A stretch of 64,000 nt of DNA from Cyanobium sp. Morenito 9A2 (GTDB taxonomy: Bacteria; Cyanobacteriota; Cyanobacteriia; PCC-6307; Cyanobiaceae), in NCBI RefSeq assembly GCF_024345575.1, contig NZ_JAGQBJ010000008.1, positions 1 through 64,000 on the forward strand, given 5' to 3'. The translations under genes were made by a program, and so were the position numbers. Below are positions 1 to 64,000 of the stretch, in pieces. The notes beneath the pieces were generated by a model. The model did no database searches. It was not told the origin of the DNA and was given only the letters and a program-made list of their open reading frames with translations. Positions within the stretch are counted from its first letter, which is position 1. The number at the start of each line of letters is the position of its first letter.

Positions 1-220
1 TCTCGAATTCTTCCGCCAGCTCCTCGAGGGCCATCAGGTCCTGGACCTGACGGCCCAGGGTGATCTCCTGCTCGTGGCTGAGCAACGGCACCCGGCCGAT
101 GTCGCGCAGGTAGGAACGGACCAGATCTCCCTCGAGCGACGGGAGTTGGCGGGACGCCGGGGGGCGGGGGGCGGGACCGGCGGATGCGACGTTGGGCGCG
201 GACGCTAGGGCGATGACCAC
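1..220 (-). CDS. RNA polymerase sigma-70 family factor (5' part only, runs off window)
   Basis: Only the first ~73 codons are visible; the gene continues past the left edge. Translating leftward from a GTG at 220 gives a short Ala/Pro-rich leader followed by the segment DLVRSYLRDIGRVPLLSHEQ and then a Leu/Glu-rich helix. That is the conserved region 1.2 of cyanobacterial group 1/group 2 sigma-70 factors, which direct RNA polymerase to promoters. The lack of a long acidic region 1.1 favours a group 2 (SigB/C/D-type) factor over the principal SigA. The GTG start is the first good one after an in-frame stretch with no ATG; a weak AAGG lies about 6 bases before it. Family call is fairly sure; subtype is not. 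Confidence 0.75.
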   Translation of the reverse strand, partial: MVIALASAPNVASAGPAPRPPASRQLPSLEGDLVRSYLRDIGRVPLLSHEQEITLGRQVQDLMALEELAEEFE

Positions 221-328
221 AGCGATGCCTTGAAGTTGTGTAAAGCCTAACCTAAAGAACTGTGAAGGCTCTCTCAGGAAAGGTGGCGTCCCTGCCTGTT
301 CTCCCCCGGGCCTGCCGGCTTCAACACT

Positions 329-1732
329 TCAGCCCAGCCTCTCCAGCAGCCAGGAAGCGGTGTGGAGGTAGATGAACACCCCGGCCACGTCGGTGGCGGT
401 GGCGATGAACGGCGCCGACATCAGGGCCGGATCGAGACCGATGCGGTCAAACAGCAGCGGCAACGCCGCCCCGGCGGTGGCCGCCAAGGTGGTGATCGCC
501 ACCAGGCTGATCCCGGCCGCCCCAGCCACCACCCAACTGCCCGAAACGTGGGCCGACCAGGGCACCACCACCAGCACCATCAGCAACCCCAGCAGGGCTC
601 CGGCCACCGCCTCACGCCAGATCGCCTTGCCCAGGCCCAGGCTCTGGATCCGCTGGGTGCTCAGGCCGCGGATCACCACGGTGGAACTCTGGGCGCCCAC
701 ATTGCCGCCGGTGCCGATCAGCAGCGGAATGAAGGCCGCCAGCACCACCACCTTCTGCAACACATCCTGTTGGGAGGCGATCACCGCGGAGGTGCCCGTG
801 TTGGCGACGAGCAAGACCAGCAGCCACACCACCCGCCGACGGGCCACGGTGAACAGGTTGCTCTGGAAGTAGTCGTCCTCATCGCCCGCCTGCACGGCAC
901 CGGCGGCGTAGAGGTCACGGGTGGCCTCCTGCTGGATCACATCGATGACGTCATCCACAGTGACGATCCCCACCAGCCGCTGCTCCCGGTCCACCACCGG
1001 CACGGCCAGAAAGTCGTAACGCTGGATCACCCGCGCCACCTCCTCCTGGTTGGTGTCGGTGGCAATGCTCACCACCTCCCGGGTCATCACATCGCCGACC
1101 CGGTCCTCGGGGTCAGCCACCACAAGATCCCTGAGCGAAAGGATGCCGGTGAGATGGCGTGAGGCGTCGGTGATGTAGAGGCTGTAGATCGTTTCGGTGT
1201 CGCGGGCACGGCGACGCACGATCGCCAGGGCTTGGGCGGCGCTGTGGAACTCCTTGAGGTCGATGAATTCGGTCGTCATCAGGCGGCCGGCAGTCTCCGC
1301 CTCGTAGCCCAGCAACTCAGCGGTGACCCGCCGTTCGGCAGGACTCAGCTCCGCCAGCAGCCGGCGCACCACCTTGGCGGGCAGTTCATCGAACAGGCGC
1401 ACCCGGTCATCGGGTGACATCTCCTCCACCAGCTCCAGCACCTCACCGGAGCGCAGGCGCTCCAGGAGGGTCTGCTGCACCGCGGGCTCCAGATACTCGT
1501 AGACCTCAATCGCCTGATCCTTGGGCAGGAGACGGAAGGCCAGGGCCTGCATCGTGCGAGGCAGGGTGCCGATCGCCTCGGCCACATCCACCGGCTGCAC
1601 AGGCTGCAACAGCAGCTTGACGCCGTCGTACTGGCCGGCCTCCAGCAGCCGTTGCAGCTGCTGGGCCACCAGTTCCGCCACATCGGCGCCGCCGGAACTG
1701 CGGCCTGAGCTGACGCCGGTTGCCTCGCTCAT
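329..1732 (-). CDS. mgtE: MgtE-family magnesium transporter
   Basis: Protein of 467 aa, the usual MgtE length. In order: an N-terminal cytosolic MgtE_N superhelical domain with the VEEMSPDDRVRLFDELP motif, a pair of CBS domains (about residues 130-250, including VVDREQRLVGIVTVDDVID), a connecting helix, and a C-terminal block of five hydrophobic segments containing the signature GTGGNVGAQSS. The family forms homodimeric Mg2+ channels in the inner membrane, gated by Mg2+ binding to the N and CBS domains. I chose ATG 1732; a TTG 15 bases upstream (1747) would add five residues. It is divergent from the glutathione peroxidase gene with 95 bp between. No M-box riboswitch was recognised in that gap. 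Confidence 0.93.
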   Translation of the reverse strand: MSEATGVSSGRSSGGADVAELVAQQLQRLLEAGQYDGVKLLLQPVQPVDVAEAIGTLPRTMQALAFRLLPKDQAIEVYEYLEPAVQQTLLERLRSGEVLELVEEMSPDDRVRLFDELPAKVVRRLLAELSPAERRVTAELLGYEAETAGRLMTTEFIDLKEFHSAAQALAIVRRRARDTETIYSLYITDASRHLTGILSLRDLVVADPEDRVGDVMTREVVSIATDTNQEEVARVIQRYDFLAVPVVDREQRLVGIVTVDDVIDVIQQEATRDLYAAGAVQAGDEDDYFQSNLFTVARRRVVWLLVLLVANTGTSAVIASQQDVLQKVVVLAAFIPLLIGTGGNVGAQSSTVVIRGLSTQRIQSLGLGKAIWREAVAGALLGLLMVLVVVPWSAHVSGSWVVAGAAGISLVAITTLAATAGAALPLLFDRIGLDPALMSAPFIATATDVAGVFIYLHTASWLLERLG

Positions 1733-1827
1733 CGGCCAGAGGGTCAAGGCGGAGCAAGTTTATGGGGGAGGCCCGCCCTCAGGGCTGCAGCGCCGCGGCT
1801 AGCTTGCCGGGTACCCGCGAAGAGCCC

Positions 1828-2307
1828 ATGGCGATCAATGTTTCGGATGTGGTGGTGAAGGCTGCCGATGGCAGCGAGCAGCGCCTTGGTGAGCGCGCCG
1901 GCAAGGTGCTGCTGATCGTCAACGTAGCCAGCCGCTGCGGCTTCACCAAGCAGTACGCCGGCCTGCAGAAACTCCAGGACACCTACGGCCCCCGGGGCCT
2001 GCAAGTGCTCGGCTTCCCCTGCAACGACTTCGGCGCCCAGGAGCCGGGCACCCTGCCGGAGATCCAGCAGTTCTGCTCCACCCGCTTTGGTGCCAGCTTC
2101 GAATTGTTCGAGAAGGTGCATGCTAAAGGCGATGCCACCGCCCCCTACGACACCCTCAACCAGGTCGAACCCGCGGGCGAGGTGGCCTGGAATTTCGAGA
2201 AGTTCCTGATCGGCAAGGACGGCAGCGTGCTCGGACGTTTCAAGAGCGCCGTGGACCCGGAGTCCGCGGAGCTCAGCGGCGCCATCGAGGCGGCCCTGGC
2301 GGCCTGA
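1828..2307 (+). CDS. Glutathione peroxidase family (thiol peroxidase)
   Basis: 159 aa, typical of bacterial and plant GPx-like enzymes. The catalytic position is Cys rather than selenocysteine: Cys37 in NVASRCGFTKQYAGL. The second conserved block LGFPCNDFGAQEPG supplies Cys65 and Gln71, and WNFEKFLI supplies the active-site Trp. Cys-type family members usually reduce lipid hydroperoxides or H2O2 with thioredoxin or NADPH rather than glutathione; the cyanobacterial Gpx proteins are known to act this way. An in-frame upstream extension exists, but the ATG at 1828 matches the family N-terminus. The last 35 bases overlap the convergent crcB gene. Confidence 0.92.
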   Translation: MAINVSDVVVKAADGSEQRLGERAGKVLLIVNVASRCGFTKQYAGLQKLQDTYGPRGLQVLGFPCNDFGAQEPGTLPEIQQFCSTRFGASFELFEKVHAKGDATAPYDTLNQVEPAGEVAWNFEKFLIGKDGSVLGRFKSAVDPESAELSGAIEAALAA

Positions 2308-2689
2308 TCCAGCTGCGGCTGGTGGCCTGCCCCAGGCCAGCGGCCAGCAAGCCCAGACCCAGGCTGGCCGCCACCAACAGCACAGCCGAGGGGCCATGGC
2401 CCTGCTGCTGCAGCCGCACCACATCCAGCATCCAGGAGCTGAAGGTGGTGAGGGAACCGCAGAAGCCGATTCCCAGCAGCAGCATCACGGCACTGGCTGG
2501 CTTCAGGGGCCCCACCAGGATTCCCAGCAGGAACGAACCGACCAGGTTCACCAGCAGATTGGCGCCGGCGCTGCCCCCCAGCACCGGCCCCAGCTGAACA
2601 ACCGCCTGCCAGCGCAGCAGAGCTCCGGGCACCGCGCCCGCCCCCACCAGGGCCAGTTCCTTGAGATCGAAGCGCAGGGCGGCGTTCAT
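2273..2689 (-). CDS. crcB: CrcB/Fluc fluoride channel subunit (second of a pair)
   Basis: 138 aa with four hydrophobic segments and the CrcB signature blocks GAVPGALLRW near the N-terminus, NLVGSFLLG in TM2 and GFCGSLTTFSSW in TM3 (the Gly-Ser/Thr-Thr-Phe-Ser motif lining the F- pore). CrcB proteins assemble as antiparallel dimers that expel fluoride. The gene overlaps the preceding crcB copy by four bases (ATGA, 2686-2689), so the two are translationally coupled and probably form a heterodimer. The basic C-terminal tail runs antisense across the end of the peroxidase gene and may be a little longer than needed. Confidence 0.9.
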   Translation of the reverse strand: MNAALRFDLKELALVGAGAVPGALLRWQAVVQLGPVLGGSAGANLLVNLVGSFLLGILVGPLKPASAVMLLLGIGFCGSLTTFSSWMLDVVRLQQQGHGPSAVLLVAASLGLGLLAAGLGQATSRSWIRPPGPPRWRR

Positions 2690-3051
2690 GGCCCCCCCAC
2701 GAGCAGGCCCAGTTCCAGGGCCAGCAGCCCCGCCAGCACCGACCCCAGCCCCAGGGCCAGCGCTTCGCGACGCTCGCCCCGCTGCAGGGCCTGCAACACC
2801 TCAACGATGAAGGTGGAGAAGGTGCTGAGGCTGCCGAGAAATCCCGTGGACAGGAGCAGCAGCAGGCGAGAGCTGCCGGGGCTGCGCTGATCGAGGGCCA
2901 CCAGCAACCCCAGGGCAAAGCTGGCGCTCACGTTGACGGCGAAGGTGGCCCAGTGCTTGCGCGGGATCAGCGGCTGGAAGTGGTTGACCAGGCGAAAACG
3001 CAGCCAGGCCCCTGGGATCGCTCCAACGGCCACCAGCAAGGTGTCCCTCAA
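2686..3051 (-). CDS. crcB: CrcB/Fluc fluoride channel subunit (first of a pair)
   Basis: 121 aa, four predicted membrane segments. It has the same blocks as its downstream partner: GAIPGAWLRF, an Asn-rich TM2 start (VNVSASFALG) and TGFLGSLSTFSTF in TM3. The two copies are clearly related but diverged, as expected for genes specifying opposite-facing halves of one Fluc channel. The start is TTG at 3051, which places the family N-terminus correctly; no ATG is suitable. It lies 13 bp after the SH3 gene and so is the third gene of a gyrB-SH3-crcB-crcB run on the minus strand. No fluoride riboswitch was recognised upstream. Confidence 0.9.
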   Translation of the reverse strand: MRDTLLVAVGAIPGAWLRFRLVNHFQPLIPRKHWATFAVNVSASFALGLLVALDQRSPGSSRLLLLLSTGFLGSLSTFSTFIVEVLQALQRGERREALALGLGSVLAGLLALELGLLVGGP

Positions 3052-3064
3052 GGCAGCACCTGCC

Positions 3065-3369
3065 TCAACCCACCAGCCAGCCCCGCCGCGGGGTGCCAGG
3101 CGCGGAATCCGCCTGCACCTGGAGCCAGCGACGGCCGTTCGGGGCCACCCAGCTGCGCAGCAGCCGCAAAGGTTCGCCGGGCTGCAGGGCCACCAGGGCT
3201 GGGGCGTGGCGGCGGGGGGCGGAGCGCAGGGCGACGGAATCAGCCACCAGCAGCGGCTCGGCGGCCAGGCGCCGACGCACCGCCGGCTGACGACGCTCAG
3301 CCCCGCCAGCGGGCAGGGCCGCCGGTGCGATCAGGGCGAAACCCAGCACCCAGGCCCAGCGCCAATCCA

Positions 3370-3370
<1 letters not shown>
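3065..3370 (-). CDS. Small secreted SH3-like domain protein
   Basis: 101 aa. Residues 1-24 look like a signal peptide (MDWRWAWVLGFALIAPAAL, then an Ala-Gly-rich cleavage region). The rest reads as a bacterial SH3-type fold: a leading VADSVALRSAP strand, a PGEPLRLLRSW strand and a closing WLQVQ...GWLV pattern, as in SH3b domains that bind peptidoglycan or regulate envelope enzymes. The start codon shares one base with the gyrB stop (TGATG), showing translational coupling with gyrB. Function beyond a periplasmic location is unknown. The family call is from pattern only. Confidence 0.7.
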
Positions 3371-5385
<2,015 letters not shown>

Positions 5386-5476
5386 TCAATCTACCACCGC
5401 CGCCCCAGAGCCCCGCCCAGGGGCCTCTCCGGCGCCGTTCAACCGGGGGTTCCAACCCCCCTTCTGCCCGCGCCCC

Positions 5477-6379
5477 TTGTCCGACCCCACGCTGCCCCTG
5501 GTGATCGCGCTGCTCGGGCCCACCGCCAGCGGCAAGACCGATCTGGCCATCGCACTGGCCGAACGGCTGGATCTGGCGGTGATCTCAGTGGATTCACGCC
5601 AGCTCTACACGGGCATGGACATCGGCACGGCCAAGCCCACCGAGGCCCAACGCCAGCAGGTGCCCCACCATCTCCTCGACCTGCGCCGACCCGATCAACC
5701 GATCAATCTCCAGGAATTCCGCGCCGAAGCCGAGGCGGTGATCGCCGCCGAGCACCGGCGCCGCGGAGTGGCGTTTCTGGTGGGCGGCAGCGGCCTCTAC
5801 CTCAAGGCGATCAACCAGGGGCTCGTCCCCCCCGCGGTGCCGCCCCAGCCCCAGCTGAGGGCCCAGCTGGCGGCCCTGGGCCAGAGCCTCTGCCATCAAT
5901 TGCTGCGCGCGGCCGATCCCGCCGCTGCCCAGCGCATCGCCCCCGCCGATGCGATCCGCACCCAGCGGGCCCTGGAGGTGATCTACGCCACTGGCCAGTC
6001 CCTCACGAGCCAACAGGGCCTGGTGCCGCCCCCCTGGCGGGTGCTGGAGCTCGGCCTGAACCCCGCTGATCTGATGGCGCGCATCGACCGGCGCAGCGCC
6101 CTGCTCTACGGGGGGGGCCTCGTGGCGGAAACGGCTGCGCTGCTGGAGTGCTACGGGACCGACTGCCCCCTCCTCGACACGATCGGCTACGGGGAAGCCA
6201 GGGCCCTACTGGCCGGGCGATTGGGGGAAGCCGAGGCGACCGCGCTCACCGCCCAACGCACCCGCCAGTTCGCCAAGCGCCAGCGCACCTGGTTTCGCCG
6301 CCAACACCAGCCGGTGTGGCTGACGACTCCCGATCTGCTCAACGAAGCGCTCAGAGCGATCGAGACCGTTCTAGGGTAA
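5477..6379 (+). CDS. miaA: tRNA dimethylallyltransferase (i6A37 synthesis)
   Basis: 300 aa from the TTG at 5477. The P-loop [18 protein letters not shown] sits near residue 11, followed by [20 protein letters not shown] (the DSxQ/xTA substrate-binding region) and a C-terminal [13 protein letters not shown] motif that contacts tRNA. MiaA transfers a dimethylallyl group to A37 of tRNAs reading UNN codons. An open frame extends to 5312, but those residues are low-complexity and unlike the family. TTG 5477 or GTG 5501 are the credible starts. Divergent from gyrB with about 150 bp between. Confidence 0.94.
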
Positions 6380-6420
6380 AACGTTCAAGGAACCCTCCAA
6401 CCGTCCACTCGCCCTTCTGA

Positions 6421-7026
6421 ATGCCACCTCGTCCCCGTTTTGACCGCCGGGCCCCTGTCCGGGAACTGCCCAACATCAACGACCGCATCAGCTATCCCCA
6501 ACTGCGGGTGGTCGACGCCGACGGCAGCCAGCTCGGCGTGATCACCAGGGAAGCGGCCCTGGAGGTGGCTAAGGACCGGGAACTGGATCTGGTGCTGGTG
6601 AGCGAGAAGGCTGATCCACCGGTCTGCCGGATCATGGACTACGGCAAGTTCAAGTTCGAGCAGGAAAAGAAGGCCAAGGAGGCCAAGAAGAAGTCGCATC
6701 AGACCGAAGTCAAGGAGGTCAAGATGCGCTACAAGATCGACTCCCACGACTACCAGGTGCGCATCGGTCAGGCTGTCCGCTTCCTCAAGGACGGTGACAA
6801 GGTCAAGTGCACGGTGATCTTCCGGGGCCGTGAGATCCAGCACACGGCCTTGGCCGAGGTGTTGCTGTTCCGCATGGCCAAGGACCTCGAGGAGAACGCC
6901 GAGATCCAGCAGGAACCGAAGCGGGAGGGGCGCAACATGATCATGTTCCTCAGCCCCCGCAAAACCCCGCTCACGAAAGAGAAGGACGCCGCTGCCCTGG
7001 CCTCCAAAGCGGTGCGCACCCTCTGA
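6421..7026 (+). CDS. infC: Translation initiation factor IF-3
   Basis: 201 aa. The N-domain begins [20 protein letters not shown] and contains [17 protein letters not shown] Lys-rich linker ([11 protein letters not shown]) follows, then the C-domain with [17 protein letters not shown] and a closing [11 protein letters not shown]-3 binds the 30S subunit, prevents premature 50S joining and checks the start codon. It lies 41 bp after miaA on the same strand. In many bacteria infC is followed by rpmI and rplT; here those two genes lie about 52 kb away (59.4-60.0 kb), so the operon is split, as is common in cyanobacteria. Confidence 0.98.
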
Positions 7027-7041
7027 GCAAGGCTCTGGCCC

Positions 7042-7857
7042 TCAGCCCTCGGCCGTGAGTTCGGAGGCGAACAGGTCCAGCATCCGTCGCCAGCCTTCAG
7101 TGGCGGCGGTGGGCTCATAGGCCCCTCTGGCGCTGCACATGTAGCCGTGGCCGGCACCAGGAGCGGTGATCAAGCGGTGGCGCTCCCCACTGGGATCCGC
7201 CGCTGCCAGGGCCGCCGCGATGGCGGCCCCATCGGCCGGGGGGATCAGGGGATCCTGATCGCCAAGAAAGCACCACAGGCGCCCCGCCACCTGATCAAGC
7301 AGCTCAAGGCTGGGGAGTCCACCGCCGGGCCGCCCCGAGGCCACTCCAGCGCCGTAGAAGTCGCAGGTGGCCGCCATACCTGGAAGGGTGGCGATCAGCA
7401 GGGCGGCGTGGCCGCCAAAGCAGAAACCCACACAGCCCAGGCCTGGCCAACCCTCAGCCGATCCAGGCGACCCAACCGTCACCAGCTGATTCTGCAGCCA
7501 TTGAGCGGCGGCGGCCCCGTCGGCCAGCAACTGGGGAGTTGTGGTGAGGTCCTTGTGGCGACGCCCCTCCGCAAGGGAGGCCTCGCTGTAGTCCAGCTCC
7601 AAGTCTGGGGCCGTGCGGCCGAACAGGGGCAGAGCCAGGGCTCCATAGCCCTCCGATGCCAGGCGGCCCGCGACGCTGCGCACCCAGGGGTTGACCCCGA
7701 ACACCTCCGGCAGCACCAAGACGCCGCCGCACAGAGGACCCTCCGCCGGCCGGGCCCACCAGCTGCGCAGGCGGGTGGCGGCCACCTGGGCAGCCTCCGC
7801 TACGGGGATCTCGATCCAGGAGCCGGCGACGGGACGGGAGGCGGGGATTTGGCTCAT
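7042..7857 (-). CDS. Dienelactone hydrolase family protein
   Basis: 271 aa alpha/beta hydrolase. Key motifs: a VLVLPEVFGVNPW block with the Glu that orients the nucleophile, the nucleophile elbow GFCFGGHAALL with Cys (not Ser) as in true dienelactone hydrolases, the acid in GDQDPLIPP, and the His in APGAGHGYMC. In soil bacteria these enzymes open dienelactones in chlorocatechol breakdown. In cyanobacteria the substrate of this widespread family is not established, so only an esterase/lactonase class can be inferred. I start at ATG 7857; the open frame extends upstream by 21 residues without family support. Convergent with infC. Confidence 0.85.
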   Translation of the reverse strand: MSQIPASRPVAGSWIEIPVAEAAQVAATRLRSWWARPAEGPLCGGVLVLPEVFGVNPWVRSVAGRLASEGYGALALPLFGRTAPDLELDYSEASLAEGRRHKDLTTTPQLLADGAAAAQWLQNQLVTVGSPGSAEGWPGLGCVGFCFGGHAALLIATLPGMAATCDFYGAGVASGRPGGGLPSLELLDQVAGRLWCFLGDQDPLIPPADGAAIAAALAAADPSGERHRLITAPGAGHGYMCSARGAYEPTAATEGWRRMLDLFASELTAEG

Positions 7858-7998
7858 AAAACCGGGGCTGTGGAGAACGGAGGGGGGCGGTGACTGGCTC
7901 AACCGGCGCCCCTGGCACACCCTCGTATGCCAAAGGGGGAATTGTCACCAGCCCCAAAGCTCCGTAGGGTGGCCTGCGTCAGCCCTGGCCCACCCGGC

Positions 7999-8988
7999 GT
8001 GCGATTCCACATCCAGCAGGAAAGCGACATCCCGGCGTCAACCCAGCTGTACAACCAGATCTGCTTCGCGATCGCCGCCCGCCACTACCCGCCGGGGCAC
8101 CGCCTGCCCAGCACGCGCCAGTTAGCGATGCAGACCGGCCTGCACCGCAACACGATCAGCAAGGTCTACCGGCAACTGGAAAACGACGGAGTCGTCGAAG
8201 CCATGGCCGGCTCAGGCATCTACGTGCGCGACCAGCAGAAGCCCCGGGAACTCAAGCCCCCCGCCGGGCTGCGCAGCAAGATCCGCCCTGACATCGACAA
8301 GGAGGTGCGCCAGTGCGTCGATGGCCTGCTGAACGCAGGCTGCACCCTGCAGCAGGCCCGGGAACTGCTCACACGCGAGATCGACTGGCGCCTGCGCTGC
8401 GGCGCCCGGGTGCTGGTGAGCACGCCGCGCGAGGACATCGGCGCCTCGATGCTGATCGCCGAGGAGCTCGCCCCCAACCTCGACGTGCCCGTGGAGGTGG
8501 TGCCGATGGAGGAGCTCGAGGCGGTGCTCGAGAGCTCCAACAACGGCACGGTGGTCACCAGCCGTTATTTCCTCCAGCCCGTGGAGGAGCTGGCCAAGCG
8601 CCACGGGGTGCGGGCCGTGGCGGTGGATCTCAATGACTTTCGCCAGGAGCTGGATCTGCTCAAGGAGCTGCGCTCGGGCAGCTGTGTGGGCCTGGTGAGC
8701 ATCAGTCCCGGCATTCTGCGGGCGGCGGAGGTGATCCTGCACAGCATGCGCGGCAACGAGCTGCTGGTGATGACCGCCACGCCGGATGTGAACAGCCGCC
8801 TGCTGGCGCTGCTTCGGGCCGCCAGCCACGTGCTCTGCGATCGCCCCAGCCTCTCGCTGGTGGAGCAGACCCTGCGCCAGAACCGCTCCCAGCTGATGCG
8901 GCTGCCCCAACTGCACTGCGCCAAAAGCTATCTGGGCACGGCCACGATCGAGCTGCTACGCAAGGAGATCGGGCTCCAGGCCCCGTGA
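7999..8988 (+). CDS. GntR-type transcriptional regulator, cyanobacterial type
   Basis: 329 aa from GTG 7999. Residues ~1-75 form a GntR winged helix: IPASTQLYNQICFAIAA, YPPGHRLPSTRQLAMQTGLH, and NTISKVYRQLENDGVVE (recognition helix and wing). The remainder is an alpha/beta effector-type region that is neither UTRA, FadR-like nor aminotransferase-like; it contains repeated Val-rich strands (RVLVSTPRED, VPVEVVPMEEL, GTVVTSRYFL). Ligand and targets are unknown. An ATG at 7927 would add 24 residues, but the conserved part begins RFHIQQESDIPAS. Its start side faces the dienelactone hydrolase gene, so that gene or itself may be regulated. Confidence 0.82.
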   Translation: MRFHIQQESDIPASTQLYNQICFAIAARHYPPGHRLPSTRQLAMQTGLHRNTISKVYRQLENDGVVEAMAGSGIYVRDQQKPRELKPPAGLRSKIRPDIDKEVRQCVDGLLNAGCTLQQARELLTREIDWRLRCGARVLVSTPREDIGASMLIAEELAPNLDVPVEVVPMEELEAVLESSNNGTVVTSRYFLQPVEELAKRHGVRAVAVDLNDFRQELDLLKELRSGSCVGLVSISPGILRAAEVILHSMRGNELLVMTATPDVNSRLLALLRAASHVLCDRPSLSLVEQTLRQNRSQLMRLPQLHCAKSYLGTATIELLRKEIGLQAP

Positions 8989-9008
8989 AGGAGCGCTTCC
9001 ACAACCCT

Positions 9009-9034
9009 GGGTAGAATTATGATCGCTTCTACCC
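9009..9034. promoter_or_regulatory. Perfect 8-bp inverted repeat upstream of the decayed toxin-antitoxin pair
   Basis: GGGTAGAA (9009-9016) is followed by a 10-base spacer and its exact reverse complement TTCTACCC (9027-9034). A TAGAAT hexamer inside the left arm resembles a -10 box. It lies just after the GntR gene and just before the vapB remnant, where autoregulated toxin-antitoxin operons carry operator palindromes. It could instead be a terminator stem of the GntR gene, but no T-run follows on the plus strand. Sequence symmetry is certain; function is inferred. Confidence 0.4.
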
Positions 9035-9038
9035 TCCA

Positions 9039-9306
9039 CTGACGGGGGCGTAACATCAAGGTCTCAAGCTCCATGCCCTGGAGCTGGCCAGCCGCCGGTG
9101 CACCAACGTCACGAACACGGTGGGACAGGCCCTGGCGGCGGAACTGGAGCGGAGCAGTGAGCAGGATCCCTCGCGCCACCTGGCCACCCGCCTGGAGGCT
9201 GTCTGGCGCATCTGCGCTGACGCCCAGGCCGTGCCAATCAAGGATCCGCGGGGGCTGGGAGGCCCTCAACGCTGACCTCTACGACGAGCATGGGCTGCCG
9301 TGGTGA
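9039..9306 (+). pseudogene. VapB-like antitoxin remnant, frameshifted
   Basis: Three reading frames must be joined to recover an antitoxin-like protein. A first piece encodes LTGA; a second frame gives NIK at 9052-9060. The frame of 9063 onward gives KLHALELASRR, then TVGQALAAELERSS. The C-terminus EALNADLYDEHGLPW is in yet another frame and ends at 9306, overlapping the toxin start. N-I-K near the start followed by a ribbon-helix-helix-like segment and a terminal DEHGLP-type tail are familiar in VapB antitoxins of the Rv0623 type. At least two shifts, around 9050-9062 and around 9230-9250, break the gene. No single frame encodes a full protein, so it is probably dead. Confidence 0.6.
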
Positions 9307-9722
9307 TCGACACCTCAGTTCTGCTGGCCGTCCTGTTCCAGCAGCCCGGAGCCCCAGAACTGGAATGGACCCTGGTTGCGGCGGCACCCAAGCTCCTGAT
9401 CTCAGCCGCCACTCGGCCGGAGGCCACCCTGGTGGCTGAAGGGCATCGCTTTGGCGCCAGCGGCGAGGCCATCGACAGCCTGATCGAGGCCTTGGCCATC
9501 GATGTGGTCCCCTTTGGAGACGACCAACTGGTGTGGGCGCTTCGGGGCTGGCGACAGTTCAGGAAGGGGCGACAACCTGCGGGGCTGAACCTGGGGGTCT
9601 GCTTCAGCTGCGGCCTGGCGATGGCACGGGACCTACCCCTGCTGTTCAAGGGCCATGATTTTGGCCAGACGGAAGTGAAGACAGCCGCACTGATCCTTTC
9701 CCCGGACCCCAGTGAGTCCTGA
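9300..9722 (+). CDS. PIN-domain toxin (VapC-like), probably inactive
   Basis: 140 aa, standard VapC length, full-length frame from GTG 9300 (or GTG 9303). PIN-domain landmarks: Asp4 in VIDTS, Glu41 in RPEATLV, and Asp120 in LLFKGHDF near the C-terminus. The third catalytic acid normally sits in a GDCFSYALA motif; here that block reads LGVCFSCGLA, with Val100 where Asp is expected. VapC toxins are Mg2+-dependent RNases needing these acids, so loss of one suggests inactivation. That fits the frameshifted antitoxin immediately upstream. The 3' end overlaps the cysE start by 11 bases, so the frame may survive because it helps translate cysE (inference). Confidence 0.8.
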   Translation: MVIDTSVLLAVLFQQPGAPELEWTLVAAAPKLLISAATRPEATLVAEGHRFGASGEAIDSLIEALAIDVVPFGDDQLVWALRGWRQFRKGRQPAGLNLGVCFSCGLAMARDLPLLFKGHDFGQTEVKTAALILSPDPSES

Positions 9723-10473
9723 CCCCACCGCAGGCCGCCTGCTGCAGGCCATCCGGGCCGATCTGGCCATTATCAAGGAACGGGATCCGGCCGCCCGCAG
9801 CAGGCTCGAAATCTTGCTCTGCTACCCAGGCTTCCATGCCTTGGTGATCCATCGCATCAGCCACCGGCTCTGGCGGATGGGGCTGCCGCTGCTGCCGCGG
9901 CTGGTGTCCCAGCTCGGGCGCACGCTCACGGGTGTGGAAATCCACCCCGGAGCTCGCATCGGCTCAGGGGTGTTCATCGACCACGGCATGGGCGTGGTAA
10001 TCGGCGAAACCGCTGAGATCGGGAACCGCTGTCTGCTGTATCAGGGGGTGACCCTGGGGGGAACAGGAAAGGAACACGGAAAGCGCCACCCGACCCTGGC
10101 GGAGAACGTGGTGGTGGGCGCCGGCGCCAAGGTGCTCGGGGCCATCGAAGTGGGGCCCAACACCCGCATTGGTGCTGGCTCGGTGGTGTTGCGTGATGTG
10201 CCCGCCAACAGCACGGTGGTGGGGGTACCTGGACGAATCGTGCACCAGTCGGGAGTGCGCATCGACCCCCTGGCCCACTCCGCCCTACCCGACACTGAGG
10301 CCCAGGTGATCCGTAACCTGATGGAGCGGATCGATGCGCTTGAAGGTGAGCTGAACGAGCTGCGCAGCAGATCGAGCCTGGGCGAAGATCACCCGAAGGC
10401 CGGCAAGGCCCAGAACCTCAGGGATCGGGAAATTATGGAGTTCCTCGGGGATGAAGACTGTCCACCAGGTTGA
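9712..10473 (+). CDS. cysE: Serine O-acetyltransferase
   Basis: 253 aa. An N-terminal helical part (LQAIRADLAIIKERDPAARS, then CYPGFHALVIHRISHRLW) is followed by a left-handed beta-helix of hexapeptide repeats: GVEIHPGARIGSGVFIDHG, VVIGETAEIGNR, VTLGGTGKEHGKRHPTL. The DHG and GKRHP residues form the active site. CysE acetylates serine with acetyl-CoA, the first committed step to cysteine. The likely start GTG 9712 lies inside the end of the PIN toxin gene. The C-terminal tail past ~residue 195 is an acidic helix specific to cyanobacterial forms. No other cysteine gene is next to it. Confidence 0.95.
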   Translation: MSPDPTAGRLLQAIRADLAIIKERDPAARSRLEILLCYPGFHALVIHRISHRLWRMGLPLLPRLVSQLGRTLTGVEIHPGARIGSGVFIDHGMGVVIGETAEIGNRCLLYQGVTLGGTGKEHGKRHPTLAENVVVGAGAKVLGAIEVGPNTRIGAGSVVLRDVPANSTVVGVPGRIVHQSGVRIDPLAHSALPDTEAQVIRNLMERIDALEGELNELRSRSSLGEDHPKAGKAQNLRDREIMEFLGDEDCPPG

Positions 10474-10536
10474 ACAGCTTCGTGGACGGGAATGGACAGA
10501 GCGTGTCGGGGGCCCTGCCGACCGGCAGTCTCCAGC

Positions 10537-13356
10537 TCAAGCCTCCACGGGCCGCGGGTCAAACATGAACATCGAATAGATCACGTTGCGCCGCATCCCG
10601 GTCATCATCTCGAGGAACATGTCGTAGCCCTCGTTCTTGTATTCGATCAAGGGGTCCTTCTGGCCATAGCCGCGCAGGCCCACCGATTCACGCAGAGCAT
10701 CCATCGCCTGCAGGTGCTCCCGCCAAAGGGTGTCAATCTGCTGGAGGATGAAGAAGCGCTCCGCTTCGCGCATCAGCCCCGGCCGCCCCTGCTCAACCTG
10801 GGCTTCCTTGAGGTCATAAGCGTTTCGAAGTTGCTCCTGGAGGAAGGCTTTGAGCTCCTCCATCGAGAGCCCAAGGAGCTGCTCAGGTAGCAGATCCTCC
10901 AGCAGATAGACGAACTCCTTCACCTTGGCCACCAGCCGCTCAAGATCCCACTCCTCGGGCGGTAGATCGGGGTTCACATAAGCCTCAACGATGTCATCCA
11001 TGGTGCGCTCGCCGTAGCCGATCACCTGCTTTTTGAGTTCACGTCCTTCCAAAACCCGCCGCCGCTCGGCATAAACGGCCTTGCGCTGATTGTTCATCAC
11101 CTCGTCGTACTCGAACACCTGCTTACGAATGTCGTAGTAATACGTTTCGACCTTCTTCTGTGCCCCCTCCAAAGAGCGGGTGAGCATGTTCGATTCGATC
11201 GGCATGTCTTCTTCCACCCGGAAGGCATTCATCAGCCCCGCGACGCGCTCTCCACCGAAGATGCGCAACAGGTTGTCTTCCAGCGAGAGGAAGAAGCGTG
11301 TGCTGCCCGGGTCCCCCTGGCGACCGGCGCGACCCCGGAGCTGGTTGTCAACTCGGCGGGATTCGTGCCGCTCGGTGCCGATCACATGCAAGCCACCAGC
11401 GTCGCGCACGGTTGCCTCGTCACGCTTCACCACCGCGTCATACTCAGCCTTGACCACAGCGATCTGCTCGCGCAACTGCTGAATCTGGGGATCGTCAGTG
11501 GGGGCCTTCTCGGCCGCCTGGGCAATGCGGTCTTCGAGTTCAAGCACGCCGAGGGAGCGATCTCCCCAGGCCCCCACCAACCCACGGGCCAGAAGGCCCA
11601 GGTTTTGCTCGGTCCCCTCGCTGAGGGCGCAGGGGTAGAGGGTGCCAATCGCCCGGGCCTCACTCAGGGGTTTGGTGGTGACGGCCGTTCCGGGTGCAAA
11701 ACCGGCGGCAGCTTCGCGCGGCAAAGGGATGGGGGGTCTGTGACCCTCCTCAGGCCGCACCAGGCGGGGCAGCAGAACCTCCCGGAGCTTGAGGCGGGCC
11801 ATGTAGTCGGTGTTGCCCCCCAGGATGATGTCGGTGCCGCGGCCGGCCATGTTGGTGGCAATGGTCACGGCGCCGGCCCGGCCCGCCTGGGCAACGATCT
11901 CCGCCTCCCGCTCGACGTTCTCAGGCTTGGCGTTCAGCAGGTTGTGGGGGATCTCCTGCTCCATGAGCAGGGCGGACAGCACCTCGGATTTCTCGACACT
12001 GGTGGTGCCCACCAGCACAGGCCGACCGGCCCGGTGGTATTCGGCGGTCTCTGCCGCCACGGCCCGCCATTTGGCTGTCTCGTTCTTGTAGACCTGATCC
12101 ACCAGATCGGTGCGCGAGCGCACGCGGTTGGTGGGCACCACCGTGACCTCGAGCTTGTAGGTCTTCTCAAACTCCACCTCCTCGGTCTTGGCGGTGCCGG
12201 TCATGCCAGCCAGGCGCGGATAGAGCAGGAAGAAGTTCTGATAGGTGATGCTGGCGAGGGTCTGGGTTTCGGGCTGGATCGGCAGGTCCTCCTTCGATTC
12301 GATCGCCTGATGCTGACCGTCGCTCCAACGGCGGCCCGGCATCACCCGTCCGGTGAACTCATCAACAATCACAGCGTCCTGATCGCGCACGATATAATTG
12401 ACATCTCTGACGAACAGTTCTTTGGCCTTCAGCGCATTGGTGATGAAATGCGCCCAAGGGTCGGCGGGGTCGAACAGGTCAGTCACACCCAGGAGCTGCT
12501 CGGCCTTGGCATAGCCCTCATCGGTGAGGGTCACGTTGCGCTGCTTCTCATCGACCTCGTAGTCGCCCTCAGGGTCAATGCCGTCCTTGGTCATGCCCTC
12601 AGCACGCTCCAGCTGGGCGGCCACCTCCGTGGCCCGGCGGTACTTCTCCTGCGGCCGCTCCACCTGACCAGAAATGATCAGGGGCGTGCGCGCTTCATCG
12701 ATCAGGATCGAATCGACCTCGTCAATGACGCAGTAGTGAAACTCCCGCTGTACCACCTCGGCGATGTCGTTCGCCATGTTGTCGCGGAGATAGTCGAAGC
12801 CAAGCTCGCTGTTGGTGGCGTAGGTGATGTCGCAGGCGTAGTTGCGCCGACGCTCCGCCGGGGCCATGTCCTGCTGGATCAGGCCCACCGAAAGCCCCAG
12901 GAAGCGATGCACCTGCCCCATCCACTCGGCATCCCGGCGGGCGAGGTAGTCGTTCACCGTGACCACATGCACCCCCTTGCCGGTGAGGGCGTTGAGGTAA
13001 GCGGGGAGGGTGGCCACCAGGGTCTTCCCTTCGCCGGTCTTCATCTCGGCGATCTGGCCCTCGTGCAGCACCATGCCGCCCAGCAGTTGCACGTCAAAGT
13101 GGCGCATGCCCAGCACGCGCTTGCCGGCCTCACGCACCACGGCAAAGGCTTCGGGGAGAAGTTCATCGAGCAACTGCCGCTGCCGCACGGGCGTTTCGGC
13201 CTTGGCCAGGGCGTCCCGGAAGGAGGCGGTTTTTGAGCGCAGCTCATCGTCCGAGAGTGGAGCGACGTCCTCCTCCAACAGGTTGATGTCGGAAACCAGG
13301 GGCTGGAAGCGCTTCAGCTTGCGGGCGTTGGGGTCCCCCAGCAGCAGCTTGAGCAT
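10537..13356 (-). CDS. secA: Preprotein translocase ATPase SecA
   Basis: 939 aa from ATG 13356. Opens [22 protein letters not shown]1 has Walker [19 protein letters not shown] and the [19 protein letters not shown] block. A preprotein cross-linking domain follows, then NBD2 with [16 protein letters not shown] and the [20 protein letters not shown] motif. The helical scaffold ends with [24 protein letters not shown]. The C-terminal zinc finger found in many proteobacterial SecA proteins is absent, as in other cyanobacteria and plastids. SecA drives export through SecYEG at the plasma and thylakoid membranes. An upstream in-frame extension to 13548 is not family-like. Confidence 0.98.
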
Positions 13357-13516
13357 GGAAAGTGGGCCAGCCGGATGGGTCACCCTATCACCGCAGGGGC
13401 AGGGGCCGAGGGGCAAAAGCAAGCTGTTGCAGGGGTTCTCAGCCAAGATGCAGCTCCAGATCCAGGAGCCTCCAGCCCCCTGAGCACCGGAGGCGAAGAT
13501 TCTCCTGTCCGACTGA

Positions 13517-13996
13517 TTGGCCAGCCCCTTGAGCTCGCCCAGCCCCACCGTTGAAGCCCCCAGGGGCGAGGTCTATCGGCTGATCAGCCACGGCCCCCTG
13601 GCCCTGCGGCTGCGCTGGCGTCTGGGGGCCCTCCAGGCCTTGCTGGATCAGCACAGCTTCTGGGCGTCCAGCCGCAGCCGGGGCGAACTGGCACGGATGC
13701 TGGGCCGTAGCCAGGCCACCGTAAGCGCCTGGCATGGCAGCACGCTGGTGGGTTTCGGACGCGCCACCAGCGACGGGGTGTTCCGCGCCGTGCTGTGGGA
13801 CGTGGTGGTGGCCAGGGAGCAGCAGGGCGAAGGCCTGGGCCGAGGCATCGTCGAGGCGCTGCTGGACAGCCCAGCAGTGGCCAGGGCCGAGCGCGTCTAC
13901 CTGATGACCACCAACAGTGCAGGCTTCTACAGCAGGCTTGGGTTCAGCCCCGACCACGGCCAGGAACTGCTGATGAGAGCCCGCGAGGGCCGTTGA
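13517..13996 (+). CDS. GNAT-family N-acetyltransferase
   Basis: 159 aa. The GNAT core is visible: [11 protein letters not shown] (beta strands 2-3), [26 protein letters not shown] (motif A, acetyl-CoA pyrophosphate loop Q-G-E-G-L-G), then [17 protein letters not shown] (motif B, with the F-Y-x-x-L-G-F signature). Substrate is unknown; cyanobacterial relatives are annotated only as GNAT proteins, including the one homologous to plastid NSI. Start codons here are TTG (13517, or 13532) since no ATG fits. It is divergent from secA with 160 bp between and ends 4 bp before the 3' end of the antisense tRNA-Gly. Confidence 0.85.
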
Positions 13997-14000
13997 AAAA

Positions 14001-14072
14001 AGCGGATGAAGAGATTCGAACTCTCGACCCTCTCCTTGGCAAGGAGATGCTCTACCACTGAGCTACATCCGC
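14001..14072 (-). tRNA. tRNA-Gly(GCC)
   Basis: Read on the minus strand it starts GCGGATG at 14072 and closes with CATCCGC plus discriminator T at 14001, giving a perfect 7-bp acceptor stem. The D-arm TAGCTCAGTGGTAGAGCA, anticodon stem-loop CTCCTTGCCAAGGAG (anticodon GCC, glycine) and T-arm GAGAGTTCGAATCTCT are all intact. CCA is not encoded. A run of T follows the 3' end on the minus strand, which may end transcription. The tRNA marks the left edge of the lower-GC polysaccharide region. Confidence 0.97.
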
Positions 14073-14922
14073 GCAGGACTTGGAAAGCTCCTGTCTGCCG
14101 TCCAGCGACGGCCGCTAGAGCATGGACCACGGGGGGGGCCTTCGTCAATTCGCTCCCAACGGATCAAGTCGGAGACCCTGGGAATCCTTGAGACAGCAGG
14201 GGCGAGACAGTCCTGGCCCAAGCCCCGGCGGTCGCCTGACCAGGCCTGCCCTCAGCGGGGGTCCCAGGGGACCAGCTTGAGAGGAGGGAGCCTGGCGGGG
14301 ACCCCGCTCAAGACTCGCCCCCGTGGGAGAAGGACGACCCCTGAAGCCGGATCAGAAGACGTCCCCCGGCCATGGTTGGCGGAAAGAACAAACTAAGCCC
14401 GACAGGGAAGCGGCCCGAGCGCCGAGGCCACCTCTCACCCCCCGGGGAGGAGATCGCGAGGCGTCCCGCAGAACGGGCAGGCGTGGATCAAAGCCAAGCC
14501 GAATCCGAGCGAACTACGCTCCGTGGAAGCGATCTGGGCCCCATCTGCGAACGCGACGGCTCCGGTGCGCAAGGGTGCGAGGGACGCTAACGACAGCGAG
14601 GGTGCTGAGAGCTCCCCCAAAGACGACGTCCCGATATCTGCCTCGGAAGGACGACTCCGGCGGGAGTCTCGCGCGCAGCGGTGATGGAGGCTGCTCGTGT
14701 GATCGCAGGCGGGAGCGCTCGAAAAACCGCCACCTCGCGCCTCCGCTGCGGTCGACCAGGCATGCGGAAGTCCATGGCAGAAGTTCAGCCACCCTGGCGC
14801 TGCGCGTATTTGACAAGAACGCAGGCATCCAAACTGTTGACGCTCAGGGCCCTGCGGGACGCTGTCAGGCAAGCCATGGCTCAATGCTATCGTTCAAAAA
14901 CTGTGTGCTACCAACCTGAAGT
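14073..14922. other. 850-bp stretch without a convincing gene
   Basis: Several open frames cross this stretch, but none has family motifs, a sensible start or consistent codon use, and frames overlap on both strands. The first half is very GC-rich with dense inverted repeats. The strongest is 14254-14265 (AGCGGGGGTCCC) against 14298-14308 (GGGACCCCGCT), an 11-bp stem with one bulge. A competing partial pairing exists between GCTTGAG (14275-14281) and CTCAAG (14307-14312). I looked for tmRNA, RNase P RNA and SRP RNA signatures and did not find them. It may hold a tRNA promoter, an unrecognised structured RNA, or debris at an island junction. Confidence 0.5.
14254..14308. repeat. Long imperfect inverted repeat (possible RNA hairpin)
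   Basis: The arms are 14254-14265 and 14298-14308, complementary over 11 bp with one bulged G, separated by about 32 bases. All arm bases but one pair are strong GC-rich pairs. No T-run follows in either direction, so it is not a simple intrinsic terminator. It is listed as an observed structure, not a known element. Confidence 0.45.
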
Positions 14923-15756
14923 TTGAGCACGATCAAAAGCAGGCTCAGCCGACTTCTTCGCAGGTTCTCCCGCAAGGCAAGAGAATCTCTCAAGCTTTCG
15001 GATTCGCCATCTACAACATCAACGCCTCCTGCCCATGATGTCCGGCCCTATCTAAAACATCCTGATCCAGAATCTTGTCTCCGTGTGGCCACCAACACGA
15101 TGGAGAAAATTTTCTATGGTCACAAGGGCCGGCAATCCCACAAGTGGCACCACTATCTTGAGGTCTACGATCTGCACCTGAAACGCTTTCGCAACACACC
15201 CGTTCGCATCTTGGAGATCGGCGTGCAGACGGGAGGCTCGCTCCAGTTGTGGCGTAAATACTTTGGCCCTACCGCAGTTGTGTTTGGCGTCGACATCGAC
15301 CCCGCCTGTCAAACCTTTGATGATCAAGATGCCAAAGTCCGCATCGGCTCCCAGGCCGATGCCTCATTTCTTCGCTCCGTTGTAGCAGAGATGGGCGGCC
15401 TGGATATTGTTGTAGACGATGGCAGCCACGTAGCCTCTGATCAACAAATCAGCTTTGAAACCCTCTTCCCACAGCTGTCCAACGGAGGCGTCTATGTCTG
15501 CGAAGATCTACAAGCATCCTACTGGGACATCTTCCACAATGGAGGCTATAAACGACCAGGCACATTCATTGAGCTAGCCAAACAACTGGTGGATGACATT
15601 CATGAATGGTACCATGATACTCCGCCAGAAGTTGTCAACAATGCCGCCTCACTCATCCATGCCATCTGCTTCTACGAAGGCATGGCCGTAATCGAGAAAC
15701 GCTCTCGTCCACGCAGCTATTACTGTGGCATGCCACCGGTGGTTTCTGCCACGTGA
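14923..15756 (+). CDS. Class I SAM-dependent methyltransferase, glycan-island type
   Basis: 277 aa from TTG 14923 (a stop lies just upstream, so no earlier start exists). The Rossmann motif I reads VRILEIGVQTGGSLQLWRKYF, followed by the acidic end of strand 2 in VFGVDIDP and a motif DIVVDDGSHVASDQQ. This layout (EIGxxxGGSLxxW ... VDDGSH) belongs to methyltransferases common in polysaccharide and cell-surface clusters, related to Methyltransf_24 and cephalosporin-hydroxylase-like proteins. The C-terminus (SRPRSYYCGMPPVVSAT) is unlike the family's usual end and may be a frameshifted or truncated tail. Codon use has more A/T than the core genes. The exact substrate, probably a sugar, is unknown. 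Confidence 0.75.
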   Translation: MSTIKSRLSRLLRRFSRKARESLKLSDSPSTTSTPPAHDVRPYLKHPDPESCLRVATNTMEKIFYGHKGRQSHKWHHYLEVYDLHLKRFRNTPVRILEIGVQTGGSLQLWRKYFGPTAVVFGVDIDPACQTFDDQDAKVRIGSQADASFLRSVVAEMGGLDIVVDDGSHVASDQQISFETLFPQLSNGGVYVCEDLQASYWDIFHNGGYKRPGTFIELAKQLVDDIHEWYHDTPPEVVNNAASLIHAICFYEGMAVIEKRSRPRSYYCGMPPVVSAT

Positions 15757-16093
15757 GCTCCGGGATGGCGTCAACGCTGGTTCAGTATCAACAACCATGG
15801 CCAGCATCTACCTCATCAAGTCAGCAAATGGCCAATTTACCCGTGAGTTTAAGCGAGTCAACAACCGGTAGCAAGCCGTTGCCAGTGGCACGGTCAACAC
15901 CCGCCGCAGCAGCAGATACTGACTGCTCAGGGAGCAGCCGAATCTGTCAGTGCGCCTGAGCCATGTTGCGACACCACCCAAGATCACGACGGTGCTCTCC
16001 TCGGCGCGCGCTAACGGAATAAGATGCTCCATCCAACCGTTGGAACACCTCTGAGAACGCTAACCGTTATCAGCTACCTGCACCAGCGATGCC
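15757..16093. other. 337-bp gap in the glycan gene set
   Basis: No gene recognised. One 74-codon open frame runs leftward (16032-15808), but it lacks a family pattern. Because the preceding methyltransferase has an atypical C-terminus, the beginning of this gap may be decayed coding sequence. No promoter is obvious; the next gene starts at 16094. Confidence 0.5.
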
Positions 16094-17614
16094 ATGGATG
16101 AACTCAGCAACTACCAAGAAAATGTAACTTCGCAGAATGGCGAAGATGGAATACTACGCGAAATCTTTCGACGCATCGGTGTGCGATCCAAGTTGTGCAT
16201 AGAGTTTGGTGCATGGGACGGCATTCATCTCAGCAACACCTGGGAGCTATGGCACCAGCAGGGCTGGAGTGCCTTGCTGATCGAAGGGGATCGAGGGCGC
16301 CACGAAGCCCTGGCCGCTTCACTGTCAGAGCACCCCAGGGCCAAGGCACTGCTGGCCTACGTCAACGATGCAGGCCCCAACAGCCTTGACAGCTTGCTGG
16401 CCCAATCGTGTCTTGCCGAGGCAGGCATTGATCTGCTCTCCATCGACATTGATGGCGATGACTATCACGTTTGGCAATCACTGAAGAACTACAGACCACG
16501 GGTGGTTGTGATTGAATACAATCCTTCCATTCCTCCAGAACTCGAACTGGTGCAGAAGAAGGGAGAATACTTCGGCGCTTCGGCAGGCGCCCTGCTGAAA
16601 CTCGCCCACGAGAAAGAATACCTGTTAGCCGCCTGCACAGCAACCAACTGTCTTTTCATTTGCAAGGAAGACTTCGAGAAACTTCAGATCATAGAGCTTG
16701 TCATCCATCAGGCATTTGATCGAAGTCAACTCACCTACGCCATCAACGCATACGACGGGCAAATGTTTCTGACACGGTGCCCGATTTTTTCTCACTCTCT
16801 CCCAGAGGCCACGGCTACCCATTGGTGGCGACTCCTCCTCAATAACCTGCTGGGTCGAGAAGAAACCCCGTCATCTCCTGTCCAGGGAATTACTCCAGTC
16901 TCAGTAACAGCCAAAGCTCTTACTGCCAAGCATTCACTGCCGAGCCGAATCTCCAGTGCCCTGAAGATGCGTACCGGTAGGTTGATCACATCTTTACCAC
17001 CGTACCGTGCCTATGAACGCTGTGCGGACCTGGTACGCACGCGAATGGAAGAAGAATCCGATATTCGTCACTGGCGACAGGCCGGAAAGCCACTACCACC
17101 TCCCCATGCCTTCAAGCAACGTCTTCTATCCAGCTACTCACGCAAACACAAACTCAGGTCCCTGGTTGAAACAGGAACGTATCTTGGAGACATGGTCCAT
17201 GCCATGCGTCGGCACTTCCAAACCATCATCTCGGTTGAACTCAGCCCAGAACTCTGCGAAAAATCGAGACTACGTTTTGCAGCTTATCCACATATCACAA
17301 TACTCCAAGGTGACAGTGGCAAAATTCTTCCGATTATTCTAAGCCAACTGCAGCACCCAACATTATTCTGGCTCGATGGTCATTACTCAGCAGGAATCAC
17401 AGCTCGTGGCTCGGAAGAAACACCCGTATCCGCAGAGATAGGAGCCATCCTTGATCATGACATCAAGGGTCACGTCATCTTGATTGACGACGCTCGCAAT
17501 TTTGACGGCACACATGATTATCCAACTTATGAATCACTAAGAAGTTCAATTCTTCTTCGCAAGCCAATGGCAATCATAAGTTGCAAAGAGGATATCATTC
17601 GAGTCGTTCTGTAG
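16094..17614 (+). CDS. Two-domain methyltransferase-like protein (fusion)
   Basis: 506 aa made of two unrelated-looking Rossmann modules. The first (about residues 1-215) has SQNGEDGILREIFRRIG, then CIEFGAWDGIHLSNTW (a motif I variant), LLIEGDRG and LLSIDIDGDDYHVW; this pattern occurs in FkbM-like surface-glycan methyltransferases. The second (about 340-506) has LVETGTYLGDMVHAMRRHF, ISVELSPELCEKSR, LQGDSGKILP, and LFWLDGHYSAG...ILIDDARNF. A low-complexity linker joins them. Each half is found alone in other polysaccharide clusters, so this looks like a gene fusion giving two methylation activities. Substrates unknown. It ends 8 bp before the next glycosyltransferase start. Confidence 0.72.
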   Translation: MDELSNYQENVTSQNGEDGILREIFRRIGVRSKLCIEFGAWDGIHLSNTWELWHQQGWSALLIEGDRGRHEALAASLSEHPRAKALLAYVNDAGPNSLDSLLAQSCLAEAGIDLLSIDIDGDDYHVWQSLKNYRPRVVVIEYNPSIPPELELVQKKGEYFGASAGALLKLAHEKEYLLAACTATNCLFICKEDFEKLQIIELVIHQAFDRSQLTYAINAYDGQMFLTRCPIFSHSLPEATATHWWRLLLNNLLGREETPSSPVQGITPVSVTAKALTAKHSLPSRISSALKMRTGRLITSLPPYRAYERCADLVRTRMEEESDIRHWRQAGKPLPPPHAFKQRLLSSYSRKHKLRSLVETGTYLGDMVHAMRRHFQTIISVELSPELCEKSRLRFAAYPHITILQGDSGKILPIILSQLQHPTLFWLDGHYSAGITARGSEETPVSAEIGAILDHDIKGHVILIDDARNFDGTHDYPTYESLRSSILLRKPMAIISCKEDIIRVVL

Positions 17615-17622
17615 GCCGCAGC

Positions 17623-18633
17623 GTGACACTTCCTGCGGTTTCTGTCCTGCTTCCAGTATATAATTGTGAGCGGTATATAGGAGCCGCAATCGAGAGCATT
17701 CTCCAGCAGTCTTTCACAGACTTTGAATTCCTGATTGTGGATGACGGATCAATAGACAACACACCGGCCATCCTTGCCACCTACACCGATGATCGAATTC
17801 GTCTCTTCCGCCATGCCAATCGGGGGCTTGCAGCTACGCTCAATTTTGGCATCTCGCAATCCAGAGGCCGCTACGTTGCCCGTCAAGACCAAGACGATCT
17901 TTCCCTGCCGCATCGCCTTGAACGCCAAGTCGCCCACCTTGATGCACATTCGGAATGTGTACTGCTTGGCTCCTGGGCTCAGATCATCGAGATCGATCAA
18001 CTCAGCAAACGTTTTCATCGCCACCCCACACACAATGCAGAGCTGAAGTACGGATTGTTGTTCAACAATCCCTTCGTCCACAGCTCGGTCATACTGCGCC
18101 GCTCTGCAGTGTTAGCCGCAGGTGGATATAGCACTGACCCACAGAGACAGCCCCCCGAGGATTATGAGCTTTGGTCTCGCTTGGCGCGAAGACATGAAAT
18201 TGCCAATCTTGGAGAAGTGTTGCTGCACTACCGTGAGGTCCCCGGAAGCATGTCTCGCACAGGCATCTCACCCTTTCTCAGCAATGTGGTCAGCTTTAGT
18301 TCCGAAAACATCAGCGCCGCTTCAGGAGTGTCCGCCGACGACCAAGACCTGGTCGCAATTTCGAAACTAACGCACGGAATCCCTTTAAACCAAAAATACA
18401 AACCAAACTTTGAGCGTATGAAATCATTGCTCTTTCAAGCGATCGATTCATTTGCCCTAGGGGAGGAGAGAACTCCGTTAAAGCATGACGCCATCGAACG
18501 CATTAACTCGCTCAAAGCGACCTGGTCTCTGAGTAAAGTTGGCCTATGGCCCTTGCTGCGCCACCAGGGTTTCCTGCGCTCAGCCGCGAAGAGACTGTGG
18601 ACTCTGCGCCCGCGATCGATTCGAATCAAATGA
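17623..18633 (+). CDS. Glycosyltransferase family 2
   Basis: 336 aa from GTG 17623. GT-A fold: PAVSVLLPVYNCERYIGAAI at the N-terminus (nucleotide-binding strand), ILQQSFTDFEFLIVDDGSIDNT, and RQDQDDLSLPHRLERQV, where the D-Q-D-D stretch supplies the metal-binding DxD. A later PPEDYELWSRLARR contributes the ED acceptor/catalytic motif. Such enzymes add one sugar from a nucleotide sugar to a lipid-linked glycan on the cytoplasmic face. An open frame starting at TTG 17581 would overlap the previous gene; the GTG gives the normal N-terminus. Overlaps the epimerase gene by four bases (ATGA). Confidence 0.9.
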   Translation: MTLPAVSVLLPVYNCERYIGAAIESILQQSFTDFEFLIVDDGSIDNTPAILATYTDDRIRLFRHANRGLAATLNFGISQSRGRYVARQDQDDLSLPHRLERQVAHLDAHSECVLLGSWAQIIEIDQLSKRFHRHPTHNAELKYGLLFNNPFVHSSVILRRSAVLAAGGYSTDPQRQPPEDYELWSRLARRHEIANLGEVLLHYREVPGSMSRTGISPFLSNVVSFSSENISAASGVSADDQDLVAISKLTHGIPLNQKYKPNFERMKSLLFQAIDSFALGEERTPLKHDAIERINSLKATWSLSKVGLWPLLRHQGFLRSAAKRLWTLRPRSIRIK

Positions 18634-19577
18634 AGACAATCATCATAGGAGGTGCTGGTTTCATCGGCAGAAGTCTGTGTGACGTGCTGATCCAAATGGG
18701 TCGCGAGGTCACCGTGGTTGGCAGGCGGTCTGCAGACTCTCTATCAGATCCACCCGGCTGTACCTACATCAGCGCTGACATCGGCAACCGCTCGCAGCTG
18801 CGTTCGTTGCTCGAGCCCGGATGTGAGCTGATCGATCTGGCCTACGCCACGGTGCCGAAGACGAGTTACGGCGATCCCATCTTCGATCTGCTCTCCAATC
18901 TTCCCGCCAGTGTCGGGCTGTTGCAGGAGGCCATGACAGTGGGCATCAGGCGATTACTTCTGGTCTCGTCGGGTGGCACCGTCTATGGACCATGCAAAAG
19001 TCTTCCAATGACCGAGAGCCACCCTACGGCTCCTGTAAGCCCCTACGGCATCACCAAACTCACCATTGATCACTACGCGATGATGTTTCATCACACCATG
19101 GACCTGCCTGTGGTGATTGTTCGCCCTGGCAATGCCTACGGACCTCGCCAAAAGGCTGGTACAGGTCAAGGCTTCATTGCAGCAGCCATCGATTCATTGC
19201 TCGAGGGAAGAGCAATCGACCTCTACGGGGAAAAGGGTACCTTGCGTGACTACATCCACGTACATGACGTGGCAGTAGGAATGGCTGCCGCCCTCGACTC
19301 GGGCCACACTGGTGCCATCTACAACGTCGGCACGGGTGTGGGGAGCTCCAATTTGGATATCATCGATGCCATCCGTCCCCACGCCCTCAACAGCGGCATC
19401 TCCGTTGAGATTCGTGAGCTTGCATTTCGCCGCTTTGACGTAGCGGCCAACATTCTGGACAGCAGAAAACTGCAGCAAGATACGGGCTGGCAGCCCCAGG
19501 TCTCATTGGACAACGGCATAGCTGAGATGTGGCGATCCGCCTGCCACAATCGAAGGGCAGGCGGCCAGCACTCCTGA
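18630..19577 (+). CDS. NAD-dependent nucleotide-sugar epimerase/dehydratase (extended SDR)
   Basis: 315 aa from ATG 18630. The glycine-rich NAD-binding motif IIIGGAGFIGRSL begins at residue 4. The catalytic block has Ser in LLLVSSGGTVYG and the Tyr-x3-Lys pair in PYGITKLTIDHYAMM. RPGNAYGPRQ and LRDYIHVHDVA are typical of UDP-glucose 4-epimerase-type SDRs. It probably makes or interconverts a nucleotide sugar for the neighbouring glycosyltransferases; which sugar cannot be told from sequence. Translationally coupled to the upstream GT2 gene. Confidence 0.9.
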   Translation: MKTIIIGGAGFIGRSLCDVLIQMGREVTVVGRRSADSLSDPPGCTYISADIGNRSQLRSLLEPGCELIDLAYATVPKTSYGDPIFDLLSNLPASVGLLQEAMTVGIRRLLLVSSGGTVYGPCKSLPMTESHPTAPVSPYGITKLTIDHYAMMFHHTMDLPVVIVRPGNAYGPRQKAGTGQGFIAAAIDSLLEGRAIDLYGEKGTLRDYIHVHDVAVGMAAALDSGHTGAIYNVGTGVGSSNLDIIDAIRPHALNSGISVEIRELAFRRFDVAANILDSRKLQQDTGWQPQVSLDNGIAEMWRSACHNRRAGGQHS

Positions 19578-20374
19578 GTCCATTCGCAAGCCATGGATCG
19601 TCTAACTCGTATCGTCCATCTGCGGGGTGTCAGATCAGTGCATGAGAACGCCAACCGATCAACCGGAGAAGCGGTGGCATCCCCACAAGATCCCAGCTCC
19701 CAGCTCAGCGGAGGCACGAGTGAGGTGGATCCGACGGGACACCCAATGCGTTCACCATGGAGAAGCGCTGTGCGCTCTCCGCGGCTCATCCATTACTCCT
19801 GTAGGCAATGATGCAGTTAACAACGACCGTTGCTCACCGGGAACATACAGTCTTGTTCGACTGGGGATCCAGCAATGGCTAATCAGGAAGCAACCGCCTC
19901 ATTGGAAACGACTGCACGATGGAGGCATTTCCAGGATCTGCTCCGCCGGCGATCTCCTGTTGATGTCGATCCGTTTAGCATCCCTGTGAACAGCATGGCT
20001 GGATGATGCAGTGCCAGACAATGCCAGTTGACTTCGAGGCAGCTTAACAATGACATCAGCATAGCCATCCAAAACGAAGAACAAACTGCAACTAGCTTAG
20101 CTTTTAGTGATTATGATTAGAGGCATGAGCGCACTTCATAGCAATTGTAGTGTAGTCTCTTCGTAGTCCCAAGCCAAGTATCCTTGCGAACATTGCTTTG
20201 TACCCGTCAGCGGAATCTGAGTACATCATTGGATCCTCCTGACGATTCAAACGCGGCTGGCAGCCACCCCCGATCGCACCACGTACGTCAGTGGGGGCTT
20301 GGATCGTTCCGGCTTGACCTTGGTCTCTTCCACTGCTGCAACGCAAACGTAAGCTGCGCAACCGGCCTCGATCC
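19578..20374. other. 797-bp low-GC gap splitting the glycan operon
   Basis: No recognisable gene. Short open frames occur on both strands: a 43-codon frame at 19875-20006 starting MANQEATASLETTARW, and a leftward frame from 20376 ending LRRDYTTIAMKCAHASNHNH. None matches a known family by eye. AT-rich stretches around 20030-20130 contrast with the flanks. It could be the remains of a deleted gene or mobile element, or carry a promoter for the downstream glycosyltransferase at 20375. I see no terminal inverted repeats or target duplications. Confidence 0.5.
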
Positions 20375-21673
20375 ATGAAGATCCTGCATACGGTCGAGTC
20401 CTACCTGCCGTCACGCCATGGCATGTCGGAAGTGGTCAGACAGATCTCAGAACGACTGGTGGCACGCGGTCATCACGTCACCGTTGCCACTCGAAGCGAT
20501 CCCGCGAGAACCTCCGATGTGATCGATGGCGTCCACGTCCGAGGCTTCAATGTCCACGGAAAAAGCGCTGTGGGGATGTGGGGTGACGTCTCGGGCTACC
20601 AGCGATTTCTACTGGGGTCCGATGCTGATGTGATCGTGAACTTTGCCGCACAACAGTGGGCAACCGATCTTGCACTGCCTTTGCTACCCAGACTCAGGGC
20701 ACGCAAGGTATTCGTGCCAACAGGATTTTCTGCGCTTGGAGATCCAGCCTTTGCCTCCTACTTTTCCTCCATGGGAGAATGGATGCGCAACTACGATGCC
20801 TGCATCTTTCTTTCCGACGCCTACCGCGACATTGACTTCGCCCGTCGGGAAGGCGTGGTCAAGCTCGTGGTCATTCCCAATGGCGCGGCGGAGGAAGAAT
20901 TCAACCGTTCACAAGAATCAAGCCTTCGCAAACGCCTAGGCATTCATGAAGATGAGGCGCTTATTATACATGTTTCAGGATACCTGTCGGTGGCGAAAGG
21001 TCAGGCAGAAGCTCTGCAGATCTTCTCAGCATCCAGATTGCGAAACGCCACTTTGCTGCTGATCAGCCCAGACTTTTCAAACTCGCTCCCAAGCCTTTTC
21101 ACACCTCGTCAACTCATCCGTGCCCTGTACCACTTCTTACGTGGAAGGGGCATGCGAGCACTGGCATTCCCTGCTCAGCTACAGATCATGGGATGCCTCC
21201 AGCAACGGCGCAATCAACGGGCCAACCGACGGGTGATCGGCAGAGCACTCACGCGTGAGGACACCGTAAACGCCTTTCTGGCCGCCGACTTACTCCTGTT
21301 TCCCTCATGGATCGAGTGTTCGCCGTTGGTTCTCTTTGAAGCTGCCGCCTCACGAACACCGTTTCTGGTCACTGACGTGGGCAATGCGGCGGAGATCGTG
21401 CGCTGGACCGGTGGGGGGCGGATCCTGCCAGGCAAGCGCATGCTTGACCGTGAAGGCAGTGTCCATGCAGATGTCAAAGCCGGCGCATGCCTCCTGGACG
21501 CAATGTTCGAAGATCCAGCCATGCGTGCCCGAATGGCTGAGAGCGCGCATGCTGCCTGGCAAGCTCATTTCACCTGGTCTCGAATCGCGAACCACTACGA
21601 ACAACTCTACGAATCCTTGCTGAGGGATGATGGAATCAAGGACCTTTTCTGTGTACCACACCTCAGCCAATGA
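20375..21673 (+). CDS. Glycosyltransferase family 4 (GT-B fold)
   Basis: 432 aa. N-terminal Rossmann half opens MKILHTVESYLPSRHGMSEVV (glycine-containing loop) and has RGHHVTVATR. The linker reads VVIPNGAAEEEF, and the C-terminal nucleotide-sugar half contains IIHVSGYLSVAKGQAEAL and the LLFPSWIECSPLVLFEAAASRTPFL block, where two Glu seven residues apart (E-x7-E) form the retaining-GT donor site. It likely adds one sugar in building the exported glycan. It overlaps the next gene by four bases, so 20375-23387 forms a tight three-gene unit after the 0.8-kb gap. Confidence 0.9.
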   Translation: MKILHTVESYLPSRHGMSEVVRQISERLVARGHHVTVATRSDPARTSDVIDGVHVRGFNVHGKSAVGMWGDVSGYQRFLLGSDADVIVNFAAQQWATDLALPLLPRLRARKVFVPTGFSALGDPAFASYFSSMGEWMRNYDACIFLSDAYRDIDFARREGVVKLVVIPNGAAEEEFNRSQESSLRKRLGIHEDEALIIHVSGYLSVAKGQAEALQIFSASRLRNATLLLISPDFSNSLPSLFTPRQLIRALYHFLRGRGMRALAFPAQLQIMGCLQQRRNQRANRRVIGRALTREDTVNAFLAADLLLFPSWIECSPLVLFEAAASRTPFLVTDVGNAAEIVRWTGGGRILPGKRMLDREGSVHADVKAGACLLDAMFEDPAMRARMAESAHAAWQAHFTWSRIANHYEQLYESLLRDDGIKDLFCVPHLSQ

Positions 21674-22572
21674 GCCTACTCACTCTCATCTTCTCCAAAG
21701 ACCGCGCCCTTCAGCTGGAGGCCACCCTCAATTCGTTTGCGTTGCATGCCCATGAAGCAGCGACTACACCGATCACGGTACTATTTCGCACCTCAAGCCC
21801 TGCCTTCAGACAAGGCTATCAACAGCTTGCCAAGGATTATACTGACAAACTCACCATTAACTGGGTTGAAGAAAATATGTTTCGAGACGATGTGCTCGCT
21901 CAGCTGCTTGGGCCTCGCCCATCCTCCCGTCGGGAACGATGGCTGCGTCGCCTTAGACTGCATCCTGCACCCCTTCAACACCAGCATCTTCTATTTCTGG
22001 TGGATGACAACATCTTTGTCAGGCCCTTTTCCCTCGATGCAATTGTTGACGCTCTGAACAATACGCCAACTTCCCTTGGCTTTTCACTTCGGCTCGGCCG
22101 CAACACAACAAATTGCTATTCGCTGCGGTGTACCCAGGCCCTCCCATCGTTTCAGCCAGGATTGCTTGGCCTTCGCTTTTCTTGGTCTGGCCAGACGGGC
22201 GACTTCGGATATCCGCTTGAAGTATCCTCCTCCGTATATCGCACGTGGGATCTGGCTCCGTTGCTGAGCCGACTTCCATTTAACAACCCCAATCGACTGG
22301 AGCAAGTTCTGGCCACCGCCAGCCCTTTACTGGCAGGGCGGCTTCCGGAACTTCTCTGCTTTGAGCAATCAGTGGCCTTCTGCGCTCCGGTCAACAAGGT
22401 GCAGACAGTTTTCGACAATCGCGCTGGTAGTAAGCAGGACAACTCCAGCGAAGCTCTCAATGAACTCTTCCTCAGGGGTACACGTGTGGACGTCGACTCC
22501 CTTGCAAACTTCAAGCCAGACGCTGCACATGTGGAACTTGATCTTCCACTTCATACAAGAAGTCTTCCATGA
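21670..22572 (+). CDS. Glycosyltransferase-like protein, GT-A type
   Basis: 300 aa. It opens SLLTLIFSKDRALQLEATLNSF, then TTPITVLFRTSS, resembling the nucleotide-binding half of GT-A enzymes. HLLFLVDDNIFVRPFSLDAI supplies a D-D-N metal-site variant. It lacks the classic family-2 VVDDGS motif, so it belongs to a more distant group seen in cyanobacterial and planctomycete glycan clusters. ATG start overlaps the previous stop (ATGA) and its own stop overlaps the next start the same way. The sugar transferred is unknown. Confidence 0.68.
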   Translation: MSLLTLIFSKDRALQLEATLNSFALHAHEAATTPITVLFRTSSPAFRQGYQQLAKDYTDKLTINWVEENMFRDDVLAQLLGPRPSSRRERWLRRLRLHPAPLQHQHLLFLVDDNIFVRPFSLDAIVDALNNTPTSLGFSLRLGRNTTNCYSLRCTQALPSFQPGLLGLRFSWSGQTGDFGYPLEVSSSVYRTWDLAPLLSRLPFNNPNRLEQVLATASPLLAGRLPELLCFEQSVAFCAPVNKVQTVFDNRAGSKQDNSSEALNELFLRGTRVDVDSLANFKPDAAHVELDLPLHTRSLP

Positions 22573-23387
22573 GCGAAAGAATTGCGACCTTGATCTGCAT
22601 GAGGGGGAACACACCCCCAGCAATGGCCCTACGTGCGATCAGCAGCACAGCATCCAGTCTCACACGCCAGGACGTGATCTATCTGCGGGTCGATGGCGGC
22701 ACATTGCCTCAGGCCCATGAGTTTCGCGCCGCCGCTGACCCTGTTCCGCTGATGCTGAGGGAGTCGCTTGAACACACTGGCCTTGCCGATGGACTCAATC
22801 AGCTGATCGATGAAGTGCTGCAAGATGCCTCGATCACATTGATTGCCCGCATGGATGCAGATGATGAATCGCTGCCCGGCCGCATGGAGGATCAGAGGCA
22901 CTACCTTCAGGCCCACAACAAAGTGGACATTCTGGGAACTGCCTGTCGCGAGGTAGATGAACATGGCCAATACCTTCAGCTCAAACGCATGCCATCCCAT
23001 CACAAAAACATCATCGCCGCTCTTCCTCGCAGGAATCCAATCAATCACCCAACCGTCATGATGCGAAGCCGAGTGTTCTCAGGCGGCCTTCGATATCGAC
23101 TCGACGTACGTAGAACAGAGGATTACCACCTCTGGATCTCAGCGGCTCGAGCTGGATACGAGTTTGCCAACCTTGATCAACCCCTGCTCAATTTTCAAAG
23201 AGATTCCTCCTTCTTCCAGCGTCGTAGCGGCTGGAGACAGGCGATTGCAGACTTTCATGTGCGCTGGCGTGCCATCTGGGAGTTGCGTCAGATCACGCCG
23301 GCCAACCTTCTATGGGCCATGGCAGCTTTCGTGCTTCGCTTGCTACCTGCCAACATCCAGAGCTTCCTCTACAGACAAATACGATAA
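22569..23387 (+). CDS. Glycosyltransferase family 2
   Basis: 272 aa. Compared with normal GT2 enzymes the N-terminal strand is unusual (ATLICMRGNTPPAMALRAI), but IYLRVDGG, LIARMDADDESLPGRMEDQ (D-A-D-D metal site) and TEDYHLWISAARAG (ED motif) are clear. PINHPTVMMRS is the usual strand before the acceptor site. The C-terminus has one hydrophobic segment (LLWAMAAFVLRLLP) that may sit on the membrane. It is the last rightward gene of the island and converges on the leftward set, with ~100 bp of unassigned sequence between. Confidence 0.88.
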   Translation: MSERIATLICMRGNTPPAMALRAISSTASSLTRQDVIYLRVDGGTLPQAHEFRAAADPVPLMLRESLEHTGLADGLNQLIDEVLQDASITLIARMDADDESLPGRMEDQRHYLQAHNKVDILGTACREVDEHGQYLQLKRMPSHHKNIIAALPRRNPINHPTVMMRSRVFSGGLRYRLDVRRTEDYHLWISAARAGYEFANLDQPLLNFQRDSSFFQRRSGWRQAIADFHVRWRAIWELRQITPANLLWAMAAFVLRLLPANIQSFLYRQIR

Positions 23388-23488
23388 GCTAGGCCGTCTT
23401 GGAGAGGCGCCTGGCTAATGGCAGGGCCTACTGACCTGTTTCGCCGTTTCACCCCGCACCGACTCTCAGCAGGGTCGCAAAGCCTCCA

Positions 23489-24442
23489 TCAACTTAACAT
23501 GCGCTTAACAAACCGTTCCAGCCAGCGATCCACCTGCTGGCGCAAACCGAGGCCCAACGAGATCAAAACCCTGTTCAGGCGATTGCGAAGCAGAGAGGTC
23601 AGCATCACCCATCGCGTCCCCAGCCGAGCTGGCAATTGCGGAAATAGGAGTGATCCCAGAAGCAAGGAGAACGGCAAGGGCGACCATTCGACCACGAGTT
23701 GGTCGGCGTACTCTGGGCGTGCTAGCAATTCATACTTATCAAGCAAATACACACGTTCCCGCAAGCCAATTGATAGATCCTTGCCCACGGCATGGGTGAT
23801 CTGGTTCTCAGATAAATAAGTGACATTGACCAAACGGTCTGACAAATACAAGACATCACCTCTTCCGATCTGACGGATATAAGCATCAACATCCACGAAC
23901 CAGATCAAACGGGGATCGAAGTCCTGATAGCAGGATCTACGCATCAACGTTACACTCGGACAACCAATTCGATTCACTGACAACAATTCGTAAGGAAGAA
24001 GATCAGTAGTTTTCAGAAGCTTTTTATCGTCACCAAACGGTGCATAAGTAAACCCATACTCCTTGCCATTCTTGAATGCGTCACAACTGCAGAACAAGAA
24101 AGACACTGCAGTTTGATCAGCCTCAGAAGCAAAGAGAGAAAGACTCGCAGGGGCTGAGAACCAATCGTCGTGATGCATGATCTTGATCCAAGCTCCATGG
24201 GCTAGAGAGACACAGAAATTCCAATTCGCTGGTGAGCCAAGCCGCTGACGGTTGCGAACGTAGCGAAAACCTGGCAGGCCTTCATACGCAGCCACTAAAG
24301 CATCCAACTCATCGCTACAGGAATCATCACAAACAATGACCTCATAGTCGTTGAAATGTTGCTCACGAATCGAATGCAACAACCTCTGTAGACTTGCGCG
24401 ATTCTTGTAGGCAGGGATGCAGATAGAAATGAACGGGCGCAT
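23489..24442 (-). CDS. Glycosyltransferase family 2
   Basis: 317 aa from ATG 24442, two bases after the upstream methyltransferase stop. GT-A landmarks: MRPFISICIPAYKNRASLQ, DYEVIVCDDSCSDELD, and ANWNFCVSLAHGAWIKIMHHDDWF, where H-D-D supplies the metal-binding acids. Later residues (CPSVTLMRRSCYQDFD, VDVDAYIRQI) match the acceptor-side region of rhamnosyl/glycosyl transferases in O-antigen clusters. Low GC and A/T-ending codons set it apart from the core genes. It is the last gene of the leftward wzm-wzt set. Confidence 0.9.
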   Translation of the reverse strand: MRPFISICIPAYKNRASLQRLLHSIREQHFNDYEVIVCDDSCSDELDALVAAYEGLPGFRYVRNRQRLGSPANWNFCVSLAHGAWIKIMHHDDWFSAPASLSLFASEADQTAVSFLFCSCDAFKNGKEYGFTYAPFGDDKKLLKTTDLLPYELLSVNRIGCPSVTLMRRSCYQDFDPRLIWFVDVDAYIRQIGRGDVLYLSDRLVNVTYLSENQITHAVGKDLSIGLRERVYLLDKYELLARPEYADQLVVEWSPLPFSLLLGSLLFPQLPARLGTRWVMLTSLLRNRLNRVLISLGLGLRQQVDRWLERFVKRMLS

Positions 24443-24444
24443 GG

Positions 24445-25248
24445 CTAGCGGGGTTTCGCCCACCGACGCGCAAAGTATTCGCGCACGAGGTGGGTATTCA
24501 GAGCGATCCAGGATTCGCGTCGCACAACCTGAACACCCTCTTGTACCGGCACACAGACTGCAAGAAACTGATAGACAAATGAAAGCGGATCGCGCTTGAT
24601 CCTTAAAAGTGACAATAGATCAAGATCATAATCCTGAATCTGCTTGTCCATCAGGAACGGACTGCGGCATAGGTAGACCAACTCGTCAACAACAAAGCCA
24701 GAAGAAGACAACAATTCGAGTAGATTCTGAAGATTAAAAAAACGCAAGTGAGTGCGCTCAAGGATTCCCCAATCGCTATAGCTCCATGATCCGCTCAGCA
24801 GCTCGGCACGAATGGAAGCAAAAGCAACATTAGGAACACTGAGCCAGATCTTACCTCCCTTTGTCAATCTTTCTTTAACCTGACTAAGCACAAGCGCAGG
24901 ATCTTGCGTGTGCTCGATGACATCAGCAAGCACGATATTATCATAACCATTAGGGTTATCGCCTTGTGCGAATTGATCCAAATTGCCGTGGTGAAAGCAT
25001 CGATAGTGAGCTGCGGCAAGCCTTGCCGCTATGGGCGAGGGCTCCACGCCATCGATCTCAACCTTCTTGGAACGCGCCGCCAGCAATTGAGCGAGGATGC
25101 CATTGCCCGCCCCTACATCGAGAACCGTACTGGCAGGAGCTATACCTGCACTGATCTGACAAAGCGGATTGGCTTGATCATCAAGGATACGACCAATGCC
25201 AGCAGGATCCAAAGCATAAGACTCTTCAGGGCGAGAAAACATGCTCAC
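24445..25248 (-). CDS. SAM-dependent methyltransferase (class I)
   Basis: 267 aa. Motif I: STVLDVGAGNGILAQLLAARS near residue 45; strand-2 acid in IDGVEPSP; motif II-like DNIVLADVIEHTQDPALVLSQ, with the D-V-I-E-H signature of Methyltransf_11/23 enzymes; then GGKIWLSVPNVAF. These often methylate sugars or cap a growing glycan. GTG 25248 overlaps the tylF-like stop by four bases (GTGA), so the two are coupled; ATG 25242 is an alternative. Confidence 0.87.
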   Translation of the reverse strand: MSMFSRPEESYALDPAGIGRILDDQANPLCQISAGIAPASTVLDVGAGNGILAQLLAARSKKVEIDGVEPSPIAARLAAAHYRCFHHGNLDQFAQGDNPNGYDNIVLADVIEHTQDPALVLSQVKERLTKGGKIWLSVPNVAFASIRAELLSGSWSYSDWGILERTHLRFFNLQNLLELLSSSGFVVDELVYLCRSPFLMDKQIQDYDLDLLSLLRIKRDPLSFVYQFLAVCVPVQEGVQVVRRESWIALNTHLVREYFARRWAKPR

Positions 25249-26096
25249 AGGCTGTCAGCACACCTATCACTAAGCTTTTGCCAGTAAACGCCTGTTCCAT
25301 CGATCGGCATGATTTGGTCTTGAATGTGATGGCGCTCGCGAAAATCATGAACCGCCTTCGCACACGATGAGATGCAATAGTCGTCAACAATTACAAAACC
25401 ACCAATACTGACCTTGCCATAGAGCGCGTCGAGGGCGACGATGGTTGACTCATACATATCTCCATCCAGACGCAGTACACTGATAGAATCGATCGACAAT
25501 GTATGCAAGGTGTCCTTAAACCAGCCTTTGACAAACAGCACACGATCATCCAGCAGATCGTAACTGGCAAAGTTAGCGCGGACCTCATCGAGCCCCACTC
25601 GTAGAATATCAAGCTTGTAGTGTTCATCACCTGCGTCCTCTGGGTAGTCGACTGGGTTCGGTTTGGGCAAACCCTCAAAAGAGTCGGCCAACCAGACTCG
25701 CCGCTCCCCTTGACCATAGACATCGAATATGCCCTTCGCAAAGATACTGGCACCACCACGCCACACCCCCGTTTCAATAAAATCACCTGGAATATTTTCC
25801 TCAATAATCTTGCACAAGCAGTGGCGCAAGTTATCCATTCTTTGGACGCCAATCATGGTATGAGCGCTAGAAGGCCAATCAATGCCCCTATCACGCAACT
25901 CACTGTCATAATGGCGAACTGAAAACAGTTTTACATCACGACCCAGCAACAACCTGGAGAGCCTGGTTTTCCAGCGAGGCAGGGTTGCCTGCTCAATCAC
26001 AGGATCCTTGTATATTGTATTCAAAAGCGCCTTCTTTAGGAGCTCAACATAGACTTCTCTCACGCTATTGAGCGGATGATCAGTGTTTTCCATCAT
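25245..26096 (-). CDS. TylF/macrocin-type O-methyltransferase
   Basis: 283 aa from ATG 26096. TylF family features: MDNLRHCLCKIIEENIPGDF, ETGVWRGGASIFAKGI (SAM-binding motif I), VWLADSFEGLPKPN, FVKGWFKDTLHTL, and LRLDGDMYESTIVALDALY (the D-G-D-x-Y metal-binding block), then VIVDDYCISSC. TylF-type enzymes O-methylate sugars in antibiotics and surface glycans using Mg2+. The start overlaps the wzt gene by 17 bases; a longer in-frame version to 26135 overlaps more and is less likely. Confidence 0.9.
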   Translation of the reverse strand: MMENTDHPLNSVREVYVELLKKALLNTIYKDPVIEQATLPRWKTRLSRLLLGRDVKLFSVRHYDSELRDRGIDWPSSAHTMIGVQRMDNLRHCLCKIIEENIPGDFIETGVWRGGASIFAKGIFDVYGQGERRVWLADSFEGLPKPNPVDYPEDAGDEHYKLDILRVGLDEVRANFASYDLLDDRVLFVKGWFKDTLHTLSIDSISVLRLDGDMYESTIVALDALYGKVSIGGFVIVDDYCISSCAKAVHDFRERHHIQDQIMPIDGTGVYWQKLSDRCADSL

Positions 26097-27408
26097 ACTC
26101 AAGTAGCTGCGAGGGTTGAATATTATACCCCACACAGGAAAAGCTCACAGCGCCCCAGCGTGGGTCCACGTCCTGAAAAGACAATCCTGCCTGAACTGGA
26201 ATGCGAAAAGATGCACATCGCTGCAGAGAATCAATGGTTTCCCCACGGTTAATCAGCGACACGTCGAGAAAATAACGGCCGGGTATCAAAGGCAATCGCT
26301 CCAGCAAAAATCCGTAGCTAAAGTTTGCACCCCTGATACGAATCGCCTCGTCCATATCATTGGCGATGTACGTTCCAATGCGCTGTCCATTCTCTTGATT
26401 GATCCCGATAGCAAGCGTCAACTGAGCTGACTTATGCCTGAGTATGGGGGGTAACTCACCATGAATCTCAACTTTCACTGAGCCAGCATTCACAGGATTC
26501 ATCTCCGGCGTCGGATGGGAAGCAGGCAGGAAGCGGCACTCAACCTGCTGAACCGCCATCGGATGGCTGCCACCTCGCTCAAGGAAGTCGAGAGTGGCTG
26601 ACTTCCGAGAAGAGCAGAGCTCGTAATAGGCATTGGCAGCATCAGCAGGTTTGCCGTCAAAAGCAATCCGACCACGATCCAAAACGATCGCCCGTTCGCA
26701 CAACGCGACAATAGAATCCATGCTGTGACTGACAAAGATGACCGTTCGCCCCTTGTCACCCAGTCTCTGCATACGGCCGAGGCATCTCTGCTGAAACAAA
26801 GCATCGCCTACAGACAGGACTTCATCAATAATCAAAATATCCGGTTCCAAGTGCGCAGCGACAGCAAAAGCCAACCGCACATACATGCCACTCGAATAGC
26901 GCTTGACTGGAGTATCGATGAATTGTTCAACCTCCGCAAAGGCTATAATATCATCTAAAATTACATCGATCTGACGTTTGCGCATCCCGAGAAGCGTTCC
27001 GTTCAGATAGATGTTTTCTCGACCAGTCAGTTCCGGGTGAAAACCTGTGCCAACCTCAAGCAGGGACCCGACCCTGCCTCTGATCTCAGCCACTCCAGTG
27101 GTTGGCTCGATGATTCGAGACAAGATCTTAAGAAATGTACTCTTGCCTGCTCCATTTCTACCAATGATGCCGAGGACTTGACCGCTTGGCACCTCGAAGC
27201 TGACATCTCTCAGAGCCCAGAAGGACTCGTGACTCAAGCGCTCCTTGGCGCGACCCAGCCGACGACGGATCAGCCCAGCAGGCCTGCCCGCTGCAGGGGA
27301 GCTGGGCTGAGACTCATCCAGCTGCTCAAGATGATCGATACGATAACATTTGCCTAGCGAATTAACTCGCACAGCAACATCACAACTTGAGCCGCTCTGA
27401 TTGTTCAT
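26080..27408 (-). CDS. Polysaccharide ABC exporter, ATP-binding subunit (Wzt type)
   Basis: 442 aa. The ABC domain has Walker A GIIGRNGAGKSTFLKILS, the signature KRYSSGMYVRLAFAVA (a degenerate C-loop typical of Wzt/TagH proteins), Walker B DILIIDEVLSVGDALF and the switch His in VIFVSHSM. The C-terminal ~150 residues form a beta-rich extension (from about 290, ending in the VDPRWGAVSF region) like the carbohydrate-binding Wzt_C domain that recognises the finished O-polysaccharide end. It pairs with the permease gene directly upstream (28 bp away). The adjacent methyltransferases could supply the chain-terminating methyl that such domains detect (inference). Confidence 0.93.
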   Translation of the reverse strand: MNNQSGSSCDVAVRVNSLGKCYRIDHLEQLDESQPSSPAAGRPAGLIRRRLGRAKERLSHESFWALRDVSFEVPSGQVLGIIGRNGAGKSTFLKILSRIIEPTTGVAEIRGRVGSLLEVGTGFHPELTGRENIYLNGTLLGMRKRQIDVILDDIIAFAEVEQFIDTPVKRYSSGMYVRLAFAVAAHLEPDILIIDEVLSVGDALFQQRCLGRMQRLGDKGRTVIFVSHSMDSIVALCERAIVLDRGRIAFDGKPADAANAYYELCSSRKSATLDFLERGGSHPMAVQQVECRFLPASHPTPEMNPVNAGSVKVEIHGELPPILRHKSAQLTLAIGINQENGQRIGTYIANDMDEAIRIRGANFSYGFLLERLPLIPGRYFLDVSLINRGETIDSLQRCASFRIPVQAGLSFQDVDPRWGAVSFSCVGYNIQPSQLLEYDGKH

Positions 27409-27436
27409 CTACACGTCAGCCAACGCCGTTGATTGC

Positions 27437-28276
27437 TCATATAATATCGGCAAAACCACGCTCTATATTCTGAAAAACCGCCATACCCACCGATAGAGAC
27501 ACCACCAAGCCCACGCCCATGCTGACCAGCATTTCCACACTCAAAGTTGTTCCCCCAAGCATGGACCAACGGAAGCCTTCAACCAGACCAACCGTTGGAT
27601 TAAGTGCATAAAGAAATCTCCACTTCTCGGGGATAAGCTCCGTTGAATAGACCACAGGTGTGAGATAGATCCATGCCTGTAAAACAAACGGGACAGCAAA
27701 TCCAAAATCTCGGAAGTAAACGTTTAACGAAGCCACCACAAGGGTGACGCCCAAGCCCATGGCAAGTGAGGCCAAAAGAAAGAGTGGCGCCGCCAAGACA
27801 TGCCAACCGATTCCAACGGAAAACAAGAGCATCATCAACACCAATGCGAAAACGCTGACAAGGCTGTCGAGAACGACCGACCCTACAGAAGCGAGAGGAA
27901 TGATCAGACGAGGAAAATAAATCTTGGAGAGCAAATTAGCGTTAGCTACAAGACTCCCGCCGGCACGCCCGATGGTATTGCTGAACAATCCCCAGGGGAT
28001 CAAACCTGTGAAGACCATGAGAACATAGGGCTGGCCGTTGCTTGGCAAACGCCCGAAATTACCAAAAAGAACAGCAAAAATAATGGCCTGAGCCAATGGT
28101 TGCAACACCACCCAGGCCAGACCAAGACTTGTCTGCTTATAACGCAACTTGAGCTCGCGCAATGAAAGGAAGTAAAGAAGATCTCGGTACTCAAATAGTT
28201 CTTTCCATTCAAAGAATGAGAAGGCTTGTCTGGTTTGAATGCGGGTGATTTTCTTTGGCGAATCGGTTGCGACCAT
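27437..28276 (-). CDS. Polysaccharide ABC exporter, ABC-2 permease subunit (Wzm type)
   Basis: 279 aa with six hydrophobic segments. Amphipathic N-terminus FFEWKELFEYRDLLYFLSLRE, then LKLRYKQTSLGLAWVVLQPL (the interface helix of ABC-2 exporters) and FTGLIPWGLFSNTIGRAGGSLVANANLL. YLTPVVYSTELIPEKWRF and the LNPTVGLVEGFRW motif are near-diagnostic of Wzm/TagG/KpsM permeases. With Wzt it moves lipid-linked polysaccharide across the plasma membrane. Its ATG begins at the base next to the ribH stop (TAA then ATG), so it appears to be read from the psbZ-ribH transcript. Confidence 0.94.
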   Translation of the reverse strand: MVATDSPKKITRIQTRQAFSFFEWKELFEYRDLLYFLSLRELKLRYKQTSLGLAWVVLQPLAQAIIFAVLFGNFGRLPSNGQPYVLMVFTGLIPWGLFSNTIGRAGGSLVANANLLSKIYFPRLIIPLASVGSVVLDSLVSVFALVLMMLLFSVGIGWHVLAAPLFLLASLAMGLGVTLVVASLNVYFRDFGFAVPFVLQAWIYLTPVVYSTELIPEKWRFLYALNPTVGLVEGFRWSMLGGTTLSVEMLVSMGVGLVVSLSVGMAVFQNIERGFADII

Positions 28277-28756
28277 TTAACCCGGCAACCCCGCCATCAA
28301 GCTCCCCATCTCCAGGGCCTGCAGCCCATAGCTCCAGCCCAGGTTGCTCTTGATGCCTGCGCGTTCCAAGGCCTGCTGAAGGGTGTCGGTGGTCAGCACA
28401 CCGAAGATCACGGGGATGCCTGTCTCCCGGGCGGCGGCTGCCACCCCCTTGCTGGCCTCGGCGACCACCACATCGAAATGGGGGGTATCGCCGCGGATCA
28501 CGGCCCCGAGGGTGATCACCACCTGGTAGCGCCCACTGGCGGCCAGGCGCTGGGCCACCAGAGGGATCTCGAAGCTGCCAGGCACCCAGGCCACATCCAG
28601 CTGGCTGCTGCTCGCGGTCACATCAATGCCGTGCCGGCTCAGGCAATCCAGGCAACCACTCAGCAATCGGGTGGTGACGAGGTCATTGAAGCGGGCAACC
28701 ACGACAGCGATCCGCAGGCCACTGGCCTCGGTGAACCGCCCTTCAAAGATGGCCAA
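28277..28756 (-). CDS. ribH: 6,7-dimethyl-8-ribityllumazine synthase
   Basis: 159 aa. Motifs: [60 protein letters not shown], and [21 protein letters not shown], covering the ribitylaminopyrimidine and phosphate sites and the conserved His in T-P-H-F. It makes the riboflavin precursor and forms a 60-mer or pentamer. The start is TTG 28756 (TTG GCC ATC), five bases after the psbZ stop. The C-terminus is complete even though the next gene begins immediately after its stop. Confidence 0.96.
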
Positions 28757-28760
28757 GGGG

Positions 28761-28949
28761 TCAGATGACGAAGAAGCTCACGCCCCAGTTGAGCAGAACG
28801 AGGGCCACCCAAGCTGCTCCGCCCAGCAGGATCAAGCGGTTGGAGCGGCCGCTGTCCTCGTTGCTGGCGTAAAGCACGGGAATGGCCACGATCAGCGCGA
28901 AGGACAGCACCACCAGGGCCAGAACGGTGAGGGTGTTGAGGATCTGCAT
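28761..28949 (-). CDS. psbZ: Photosystem II protein PsbZ
   Basis: 62 aa, two transmembrane helices: [21 protein letters not shown] near the N-terminus and [24 protein letters not shown] at the end, joined by the loop [14 protein letters not shown]. Length and sequence match PsbZ (Ycf9), a small PSII subunit near CP43 that stabilises core-antenna interactions. It is the first gene of the apparent psbZ-ribH-wzm-wzt string. The presence of this gene by itself identifies an oxygenic phototroph. Confidence 0.96.
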
Positions 28950-29714
28950 GGGTCCTTCGGGGGCCTTTGCGGGCTGGAAAAGGATTGTCCCACGGCGTTT
29001 CGGCTGATTCCGAGGGCGTCAGCCGATCCTTCACAACTTGTCGGGTGGGGCGTCGGGGTGAAGGGCCTGCAGGTGTTCGTCTGACGTTTCTGCATCGATG
29101 ACCCTTGGGTGGTCGCGCCCCGACGACGGTTTCCCCAGGCTCCAGCTGGTGCTGCCCAAGGCCATGGGGCAGCACACAGCCTGGACCCGGCCAGGTGCTC
29201 CAGCTGATCTGCCTGCCCGATCGAATGGAGCTGCCGCCGCTGCCGCCGCCCAGGCCCCGCGCAGCGGCCTCAGGGGACCAACAGCTTTGAGCCAGCTGCT
29301 GGTGATGGCCTCCTCTGGCCGGATCAAGTTCAAGTTCTTCACGGAGGCCCCAACGCCGGCCCCTCGCCGAAGCGATCGAGCGACCTGTGCGGCTGTCGTG
29401 CCCAGCATCGGCCTGGTTGAGGTCCTCAGGAGGGTCCTGCGCGGGCATGGGGAAAGCCCGGCCCTGAGGGCGATCGCCTTGGGGCAGCGCGCTGAGAAGG
29501 TGGGATTGAGTCCCGAGATCGCCCTACGCGAGATCAAGCTGAGCCTGGAGCCCAAGCTGCCCTTGGCGGACTGCCCGATGTTTGCCACCGCACGGGCCTT
29601 TGTCGCCCGGTTGATCACTCAGGATTCGGGTCTCCAGGGGCTCGCCGGGGTGCGCTGGTGGCCGAACGCGATGGGCTGTGCCACCTACGATCACCGCCTT
29701 GGCAAGGGCGAAAC
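28950..29714. other. Stretch between psbZ and mutS with an ambiguous reading frame
   Basis: A plus-strand frame is open from ATG 29098 through 29856 and shows G/C at most third codon positions between about 29290 and 29640. It reads [20 protein letters not shown] and similar helical segments. It would overlap the start of mutS by 140 bp or more, matches no family I know, and carries a low-complexity Ala run. A leftward frame (29618-29031) shares the same third positions, so the codon signal does not decide the strand. A short second plus frame (29105-29290) reads VLQLICLPDRMELPPLP, so a frameshifted relic is possible. Promoters of psbZ (leftward) and mutS (rightward) must also lie here. Confidence 0.4.
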
Positions 29715-32501
29715 GTGGCGGGGGAAGCCCAGGAACAGCTGTCGCTGCTGGCCTCCGCGGCGGTGCAGGGCAGCCTGTTTAGCCCTGCGGAGGCCTCACC
29801 CGAGGCCCCGGACGAGGCAGATCCAGGCAGCACCGAGCTGGACGATGAAGCGCTGATCGCCCAGGCCGCCGCCCGGCCCCGCAGGCGCCAGGCCCGGAGC
29901 GAACCAGAGGCCACCGACACGCACCTCGCAGGCAACTCCGGCGATGACGGCGCAGGCCCCAGGCCTGACGACGGAAACGCCGGCGGCTCCGACCTGCCCC
30001 GCTGGCACCACCACGGCCTGGTGGACCCCGAGGCGCTCCCGCCGATGCTGCGCCACTACGTGGAGCTCAAGGCCGCCCACCCCGATCGGGTGCTGCTCTA
30101 CCGCCTCGGGGATTTCTTCGAATTCTTCTTCGAGGACGCCCTGCTGCTTTCCCGCCTGCTGGAGCTCACCCTCACCGGCAAGGAGGCGGGCAAACACCTC
30201 GGCCGGGTGCCGATGGCCGGAATCCCCCATCACGCCGTCGAGCGCTACTGCGCTGAGCTGGTGCGCCACGGCCTCAGCATCGCCCTCTGTGATCAGTTGG
30301 AGGCGGTGGCGGCCAAGGGCAGCCTGCTGAAGCGCGGCATCACCCGGGTGATCACCCCCGGCACCGTGCTGGAGGAGGGCCTGCTGGCGGCGCGGCGCAA
30401 CAACTGGCTGGCGGCGGTGGTGCTGGAGGGGCCCCGCTGGGGCCTGGCGGTCACTGATGTGAGCACGGGGGAGTTCCGGGTCACCGAGCGGGAGGGCACC
30501 GACCGCCTGCACCAGGAACTGCTGCAGCTGGAGGCGGCCGAACTGCTCTGGCCCGGGGGGGAGACCGCCAGCGAAGACGCAAAGACCGACGCGATCGCCA
30601 GGCCCCCCTGGTGCCCCGAGGGCCTGCGGCTCACGCCCCTGCCCACCACCCCCTTCGCCACGGCCGAGGCCCGCCGCACCCTGCTGGAGCGCTTCGCCTT
30701 GGCCAGCCTCACTGGACTGGGGCTGGGGGAGACCCCCCTGGGGCTGCGGGCCGCCGGCGGCCTGGTGCGCTACCTCGATGACACCCAACCGGGCAGCTCG
30801 ATCCCCCTGGAGCTGCCCCGCACCTGGTCCGCCGGCGATGAGCTGGTGCTCGATGCCCAGACCCGCCGCAACCTGGAGCTGACCCGCACCCAGATGGGCG
30901 GCGCCTTCCACGGCTCCCTGCTCTGGGTGCTCGATCGCACGCTCACGGCCATGGGCGGCCGGCGGCTGCGGCGCTGGCTGGAGGCCCCCCTGGTGGAGCT
31001 GACACGCATCCGCGCCCGCCAGGAGAGCGTCAGAGAACTGGTGGCCCAGCGCTCCCTGCGCCTGGCCCTGCGCCGGCTGCTGCGGCCCATGGGCGACCTG
31101 GAGCGCCTGGCGGGCCGGGCGGGGGCCGGCTCCGCCTCCGCCCGCGACCTGGTGGCGTTGGCCGATGGCCTCGAACGACTGCCGCGGCTGGCGGCCCTGC
31201 TGCAGGAGGCCTCCAGCGCCCCCCTGCGGGCCCTGAACGAGCCGCGGCCGGAGCTGGCGGCACTGGCCGCCCTGGTGCGCCACACCCTGCTCGATGCCCC
31301 CCCGATGGGCCTTACCGAAGGCGGCCTGATCCACGACGGCGTCGATGCCCGCCTCGATGGCCTGCGCAACCGCCTCGATGACCAGGACGCCTGGCTGGAG
31401 GCCCAGGAGCGCCAGGAACGGCGCCTGAGCGGCATCGCCAGCCTGCGGCTGCAATTCCACCGCAGCTTCGGCTACTTCCTCGCCGTCAGCCGGGCCAAGG
31501 CCCTGGCCGTGCCCGAGCACTGGATCCGCCGCCAGACCCTCGCCAACGAGGAGCGCTTCGTCACCCCCGATCTCAAGGCCCGCGAGGGGGCGATCCTGCA
31601 GCTCAAGGCCCGCGCCGCCCAGCGCGAATACGAGCTGTTCGCTGAGCTGCGCCAGCGGGTGGGCGCCCAGGCGGGTCCGATCCGCGCTGCCGCCCGCCGG
31701 GTGGCCGCCCTTGATGCCCTAGCCGCCCTGGCCGAGGTGGCCGCCACCGGCGGCTACTGCTGCCCGCAGCTCACGGACGGCCGCACCCTGCAGATCGAGG
31801 CCGGGCGCCATCCGGTGGTGGAGCAGCTGCTGGTGGAGGAGCCCTTCACCGCCAACGGCATCCATCTGGGCGAGGCGGGCCAGCCCGATCTGCTGGTGCT
31901 CACGGGCCCCAACGCCAGCGGCAAGAGCTGCTACCTGCGCCAGATCGGCCTGCTGCAGCTGCTGGCCCAGGTGGGCAGCTGGATTCCAGCCCGCTCCGCC
32001 CGCCTGGGGATCTGCGATCGGATCTTCACCCGCGTCGGCGCCGTCGATGACCTGGCCACGGGCCAGTCCACCTTCATGGTCGAGATGGCCGAGACCGCCA
32101 ACATCCTTCACCACGCCACCGATCGCTCCCTGGTGCTGCTCGATGAGATCGGCCGGGGCACCGCCACCTTCGATGGCCTCTCGATCGCCTGGGCCGTGGC
32201 CGAGCACCTGGCCGAGGGAATCCGGGCGCGCTCGGTGTTCGCCACCCACTACCACGAGCTCAACGAGCTGGCCGCGCTGCTGCCCAACGTGGCCAACGTG
32301 CAGGTGCTGGTGGAAGAAACGGGCGAGCGGCTGAAGTTCCTGCACCAGGTGCGGCCCGGAGGCGCCAGCCGCAGCTACGGCATCGAGGCCGCCCGCCTGG
32401 CCGGGGTGCCGCCCTCGGTGGTGCTGCGGGCCCGGCAGGTGCTGAGCCGCATCGAAGCCAACAGCCATGTGGCGCTCAGCGCCCCAGCCAGGCTCGCCTG
32501 A
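29715..32501 (+). CDS. mutS: DNA mismatch repair protein MutS
   Basis: 928 aa from GTG 29715; an earlier in-frame GTG (29658) would give 947 aa. A non-conserved ~115-residue leader precedes the mismatch-binding domain I ([35 protein letters not shown], with the F-x-E-type mismatch wedge). Then follow the connector, lever and clamp domains. The ATPase has [20 protein letters not shown] (Walker A), [34 protein letters not shown] (Walker B and signature) and ATHYHEL. The P-loop carries A-S-G-K where E. coli has M-G-G-K. Its last 26 bases overlap the convergent cobH gene. The long leader is a common feature of high-GC cyanobacterial MutS. Confidence 0.96.
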
Positions 32502-33087
32502 GCAACGCATTCACCGTGGCCGCCGCCAGGGCCGCCCCCCCCTTGCTGCCCTCGAGCCGGATCTGGGCCAGGGGCGACTCGGCCAGGTGGCGCTTGCTCT
32601 CGGCCACCCCCACGAAGCCCACGGGCATGCCCACCACCAGGGCGGGGCGCACGGGTGAATCGGCCGCCGCGGCCAGCTCCAGCAGCCGCTCCAGGGCCGT
32701 GGGGGCACTGCCGATCAGCACCACCGCCCGCGGGTACTCCACCAGGGCCAGGGCCAGGCCTGTGGCCGCCCGGGTGCCCCCCTCGGGAGCCTGCGCCGGG
32801 GCCCAGTCCAGGGCGCTGCGCACCGGGTTGGCGAAGGTGCGCGCCGCCATCGGCGCCACCGCCGCCGCGGCCATGGCGGTATCGGTGAGGATCACCTCCC
32901 CGGCGGCCAGGGCCGAAAGGCCCGCCGCGCAGGCCCCGGGCCCGAAGCGCAGATCTGCGGCGATCGCCAGGTCGCCGCTGGTGTGCACCAGGCGCTCAAG
33001 CACCTCCTGCTGCAACGGATCAAGGCCCGTGTCGCCGAGCCAGTCGCGGATGCGCCGCACGCTTTCGGTGAAGATCGGGTGATCCAT
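32476..33087 (-). CDS. cobH: Precorrin-8X methylmutase
   Basis: 203 aa from ATG 33087. Opens [18 protein letters not shown] (the conserved H-P-I-x-x-x-S), then [18 protein letters not shown] with the catalytic His, [12 protein letters not shown] and a C-terminal [17 protein letters not shown]...[18 protein letters not shown]. CobH/CbiC moves a methyl group from C-11 to C-12 to make hydrogenobyrinate or cobyrinate in cobalamin synthesis. It is divergent from holA with nine bases between start codons and overlaps mutS tail-to-tail by 26 bases. No cobalamin riboswitch is visible. Confidence 0.95.
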
Positions 33088-33096
33088 GGCGCGCCC

Positions 33097-34071
33097 ATGC
33101 CGGTCCATCTCTACTGGGGCGACGACGAAGCCGCCCGCACCCGGGCCGTGGAGGCCCTGATCGCCCAGGTGATCGATCCCGCCTGGGCCAGCATCAACCT
33201 CTCCCGGCTCGATGGCAACGACCCCGCCCAGGCCGCCCAGGCCCTGGCGGAGGCGCGCACGCCCCCGCTCGGCGGCGGTGATCGGGTGGTGCTCCTGCAG
33301 CGCAGCCCCTTCTGCAGCGCCTGCCCCGCCGAGCTGGCCGCCCAGCTGGAGGCCGCCCTGGAGTTGATTCCCGCCAACGGGCACCTGCTGCTGGTGAGCC
33401 CCGGCAAGCCCGACGCCCGCCTGCGCACCACCAAGGCCCTCAAGGCCGTGGCCAACGAGAGAAGCTTCCCCCTGCCGGCGGTCTGGGATGGGGCCGGCCA
33501 GCTGGAGCTGGTGAAGGGCACCGCCGCCGCCCTGGGCCTCAAACTCACCGCCGGCGCCGCCGAAGCCCTGGCCGAAGCCGTGGGCAGCGACAGCGCCCGG
33601 TTGGCCAGCGAGCTGGAAAAACTGGGCCTGTACAAAGGCGACCAGCCGATCGACGCCGACGCTGTGGCCGCCCTGGTGGGGGCCCATGCCACCACCAGCC
33701 TGCAGGTGGGGGACGCCCTGCTGGCGGGCCGACTCGGCGACGCCATCGCCCTGCTCGACGCCCTGGTGGAGGCGAACGAGCCCGCCCTGCGCATCGTCGC
33801 CGCCCTCTGCAGTCAGATCCGGGGCTGGCTGTGGGTGAGCCTGCTGGAGCGGAGCGGCGAGCAGGACGTGGCCGTGATCGCCAAGGCTGCCGGCATCGGT
33901 AACCCCAAGCGCATCTACGTGATGCGCAAGCAGATCCGCGGCCGTCCGCCGGAGCGCTTTCTGACCCTGCTGTCTCAGCTGCTGGAGGTGGAGGCCGCCC
34001 TCAAGCGCGGCAGCGAACCCCGCGACGCCTTCCTGGACGGATTTCTGGCGGGCGCCGGCCCCGACGGATAA
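33097..34071 (+). CDS. holA: DNA polymerase III delta subunit
   Basis: 324 aa from ATG 33097 (MPVHLYWGDDEAARTRAVEA). The features of clamp-loader delta are the degenerate P-loop region (YWGDDEAARTRAV), the segment LVSPGKPDARLRTTKALKA, and the C-terminal collar domain with [22 protein letters not shown] and RIVAALCSQIRGWLW. Delta opens the beta clamp within the DnaX complex encoded about 16 kb away. Its promoter must lie inside the opposing cobH sequence, as the two starts are nine bases apart. It precedes lysC by 28 bp. Confidence 0.9.
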   Translation: MPVHLYWGDDEAARTRAVEALIAQVIDPAWASINLSRLDGNDPAQAAQALAEARTPPLGGGDRVVLLQRSPFCSACPAELAAQLEAALELIPANGHLLLVSPGKPDARLRTTKALKAVANERSFPLPAVWDGAGQLELVKGTAAALGLKLTAGAAEALAEAVGSDSARLASELEKLGLYKGDQPIDADAVAALVGAHATTSLQVGDALLAGRLGDAIALLDALVEANEPALRIVAALCSQIRGWLWVSLLERSGEQDVAVIAKAAGIGNPKRIYVMRKQIRGRPPERFLTLLSQLLEVEAALKRGSEPRDAFLDGFLAGAGPDG

Positions 34072-34099
34072 TCACACCTCATTGCCCGCACCCGGAGCC

Positions 34100-35914
34100 A
34101 TGGCCCTGCTGGTTCAGAAATTCGGCGGCACCTCCGTGGGCAGTGTCGAGCGCATCCAGGCGGTGGCCCGCCGGGTGGCTGACAGCCGTGAGCAGGGCCA
34201 TGAACTGGTGATCGTGGTCTCGGCCATGGGCCACACCACCGATGAGCTCACCGCCCTGGCCCGCGCCATCAGCGATGACCCCCCCCAGCGGGAAATGGAC
34301 ATGCTCCTGGCCACGGGCGAACAGGTGTCGATCGCCCTGCTGGCCATGGCCCTGAACGCCCTCGGCGTGCCGGCGGTCTCGATGACGGGCCCCCAGGTGG
34401 GCATCGTCACCGAATCGGCCCATGGCCGCGCCCGCATCCTCGAAGTGCGCACCGACCGCCTGCGCCGGCGCCTCGATGAGGGCCAGGTGGTGGTGGTGGC
34501 CGGCTTCCAGGGCACCAGCAGCGGCAGCGGCGGCACCGCCGAGATCACCACCCTGGGCCGCGGGGGCTCCGACACCTCGGCCGTGGCCCTGGCAGCGGTG
34601 CTGGGGGCCGACGCTTGCGAGATCTACACCGATGTGCCCGGGGTGCTGACCACCGACCCGCGCAAGGTCAGCGATGCCCAGCTGATGGAGACAGTCACCT
34701 GCGACGAGATGCTGGAACTGGCCAGCCTCGGTGCCGCTGTGCTGCACCCGCGGGCGGTGGAGATCGCCCGCAACTACGGCGTGCCCCTGGTGGTGCGCTC
34801 CAGCTGGAGCGAGGCCCCCGGGACCCTGCTCACCAGTGGTGTGGGTCGTCGGATTGGCCACGAGGGCCTGGAGCTGGGCAAACCGGTGGACGGGGCCCAG
34901 CTGGAGGTGGACCAGGCGGTGATCGCCCTCTCCCTGGTGCCCGACGAACCGGGGGTGGCGGCGCGGCTGTTCGAGGCACTCTCGGCCGCGGGGCTCAACG
35001 TGGACCTGATCGTGCAGGCGACCCAGGAGGGGGCCACCAACGACATCGCCTTCACCCTCGCCGTGTCCCAGCTGGAGCGGGCCCGGGAGGTCTGCCAGGT
35101 GCTGCTGAACGCCACCGGGGCCGCAGATTGCGCCCTCAGCGCCCAAGGGGGCCTCGCCAAGCTGAGCATCTCCGGGGCGGGGATCCTTGGCCGCCCCGGG
35201 GTGGCCGCCCGGCTGTTCGACACCCTGGCCCGCAGCGGCATCAACCTGCGCATGATCGCCACCAGCGAGGTGAAGGTGAGCTGCCTGGTGGAGGGAGACC
35301 AGGCCACCAAGGCCCTGCGGGCGGCGGCGGCCGCCTTTGAGCTGGCCGATCACCAGCTCCAGCTCAACCCACCGCCCTGCGGCCTGGGGGATCCGGCGGT
35401 GCGGGGGGTGGCCCTCGACCGCGACCAGGCCCAGGTGGCCACGCGGCTGCTGCCCGACCGGCCCGGCACCGCGGCGCAGGTCTGCCGGGCCCTGGCCGAT
35501 GCCGGCATCAGCCTCGATGCGATCGTGCAGTCGGAGCGCACCCGCGGCGATGGCGATGATCGCCGACGCGACATGAGCTTCACCCTGCGCCGCGACGATC
35601 TCGAGCGCGCCCGCCTTGCCCTGGCACCGGTGCTGGCCCAGTGGAGTGGCGCCCGCTTCGAGCAGGGTCAGGCGATCGCCCGGGTCAGTGCCGTGGGCGC
35701 AGGCATGCCCTGCACCCCCGGCACGGCGGCGCGCATGTTCCGCGCCCTGGCGGACGCAGGGATCAACATCGAGATGATCGCCACCAGCGAAATCCGCACC
35801 AGCTGTGTGGTCGCGGAGAAGGATGGGGAGGGGGCCCTGCGGGCGGTGCATGCCCGCTTCGGCCTGGGGGGAATCGCCATGCACCGGGCCGAGGGAACGG
35901 CCGCTCCGGTTTGA
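34100..35914 (+). CDS. lysC: Aspartate kinase with four ACT domains
   Basis: 604 aa from ATG 34100. The kinase domain (about 1-245) has VQKFGGTSVGSVERIQAV, GFQGTSSGSGGTAEITTLGRGGSDTSAVALAA and DVPGVLTTDPR. It is followed by two tandem pairs of ACT domains (about 265-420 and 440-595): for instance PGVAARLFEALSAAGLNVDLIVQ and PGVAARLFDTLARSGINLRMIATSE, then PGTAAQVCRALADAGISLDAIVQ and PGTAARMFRALADAGINIEMIATSE. The double set is the known cyanobacterial architecture for lysine/threonine feedback control. It feeds asd and dapA, located near 43-45 kb. Confidence 0.96.
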   Translation: MALLVQKFGGTSVGSVERIQAVARRVADSREQGHELVIVVSAMGHTTDELTALARAISDDPPQREMDMLLATGEQVSIALLAMALNALGVPAVSMTGPQVGIVTESAHGRARILEVRTDRLRRRLDEGQVVVVAGFQGTSSGSGGTAEITTLGRGGSDTSAVALAAVLGADACEIYTDVPGVLTTDPRKVSDAQLMETVTCDEMLELASLGAAVLHPRAVEIARNYGVPLVVRSSWSEAPGTLLTSGVGRRIGHEGLELGKPVDGAQLEVDQAVIALSLVPDEPGVAARLFEALSAAGLNVDLIVQATQEGATNDIAFTLAVSQLERAREVCQVLLNATGAADCALSAQGGLAKLSISGAGILGRPGVAARLFDTLARSGINLRMIATSEVKVSCLVEGDQATKALRAAAAAFELADHQLQLNPPPCGLGDPAVRGVALDRDQAQVATRLLPDRPGTAAQVCRALADAGISLDAIVQSERTRGDGDDRRRDMSFTLRRDDLERARLALAPVLAQWSGARFEQGQAIARVSAVGAGMPCTPGTAARMFRALADAGINIEMIATSEIRTSCVVAEKDGEGALRAVHARFGLGGIAMHRAEGTAAPV

Positions 35915-35932
35915 AAAGGGGCTCAGCTCCGA

Positions 35933-37939
35933 TCAGCGCTTGCCCACCAACTTCTGACGCAGCTGCTTGATGCGGTCGCGCAGGCCCGCCGCCTCTTCGT
36001 ACTCCAGGTTCTTGGCCGCGGCCTTCATCTTGTCCTCCAGCTGGGTAATGAGTTCCGGCAGGGCCTCCAGCGGCACCGTCTCATGGAGGGCCTCCTCGGT
36101 GGCCTGCTCCAACTGATCGTCGCTGAGGCGGCGCGAGAGCTCCAGCGAGGAAAGAATCGAATTACCGGCCCGCTTGCCTGCCGGCGTTGGGGTGATGCCA
36201 TGCTTCAGGTTGTAGGCGTGCTGGATGGCTCGCCGCCGCTCGGTTTCGGAGATCGCCTTGGCCATCGAATCGGTGAGGTTCTCGGCATAGAGCAAGGCCT
36301 TGCCCTCCACGTGGCGAGCGGCCCGGCCGATGGTCTGGATCAAGGAGCGTTCAGCGCGCAGGAAGCCCTCCTTGTCGGCATCGAGGATCGCCACCAAAGA
36401 CACCTCCGGCAGATCGAGGCCCTCCCGCAGCAGGTTCACCCCCACCAGGGCATCGAACACACCGTTGCGCAGGTCCTGGATGATCTCGATGCGCTCGATC
36501 GAGTGGATCTCCGAGTGCAGATAACGAACGCGCACGCCGTTCTCAGCCAGGTAATCGGTCAGGTCCTCGGCCATGCGCTTGGTGAGGGTGGTGATCAAGC
36601 AGCGCTCCCCCTTGTCGGCCCGCAGCCGAATCTCCCCGAGCAGGTCATCCACCTGGCCCTCGGTGGGGCGCACTTCCACGATGGGATCGAGCACCCCGGT
36701 GGGACGGATCACCTGCTCCACCACCTGTCCGACGCTGCGCTCCAGCTCCAGGGCCCCGGGGGTGGCAGAGACGAAGATCGTCTGGTGGGCCTTGGCCCAG
36801 AACTCCTCATCCTTGAGCGGCCGGTTGTCGGCGGCGCTGGGAAGCCGAAAGCCGTGCTCGATCAGCACCTGCTTGCGCGATTGGTCGCCGTTGTACATGG
36901 CCCGCAGCTGGGAGCAGGTGACGTGGCTCTCATCCACCACCAACAGCCAGTCGTCGGGGAAGTAATCGATCAGGCACTCGGGCGGGGTGCCCGCGTCGCG
37001 GCCGGCCAGATGGCGGGCGTAGTTCTCGACGCCATTGCAGTAGCCCACCTCCTTGAGCATCTCCAGGTCGTAGGTGGTGCGCTGCTCCAGCCGCTGGGCC
37101 TCCAGCAACTTGCCCACACCGTTGAGCTGATCCAGGCGCTGGTGGAGCTCCGCCCGGATCGCTGTGATTGCCCCCTCAAGCCGGTCCTTGGGGGTGACGA
37201 AGTGCTTGGCAGGGTAGATGTTCACCGCCTCCAGGCTCTGCAGAATCTCGCCGGTGGTGGGATCCACGTAGCGGATCGCCTCCACCTCGTCGCCGAACAG
37301 CTCGATGCGCACCAGCCGGTCTTCGTAGGCCGGGCCGATCTCGAGCACATCTCCCCGCACCCGGAAACGGCCGCGGGCCACCTCGGTGTCATTGCGGCTG
37401 TATTGATTGTTGACCAGTTCCCGCAGGGAGGTGCGCAGGTTGAGCGTTTCACCCACCTGGAATTTCACCGCCGCCTTGAGGTACTCCGAGGGAATCCCCA
37501 GACCGTAGATGCAACTGATCGAGGCCACCACGATCACGTCCTTGCGCTCGAACAGCGAACGGGTCGCCGAGTGGCGCAGCATGTCGATCTCCTCGTTGAT
37601 CGAGGCGGTCTTGGCGATGTAGGTGTCCGAGACCGCCACGTAGGCCTCGGGCTGGTAATAGTCGTAGTAGGAGATGAAGTATTCGACGGCGTTACTCGGG
37701 AAGAACTCCCGCAGCTCGTTGCAGAGCTGGGCCGCCAGGGTCTTGTTGTGGGCCAGCACCAGGGTGGGCCGCCCTGTCTGGGCGATCACATTGGCGATTG
37801 AAAAGGTCTTGCCGGTGCCGGTGGCCCCCAGCAGGGTCTGGTAGCGCTCGCCATCATCGACCGCCCGCACCATCGCCTCGATGGCGGCCGGCTGGTCCCC
37901 TTTGGGGGTGTAAGGAGCCTGGAGCTGAAAACGGGCCAT
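35933..37939 (-). CDS. uvrB: Excinuclease ABC subunit B
   Basis: 668 aa, full length. Walker [18 protein letters not shown]; the beta-hairpin region [13 protein letters not shown]; the D-E-S-H box in [10 protein letters not shown]; helicase motifs [39 protein letters not shown] and [14 protein letters not shown]-terminal UVR domain ([21 protein letters not shown]) contacts UvrC. UvrB verifies lesions handed over by UvrA. No LexA-type box was recognised upstream (37940-38028). Convergent with lysC. Confidence 0.98.
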
Positions 37940-38028
37940 GCCCGGTGGGGCCAGGCACTGCCTGGTTGGCGGCCTCCAACTCTAGGAAACGCGGGCGGGG
38001 ATCGAGCCTTTCCCCAGCGAAGCGGTCC

Positions 38029-38457
38029 TCAGGCGACGGGCCCACCAGCCACCACGGCCGCTGCCCGGGTGAAGCCCACCTCCAGACCCAGGCGTTGCAG
38101 GATCAGGCCACTGATCACGCTGTAGACCACGGCGCCAAGAATGGCACTCACCAGGCCGTTCTTGAGCCGGAAACCTGGGATCAGCCAGGCTGCCAGACCA
38201 AACAGCACCACCGTGATCACCCAGTTGTAAAGGGCGTTGATCGGGGTCACCAAGCCCCCGAGGCTGGTGAGGGCCCAGGGAAGGGCCAGCAGCAATTTCA
38301 GAGGCCAGAGCAGGAGAGTGCCGAGCAGGCCGATCACCACCGCCGAAAGGAAGGCGGTCCCGAAGTTCTCCAGCTCAACGCCCAGGGGCAACCAACCCAC
38401 CAAGAGCAACACAGCGGCCCGGATCGGCCACTGCAAGAGCCACACGAAGGCACCCAT
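38029..38457 (-). CDS. Phage-holin-4-type small membrane protein
   Basis: 142 aa with four hydrophobic helices: IRAAVLLLVGWLPLGVEL, FGTAFLSAVVIGLLGTLLLWPLKLLL, LYNWVITVVLFGLAAWLIPGF and SAILGAVVYSVISGLILQ. The spacing and the WxxPGF-type turn match the phage_holin_4_2 / DUF family found in most cyanobacterial genomes. Despite the name there is no phage context here and no lysin nearby, so a lysis role is unlikely. Its function is unknown. It stands alone between uvrB and the Ycf23 homologue, both on the same strand. Confidence 0.82.
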   Translation of the reverse strand: MGAFVWLLQWPIRAAVLLLVGWLPLGVELENFGTAFLSAVVIGLLGTLLLWPLKLLLALPWALTSLGGLVTPINALYNWVITVVLFGLAAWLIPGFRLKNGLVSAILGAVVYSVISGLILQRLGLEVGFTRAAAVVAGGPVA

Positions 38458-38527
38458 GGTTCAGAACGCTTCTGGACTGAGACTAGGGAGAGCTAGCTGG
38501 AATCACCTGCCCACAGTCCTCAAGCTG

Positions 38528-39295
38528 TCACGAAGCGGCGGCGACCGACGCCGCGGCTTGGGTGCTGAGGGACTCCCGCAGGGCGCGCACCACGGCCACC
38601 ATGGCCAGCTCATCGCCCAGCCGGTTGACGGCCGAACCCACCCCCACACCGGCGGCGCCAGCGGCGATGGCCAGCGGCAGGGTCACCGCAGAGAGGCCCG
38701 AGGCGCAGAGCACCGGCAGATCCACCACCCGGCTTAGGGCATGGGCGGCCGCCAGGGTGGGGGCGGCCTTTTCGATCAGGCCCAAGGCCCCGGGGCTGAA
38801 GGGCCGGGCACTGGTGCCGCCTTCGGTCTGGATCAGGTCGGCGCCGGCCGCCTCCAAGTCGATTGCCAGCTGCTCCTGGAGATCAAGGCTGAGCACATGG
38901 GGCACCGTCACCGACAGCACCACCTCCGGCAGCAGGGTGCGGGTGCGGCGGGTGAGCTCAAGCACCTCCCCGGCCCCAAACACGCGCCCCTGGGGATAAA
39001 AAGCATCGAAGTTGCCAATTTCCACCAGGGCAGCGCCCGCGGCCACGGCCGCCGGGAACAGCTCAGGATCCACCGCCGAGACACAAACCGGCAGGCCGGA
39101 GGCTTCGGCTGCGACGTGCACCAGCACGGGGTCACAGGCGATGTCCAGCAGGTCGGCGCCACCGGCGGCGGCGGCCCGGGCGATGCGTCGCACCGAAGCG
39201 GGGTCAAAATTGGTCAGGCCAGCGATCACCTTCAGCAGCTGTCGCGTCTCCAGCGCGCGCTGCAGGGCGGTGGGCAGGCTGGTGAGGCGGGACAT
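38528..39295 (-). CDS. Ycf23 homologue (DUF561), TIM-barrel protein
   Basis: 255 aa from ATG 39295. The sequence is a beta/alpha barrel: LKVIAGLTNFDPASVRRIARAA, ADLLDIACDPVLV, LPVCVSAVDPELF, ALVEIGNFDAFYPQGRVF, VVLSVTVPHVLSLDLQEQLA, LIQTEGGTS, LPVLCASGLSAVTLPLAIAAGAAGVGVGSAVN. These blocks match DUF561, the family of the red-algal plastid gene ycf23. The C-terminal glycine loop resembles a phosphate-binding site, suggesting a phosphorylated ligand, but no reaction is known. Divergent from tilS, 15 bp between starts. Confidence 0.87.
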   Translation of the reverse strand: MSRLTSLPTALQRALETRQLLKVIAGLTNFDPASVRRIARAAAAGGADLLDIACDPVLVHVAAEASGLPVCVSAVDPELFPAAVAAGAALVEIGNFDAFYPQGRVFGAGEVLELTRRTRTLLPEVVLSVTVPHVLSLDLQEQLAIDLEAAGADLIQTEGGTSARPFSPGALGLIEKAAPTLAAAHALSRVVDLPVLCASGLSAVTLPLAIAAGAAGVGVGSAVNRLGDELAMVAVVRALRESLSTQAAASVAAAS

Positions 39296-39310
39296 CGGCA
39301 GCGCAGGCAG

Positions 39311-40435
39311 ATGACAGCGATTCTCCCATCCGAACCCCCAGAAGCGCGGCCCTGGAGCCCCCTCCACGAGCGGCTGCACCGGGAGTTGCGGCGGCGACCC
39401 GCCCTGCTGCCGGCGGGGGAGCAGCTCCTGCTGGCGGTCTCCGGTGGCCAAGACTCCATGGCCCTCACCCAGCTGTTGCTCGACTTGCGGCGACTGCACG
39501 GCTGGACGTTGCTGCTCTGGCATGGGGACCATGGCTGGCGCAGCGGTTCAGCGGCCCAGGCAGAGGATCTGCACCATTGGGCCGTTGCAGCGGGGCTGGA
39601 GATGCGGATCGATCGGGCCGTCACCGGAGCCTGCTCCGAGGCCGAAGCACGCCGCTGGCGCTACGAGCGACTGGCCCATCAGGCCGCCGCCCTGGGCTGC
39701 CGCCGGGTCGTCACCGGCCACACGGCCGACGACCGAGCTGAAACCCTGCTGCTGCATTTAGCCCGTGGGGCCCACATCAGGGGCCTCTCCAGCCTGCGTC
39801 GCAGCCGCCCCCTGGTCTCAGCCGCCGGCCTGGTCCCCTGCGCAGCCCCTGATCTCCCGGCGACGGATTCCGGCTCGGCCATCCCAGATCCCCTGCTGCT
39901 GGTGCGGCCGCTGCTGGGGGTGAGCCGGGCCGAAACCGGCGCCTTCTGTGCCAACCGCCTCCTGCCGGTCTGGCTGGATCCCAGCAACGAAAGTCTCGAC
40001 TTCAGCCGCAACCGTGTGCGTCACCAGGTGCTTCCAGTACTGGAGGAACTGCACCCCGGCGCCAGCCGACGCCTGGCCGCCCTGTCGGAGCGCCTGGAGG
40101 AGGAGGGACATCCCCTCGAGGAGCTGTTGCCCCTGGCCCTCGGGGCGCTCCAGTCCAAGACAGGGGCCCTTGGGCTGCAGCGCCAGGGCCTGATGGCCGT
40201 TTCTGCCGCCAGCCAGCGCCAGCTGCTGGCCGCCTGGCTCCGGCTCCAGGGCGGCCAAGCCCTGGCGGCCCTGGAGCTGGAAGATCTGCGGCAACGCTTG
40301 CAAGCGGGCGCCGGGCCCGGCAGCCTTGATCTGCCGCGGGGCTGGCGGTTGAGCTGGGACAGAATGGAGCTCCGCCTCCAGCCACCCCCGGCCGAACGGC
40401 GACCCGCATCGCGTCCCGAGCAATCCGAAGACTGA
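39311..40435 (+). CDS. tilS: tRNA(Ile)-lysidine synthetase
   Basis: 374 aa from ATG 39311. PP-loop ATP-binding motif LLLAVSGGQDSMALTQLLLDL near residue 48 (Q replaces the usual K/P in S-G-G-x-D-S, as in other cyanobacteria), then LLWHGDHGWR, RRVVTGHTADDRAETLLLHLARG, and LDPSNESLDFSRNRVRHQVLP. TilS adds lysine to C34 of the CAU-anticodon tRNA-Ile so that it reads AUA. The C-terminal tRNA-binding domain is short. Its stop shares one base with the next start (TGATG). Confidence 0.94.
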   Translation: MTAILPSEPPEARPWSPLHERLHRELRRRPALLPAGEQLLLAVSGGQDSMALTQLLLDLRRLHGWTLLLWHGDHGWRSGSAAQAEDLHHWAVAAGLEMRIDRAVTGACSEAEARRWRYERLAHQAAALGCRRVVTGHTADDRAETLLLHLARGAHIRGLSSLRRSRPLVSAAGLVPCAAPDLPATDSGSAIPDPLLLVRPLLGVSRAETGAFCANRLLPVWLDPSNESLDFSRNRVRHQVLPVLEELHPGASRRLAALSERLEEEGHPLEELLPLALGALQSKTGALGLQRQGLMAVSAASQRQLLAAWLRLQGGQALAALELEDLRQRLQAGAGPGSLDLPRGWRLSWDRMELRLQPPPAERRPASRPEQSED

Positions 40436-41121
40436 TGGCGAAACCCTTCCAGGAGTCCTACATCGATGTGGAGCGGGCCTACAGCCAGGGGCAGTTCCAA
40501 GGGGCGCTCAGCCAGGCGGAAGCGCTGCTGAAGAACCGCCCCGACGACGCCGATGATCTGCAGTACTCGCGCCTGCAGCTGCTGACCGGCCACATCAACC
40601 TCTACGGGCTCAAGCGCTTCGACGCCGCCGCCACGTACTACCACCAGGTGGTGGAAAGCAGCCAGGAAACCACTTACCGCGACCTGGCCCGCCAGGGGCT
40701 CGAATCCTGCGCCAGTGAGAAGGCCAAGCCCGCCCCAGCCGCGAGCGATCTGCCCAGCAGCGAAGCGCCGTTCCAGACCGTCGCCACCGAAGGCCTGGGC
40801 ACCGTTGCCCAGGGGACCGGGGCTCCGGCCATGCCGTGGCTGACAGGGGAGCCAGCCCCCGAGCCCCCGACCGAGCTCCAAGACTTTGCCGACCCATTCA
40901 AGGTTCAGGAGCTGCCATCCCCCCGAGAAGTGCCGCAGCTGACCCTGACGAAGCCCGAACCGGAACCGCCCCTCGGCGATGACGGCATCGTCGAAGCGCA
41001 CGTGGTGGTCGAGGAGCCAGCCCCGAGCCCCAGCGTGACCCCGCCCACAACCCCCTCGTCGTTCAGCGCCGACGAACTCGCCCAGTTGGCAAAAGGGCGG
41101 CTGCGGGTGATCCTGCACTGA
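40435..41121 (+). CDS. Hypothetical protein with one or two TPR-like helices and a Pro/Glu-rich tail
   Basis: 228 aa. Residues ~8-95 form TPR-like helix pairs (SYIDVERAYSQGQFQGALSQA, LQLLTGHINLYGLKRFDAAATYY, RDLARQGLESC). The remaining half is low-complexity, rich in Pro, Ala and Glu, ending with an SADELAQLAKGRLRVIL helix. No catalytic motif. Its start overlaps tilS by one base, implying coupled translation, and the pairing is seen in related cyanobacteria to my knowledge only as conserved hypotheticals. Role unknown. Confidence 0.72.
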   Translation: MAKPFQESYIDVERAYSQGQFQGALSQAEALLKNRPDDADDLQYSRLQLLTGHINLYGLKRFDAAATYYHQVVESSQETTYRDLARQGLESCASEKAKPAPAASDLPSSEAPFQTVATEGLGTVAQGTGAPAMPWLTGEPAPEPPTELQDFADPFKVQELPSPREVPQLTLTKPEPEPPLGDDGIVEAHVVVEEPAPSPSVTPPTTPSSFSADELAQLAKGRLRVILH

Positions 41122-41199
41122 CCATCCGGTCCTCCCTCCGTGGGAGCAAGACCACCACCCCGCCGCCGGCAGAGAGCCAAGCGGCGGTTGCCGAGCCGC

Positions 41200-43239
41200 T
41201 CAACCGGCGGCGGTGGAACGGCGGCGGCGGGTGCGGTTGGCAGGCATCTCCTGCTCCGGTTCCCTGGCCGGGGCGGCCACAACCATCGGTGCACTGATGG
41301 GTGGGGCCACCGGCGCGGCCGTGGGCGAGGACACCAGCGCTGCTGCCGAGGCCGGCGCGGCGGTCACCAATTGGCGCACGGGCGCTCCATGGACAGGCTG
41401 GGGACGGGGGGCGGAACCATCGCGGTCGCGGCCAGCGGAGCGGCCACCCCGGGGCGCCGGACGGCTGTCGGGTTCGGCATCGGTGCGACCTTTGTAGGCG
41501 GGGGTCCCGCCTGGGGCGGGCTGCACCAGGGCAATGATCAGCGGCTCCACCTGGAGCTCCCGGCGCAGGCGGCGCTGGAGGCCCACCTCAATCTCCCTTT
41601 GCACGCCCACCCAATCCACCTCGGGGGCTTTGCCGCCGGTGTTACGGGCCAGCTGGTTCCAGCGGTTCTCCAGCACCCAGGTGATCTCGCGCTCAGCCCA
41701 GAGCGAGAGCTTGCGGGCATCGGCGGTGGTGACCACCCCGCGCAGGTTGACCCGGGGCGGAGCCGCCATCACACCATCGGTGCTGATCACCGCCAGCAGG
41801 GTGATCACGCCATCTTCCGCCAATTGCTGGCGCTCCTTGAGCACCCGCGCATCGACGATGCCGTTGCGGGAGGCGTCGAGGAGCTCGATGCCCGCCTTGA
41901 CCGGATCGCCCTTGCGAATCGAATCGGGGCTGAGCTCGACCACGTCGCCGTTGTCGATGATCAAGATGTTGTCGGCGGGTACGCCCATGGACTGGGCCGT
42001 CTTGGAGTGGGCCACGAGCATGCGGTGCTCACCATGCACGGGCACAAAGAATTTCGGCCGGCAGAGCGCCAGCATCAACTTGTGATCCTCCTGGCAACCG
42101 TGGCCGGACACGTGAATGCCTTCGCCCTTGCCGTAGACCACCTTCGCCCCCATCATCATCAGTCGGTCAATGGTGTTGACAACCGAGATGGTGTTGCCGG
42201 GGATCGGGCTGGCCGAGAAGATGATCGTGTCGGTGCTTTTCACCTGCACCTGGGGGTGCTCACCGCGGGAGATGCGGCTCAGGGCCGCCAGGGGTTCGCC
42301 CTGGCTGCCGGTCATGAGCAGCAGGGTTTCGCGATCGGGCAGATCACGGATCTGCTTGATAGGCACGAACAGCTCATCCGGGCAGCGGATGTAACCCAAT
42401 TCGCGCGCCTTCGCGATCACGTTGAGCATCGAACGGCCCAAGAGACCCACCTTGCGGCCATGCTTGAGCGCCAGTTCCAGGATCATCGAAACCCGGTGGA
42501 CGGAACTGGCGAAGGTGGTGACGATCACCCGGCCTTCAGCGGCGTTGATGTGACGCTCAAGGTTGGGGAACACCGCCCGCTCGGGGGGGGTGAACCCGGG
42601 GATTTCGGCGTTGGTGGAATCGCTGAACAGGCAGAGCACACCCTGCTCGCCGTAGTGGGCCATCCGCTGGATGTCGAAGTATTCGCCATCCACCGGGGTG
42701 TGGTCAAACTTGAAGTCCCCGGTGAAAATCACCACACCCGCTGGGGTGGTGATCGCCAGGGAAAAGCTGTCGGCAATCGAGTGAGTGTTGCGGATGAACT
42801 CCACCTTGAAATGCTGGCCCACCTGCACCACATCCCGTGGGCTCACGGTCTGGATGATGGTGCGATCGGTGACGGCCGCTTCTTCCATCTTCCCCTGCAG
42901 CATCGACATCGCCAGCCGCGGGCCGTAGATGACAGGGATGTTGAAATTCTTGAGGTGATGGGGGATGCCACCGATGTGATCTTCGTGGCCATGGGTCACG
43001 ATCATGCCCCGGATGCGCTTCTGGTTCTCGCGCAGGTAGCTGGTGTCGGGAAGCACCACATTGACGCCGTGCATGCCATCGCTGGGGAAGGCCAGACCGG
43101 CATCCACCAGCATCAGGTCATCGCCATACTCGAACACGCAGGTGTTCTTGCCGATTTCATGGAGGCCGCCGAGGGGGATGACCCGCAGGCCGGGTTGCTT
43201 GGGGGAGCCTTGGGTCTTGCCGTTGCTGCTGACTGTCAT
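41200..43239 (-). CDS. rnj: Ribonuclease J
   Basis: 679 aa. Metallo-beta-lactamase core: LRVIPLGGLHEIGKNTCVFEY, LMLVDAGLAFP, GMIVTHGHEDHIGGIPHHL (H-x-H-x-D-H zinc ligands), beta-CASP block with VIVTTFASSVHRV and LLLMTGSQGEPLAALSRIS, then HVSGHGCQEDHKLML and FVPVHGEHRML (further zinc ligands). A C-terminal domain and a long Pro/Ala/Arg-rich tail (last ~90 residues, ending NRTRRRRSTAAG) follow. RNase J is an endo/5'-exonuclease in RNA decay. The asd-dapA-rnj order is the classic cyanobacterial and Gram-positive arrangement. Confidence 0.96.
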   Translation of the reverse strand: MTVSSNGKTQGSPKQPGLRVIPLGGLHEIGKNTCVFEYGDDLMLVDAGLAFPSDGMHGVNVVLPDTSYLRENQKRIRGMIVTHGHEDHIGGIPHHLKNFNIPVIYGPRLAMSMLQGKMEEAAVTDRTIIQTVSPRDVVQVGQHFKVEFIRNTHSIADSFSLAITTPAGVVIFTGDFKFDHTPVDGEYFDIQRMAHYGEQGVLCLFSDSTNAEIPGFTPPERAVFPNLERHINAAEGRVIVTTFASSVHRVSMILELALKHGRKVGLLGRSMLNVIAKARELGYIRCPDELFVPIKQIRDLPDRETLLLMTGSQGEPLAALSRISRGEHPQVQVKSTDTIIFSASPIPGNTISVVNTIDRLMMMGAKVVYGKGEGIHVSGHGCQEDHKLMLALCRPKFFVPVHGEHRMLVAHSKTAQSMGVPADNILIIDNGDVVELSPDSIRKGDPVKAGIELLDASRNGIVDARVLKERQQLAEDGVITLLAVISTDGVMAAPPRVNLRGVVTTADARKLSLWAEREITWVLENRWNQLARNTGGKAPEVDWVGVQREIEVGLQRRLRRELQVEPLIIALVQPAPGGTPAYKGRTDAEPDSRPAPRGGRSAGRDRDGSAPRPQPVHGAPVRQLVTAAPASAAALVSSPTAAPVAPPISAPMVVAAPAREPEQEMPANRTRRRRSTAAG

Positions 43240-43336
43240 GGGGGGAAAATCCGGAGGAGTCCGGGTGAAAAGTGAGGAGAACTCTGTGGCTGAAACGGGA
43301 ACGGAAGCGATGAGCGCGTGAGGCGAAGCCTTGGCG

Positions 43337-44242
43337 TCAGGTAGGACGCAGGGCAGCCAGGGCGGTGGTCAATCGCGCGCGAACGTCGCTGTCGGCGGAA
43401 ACAAGCGGAAGACGGGGGGCACCCACAGGCCAGCCCATCAGCTCAAGCGCCGCCTTCACCGGGATCGGATTGGTGGTGCTGAACAGGGCCCGGATCAGTG
43501 GCAGGAGTTCATCGTGCAAAGCCAGGGCGGTGCCGTGGTCGCCCGCCACGAAGGCGCTCACCAGCCGCTGGATCTTTGGGCCCACCAGATGGCTGGCCAC
43601 GCTCACCACGCCCACCGCACCCACCGCGAGCATGGGCAGGGTGAGGGCGTCGTCGCCGCTGTAGATCGCCAGACGGCTGCCGCAGTGCTGGCGCAGCAGG
43701 CTCACCTCCTCGGTGCTCCCACTGGCGGCTTTGAAGCTGACCACGTTGGGCAGATCCAGGAGCCGGGCGGTGGTGTCGGGGGCCAGGCTGCAGCCTGTGC
43801 GGCCGGGGATGTTGTAAAGCATCAGCGGCAGCTGGGGGGCCGCTTCGGCGATCGCCCGGAAATGGGCCACCAGACCCTCCTGGGGGGGCTTGTTGTAATA
43901 GGGCACCACCACCAGGGCCCCATCCGCCCCCAGCTCGGCCGCCTGGGCGACCGCCACCACAGCCTCGGCGGTGCAGTTGCTGCCGGTGCCCGCCAGCACC
44001 TTGGCGCCGTCCGGGACCGCCCCCTTCACCGCCTTGTACAACTGATGCTGCTCCTCCCAGCTGAGGGTGGGTGATTCGCCCGTCGTACCGCCAACCACCA
44101 AGCCATCGGATCCGTTGGCGGTGAGGTGCTGGGCCAGACGAGCCGCCAGCTCAAGATCCACCGAGCCATCGGCAGCGAAGGGTGTCACCAGGGCCGTGAG
44201 CACGCGGCCGAAGGGCACGGGAGTGGCCGCCAACGCACTCAA
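43337..44242 (-). CDS. dapA: 4-hydroxy-tetrahydrodipicolinate synthase
   Basis: 301 aa from TTG 44242, the only start placing [19 protein letters not shown] at the family position; it overlaps the asd stop (TTGA). [36 protein letters not shown] and [11 protein letters not shown] give the Thr/Tyr relay and the Y-N-x-P-G-R-T block. The Schiff-base Lys lies in [10 protein letters not shown], where most relatives have K-E-A-S/T. It condenses pyruvate with aspartate semialdehyde, using the product of the adjacent asd gene. 97 bp precede rnj. Confidence 0.96.
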
Positions 44243-45321
44243 GCGACACCCCCTGGGGCCACGGCTTCCGTGACCGTGGTGGCTGCGGGGGTACACAGCA
44301 GTTCGGCGATCTGAATGGCGTTCAGGGCCGCCCCCTTGCGGATCTGATCGCCGCAGAGCCACAACTCAAGGGCATGGGGGTCGCTGAGGTCCTGGCGGAT
44401 GCGACCCACGGCCACCGGATCACGGCCGGTGACGTCAGTGGGCATCGGGAAGCGGTTGGTTTCGAAGTTTTCGATCAACTCGACCCCAGGAGCCACGGCC
44501 AGAAGGGCACGGGCCTCCTCCACGGGGAAAGGCTCACGGAACTGGATGTTGATCGCCTCGGAGTGGGCCCGCAGCACGGGCACCCGCACGCAGGTGGCCG
44601 ACAGACGCAGGTCGGGCAGACCCATGATCTTGCGGGTCTCGTTGAGCATCTTGAGCTCCTCCTCGCAGTAGCCGTTGGCCTGCAGGGGGGAGTTGTGCAG
44701 GAAGAGGTTGAAGGCGAGCGAGTGGGGCAACACCTCGCTCACCGGGTCACCCCCCTCCAGCACCGTGAGGCTGAGCTGGCGCAGTTCTTCCATGGCCCGG
44801 GCCCCGGCACCGCTGGCGGACTGGTAGGTGCTGACCACCACCCGCTCGATCGGCCGGCGCGCCGCCAGGGGAGCCAGGGCCAGGGTGAGCAGGATCGTGG
44901 TGCAGTTGGGATTGGCGATGACGCCGCTGTGGGCATAGGCGGCCTCGGGGTTCACTTCCGGTACCACCAGGGGCACGGCTGGATCGAGGCGGAAGGCGCT
45001 GGAGTTGTCGATCACCAGAGCGCCGGCCGCCACCGCCACCGAAGCCCACTGCTTCGACACCGAGCCGCCGGCGGAGGCCAGCACCAGATCCACGCCCTCG
45101 AAGGCCGCCGCCGTGACCGGCTGCACGGTGAGGGTCTGGCCGTTCCACGCAAGCGTTTGGCCAGCGGAGCGGGGAGAGGCCAGCAGGATCAGTTCCGCCA
45201 CGGGGAAGTGGCGCTCGCTCAAGAGGGCAAGTAACTCGTGGCCCACGGCACCGGTGGCGCCGAGGATGGCCACCCTCAGCGGGCGATCAGGCAGGGATCG
45301 GGACAGAACGGAAGCGGACAA
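44239..45321 (-). CDS. asd: Aspartate-semialdehyde dehydrogenase
   Basis: 360 aa. NADP-binding motif [25 protein letters not shown]-like region ([14 protein letters not shown]), [23 protein letters not shown], catalytic Cys in [16 protein letters not shown], and [17 protein letters not shown], then a substrate-binding [16 protein letters not shown]. It reduces aspartyl phosphate to the semialdehyde for lysine, threonine and methionine synthesis. The start is TTG 45321; the first ~15 residues are non-conserved. Translationally coupled to dapA. Divergent from tig, 272 bp between. Confidence 0.96.
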
Positions 45322-45593
45322 CGGGACGAATCAACGACATCAACAGGGGAACTCCCGAGGCACCAGCGATCAGGGCTAGGGAAACAACGGGAGTGGGGCG
45401 AGCTTGGTTCGGATCGGGGGTGGCGGGGGAACGGGAGGTTGGGGAAAGCTGGGGGCCAGTGAAGGGCGCTGAGGGAGATGCCGACTCAGCAGGCGCTTCA
45501 GGGGTGTTGGCGTGAACAATACGCGGCCGAGCGCCCCTTGGCGAGAAGGCCACTTTCTAGGATCAGGGGCTGCACCGCCGAACCGGTCCATCC

Positions 45594-47021
45594 ATGAGCA
45601 CCGCCTTGAAGGTCAAAACCAGCCCCAGGCCCGCCAGCCGGGTGGCGCTGGAGGTGGCCATCCCCGCCGGCCGCAGCCAGGCCAGCTACGACGCGGCGGT
45701 GGACAAGCTCAGCCGCACGGTGCGTTTGCCGGGCTTCCGCAAGGGCAAAGTGCCCCGCCAGGTGCTGTTGCAACAGATCGGCCCCCTGCGCGTGCGCGCC
45801 ACCGCCCTCGAAGACCTGGTGGACAGCGTCTGGCGCGATGCCCTGGCCCAGGAAAAGATCGAGGCCCTGGGCGCTCCGGAGCTGAGCGAGGGCTTCGACA
45901 CCCTGCTGGAGCGCTTCAACCCCGGCGAGGAGCTCACGCTCACCCTCGAACTCGATGTGGAGCCCACCCCGAGCCTGCGCGCCACCAAGGGACTGGCGGC
46001 CGAGGCCGAAGCCGTGGCCTACGACCCGGCCCGGGTGGATGAACTGATCGAGCAGTCCCGCAAGCAACTGGCCACCCTGGTGCCGGTGGAGGGCCGTGCC
46101 GCCGCTGACGGTGACGTGGCGGTGGTCAGCTTCGCCGGCAGCTTCACCGACAGCGGCGAGCCGATCAGCGGCGGCAGCGGTGAGGCCCTGGAGGTCGAAC
46201 TCGAAGCGGGCCGCATGATCCCCGGCTTCGTCGAGGGAATCCTCGGCCAGGCCGTCGGCGAGACCCGCACGGTCACCTGCACCTTCCCCGAGGAGTACGC
46301 CCAGGAGGAGGCCCGCGGCCGCGGGGCCTCCTTCGTGATCACGCTCACCGAACTCAAGGGGCGCGAGCTGCCCGCCCTCGACGACGCCTTCGCCCAGCAG
46401 GCCAGTGACAAGGGCAGCCTGGCCGAGCTGCGCGAGGACCTGGAAACCCGGCTGAGGGAAGACGCCGAGCGCCGCGCCAGGAGCAACCGCCATGACGCTC
46501 TGCTCAGAGCTCTGGTGGCCGAGCTGGAGGTGGAGCTGCCGGAGACCCTGATCCAGCGGGAAATCCGCTCCCTGCTGGAGCAGACCGCCAACCAGATCAC
46601 CCAGCAAGGAATGGACATCAAAAAGCTGTTCACCCCCGAACTGGTGCGCAGCCTGCAGGAAACCTCCCGGCCCGAGGCCGAAGAGCGCCTGCGCCGCAGC
46701 CTGGCGCTCAAGGCCCTGGCCACCGCCGAATCGATCGTCCTGGAAGCCGGGGAGATCGACGCCAAAATGAAGGAATTGAGCCGCAGCTTGAGCGACAGCG
46801 CCACCATCGACCCCGTCCGGCTCAGGGAAGCGGTCAGCGAAGACCTGCTGCGGGACAAGTTGCTGGAATGGCTGGAGGGCCACAGCACGATCACCGAGAC
46901 AGCCGCCGCCAGCGAGGGCGACGGTGCGGCCAGCGGGGCTGGTGACAAGTCCGCCAAGGCCAGGACCAATGCCAAGGGCGCCTCCGACAAAGGCGACAAG
47001 GCCGGGGAGGCCGACGGCTGA
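45594..47021 (+). CDS. tig: Trigger factor
   Basis: 475 aa. Ribosome-binding N-domain with the signature [17 protein letters not shown] (G-F-R-x-G-K-x-P) near residue 50. The FKBP-type PPIase domain runs about 160-255 ([46 protein letters not shown]). The helical chaperone C-domain follows. The last ~35 residues are Lys/Ala/Gly-rich. It binds nascent chains at the tunnel exit. The tig-clpP-clpX order is conserved across many bacteria. Its promoter lies in the 272 bp shared with asd; I see no clear box. Confidence 0.97.
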
Positions 47022-47097
47022 GTCGGCTGTCCGGCTCACCCATCCCAAAGCAGCGCAATAGATTGCGTCCACTCCCCTTCCCGCCGTCGGCGCCCGC

Positions 47098-47754
47098 GTG
47101 ATCCAGGCTTTTCAATCCCACCCGATCCAAAACCGCTGGTCAGGGTCTCGGCCGGTGGCCGCCCCGGGGATCCTGCCCACGGTGGTCGAGCAATCCGGGC
47201 GAGGTGATCGCTCCTTTGACATCTATTCCCGGCTGTTGCGGGAGCGGATCATCTTCCTGGGCACCGAGATCAACGACGGGGTCGCCGACTCCTTGGTGGC
47301 CCAACTCCTCTACTTGGAGGCTGAGGATCCAGAGAAGGACATCCAGATCTATATCAACTCCCCCGGGGGCTCGGTGACCTCCGGGCTGGCGATCTACGAC
47401 ACCATGCAGCAGGTGGCACCGGACGTGGTGACCATCTGTTACGGCCTGGCCGCCAGCATGGGGGCGTTCCTGCTATCAGGGGGCGCCAAGGGCAAGCGTC
47501 TGGCCCTGCCGAACGCACGAATCATGATTCACCAGCCCCTGGGCGGAGCCCAGGGCCAGGCCGTCGACATCGAGATCCAGGCCAAGGAAATCCTCTTCCT
47601 CAAGGAGACCCTCAACGGCCTGATGGCCGAGCACACCGGTCAACCGATCGACAAGATCACCGAAGACACGGACCGGGACTACTTTCTTTCGCCGCCGGAA
47701 GCGGTTGAATACGGCCTCATTGATCGCGTGATGGCGGAGGCCCATTCCGTCTGA
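47098..47754 (+). CDS. clpP: ATP-dependent Clp protease proteolytic subunit
   Basis: 218 aa from GTG 47098. Catalytic triad: Ser120 in [13 protein letters not shown], His145 in [10 protein letters not shown], Asp194 in [10 protein letters not shown]. The N-terminal propeptide region (residues 1-~25) precedes [20 protein letters not shown], so it resembles the processed ClpP2-type paralogue clustered with clpX in cyanobacteria. It forms a 14-mer barrel with ClpX. 76 bp after tig and 90 bp before clpX. Confidence 0.97.
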
Positions 47755-47844
47755 ATCCTTCATGAACCGGGACGCTTCGCCATCGGCGCACGATCCTGAC
47801 TCCAAGGGCCTCTCCCCTCCCCTCTGAACGCAACGCCCCGCGCG

Positions 47845-49197
47845 ATGGCCAAGTTCGACGCCCACCTCAAGTGCTCGTTCTGTGGCAAATCCCAGGAACA
47901 GGTGCGCAAGCTGATTGCCGGCCCTGGGGTCTACATCTGTGACGAGTGCATTGATCTCTGCAACGAGATCCTCGACGAAGAGCTGGTGGAGACCCACGGC
48001 AGCTCCTCCCGCTCCCCCTTGGAAGGTTCGCGCAAGGCCCCGGCCAAAAAGAGCGGCAAGCCGGCCCCCACCCTCGCCACCATCCCCAAGCCCCAGGAGA
48101 TCCGTGCGTTCCTCGACCAGCAGGTGGTGGGTCAGGAGGAAGCCAAGAAGGTGCTGTCGGTGGCGGTCTACAACCACTACAAGCGCCTGGCCTGGCAGGG
48201 GGATGGCCAGGGGGAGGCCGACCGCAGCGCCACCCGCCTGCACAAGTCGAACATCCTGCTGATCGGCCCCACCGGATGCGGCAAGACCCTCCTCGCGCAG
48301 ACTCTGGCCGAACTGCTCGACGTGCCCTTCGCAGTGGCGGATGCCACCACCCTCACCGAAGCCGGCTACGTCGGTGAAGACGTGGAAAACATCTTGCTGC
48401 GGCTGCTGCAGAAGGCCGATCTGGACGTGGAGCAGGCCCAGCGGGGCATCATCTACATCGACGAGATCGACAAGATCGCCCGCAAGAGCGAAAACCCTTC
48501 GATCACCCGTGATGTGTCAGGGGAGGGGGTTCAGCAGGCCCTGCTCAAACTGCTGGAGGGCACGGTCGCCAACGTGCCGCCCCAGGGGGGCCGCAAGCAC
48601 CCCTACCAGGACTGCATCCAGATCGACACCAGCCAGATCCTGTTCATCTGCGGCGGTGCTTTCGTCGGCCTCGAAGATGTGGTGCAGAAGCGCCTGGGTC
48701 GGAATGCGATCGGCTTTCTACCCTCCGATGGCCGCGGCCGCTCCCGCAGCAGCCGCGAGCACCTGGCGGCCCACGCCCTGCGCCACCTGGAGCCCGATGA
48801 CCTGGTGCGCTACGGCCTGATTCCGGAATTCATCGGCCGCCTGCCGGTGGCCGCCGTGCTCGAACCCCTCGACACCCGTGCCCTCAAGGCGATCCTCACC
48901 GAACCACGGGATGCCCTGATCAAGCAATTCCAGACCTTGCTCAGCATGGACAATGTGGAGCTCGCCTTCGAACCGGAGGCTGTGGAGGCCATCGCCAAGG
49001 AGGCCCACCGGCGACGCACCGGCGCCCGCGCCCTGCGCGGCATCGTCGAGGAACTGATGCTTGATCTGATGTACGACCTGCCCTCCAACCAGGACATCAA
49101 AAGCTTCACGATCACCCGGGACCTGGTGGAGCAACGCACCAAGGCCAAGGTGCTCCCCCTCGCCCCGGGCGACCGCGACGCCCAGGCCTCGGCCTGA
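47845..49197 (+). CDS. clpX: Clp protease ATPase ClpX
   Basis: 450 aa. N-terminal C4 zinc-binding domain: [14 protein letters not shown], then [14 protein letters not shown] linker rich in Ser/Lys follows. The AAA+ module contains [21 protein letters not shown] (Walker A), [30 protein letters not shown] (Walker B), and the pore and sensor regions ([26 protein letters not shown]). ClpX unfolds tagged substrates and feeds ClpP, encoded just upstream. A GC-rich hairpin (CCCAGG 49200-49205 with CCTGGG 49230-49235) follows the stop but lacks a T-run. Confidence 0.98.
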
Positions 49198-49285
49198 CCC
49201 CCAGGACCGGCAATCCCCACCCCGGCGGGCCTGGGTTCAGCCGCCGTCGGAGCGAGGGTGAGTTGACTCACGCCCCGAAGACGCC

Positions 49286-49951
49286 TTGGCCGCCGCCGAC
49301 CACCTGCAGGCCCCCCGTCAGCACGGTCTGTTCAACCACCACGGCATCGACCTGGGGGACGGCACCGTGGCCCATTACCTGGAGGGGCGCCAGATCCTGC
49401 GCAGCCCCACCGAGGACTTCAGTCGCGGCCAACCCCTGACCGTGGTGTCCTATGCCGAGGCCTCGCCCGCGGGGCTGACCCTGCGGCGGGCGATGGGACG
49501 GCTCGGAGAACAGCGCTACAACCTTCTTTTCAACAATTGCGAGCACTTCGCGATCTGGTGCAAAACCGGCCGGCACCGCAGTGCCCAGGTCGAAAACTGG
49601 CTCCACACCGGCAGCCTCGGCGCCCTGGCCATCGGTCAGTTCATGCCCGCTGCTCTGATCGCCGGGGTGCGCCTGCTGCTGCGCCAGGGGCTCAGCCTCG
49701 ATGGCGAGCAGCTGGAACGCGGGAAGGAACTGGCGCTTCGAAGTCTTGAGCAGCTCGAAGCCCTGCGCTTGAAGCTTCAGGCGCGGTTGGAGCAGGAACT
49801 CGCCCAGGCGGAGGACTGGTGGGCAGGGGGTCCATCAGCGGGCAACGAACGGCTCCTGGAGGCGGCCCGCAGCCTGGCCGACCAACTCAGCAACGTGGAG
49901 GAGCTGGAGGGCAAGCTCACTCGCCTGCTGGAGCCCAGCACGCCTGAGTAA
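49286..49951 (+). CDS. LRAT-like (NlpC/P60-superfamily) domain protein
   Basis: 221 aa from TTG 49286. The N-terminal half carries the LRAT/H-rev107 layout: NHHGIDLGDGTVAHYLEG supplies the catalytic His, and YNLLFNNCEHFAIWCKTG supplies the N-C-E-H-F nucleophile motif of LRAT acyltransferases. A hydrophobic segment (LGALAIGQFMPAALIAGVRLLL) may anchor it, and the C-terminal ~90 residues are coiled helices. In animals such proteins transfer acyl groups from phospholipids; bacterial members are uncharacterised. It sits between clpX and dnaX (34 bp before the latter). Alternative starts exist because no ATG fits before the His motif. Confidence 0.75.
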   Translation: MAAADHLQAPRQHGLFNHHGIDLGDGTVAHYLEGRQILRSPTEDFSRGQPLTVVSYAEASPAGLTLRRAMGRLGEQRYNLLFNNCEHFAIWCKTGRHRSAQVENWLHTGSLGALAIGQFMPAALIAGVRLLLRQGLSLDGEQLERGKELALRSLEQLEALRLKLQARLEQELAQAEDWWAGGPSAGNERLLEAARSLADQLSNVEELEGKLTRLLEPSTPE

Positions 49952-49984
49952 TCTCAAACCCATGGCCACCCCCGGGACAGACCC

Positions 49985-51883
49985 ATGACCCAGGCCAGCC
50001 CCTACCAACCCCTGCACCACAAGTACAGGCCCCAGCGCTTCGACCAGCTGGTGGGGCAGGAGGCGATCGCGGCCACCCTGACCCAGGCGCTGCAGCAGAA
50101 CCGGATCGCGCCGGCCTACCTGTTCAGCGGACCCCGCGGCACCGGCAAGACCTCCAGCGCCCGCATCCTGGCCCGCTCACTCAACTGCCAGGCCAGCGAG
50201 GGGCCCACGGCGGAGCCCTGCGGGCGCTGTGCGCTCTGCATCGGCATTGCCGCCGGCAGCGCCCTCGATGTGATCGAAATCGACGCCGCCTCCAACACCG
50301 GCGTCGACAACATCCGCGAACTGATCGAGCGCTCCCGCTTCGCTCCTGTACAGGCCCGCTGGAAGGTCTACGTGGTGGATGAGTGCCACATGCTCTCCAC
50401 CGCCGCCTTCAACGCCCTGCTGAAAACCCTGGAGGAGCCTCCCCCGCGGGTGGTGTTCGTGCTCGCCACCACTGACCCCCAAAGGGTGCTGCCCACGATC
50501 CTCTCGCGCTGTCAGCGCTTCGATTTTCGCCGCATTCCCCTGGAGGACCTGGAGGGCCACCTGCGCTTCATCGCAGGGGCCGAAGCGATTGGCATCACCC
50601 CCGAGGCCCTGCACGTGGTGGCCCAACGGGCCCAGGGGGGTCTGCGCGATGCTGAAAGCCTGCTGGATCAACTGAGCCTGCTGCCGGCTCCGATCGAAGC
50701 TGGAGCCGTATGGGATCTGCTGGGGGCCGTGCCCGAGCAGGAACTGCTGGAGCTGGCGGAGTCGATGGTGGCGGGGGACCCCTTGGGGGTGATCGAAGCC
50801 AGCCGGCGGCTGCTGGAGCGGGGCCGGGAGCCCGGCGCCGTGCTCCAGGGCCTGACGGGTTTGCTCCGGGATCTGGTGCTGGCACGGGTAGCCCCCGAGC
50901 GCCAGGAACTGAGCAGCTTTTCACCGCCGTTCAGGCCGCGCCTGGTCGAGCTGGCGTGCGCGATCCCTCCAGAGCAACTGCTGCATTGGCAAAGCCAACT
51001 CAAGGGCAGCGAGCAGCAACTGCGCCACAGCGTGCAACCCCGCCTATGGCTTGAGGTGCTGCTGCTGGGCCTCCTGGCGGAACCGGTGAAGGCGAGCCGA
51101 TCGGCCCCAGCCAGGGCGGAGCCACCTGGGCGGAACCCCGCTCACCTGACCCAAACACCGATCAAGGCCCCAACGCCGGCGCACACCGGCGAGCGCCCAG
51201 CCCCGACCTTGGTGGCAGCGGAGGCTCAGGCCCCAGCGGCGGCCTCCGCCGATGCCCCAGCGCCAGTCATCACCGCTGCATCGGCCTCTCCCGTCGCCGG
51301 GGCCGGCCCCAGGCCACCGGCCCACGGAGAGATCCCCCTCGGTGAGCTTTGGCAACAGGTGCTGAGCGCTTTGGAGCTGCCCTCCACGCGCATGTTGCTC
51401 TCCCAGCAGGCCGAGTTGGTGCGGCTCGATGGCCAACGGGCCGTGGTGCAGGTGGCGTCCACCTGGATGGCGATGGTGCAAAGCCGCCTGCCGCTGCTGG
51501 AAAAAGCCGTGGCCACCACCCTGGGGAGCCCCCGCCAGGTGGTGCTCGAGGGGTCCAATCCGGCGACCATGGCAGCCGCCCCTGCACCCGCCTCTCCTCC
51601 GTCCCCAGCTCAGGCCGGCCCAACGGGCCCACCGCGCCCCCGTGCCGACGCCCCCGCTGGGGCAACCCCTGCCGCTGCCGACACCCTTCGCCCCCCCCCC
51701 ACCGATCCAGCTCCCACGGCGGCCCCCACCAGCTCAGGCTCCGGTGCCATGCCAGGGGCAAGTGGCCTGGGAGGAGCCACCAGGCGTGATCAACTGGATG
51801 AAAACGCCCGCCGCTTGGCAGAATTCTTCAACGGCGAAGTGGTGGAACTGGATGGCCCCCTGGAGGATGGGGAAGCGGCCTGA
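49985..51883 (+). CDS. dnaX: DNA polymerase III gamma/tau subunits
   Basis: 632 aa. AAA+ clamp-loader core: YLFSGPRGTGKTSSARILARSLNC (Walker A), the four-Cys zinc module with PCGRCALC, WKVYVVDECHML (Walker B), ILSRCQRFDF (S-R-C sensor), and domain III. The C-terminal half from ~370 is Ala/Pro-rich, then a conserved end RRDQLDENARRLAEFFNGEVV. No intein is present, unlike some cyanobacterial dnaX genes. A ten-C run falls at codons ~569-572 (51691-51700) near the end and could cause slippage. It loads beta clamps with HolA and HolB. Confidence 0.94.
   Translation: MTQASPYQPLHHKYRPQRFDQLVGQEAIAATLTQALQQNRIAPAYLFSGPRGTGKTSSARILARSLNCQASEGPTAEPCGRCALCIGIAAGSALDVIEIDAASNTGVDNIRELIERSRFAPVQARWKVYVVDECHMLSTAAFNALLKTLEEPPPRVVFVLATTDPQRVLPTILSRCQRFDFRRIPLEDLEGHLRFIAGAEAIGITPEALHVVAQRAQGGLRDAESLLDQLSLLPAPIEAGAVWDLLGAVPEQELLELAESMVAGDPLGVIEASRRLLERGREPGAVLQGLTGLLRDLVLARVAPERQELSSFSPPFRPRLVELACAIPPEQLLHWQSQLKGSEQQLRHSVQPRLWLEVLLLGLLAEPVKASRSAPARAEPPGRNPAHLTQTPIKAPTPAHTGERPAPTLVAAEAQAPAAASADAPAPVITAASASPVAGAGPRPPAHGEIPLGELWQQVLSALELPSTRMLLSQQAELVRLDGQRAVVQVASTWMAMVQSRLPLLEKAVATTLGSPRQVVLEGSNPATMAAAPAPASPPSPAQAGPTGPPRPRADAPAGATPAAADTLRPPPTDPAPTAAPTSSGSGAMPGASGLGGATRRDQLDENARRLAEFFNGEVVELDGPLEDGEAA
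51691..51700 (+). repeat. Ten-base C homopolymer inside dnaX
   Basis: CCCCCCCCCC in frame near codons 569-572, encoding prolines between the Ala/Pro linker and the conserved C-terminal tail. Such a run is prone to polymerase slippage. A shift by one or two bases would enter frames ending at 51789, or reading past the stop of dnaX, so slipped products would lose the conserved end. Confidence 0.85.
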
Positions 51884-51890
51884 TGGAAGC

Positions 51891-53756
51891 TCAGGACCAG
51901 AAGCTTTCAAGATCGAGTTCATCAATCTGCTGTTTCGCTTCGCGAAAATAGGTGCTACTGGTGAGCCGCTCCACGTCCTTCTCCTTCTTGCCCTGATCGA
52001 TCTCGATCTTGAGCTCCCGCAACTGGCGCTCAAGCGCTTCCTCTCGCAACGTTCGATCCGTCACATCGCGGGCAATGCCTTCAAGGTAGAGGATCCTCCC
52101 AGCCGCATCCTTCACCAACCGAGCATCGAGCTCAAGCCAGATGCTGCTCCCATCCGTGCGGTTGGTCTGATACACGAAATCGGTCACCGTGCCATCGCGT
52201 TCAAGCAATTGCTGAAGGTTGGCGACCACCTGTGGCTGCTGGAAGAATTGGGCATTGACATCCTGGACAGACTCCAGCATGGCCTCAGCCGAGTGATAGC
52301 CGTAGATCGAAGCCAAAGCCGGGTTGGCCCGCAGCAGTTGACCCTCGGTACTGGACAGGAAAATACCATCCTGGGCATTCTCGAAGATGCTACGAAAGTT
52401 CTCCTCCGCAAGGGTGAGATCGAGGTTTGATTGCTCAAGCGCCGCAAACGACGTCTGCAGCTGCTGCGTCATGTCGTTGAAGGAACGCGCCAGCTGATTG
52501 ATTTCAATGATCTGACTGGAATCGACAGTCTGATTGAGGTCACCTCCAGCCAGTCTCCTGGCCGCTAATGATATCTTCTCGATGGGATTGGTGACCCACT
52601 GAGATGAGGCCACACCTAGAAAAACCGCAAACACGAGCGATCCGATACACAACAAGACGGTGGTCCTGGAATTGGCTTCGATCTGGCCCATAAAATCAGC
52701 TTCAGGAGTCACCACCAACAGCAGCCAGCGCAATCCCTTGCCATCTTCAAGTGGTGAAACACGCATCATTTCCCTCTTGCCATCGAGCGAGAACTCGTAC
52801 TGATGACTCATATCAAGATGACTGTATTCTCCTAAGTTTGTCGCCAGCACATTCATGGCGCCCTTGAGCATCGGATCCTTGGATTCACTCGCGAAGACCC
52901 TCTGAAGCTGATCACCTTTGCCAGTGATCAAGGGCTGATTAGCCGTGGAAGAGGCAATCAATTCACCACTCCGTTCAAAGATATAAACCTTGCTGTTTCG
53001 ACTGACCTTCAATGAGCGGAGAAATTCACTGATCTGATCGAGACTGATCTGGGTATTAAACACCCCCAAAAGCTTGCCCCCAGGTCCGAAGTATGGCGCT
53101 ACAGCATTTAGTTGCAGATTGTCGTAGCCGAAGTTGACCGTTACCGGCCCCCACGTTGGACGGCGGGCAGCCACTGCGGCCTTGAACAAGGGGGAATTAA
53201 TGGCAGAAAAATTAGAACGGACTTTCTCCACCCCCGCAGGATTACCAGAGCGCTCCAGCCCGTAGTAAACGAGATCTCCCTCACCTGGCTTGAGTTGAAT
53301 CGCCAACTGAGGTTCCTCTGCAGAGGCGAAGCGGTTGGTAGCCCAACCAATACGAAGGAAACGACCCTCACGATCCACCAGACCCGAGTAGCCAATATCA
53401 GTGAATGAATTCACCTGCTTCCAGAGAAAGGGGCGTGCGGCCTGGATGTTGTCAAAACTGATCAACCCCAGACTGGCAGCATTCGCATTTAACGCGTTGA
53501 CGCGGTGGGGCGTATTGAGAAAATTGCTGACCCGTACCGAAACCTGTTTCGCGATCGCGTCCTGGAGTTGCGCTGCCAACTCATTGACCGCCCGCTGGCT
53601 ATGTCGAAACGATAAAAAAGCCACCAGCCCCACGGTGGCCACCGTCTGGAGCACGAAGGGAACCACCAAGTAGGTGCGGAGGTTCAGGCGAATGGACCGC
53701 ACGCTCCATGACTGACGCCATCGTCTCCGGGTCTGTCGATGGTTACGAAGGATCAT
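51891..53756 (-). CDS. Membrane Cache-HAMP-PAS sensor protein without an output domain
   Basis: 621 aa. A first transmembrane segment lies at about 29-50. A ~310-residue extracytoplasmic region follows (FTDIGYSGLVDREGRFLRIGW, LLGVFNTQISLDQISEFLRSL, VYIFERSGELIAS), typical of a double Cache ligand-binding domain. TM2 is about 365-386, HAMP about 387-437 (VTNPIEKISLAARRLAGGDLN), PAS about 452-565 (ENFRSIFENAQDGIFLSSTEGQ ... LEGIARDVTDRTLREEA). The tail (566-621) is a coiled coil ending QQIDELDLESFWS. There is no HisKA, HATPase, GGDEF, cyclase or PP2C domain, so it probably signals through a protein partner. Lower GC than the core. Possibly linked to the glutaminase gene 181 bp upstream on the same strand. 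Confidence 0.85.
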   Translation of the reverse strand: MILRNHRQTRRRWRQSWSVRSIRLNLRTYLVVPFVLQTVATVGLVAFLSFRHSQRAVNELAAQLQDAIAKQVSVRVSNFLNTPHRVNALNANAASLGLISFDNIQAARPFLWKQVNSFTDIGYSGLVDREGRFLRIGWATNRFASAEEPQLAIQLKPGEGDLVYYGLERSGNPAGVEKVRSNFSAINSPLFKAAVAARRPTWGPVTVNFGYDNLQLNAVAPYFGPGGKLLGVFNTQISLDQISEFLRSLKVSRNSKVYIFERSGELIASSTANQPLITGKGDQLQRVFASESKDPMLKGAMNVLATNLGEYSHLDMSHQYEFSLDGKREMMRVSPLEDGKGLRWLLLVVTPEADFMGQIEANSRTTVLLCIGSLVFAVFLGVASSQWVTNPIEKISLAARRLAGGDLNQTVDSSQIIEINQLARSFNDMTQQLQTSFAALEQSNLDLTLAEENFRSIFENAQDGIFLSSTEGQLLRANPALASIYGYHSAEAMLESVQDVNAQFFQQPQVVANLQQLLERDGTVTDFVYQTNRTDGSSIWLELDARLVKDAAGRILYLEGIARDVTDRTLREEALERQLRELKIEIDQGKKEKDVERLTSSTYFREAKQQIDELDLESFWS

Positions 53757-53937
53757 GGTGGTGTAAGTAGCAGTCTAGAGGAGATCGCTTTGTCATCCTC
53801 TTTGCCGCCTGAAGACCAGGAAGGAAGGCTAAAGAAAGGTGAAGACCTCAACATCCGTCCGAATGAGTACGGGCGGGTCAAGGGGACATCAGGCAGGAAA
53901 AAGTAGCGGGCCAGAGTCTGCGGGGTTCTGGGGGGAT

Positions 53938-54969
53938 CTACCAGCCCAGGGAATGATCGTCGCCATTCATCCAACTGGTGAGGTCGTGTTTGGGAGTGGC
54001 CGTGTTGAACATATGCAGACCAAAATCACGCGAGAGTTCCTCGCAGACTTTAATCCCCCGAGTGCTATTGCCCTTGGCATCGAGGGGAGGCGAAAAAATT
54101 CCAATACCAAGCTTTCCGGAGGCAACGGCTGTGATCCCCCCAGCGACGCCACTCTTGGCGGGAATGCCCACCCGGTAAGCCCATTCGCCCGAGGCGTCGT
54201 ACATGCCGCAGGTGAGCATCAGACTGATCACATCCTGTACATAACGTTCATCGATCGCTCGTACACCCGTGACTGGATTCACACCACCATTGGCCAACGT
54301 GGCTGACATCATGGCCAGATCCTTGGCATTGACCAACATCGAGCATTGCTGAAAATACAGATCCAGTGTTTCATCTATTTTTTCGCCAACCATGCCAAAG
54401 TTCAACATCAGAAAAGCCATTGCCCTGTTTCGATGACCCGTCTGCTTTTCAGAAAGAAACACGGGAACATTAATGTCGTGAGCCCTTCCTGTGTAGCGCT
54501 CAAACATCTCAAGAATGCGCTTGAGGCGCTCCGTGCCGTTACGCCCCTTGATCAAATCCGTGGTGGCAATCGCACCTGAATTGACCATGGGATTATAGGG
54601 CCGATTAGTAGCCTCATCCAGGATGATTGAGTTAAAAGCTTCTCCAGTGGGCTCCATACCCACCTTGCTATTCACATACTTTCGGCCGTGATCTTCTAAG
54701 GCAAGCCCAAACACAAAGGCTTTTGAAATGGATTGAATAGTGAAGGTTTGCTCGCAGTCGCCCACTTCAAAGGCCTGGCCATCGGTGCTGACAACGCAAA
54801 TTCCAAAAGACTCCGGGCTTGCAAGCGCCAACTCAGGAATGTAATCAGCAACCTTTCCCTTTTTGAGAACGCGATGCTTGTTGTAGAGATCATTAAGGTA
54901 GCCCCTGAAGGGAGAAGCCACGGCATTGATCGTGCTCGCCAGCGATCCAAAACTCCCTAAATCAGCCAT
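53938..54969 (-). CDS. glsA: Glutaminase (GlsA family)
   Basis: 343 aa, slightly longer than the ~305-residue family norm because of N- and C-terminal additions. The serine-dependent beta-lactamase-like fold shows the S-x-x-K nucleophile (Ser80-Lys83) in TIQSISKAFVFGLALED, the N-P-M-V-N-S-G-A-I block after RPYN, GHRNRAMAFLM, LMLTCGMYDASGEWAYRVGIPAKSGVAGG. It hydrolyses glutamine to glutamate and ammonia. Its ATG lies three bases after the MinD-like stop with a GGAGGG ribosome site in the end of that gene, so the two are translated together. Codon use is A/T-richer than the core genes. Confidence 0.94.
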   Translation of the reverse strand: MADLGSFGSLASTINAVASPFRGYLNDLYNKHRVLKKGKVADYIPELALASPESFGICVVSTDGQAFEVGDCEQTFTIQSISKAFVFGLALEDHGRKYVNSKVGMEPTGEAFNSIILDEATNRPYNPMVNSGAIATTDLIKGRNGTERLKRILEMFERYTGRAHDINVPVFLSEKQTGHRNRAMAFLMLNFGMVGEKIDETLDLYFQQCSMLVNAKDLAMMSATLANGGVNPVTGVRAIDERYVQDVISLMLTCGMYDASGEWAYRVGIPAKSGVAGGITAVASGKLGIGIFSPPLDAKGNSTRGIKVCEELSRDFGLHMFNTATPKHDLTSWMNGDDHSLGW

Positions 54970-54972
54970 CGA

Positions 54973-55734
54973 TCAATCACCCTCCATGATCGCTTTTGCC
55001 ACCCGCTGAAACTCCTTTGTCAACGGGTGAGCTGGGTACTTCACGCAGAACACTCCTTCGCTGGCCAAGCGAGCAAAGTCTTCTGAAAGCGGAAAAATTC
55101 CAGCCACTGATTCCTTGTAGGTTTCGCTCACTTTCGCTTGCAATGCATCCAAATTAAGTTCACTATGAGCTTTGTTAATAGCAAGGAGCATCCGCCGAAC
55201 CTTGAGCTGTCGGGCCACATCGATGGTGACCGCCGTGCCCTGGTAATCCTGCTTATCCGGGCGCAATATCAACAGCAGCACATGGGAAATAGCAATCGAC
55301 AGGAACGTTTCCTTGGAAAGGCCCGGATGCGTATCGATGAAAAGGAAATCCAGCTTGAGCTGGCGAACGAGACTCCTGAAACCATCGTTCATCTTGCCCA
55401 CGTCGTAGCCCACCTGAAGGATGCGCGCAATGTCATCGGGCTTCACACTGGAGGGCACCAAAAAAATCTGGCCAGGGAGTTCGACCCCCACCTTGGCACT
55501 GACGTCATAGGCGGCTTCATCGATAGAGGCTTCGCCCCACAGATAATCATTGAGGGTTTTATCGACCTCCTCTTGTTCGAGGCAAAACAAATTGTGAATA
55601 CCCGGTGAAGGCACATCCGTGTCAATCACACCAACTCGAAAGCCTTGAGCCGCAATGGTGGTGGAAAGATTTGCCGTAAAATTAGATTTACCGGTGCCCC
55701 CTCGATAGGAATGTACGGAGACAACCTTCGGCAT
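54973..55734 (-). CDS. MinD/ParA-type P-loop ATPase with an altered signature lysine
   Basis: 253 aa from ATG 55734. The deviant Walker A is VVSVHSYRGGTGKSNFTANLS: the P-loop Lys16 is present, but the signature lysine of K-G-G-x-G-K is Arg11. Switch/Walker A' region GVIDTDVPSPGIHNLF and Walker B LDFLFIDTHPGLSKET follow, then LLLILRPDKQDYQGTAVTIDVARQL and VRRMLLAINKAH. This family couples ATP-dependent dimerisation to positioning or regulation of partners. It is not the cell-division MinD: there is no C-terminal amphipathic membrane helix. An AAGG ribosome site lies six bases before the ATG. An in-frame upstream extension to 55959 is not family-like. First gene of the glutaminase operon. Confidence 0.88.
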   Translation of the reverse strand: MPKVVSVHSYRGGTGKSNFTANLSTTIAAQGFRVGVIDTDVPSPGIHNLFCLEQEEVDKTLNDYLWGEASIDEAAYDVSAKVGVELPGQIFLVPSSVKPDDIARILQVGYDVGKMNDGFRSLVRQLKLDFLFIDTHPGLSKETFLSIAISHVLLLILRPDKQDYQGTAVTIDVARQLKVRRMLLAINKAHSELNLDALQAKVSETYKESVAGIFPLSEDFARLASEGVFCVKYPAHPLTKEFQRVAKAIMEGD

Positions 55735-55755
55735 TTTTGACCTTGAATCGTTCAA

Positions 55756-55797
55756 CACATAAGCTAAGACACTTGCAGCTGCGGTAACAGGGGCTAC
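55756..55797 (-). promoter_or_regulatory. NtcA-type nitrogen-control promoter (GTA-N8-TAC plus -10)
   Basis: GTAGCCCCTGTTAC on the minus strand (55797-55784) fits GTA-N8-TAC, the consensus for the global nitrogen regulator NtcA. A -10-like TATGTG (55761-55756) begins 22 bases after it, the spacing reported for NtcA-activated promoters; the last base is not the preferred T. TAGCTT at 55766-55761 is an alternative -10. The site is 50 bp upstream of the MinD-like ATG. The palindrome and spacing are observed; NtcA binding is inferred. Confidence 0.55.
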
Positions 55798-55957
55798 CGA
55801 GTTCGTCTTCCCTGCCCATGGTGGACCCCGCCCGTTTTCCCGTGGGCGGCCCCCGTCGATTCGCGGGCCGCCAGTCGTCGGGATTGTCGCAACCATGACA
55901 CCCGCCCAGGTGCTCCGCCTGCGATGACTGGATGCAGGCCGACCCTCCAGCGCATCC

Positions 55958-56374
55958 ATGGATCCTTCCCGTGCCTTTGCAGCGGTCGCCCTGGCCGCCG
56001 TCGCCTGGGATGGGGTGATGAGTCGCGCCGGTGCCCGGGCCCTGCGCCACGCCCTGGACTACCGCCCCCCTTACAACGAGCACAGCGACCAGCAGATGCT
56101 CGCTTTGTTGAACGAGCTGCTGGAGAGCCTCAAGCACAAAGGCGCTGAAGCGCTGTTGCTTGAGGCCTGCGGCGCCCTGGATGGGCGCCAACGCTTGACA
56201 GCCTTCGCCATGACGGCAGAAATCATGCGCTCGGATGGTCCCTTGCTGGAAGAAGAGCGCCGGATCCTCGATCACCTCTCGCTCGTACTTGAACTATCCG
56301 CCGACGAGAGCGAACAGATTCTGCAGGTGATGGACATCCTGCATGCAGGCCTCCTGGAGGCTGGGCTCAGCTGA
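55958..56374 (+). CDS. TerB-like (tellurite-resistance family) protein
   Basis: 138 aa, all helical. It reads FAAVALAAVAWDGVMSRAG near the N-terminus, then LEACGALDGRQRLTAFAMTAEIMRSDGPLLEEERRILDHLSLVLELS. The A-D-G-x-L-x-x-E-E pattern (here S-D-G-P-L-L-E-E-E) is the acidic metal-site signature of TerB/DUF533 proteins. These bind metal ions and appear in stress systems; role here is unknown. Divergent from the MinD-like gene with 223 bp between; the NtcA-like box is 161 bp upstream of it and could in principle act both ways. Confidence 0.78.
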   Translation: MDPSRAFAAVALAAVAWDGVMSRAGARALRHALDYRPPYNEHSDQQMLALLNELLESLKHKGAEALLLEACGALDGRQRLTAFAMTAEIMRSDGPLLEEERRILDHLSLVLELSADESEQILQVMDILHAGLLEAGLS

Positions 56375-56396
56375 GGCGGGCCGGTGACCGGTGCAA

Positions 56397-57752
56397 TCAG
56401 GAGGCCTGGGTGCTCAGATCGCTTTCGGGCAAGGAACCCAGGTGAAGGGTCTTGGCCCAGATCAGCCGTTTGGGCAGCAGGGCCATGCGCACGCTGACCC
56501 AGGGAATGACCACGAACCAATGGATCAGGTATCCAATCCCGAGGGCGAGGGTGATCGGGTTGGCCTCCGGCAGGGCTGGTCCTTCGCTGGGTCGCCGGCA
56601 GCCTTGAAGCATCGCCACCCCAGAAAGCCCCAGGGCCACCAGGGACAGGGGCCAGATCACCGGCCAGGTGCGGGTCAGGACCGAGGTGGCCAAATCGGCC
56701 ACCGCCACCACAGGCAGCCCGTACTGCAACAGGAAGAAACTACTGAGATCGAGCTTCCGAGGCAGGCTGACGCGCTCGGAAAGCAGCCCCGGCCAGTAAT
56801 CAAAGAAACGCTGCAGGCCCCCCTCGGCCCAGCGCTGGCGCTGGCGCCAAAGCGCCCCAAAGCTGAGCACAGCCTCCTCCTGCACCGGCGGATCCCAGAG
56901 CACGCCGATGGAGCGTCCCGCGAGCAAGAGCCTGAAACTGAGGTCAAGATCGTCGGTGACGGTGGCCTCATTGAATCCCCCGCATGCCTGAATCTCAGCC
57001 CGTAACAAGAGTTGGCCGTTGCCCCGCAGCTCGGCGATGCCTCCGCCGTCGAGGCGGCCCTGCTGAATCACCGCATCAAGGGCCATCTCCATCGCCTGGG
57101 CCTGGGTGAGCAGGTTGACCTCGGCGTTGACCACCGCCTTGCGCAACTGGACCGCTGACCAACCTCCCTGCTCAGCGAAGGGGATCAGCCGCTCGAGAAC
57201 ATCGCTCTGAAGCTGGGCATCGGCATCGAGCACCAACATCCAGCGGCCCTCCAACTGTGAAAGAACGGTGTTGAGGGCGCCGGATTTACCGCCTCCCGCC
57301 TCACGGCTGCGACGCACCAGGCGCAGGAAGGGGTGCTGGAGCCTGAGCCCGTCGAGCAGTTCGGGAGTGCGATCACTGCTGCCGTCATCAACAATCCACA
57401 GCAGCAACTGGCCGGCGGGATAACGAAGCTGAGCGATACGCTCCACCAGGCGGCCGATGACCGCCTCCTCATCCCTGGCCGCCACCACCACATCCACCAA
57501 AGGCACGGCCACCTCGACGTCGGGGTTGGTCGTTGCCGGGGCGCCATCGGTCTCAGCGCGACGACGCAGAGCGGCGAGCACCAGGGTGCGCAGGCTGTGG
57601 AGCCCGAGCAGCAGGGTCAAACTGAGGGCCGGCACAAGGCTGCGCCAGCCCTCGAGACCATGGGGAGCGATGCCGGCCGCTCCGCAGGCCAACAGGAACA
57701 GCGAGGCCTTCAGCCGTCGGCGATCGGTCCCCGTGCTGCCGTTCGCGGCCAT
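56397..57752 (-). CDS. Membrane glycosyltransferase family 2, probable monoglucosyldiacylglycerol synthase
   Basis: 451 aa. Two N-terminal membrane segments, a cytosolic GT2 domain and about three C-terminal segments. Motifs: VDVVVAARDEEAVIGRLVE, LLLWIVDDGSSDRT, WMLVLDADAQL (D-x-D), TVTDDLDLSFRLLLAG (T-D/E-D), and the processive-type WRQRQRWAEGGLQRFFDYW (Q-x-x-R-W). This layout, and the R-W-A-E-G-G-x-Q-R-x-x-D-Y-W block in particular, matches my recollection of cyanobacterial Sll1377 (MgdA), which makes glucosyldiacylglycerol, precursor of galactolipid. Cellulose-synthase-like or other lipid GT roles remain possible. Confidence 0.72.
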   Translation of the reverse strand: MAANGSTGTDRRRLKASLFLLACGAAGIAPHGLEGWRSLVPALSLTLLLGLHSLRTLVLAALRRRAETDGAPATTNPDVEVAVPLVDVVVAARDEEAVIGRLVERIAQLRYPAGQLLLWIVDDGSSDRTPELLDGLRLQHPFLRLVRRSREAGGGKSGALNTVLSQLEGRWMLVLDADAQLQSDVLERLIPFAEQGGWSAVQLRKAVVNAEVNLLTQAQAMEMALDAVIQQGRLDGGGIAELRGNGQLLLRAEIQACGGFNEATVTDDLDLSFRLLLAGRSIGVLWDPPVQEEAVLSFGALWRQRQRWAEGGLQRFFDYWPGLLSERVSLPRKLDLSSFFLLQYGLPVVAVADLATSVLTRTWPVIWPLSLVALGLSGVAMLQGCRRPSEGPALPEANPITLALGIGYLIHWFVVIPWVSVRMALLPKRLIWAKTLHLGSLPESDLSTQAS

Positions 57753-57790
57753 GGCGGACCCAAAAGTTGAGGAAGTTTAGAGGCCCAGGC

Positions 57791-59353
57791 TCATGGCTCC
57801 AAAGGCAGGCTCTGGAGAGTGGTGCCCGGGTAGTAGCGCTTCAGGATCCGGGCGGCCAGCCAGCCCCGCTGGGCCAGATCGAGAGCCCCGGCCTGGGAGA
57901 GCCCAGCGCCGTGGCCAAAACCACCCCCCACCAGGCTCCATCGGCCTGGCCCCTCCGGTGTCACCACGAAGAGTGTGCTGGGCAACTGGCGGAACGTGCG
58001 CCGGATCGCATCGAAGCGCAGCACCAGCCCGCCCGCCTTGCCCCGCACCTCGAGGGCGAGCACCCGGCCGCTGGCCCCCCGCTCCAGCACGTTGAGCTGC
58101 TGGGGTTCCCCAACGGCGTTGGCCCGGGGGCCGAGGGCTGCCGTGATCCCGGCGCGATCGAGAGAGCGCTGCCACCGAAAGCGAGGATGAGCGGAGCCAT
58201 GGGCGCTGCTCCCCTCCATCAACAGCCGGCGCAGGCGGGCGGGTTCATTGAGGGGCACGGCAAAGCTGCGCTCAAACGCAGCCGGGCCGTCGGGGCGGGA
58301 CTTCAGATAGGGCAAGGGCTCTCCCCCCCAGGCCTCCTCGAACCCCGCCGCCATCCCGCCATTGCTGGCGTGGTAAACCGCATGAATGGGCCTCCCCTGC
58401 CAGAGCAACACCTGGGAGCGGGTGGCGTCGATCGCCCGGCGCACGCCCCCCCCCGCCTGGCGCGGATCGGCATAGACCTGGCACTGGGTGTCGGCGCAGA
58501 GGTGGTAACCATCCACCTGGAAACGATGACGGTTGCGCACAGCCCACGTGCGAGCCAGCACCGCCTGGGCCTCCAGGGCAGCGGCGGGGGCCCCGGCGCC
58601 GATCTCATGGGGCAACACCCCCTGGAGGTAGCGCTCCAGGGGCACCTGCTCGATCAGGCTCCAACTGCCGTAGGCATCGCTCTGCAGCCGGAACGGCCCC
58701 TTGAAGAGGCCACCGCCCCAGCGCAGCCCGGAAGGGGCACTCAGCTGCAGCGGGCCCTCCAGGACCTTGAAGCCACCGGGCTCTCGCAGGCCCAGCACCA
58801 GCCGATCCCGGACGACGGAACGCTGCTGGCGGGCCGCCAGGCGGGCGCCCCCAAGGCTGGGCGCCGGTGACTCTGGGCCACCCCAGACCTCCCAGTCGCC
58901 GGGATGGGCGATCACAGCGCTGACCCCCTGCTGCCGCCAGGCCTGGGCCACCTGTTCGGCGCGCTCGAAGCTGGGGAAGGGGCCCAGGATCGTGCGTTGG
59001 AGGCTGAGGGGCTCCTTGAGCGGCACCCGCCGCCAGAGCAGGTTCAGGCTGGAGCCCCTCCACTGGCGGCCTCTGGCATCGCTGAGCATCAGCGGGCCGG
59101 CCTGACTCTCAAGCTTCAGCGCCGGGGCGGTTGTGGGATCGACGCCTGGGCGAGGGCCCAGATGGGCAGCCAGGGCCACCCAGAGCACAGGCTCAGAGCG
59201 ATCCAGGGGCGGCGGCGGGGGCACCGGCCAGTGCACCTGGGAGGCGGCACGGCAGGCCTGGGTCAGCAGCAAAGACCCGCCCAGGGCCACTCCAGCAAGG
59301 AGCGCGGCCCAGTGGGTCGGGCGAAGCAGGGTGCGCAGCAACGGCGAAGACAT
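57791..59353 (-). CDS. SpoIID/LytB-domain protein
   Basis: 520 aa from ATG 59353. The N-terminal hydrophobic helix ([19 protein letters not shown]) is a signal anchor or lipoprotein-like signal with Cys near its end. A middle SPOR-like region ([22 protein letters not shown]) may bind denuded glycan. The SpoIID domain has [55 protein letters not shown] and a closing [23 protein letters not shown]. SpoIID is a lytic transglycosylase in Bacillus sporulation; non-sporing cyanobacteria carry homologues probably acting in peptidoglycan remodelling or heterocyst-like processes. An upstream in-frame extension overlaps the rpmI gene and is rejected. Confidence 0.9.
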
Positions 59354-59429
59354 CGACGAACAGGCGCCAGGGAGTTGGCGGAAGGCAGGTCCGCGTCGTA
59401 CTTTGCTTGTTTGTGCACGAGCGCGAGCA

Positions 59430-59630
59430 ATGCCGAAGCTGAAGACCCGCAAAGCTGCCGCCAAGCGGTTCAAGGCGACCGGCAGTGGGAAATTCATGCG
59501 CCGCCGCGCCTTCTTGAACCACCTGCTCGATCACAAGAGCCCCAAGCGCAAGCGCTATCTGGGCACCATGGCCGTCGTCGATGAGCGCGACGCCGACAAT
59601 GTGCGCGCCATGTTGCCCTACAGCGGCTAA
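59430..59630 (+). CDS. rpmI: 50S ribosomal protein L35
   Basis: 66 aa, standard length: [21 protein letters not shown], then [19 protein letters not shown]. Basic throughout, as expected for an rRNA-binding protein on the large subunit. It precedes rplT by 65 bp. The usual upstream partner infC is at 6.4 kb instead. Divergent from the SpoIID-domain gene with 76 bp between, so its promoter is compact. Confidence 0.98.
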
Positions 59631-59695
59631 GCCAGGCCGAGCGCGGCCACAGCCCATGCCGCGGTTCATTTTCCACCCTCTACTGAGATCCACCC

Positions 59696-60043
59696 ATGGC
59701 CCGCGTCAAAAGGGGCAACGTCGCCCGTAAACGCCGTAACAAGATCCTGCGTCTGGCCCGCGGCTTCCGCGGCGGCAACGGTTCCCTGTTCCGCACCGCC
59801 AACCAGCGGGTGATGAAGGCACTCTGCAACGCCTACCGCGATCGCCGTCGCCGCAAGCGTGACTTCCGCCGCCTGTGGATCGCCCGCATCAACGCGGCGG
59901 CTCGCCTGAACGGCCTGACCTACAGCAAACTGATCGGCGGCCTCAAGAAGGCTGAGGTTCAGCTCAACCGCAAGATGCTCGCCCAGCTCGCCGTCGTCGA
60001 TCCCAACAGCTTCAGCAGCGTGGTCAGCGCCGCCAAGGGCTGA
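59696..60043 (+). CDS. rplT: 50S ribosomal protein L20
   Basis: 115 aa: [61 protein letters not shown] and [13 protein letters not shown]. It binds 23S rRNA early in 50S assembly. In E. coli L20 represses its own operon; no such site was recognised here. It is followed after 22 bp by the Ycf37-like gene. Confidence 0.98.
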
Positions 60044-60065
60044 ACCATCACCCGATAGGCCCCGA

Positions 60066-60650
60066 ATGGATCTGCTCCTTCCCCAGGCCTACCTCCTCGG
60101 TCTGATCGTTTTGCTGGCAGGGGCGGCCGTGGTAGTCGGCCGCCAGATTCTGCGGGTGCGCAAGGACGAACGAGCCTTGATTCGCCTGGAGGAGAAGGGC
60201 AAGACCGGCTCCTCAAGCTCCGCCGAACTCTACGAACTGGGCTCAGTCCAGCTGCGCAAACGCCTCTACAGCCAGGCGGCAGCCAACCTCAAACTGGCCG
60301 CCAAACGGGCGGAAGGGGAGCCCGCCGAGGCCCAGGCCGTGATCCAGAACGCCCTTGGTTTCGCCCTGGCAGCCCAGAGCAATTACGCCACGGCGATCAA
60401 GCACTACCGCTCCGCCCTGCGCTCGAAGCCCAATTATCCGGTCGCCCTCAACAACCTGGCCTACGCCCTGGAACGCCAGCGCCAACCCGATGAGGCAAAA
60501 AGCCTCTATGAAAAGGTGCTGCAGCTGGACGGGGCCAACAAAACCGCTCGCAAACGACTTCAGAGCCTTGAGCGCAAGCGGGGTGTGCCCCTGGCTCCCC
60601 TGGGCGACAGCGAAAAGAAACCCGGCTCCCCCTTCAACACCAAGGACTGA
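60066..60650 (+). CDS. Membrane-anchored TPR protein, Ycf37-like
   Basis: 194 aa. One N-terminal transmembrane helix (AYLLGLIVLLAGAAVVVGRQIL) is followed by a basic stretch and three TPR units: AELYELGSVQLRKRLYSQAAANLKLA, VIQNALGFALAAQSNYATAIKHYRSAL, and VALNNLAYALERQRQPDEAKSLYEKVLQL. The layout and size resemble cyanobacterial Ycf37 (Slr0171), which aids photosystem I assembly at the thylakoid. The order rplT-TPR protein-thiG supports a conserved locus, but generic TPR proteins also fit, so the name is tentative. Confidence 0.7.
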   Translation: MDLLLPQAYLLGLIVLLAGAAVVVGRQILRVRKDERALIRLEEKGKTGSSSSAELYELGSVQLRKRLYSQAAANLKLAAKRAEGEPAEAQAVIQNALGFALAAQSNYATAIKHYRSALRSKPNYPVALNNLAYALERQRQPDEAKSLYEKVLQLDGANKTARKRLQSLERKRGVPLAPLGDSEKKPGSPFNTKD

Positions 60651-60742
60651 CAGCCTGGGAGAGGCTGGGTTGCTTCGTTTCAGAACCCTTGAAACCCCCG
60701 TCGGATTGAACCGTGCGTTTCAGCCCAGCGGGATTTGAAGCC

Positions 60743-61306
60743 TCACCAAAGCCCACGCACTGGCACCGCCCGGCGAACCACCGGGCGGGGCGCGGGGCGC
60801 GGGGGCTGCAGGTCGAGGACCCCACCGGGGTGGGTGAGACGCGGGGCATTCCAACCGGCCAGGTAGACCCCCTGCAGCCCCTGGAAAGCACCGCCCAGCT
60901 CAAGGGCCGAACCTGGGTTGCCCTCCAGGGGCAACAGATCCAGTTGATCCGACTTGGCGTTGAAATTGCCCTGCACCGGCGTGGTGACACCGGCCACGGT
61001 GAGTTCACCACGCAGGTCGAGCATCTGACCGATAGCGACCACCGATGACAGGCGCAACTCTGCCGGCACCACCTGACCATCGATGAACGACTGGTAGGTG
61101 CCGGTCCAGGTGCGGGGGATGCTGACCGCAAGATCCTGGGCCCGTGACGCTGGATCAAAGGTCTCCACCGGGCCAAGTTCGGACTGGAAAGCCGACATCG
61201 CTGAGGTGGGAGCCACCGCCGGTGCGTTGAACGGCACAACGCTGCCCACGGGGAGGGGAACGGCGGCCAGCAGCACGGGCATGGCGAAACTGAAATTGGG
61301 TGGCAT
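60743..61306 (-). CDS. Hypothetical secreted protein
   Basis: 187 aa from ATG 61306. MPPNFSFAMPVLLAAVPLPVG is a plausible signal peptide. The mature part has IPRTWTGTYQSFIDGQVVPAELRLSSVV, QMLDLRGELTVAG and LPLEGNPGSALELGGAFQGLQGVYLAGW, looking like a beta-rich single domain with a Trp-x-Gly-x-Tyr strand. It ends in a Pro/Arg-rich tail. The open frame extends upstream across the start of thiG to 61582, where a second signal-like segment ([19 protein letters not shown]) could be used if the start were GTG near 61425. No function assigned. Confidence 0.62.
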   Translation of the reverse strand: MPPNFSFAMPVLLAAVPLPVGSVVPFNAPAVAPTSAMSAFQSELGPVETFDPASRAQDLAVSIPRTWTGTYQSFIDGQVVPAELRLSSVVAIGQMLDLRGELTVAGVTTPVQGNFNAKSDQLDLLPLEGNPGSALELGGAFQGLQGVYLAGWNAPRLTHPGGVLDLQPPRPAPRPVVRRAVPVRGLW

Positions 61307-61358
61307 CAGGCTAAGAGTTGCAGTGCCAAACGGCAGCCCCGGGAAGTACGTTCGCTGA

Positions 61359-62258
61359 ATGGCCCCCTCCGCCGATCCCACCGCCACTGGCAAGAGCAGC
61401 GGCCCCGTCAGCAGCAGCCCCACCACCGAATTCGGTCCGACCGAAGGTGGCCCGGGAGGGGACGACGGCCTGGTGATTGGTGGACGACGCTTTTCAAGCC
61501 GGTTGATGACCGGTACTGGCAAGTACCCTTCGCTGGCGGTCATGCAGGCCAGCCTGGAATCCAGTGGCTGCTCCATCGTCACGGTGGCCGTGCGCCGGGT
61601 ACAGGCTGCCGCCAGTGGTCACCAAGGCCTGATCGAGGCAATCGACTGGAGCCGAATCTGGATGCTGCCGAACACCGCCGGCTGCGCGACGGCCGAAGAA
61701 GCCGTGCGGGTCGCCCGGCTGGGACGCGAGCTGGCGAAACTCGCGGGGCAGGAAGACAACGCCTTTGTGAAGCTGGAGGTGATCCCTGACAGCCGGCACC
61801 TGCTCCCCGACCCCTTTGGGACGTTGGAGGCCGCCGAGCGCCTGGTGGCCGAGGGCTTCATCGTGCTCCCCTACATCAATGCCGATCCGCTGCTGGCCAA
61901 GCGGCTGGAAGAGGTGGGCTGCGCCACTGTGATGCCACTTGGTTCTCCCATCGGTTCAGGCCAGGGCATCCGCAACGCCGCCAACATCGGGCTGATCATC
62001 GAAAACGCAGGAGTGCCGGTGGTGGTGGACGCCGGCATCGGTGTTCCAAGCGAAGCGGCCCAGGCGATGGAAATGGGGGCCGATGCGCTGCTGGTCAACA
62101 GCGCCATCGCCTTGGCCGGCGATCCTGTGGCCATGGCCCAGGCCATGGCCTGGGCCACCCGGGCGGGCCGCATCGCCTTTCGTTCTGGTCGCCTTCCTGT
62201 CCGTCCCAACGCCAGCCCAAGCTCTCCGACCCTGGGGCGCGTTGGCCAGGGGCCGTGA
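61359..62258 (+). CDS. thiG: Thiazole synthase
   Basis: 299 aa. The conserved enzyme begins [21 protein letters not shown] at ~residue 39. Core blocks: [39 protein letters not shown] with the Schiff-base Lys, [68 protein letters not shown]. It joins DXP, dehydroglycine and ThiS thiocarboxylate to make the thiazole of thiamine. The first ~38 residues are low-complexity and overlap the antisense secreted-protein frame. No TPP riboswitch is seen upstream. The tail past ~275 is variable. Confidence 0.95.
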
Positions 62259-62333
62259 AGATCCGTGCCCACTGCTGCCAGCGCCCCTGTGGCGCTGCTT
62301 AGGTTCGCCGGACTCCGACGGACCCTCCCCTCG

Positions 62334-62501
62334 ATGGCAGTCACCAAGGAAGACGGCGGCAAGCTCAACGCCTTCGCCAAGGAACCGCCCATGCAGCTGA
62401 TCGAAGCGGGCAGTGGGCTCAGTCGCCCGTCGCTTCTGCTGGTGATCGGCGGCGGACTGCTGGTGGCGGTCCTGGTGGCGCTGGCCTTCATGGTGAGCTG
62501 A
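62334..62501 (+). CDS. ssl1498-family light-harvesting-like protein (Psb34 type)
   Basis: 55 aa from ATG 62334. The N-terminal motif GGKLNAFAKEPPMQ resembles the G-G-x-L-N-N-F-A-x-E-P signature shared by high-light-inducible proteins and Ssl1498/Psb34. One transmembrane helix (LLLVIGGGLLVAVLVALAFMV) follows; the chlorophyll-binding E-x-N-x-R motif of true Hlips is absent. Psb34 is a small protein bound to photosystem II assembly intermediates. It lies 75 bp after thiG and 84 bp before sqdB. Annotation is by motif. Confidence 0.72.
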   Translation: MAVTKEDGGKLNAFAKEPPMQLIEAGSGLSRPSLLLVIGGGLLVAVLVALAFMVS

Positions 62502-62585
62502 ACCCAGGGCAGGTTATGGGCCACACAGGATCCAGCGGAACGCCTGTAGTAGCTTCCCATCAGGGAGCAAGCGCTCGTTCTTGAG

Positions 62586-63791
62586 GTGTCAAGGGTGAAG
62601 GTACTCGTACTTGGCGGCGACGGCTTTTGCGGCTGGCCCTGCGCGGTCAATCTTGCCGAGACCGGCCACGACGTGCTGATCGTCGACAACCTGAGCCGGC
62701 GCAAGATCGACATCGACCTCGGGGTCGAATCGCTGACGCCGATCGCCACCATTCACGACCGTCTCAAGGCCTGGCGCGAGGTGGGCGGACGGCCGATCGA
62801 CTTCGTTTCGATCGACATCGCCCGCAACTACGCCCGCCTGCTGGATCTGCTGCGCAACGAACGTCCCCAGGCGATCGTCCACTTCGCCGAGCAGCGGGCT
62901 GCCCCGTACTCGATGAAGACGAGCACCACCAAGCGCTACACCGTCGACAACAACGTCAGCGGCACCAACAACCTGCTCTGCGCCATCGTCGAAAGCGGCA
63001 TCGAAACCCACATCGTCCACCTCGGAACGATGGGCGTCTACGGCTACGGCTCCCACCGGGGCGCCACCATTCCTGAGGGCTACCTCACCGTTGAAGTGCC
63101 CCAGCCCGATGGCAGCCGCTTCACCGAAAAGATCCTGCACCCCACCGATCCCGGCAGCGTTTATCACCTCACCAAGACGCTGGATCAGCTGCTCTTTTAT
63201 TACTACAACAAGAACGACGGTATCCGGGTCACCGATCTGCACCAGGGCATCGTCTGGGGCACCAACACCGAACTCACTGACCGCGATCCCCGGCTGGTCA
63301 ACCGTTTCGACTACGACGGCGACTACGGCACGGTGCTGAACCGCTTCCTGATTCAGGCGGCGATCGGTTATCCCCTCACCGTCCATGGCACCGGTGGCCA
63401 GACCCGCGCCTTCATCCACATCCGTGATTCGGTCAAGTGCGTTCAGCTGGCGATCGAAACGCCGCCCACGTCTGGTGAGAAGGTGCGGATCTTCAACCAG
63501 ATGACCGAAAGCCACCAGGTCAAGAATCTGGCCGAAAAAGTGGCCGCCCTGACGGGAGCCTCGATCAATTACCTGCCCAACCCCCGCAAGGAGGCAATCG
63601 AAAACGACCTTATCGTCGACAATCGCTGCCTGATCGATCTCGGCCTCAAGCCCACCACCCTCGATGGGGGCCTGCTCGCCGAAGTGGTGGATGTGGCCCG
63701 CCGCTGGGCCGACCGCTGCGACCGCTCGCGCATCCCCTGCGTTTCCGCCTGGACCAACTCCCAGGCCTCCGCCCTCAAGAGCCCGGTCTGA
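62586..63791 (+). CDS. sqdB: UDP-sulfoquinovose synthase
   Basis: 401 aa from GTG 62586 (GTG 62595 is an alternative that begins directly at the conserved VKVLVLGGDGFCGWPCA). An extended SDR with the glycine motif G-G-D-G-F-C-G-W, LIVDNLSRRKIDIDLG, IVHFAEQRAAPYSM, THIVHLGTMGVYGYG, the Tyr-x3-Lys pair in DPGSVYHLTKTLDQLLF, and TRAFIHIRDSVKC. It converts UDP-glucose and sulfite to UDP-sulfoquinovose, the head-group donor for the thylakoid sulfolipid SQDG. sqdX follows after 27 bp. Confidence 0.97.
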   Translation: MSRVKVLVLGGDGFCGWPCAVNLAETGHDVLIVDNLSRRKIDIDLGVESLTPIATIHDRLKAWREVGGRPIDFVSIDIARNYARLLDLLRNERPQAIVHFAEQRAAPYSMKTSTTKRYTVDNNVSGTNNLLCAIVESGIETHIVHLGTMGVYGYGSHRGATIPEGYLTVEVPQPDGSRFTEKILHPTDPGSVYHLTKTLDQLLFYYYNKNDGIRVTDLHQGIVWGTNTELTDRDPRLVNRFDYDGDYGTVLNRFLIQAAIGYPLTVHGTGGQTRAFIHIRDSVKCVQLAIETPPTSGEKVRIFNQMTESHQVKNLAEKVAALTGASINYLPNPRKEAIENDLIVDNRCLIDLGLKPTTLDGGLLAEVVDVARRWADRCDRSRIPCVSAWTNSQASALKSPV

Positions 63792-63818
63792 TCCAGCCCA
63801 TCCCCTCGAGCGGCACCC

Positions 63819-64000
63819 TTGAAGATCGCGCTGTTCACTGAGACTTTCCTGCCGAAGGTCGATGGCATCGTCACCCGTCTGAGCAAGACGATCGAGCACC
63901 TGGTAGCCGCCGGCGACGAGGTGCTGGTCTTCTGCCCTGAGGGTGCGCCGGAGCACTACATGGGAGCGCAGGTGATCGGGGTGCCGGCGATCCCCCTGCC
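63819..64000 (+). CDS. sqdX: Sulfoquinovosyldiacylglycerol synthase, 5' part (runs off window)
   Basis: About 60 codons visible from TTG 63819: it opens KIALFTETFLPKVDGIVTRL, then EHLVAAGDEVLVFCPEGAPEHY. This N-terminus (F-T-E-T-F-x-P-K-x-D-G-I-V) is that of SqdX-type GT4 glycosyltransferases, which transfer sulfoquinovose from the product of the adjacent sqdB to diacylglycerol. The remainder lies beyond the right edge. Confidence 0.92.
   Translation, partial: MKIALFTETFLPKVDGIVTRLSKTIEHLVAAGDEVLVFCPEGAPEHYMGAQVIGVPAIPL

Follow-up and report, generated by a model that had tools for sequence, protein, structure and literature searches.

A candidate NtcA-binding palindrome upstream of a MinD-like ATPase, glutaminase and sensor operon in Cyanobium sp. 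Morenito 9A2

Does a short palindrome ahead of a MinD-like ATPase gene place a glutaminase operon under the nitrogen regulator NtcA, or does it stand there by chance? We analysed a window of 64,000 nt, i.e., the whole stretch of DNA considered here, on contig NZ_JAGQBJ010000008.1 of Cyanobium sp. Morenito 9A2. The palindrome GTAGCCCCTGTTAC lies on the minus strand with 49 bases between it and the ATG (55734) of the MinD-like gene, bearing out a first-pass annotation that had placed it 50 bp before this start codon, and the TATGTG that the annotation had put 22 bases further on is found at exactly that spacing. The features needed below are listed by position; G001 is the sole other genome of the genus that was compared.

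51891..53756, minus strand: dCache-HAMP-PAS sensor (P0003, 621 aa), probable third gene of the operon by synteny, after a 181-base gap
53938..54969, minus strand: glsA, glutaminase (P0002, 343 aa), in PF04960, 3 bases past the MinD-like gene
54973..55734, minus strand: MinD/ParA-like P-loop ATPase (P0001, 253 aa), first gene of the operon
55741..55746, minus strand: TCAAGG, with a putative Shine-Dalgarno-like role, 6 bases upstream of the ATG; conserved in G001
55754..55764, minus strand: block GCTTA-N2-TGTT, conserved with G001 in an ungapped comparison; includes the candidate -10
55756..55761, minus strand: TATGTG, weak candidate -10 hexamer (not TAN3T), 22 bases past the palindrome; TAGTTG in G001
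55783..55798, minus strand: extended inverted repeat GGTAGC-N4-GTTACC; the Morenito genome and G001 differ solely in the N4
55784..55797, minus strand: NtcA-type palindrome GTAGCCCCTGTTAC (GTA-N8-TAC), kept at -63 in G001 as GTAGCGCTCGTTAC
55958..56374, plus strand: divergent TerB-like gene (E 2e-4; 22 bits, under the Pfam cut-off of 24.4)

The operon, its leader and the candidate -10

The glsA product scores 368.8 bits against an NCBIfam cut-off of 255.4 (TIGR03814) and matches solved glutaminases. The MinD-like, glsA and sensor genes have 51-54% G+C with a GC3 of 57-63%, compared with 63.5-71% and 75.5-82%, respectively, in four neighbour genes; the intergenic region (55735-55957), at 62.8% G+C, resembles the whole window (63.4%). 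In a sample of 400 genomes of the family, the MinD-like gene is present at more than 51% identity only in the two of this genus, and orthologues in other cyanobacteria reach up to 79% identity across the whole protein. Judged by this composition and distribution, the operon was likely acquired laterally. No output domain was found in the sensor protein by Pfam. As a separate observation, made by reading the DNA by eye, the C-terminal tail of the sensor (YF...FWS) is nearly repeated at the end of a homologue just upstream of the orthologue at locus L019 and is perhaps a docking tail.

Two other roles for the element were considered and rejected. As a site for the divergent TerB-like gene, the palindrome is separated from the gene start by 160 bases, and TAN3T is absent at N18-26 on the TerB-like strand. 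The inverted repeat also scored as terminator-like on the plus strand, where no plausible gene end is present and the tail reads AGTTCGTCTT.

The motif by itself says little. In 100 dinucleotide shuffles of the window, 0.76 GTA-N8-TAC (sd 0.81) are expected; three are observed, and three or more were reached by 2 of the 100 shuffles. Across the whole 3.10-Mb genome there are 46, and roughly 37 are predicted from the shuffle rate. The motif alone is near background, as the first-pass annotation had cautioned, though rarer than the several random occurrences per 64 kb that it had assumed, a figure that is too high.

Immediately past the palindrome come the 22 bases CGCAGCTGCAAGTGTCTTAGCT and then TATGTG (55761..55756, minus strand). 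According to the available text of PMC3898017, canonical NtcA promoters combine GTAN8TAC centred at about -41.5 with TAN3T. TATGTG was rejected as a canonical -10, since neither it nor its G001 counterpart TAGTTG is TAN3T, and no TAN3T starts 18-26 bases past the palindrome in either genome. Because the hexamer departs from TAN3T, we did not class the promoter as a canonical class II promoter; the first-pass proposal of an NtcA class II promoter thus lost its canonical -10 and kept its NtcA site, which is supported by the comparisons below. TAGCTT occurs 17 bases past the palindrome in the window and not in G001. A consensus scan of 55500-56100, which is weak evidence on whether the promoter lacks a strong -35 box of its own, found no sigma-70-type site on the minus strand and one on the plus strand.

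Conservation of the palindrome within and beyond the genus

The close-range comparison consists of one pair, the Morenito genome and G001, whose MinD-like proteins are 90% identical. In G001, GTAGCGCTCGTTAC stands at exactly -63, the same position as in Morenito, inside GGTAGC-N4-GTTACC-GCA. Identity is 15/19 over -65..-47, 21/46 over the rest of the leader and 11/24 just upstream; GCTTA-N2-TGTT and TCAAGG are the parts of the leader that also agree. The first-pass annotation had staked its reading on the palindrome not being lost in close relatives, and in the one relative checked it is retained. A scan of the 220 bases preceding the ATG, with small offsets allowed, gave a tie at 16/19 between the 19-base windows at -64 and those at -193 and -197. 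The palindrome thus shares the rank of best-conserved block with one other, and our confidence in the NtcA reading was lowered marginally for this tie. The second stretch (16/19), some 193-215 bases upstream of the MinD-like start codon and near the TerB-like start, is perhaps the promoter or leader of the TerB-like gene, and its presence on that side keeps a TerB-like reading of the palindrome conceivable.

To look beyond the genus, we used a scan of named genomes that kept 80 loci, from which 56 upstream regions of orthologues (65-80% identity) were taken. Three loci were dropped, namely, L065 (apparently a duplicate of the L019 contig), L090 (truncated at its start) and L100 (a MAG labelled betaproteobacterial, 59%). 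In 51 of the 56 regions glsA lies on the same strand within 400 bases; the remaining five are without a verified adjacent glsA, three having none and two being cut by a contig end. This recurrent neighbourhood of the MinD-like ATPase and glutaminase genes suggests a functional link between the predicted proteins, of unspecified nature.

Perfect GTA-N8-TAC occurred 12 times, in 12 of the 56 regions, against a shuffle mean of 2.75, and none of 100 shuffles reached 12; nine pairs within the set share more than 20 15-mers. The other spacings tried (2-7 and 9-14) gave 0 to 6 occurrences, and the highest of these, 6 at spacing 4, was matched in 4 of 100 shuffles. Of the 13 spacings, 8 shows the strongest excess. 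When 64 triplets were compared at spacing 8, GTA ranked first (z 5.9). Relaxed sites, in which one of the six bases may differ with GT and AC fixed, numbered 41 at spacing 8 against 16.8 expected (0/100 shuffles), and 9-22 at the other spacings from 4 to 12. Elsewhere in these loci (483 kb) spacing 8 shows no excess, with 58 perfect and 429 relaxed sites compared with 38-70 and 410-488, respectively, over spacings 4-12. The 12 regions with a perfect site come from differently named records and have no 15-mer in common; 10 of these sites are no more than 150 bases from the start, with a full spread of -23 to -298, and no perfect site is present in the other 44 regions. Inner bases of the orthologue sites vary, while the excess follows GTA/TAC at spacing 8. 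Moreover, TAN3T stands exactly 23 bases downstream of 8 of 38 relaxed sites, two of the eight being near relatives (L083 and L085), and the other spacings from 0 to 59 give 0-5.

A further search of 388 genomes of the class returned 26 new loci, 21 of which duplicated earlier sequences; the five fresh loci held no perfect and one relaxed site at spacing 8, against four relaxed sites at spacing 10. Upstream of 32 paralogues without glsA, we counted 20 relaxed sites at spacing 8 (five of them one common or nearly common sequence), 3-11 at other spacings and only one perfect site. Since these paralogues are also high, the relaxed signal does not go with glsA alone.

NtcA, its control promoters and a second glutaminase gene

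Both genomes carry an NtcA gene whose product scores over the curated cut-off (244.95; the Morenito protein reaches 370.4 bits). The best PDB matches are NtcA structures, and the C-terminal stretch LSHQAIAEAIGSTRVT, which we take to be the DNA-reading part, is nearly identical to solved NtcA. Upstream of ntcA itself, the near-consensus GTG-N8-TAC sites GTGTCAATGGCTAC in Morenito and GTGTCTGTTGATAC in G001 each stand 63 bases before the ATG, a distance equal to that of the operon palindrome (-63), with TAGCTT at N22. For urtA we found GTG-N8-TAC with TACATT or TACGTT at N23, and for one amt gene per genome GTGCCTTTGGCTAC with no TAN3T at N22; no 5-of-6 site was present in the 420 bases examined for glnA of G001. 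Known NtcA targets are an uneven control. The glnA-type glutamine synthetase gene of Morenito (G000:C2:33440-34646, reverse) is broken into three parts and contains an in-frame TAG, through either a genuine lesion or an error of assembly; a GTA-N8-TAC (C2:34730) lies about 83 bases before the fragmented gene. The G001 glnA is intact and over the family cut-off.

Perfect sites were then paired between the two genomes, taking in all 46 of Morenito and 44 of the 57 of G001, so that some conserved pairs may be missed. At least seven Morenito sites align within 10 bases with a G001 site, among them the operon palindrome and a site before a second glutaminase gene (L143). In another pair (L141), GTAGCAATGGCTAC and GTAGCAATGGATAC lie 161 bases before the PII gene glnB in the respective genomes; the protein matches P-II models under their cut-offs, and glnB is a known NtcA target. 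Two pairs (L003 and L139) are apparently inside long reading frames. The sixth, L149 (1493-1506) with L176, has GTATCGACCAATAC flanked by genes for a histidine kinase and a DUF3155 protein, and the seventh is L148. Among the Morenito sites, GTAGTCCTCCATAC (L006 1501-1514; G000:C1:307044) stands 30 bases before the gene of the CRP-family regulator PtrA and had no counterpart among the 44 of 57 G001 sites compared.

This pairing led us to the second glutaminase gene, glsA2, which encodes a weak STAS-like tail (G000:C14). A search of 151 genomes of the family gave matches in 31, and 24 of 30 loci were used, Morenito and G001 included, with L280-L285 omitted (42-45% identity). The 24 upstream regions hold 11 perfect GTA-N8-TAC and none at spacings 4-7 and 9-12. 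At least a relaxed site is present in 17 of the 24, at -47 to -110; the other seven have none, even relaxed. Outside the 300-base regions, 88,347 bases of the same loci contain no perfect site at spacing 8, and 0-5 at other spacings except for 14 at spacing 4. As these sequences are related, the counts are not independent; the evidence lies in how spacing 8 differs from the other spacings and the upstream regions from their surroundings. When the 17 sites are aligned, C5 and G10 of the inner part each occur in 15, as they do in the present site; both are present in 9 of the 46 Morenito GTA-N8-TAC sites. Past 13 of the 17 sites T-N3-AT is found at N22 or N23; any other spacing up to 33 has it at most once. 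TAN3T is found at N22/N23 in none of the 17, so the canonical -10 may be relaxed at the glsA2 promoter. One caution is that the Morenito glsA2 site sits within a longer inverted repeat.

Weighing the readings and comparison with known systems

Conservation at the same place in G001, the spacing-8 enrichment before orthologues, the glsA2 motif and an NtcA gene with a site of its own all support an NtcA site, and predicted NtcA binding is well supported by comparison. On these grounds we consider it probable that the palindrome is an NtcA-binding site controlling the MinD-like ATPase, glutaminase and sensor operon. NtcA, the 2-oxoglutarate-responsive nitrogen regulator of cyanobacteria, would then bind as a dimer at about -41.5 from a start predicted near 55749 and, acting as a class II activator, would recruit RNA polymerase to the weak -10 (TATGTG). 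Transcription of the operon would rise under nitrogen shortage, with a leader of about 15 bases that places TCAAGG before the ATG.

NtcA might instead bind and repress or modulate, keeping glutaminase low in nitrogen shortage and sparing glutamine. Glutaminase opposes glutamine synthetase, the -10 is weak and the start point only predicted, and in other cyanobacteria the perfect sites are spread between -23 and -298. In addition, transcripts of Anabaena glsA1 are described as dropping for a time when nitrogen is limiting (available text of PMC12052932, citing Zhou 2008), which points opposite to activation. However, TAN3T exactly 23 bases behind 8 of the 38 orthologue sites and T-N3-AT at N22-23 behind 13 of the 17 glsA2 sites are the geometry of activated promoters, and we regard repression as unlikely. 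A fortuitous position upstream of a gene for one of the genome's 46 GTA-N8-TAC would agree with a genome-wide count close to the shuffle rate, with the noncanonical -10 and with a comparison inside the genus that is a single relative, but the same position in G001 between diverged flanks and the enrichment before orthologous operons make chance a very improbable explanation.

It is also conceivable, with a probability that we place between those of chance and repression, that the element is a leader RNA hairpin or the operator of another regulator with the palindrome GGTARC-N4-GYTACC. The 22-mer around the palindrome folds at -8 kcal/mol, a value that none of 200 shuffles reached, the stem is identical in Morenito and G001, and the inverted repeat around the Morenito glsA2 site is likewise longer than the NtcA motif. 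Nevertheless, covariation cannot show in two sequences with an identical stem, shuffles of the 96-base leader fold at least as well as the leader itself (z +1.45), and the excess before orthologues is tied to GTA/TAC at spacing 8 with variable inner bases. A known riboswitch or other RNA family was rejected, as no Rfam match (E up to 1) falls within 53500-56500.

If the palindrome is an NtcA site, the MinD-like ATPase and the sensor, otherwise without an assigned role here, would gain a place in nitrogen control, and the arrangement suggests a foreign-looking operon wired to a host regulator. A broader proposal, to which we give somewhat less than an even chance, is that the NtcA regulon generally includes a glutaminase branch, with two separate promoters, one heading what is probably a lateral cassette, and that shortage switches on both the making and the splitting of glutamine. 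The regulator that activates glutamine synthetase would then also control the enzyme that undoes its work, either as a deliberate cycle around glutamine or as a case of repression. Splitting would perhaps draw on glutamine that is stored or imported, or serve to set the glutamine/2-oxoglutarate signal itself.

In the open-access article texts searched, we found no link between NtcA and a glutaminase promoter, though an NtcA ChIP table in a supplement or subscription paper may list one. The available texts of PMC12052932, PMC3899235, PMC7411178, PMC10454706 and PMC4537470 do not report NtcA control of glutaminase; PMC5069947, as far as its available text goes, offers a gene list only, and PMC11080293 also mentions both NtcA and glsA. 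Nothing relevant to glutaminase together with MinD was found among the matches listed.

Like slr2079 of Synechocystis and glsA1 of Anabaena, the glsA product of the operon is a glutaminase (PF04960). The available parts of the papers on these two genes cover the enzyme and its expression and do not mention an upstream NtcA site. Fold changes of slr2079 compare engineered strains in one nitrogen-poor medium (available text of PMC3899235) and, because of this single medium, are uninformative on the nitrogen response. The glnB promoter of the same two genomes also has a conserved site, at -161, but this site is further from the ATG and has another -10 region. The canonical NtcA-activated class II promoters, named as glnA, urtA, nirA and ntcB in the available text of PMC3898017, share with the present locus GTA-N8-TAC and about 22 bases to the -10 position, whereas the -10 here is TATGTG instead of TAN3T. 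For ilvG, the same source terms a spacing of 22 bases before the -10 class II-like, and the geometry of the present site makes class II activation of the operon by NtcA likely.
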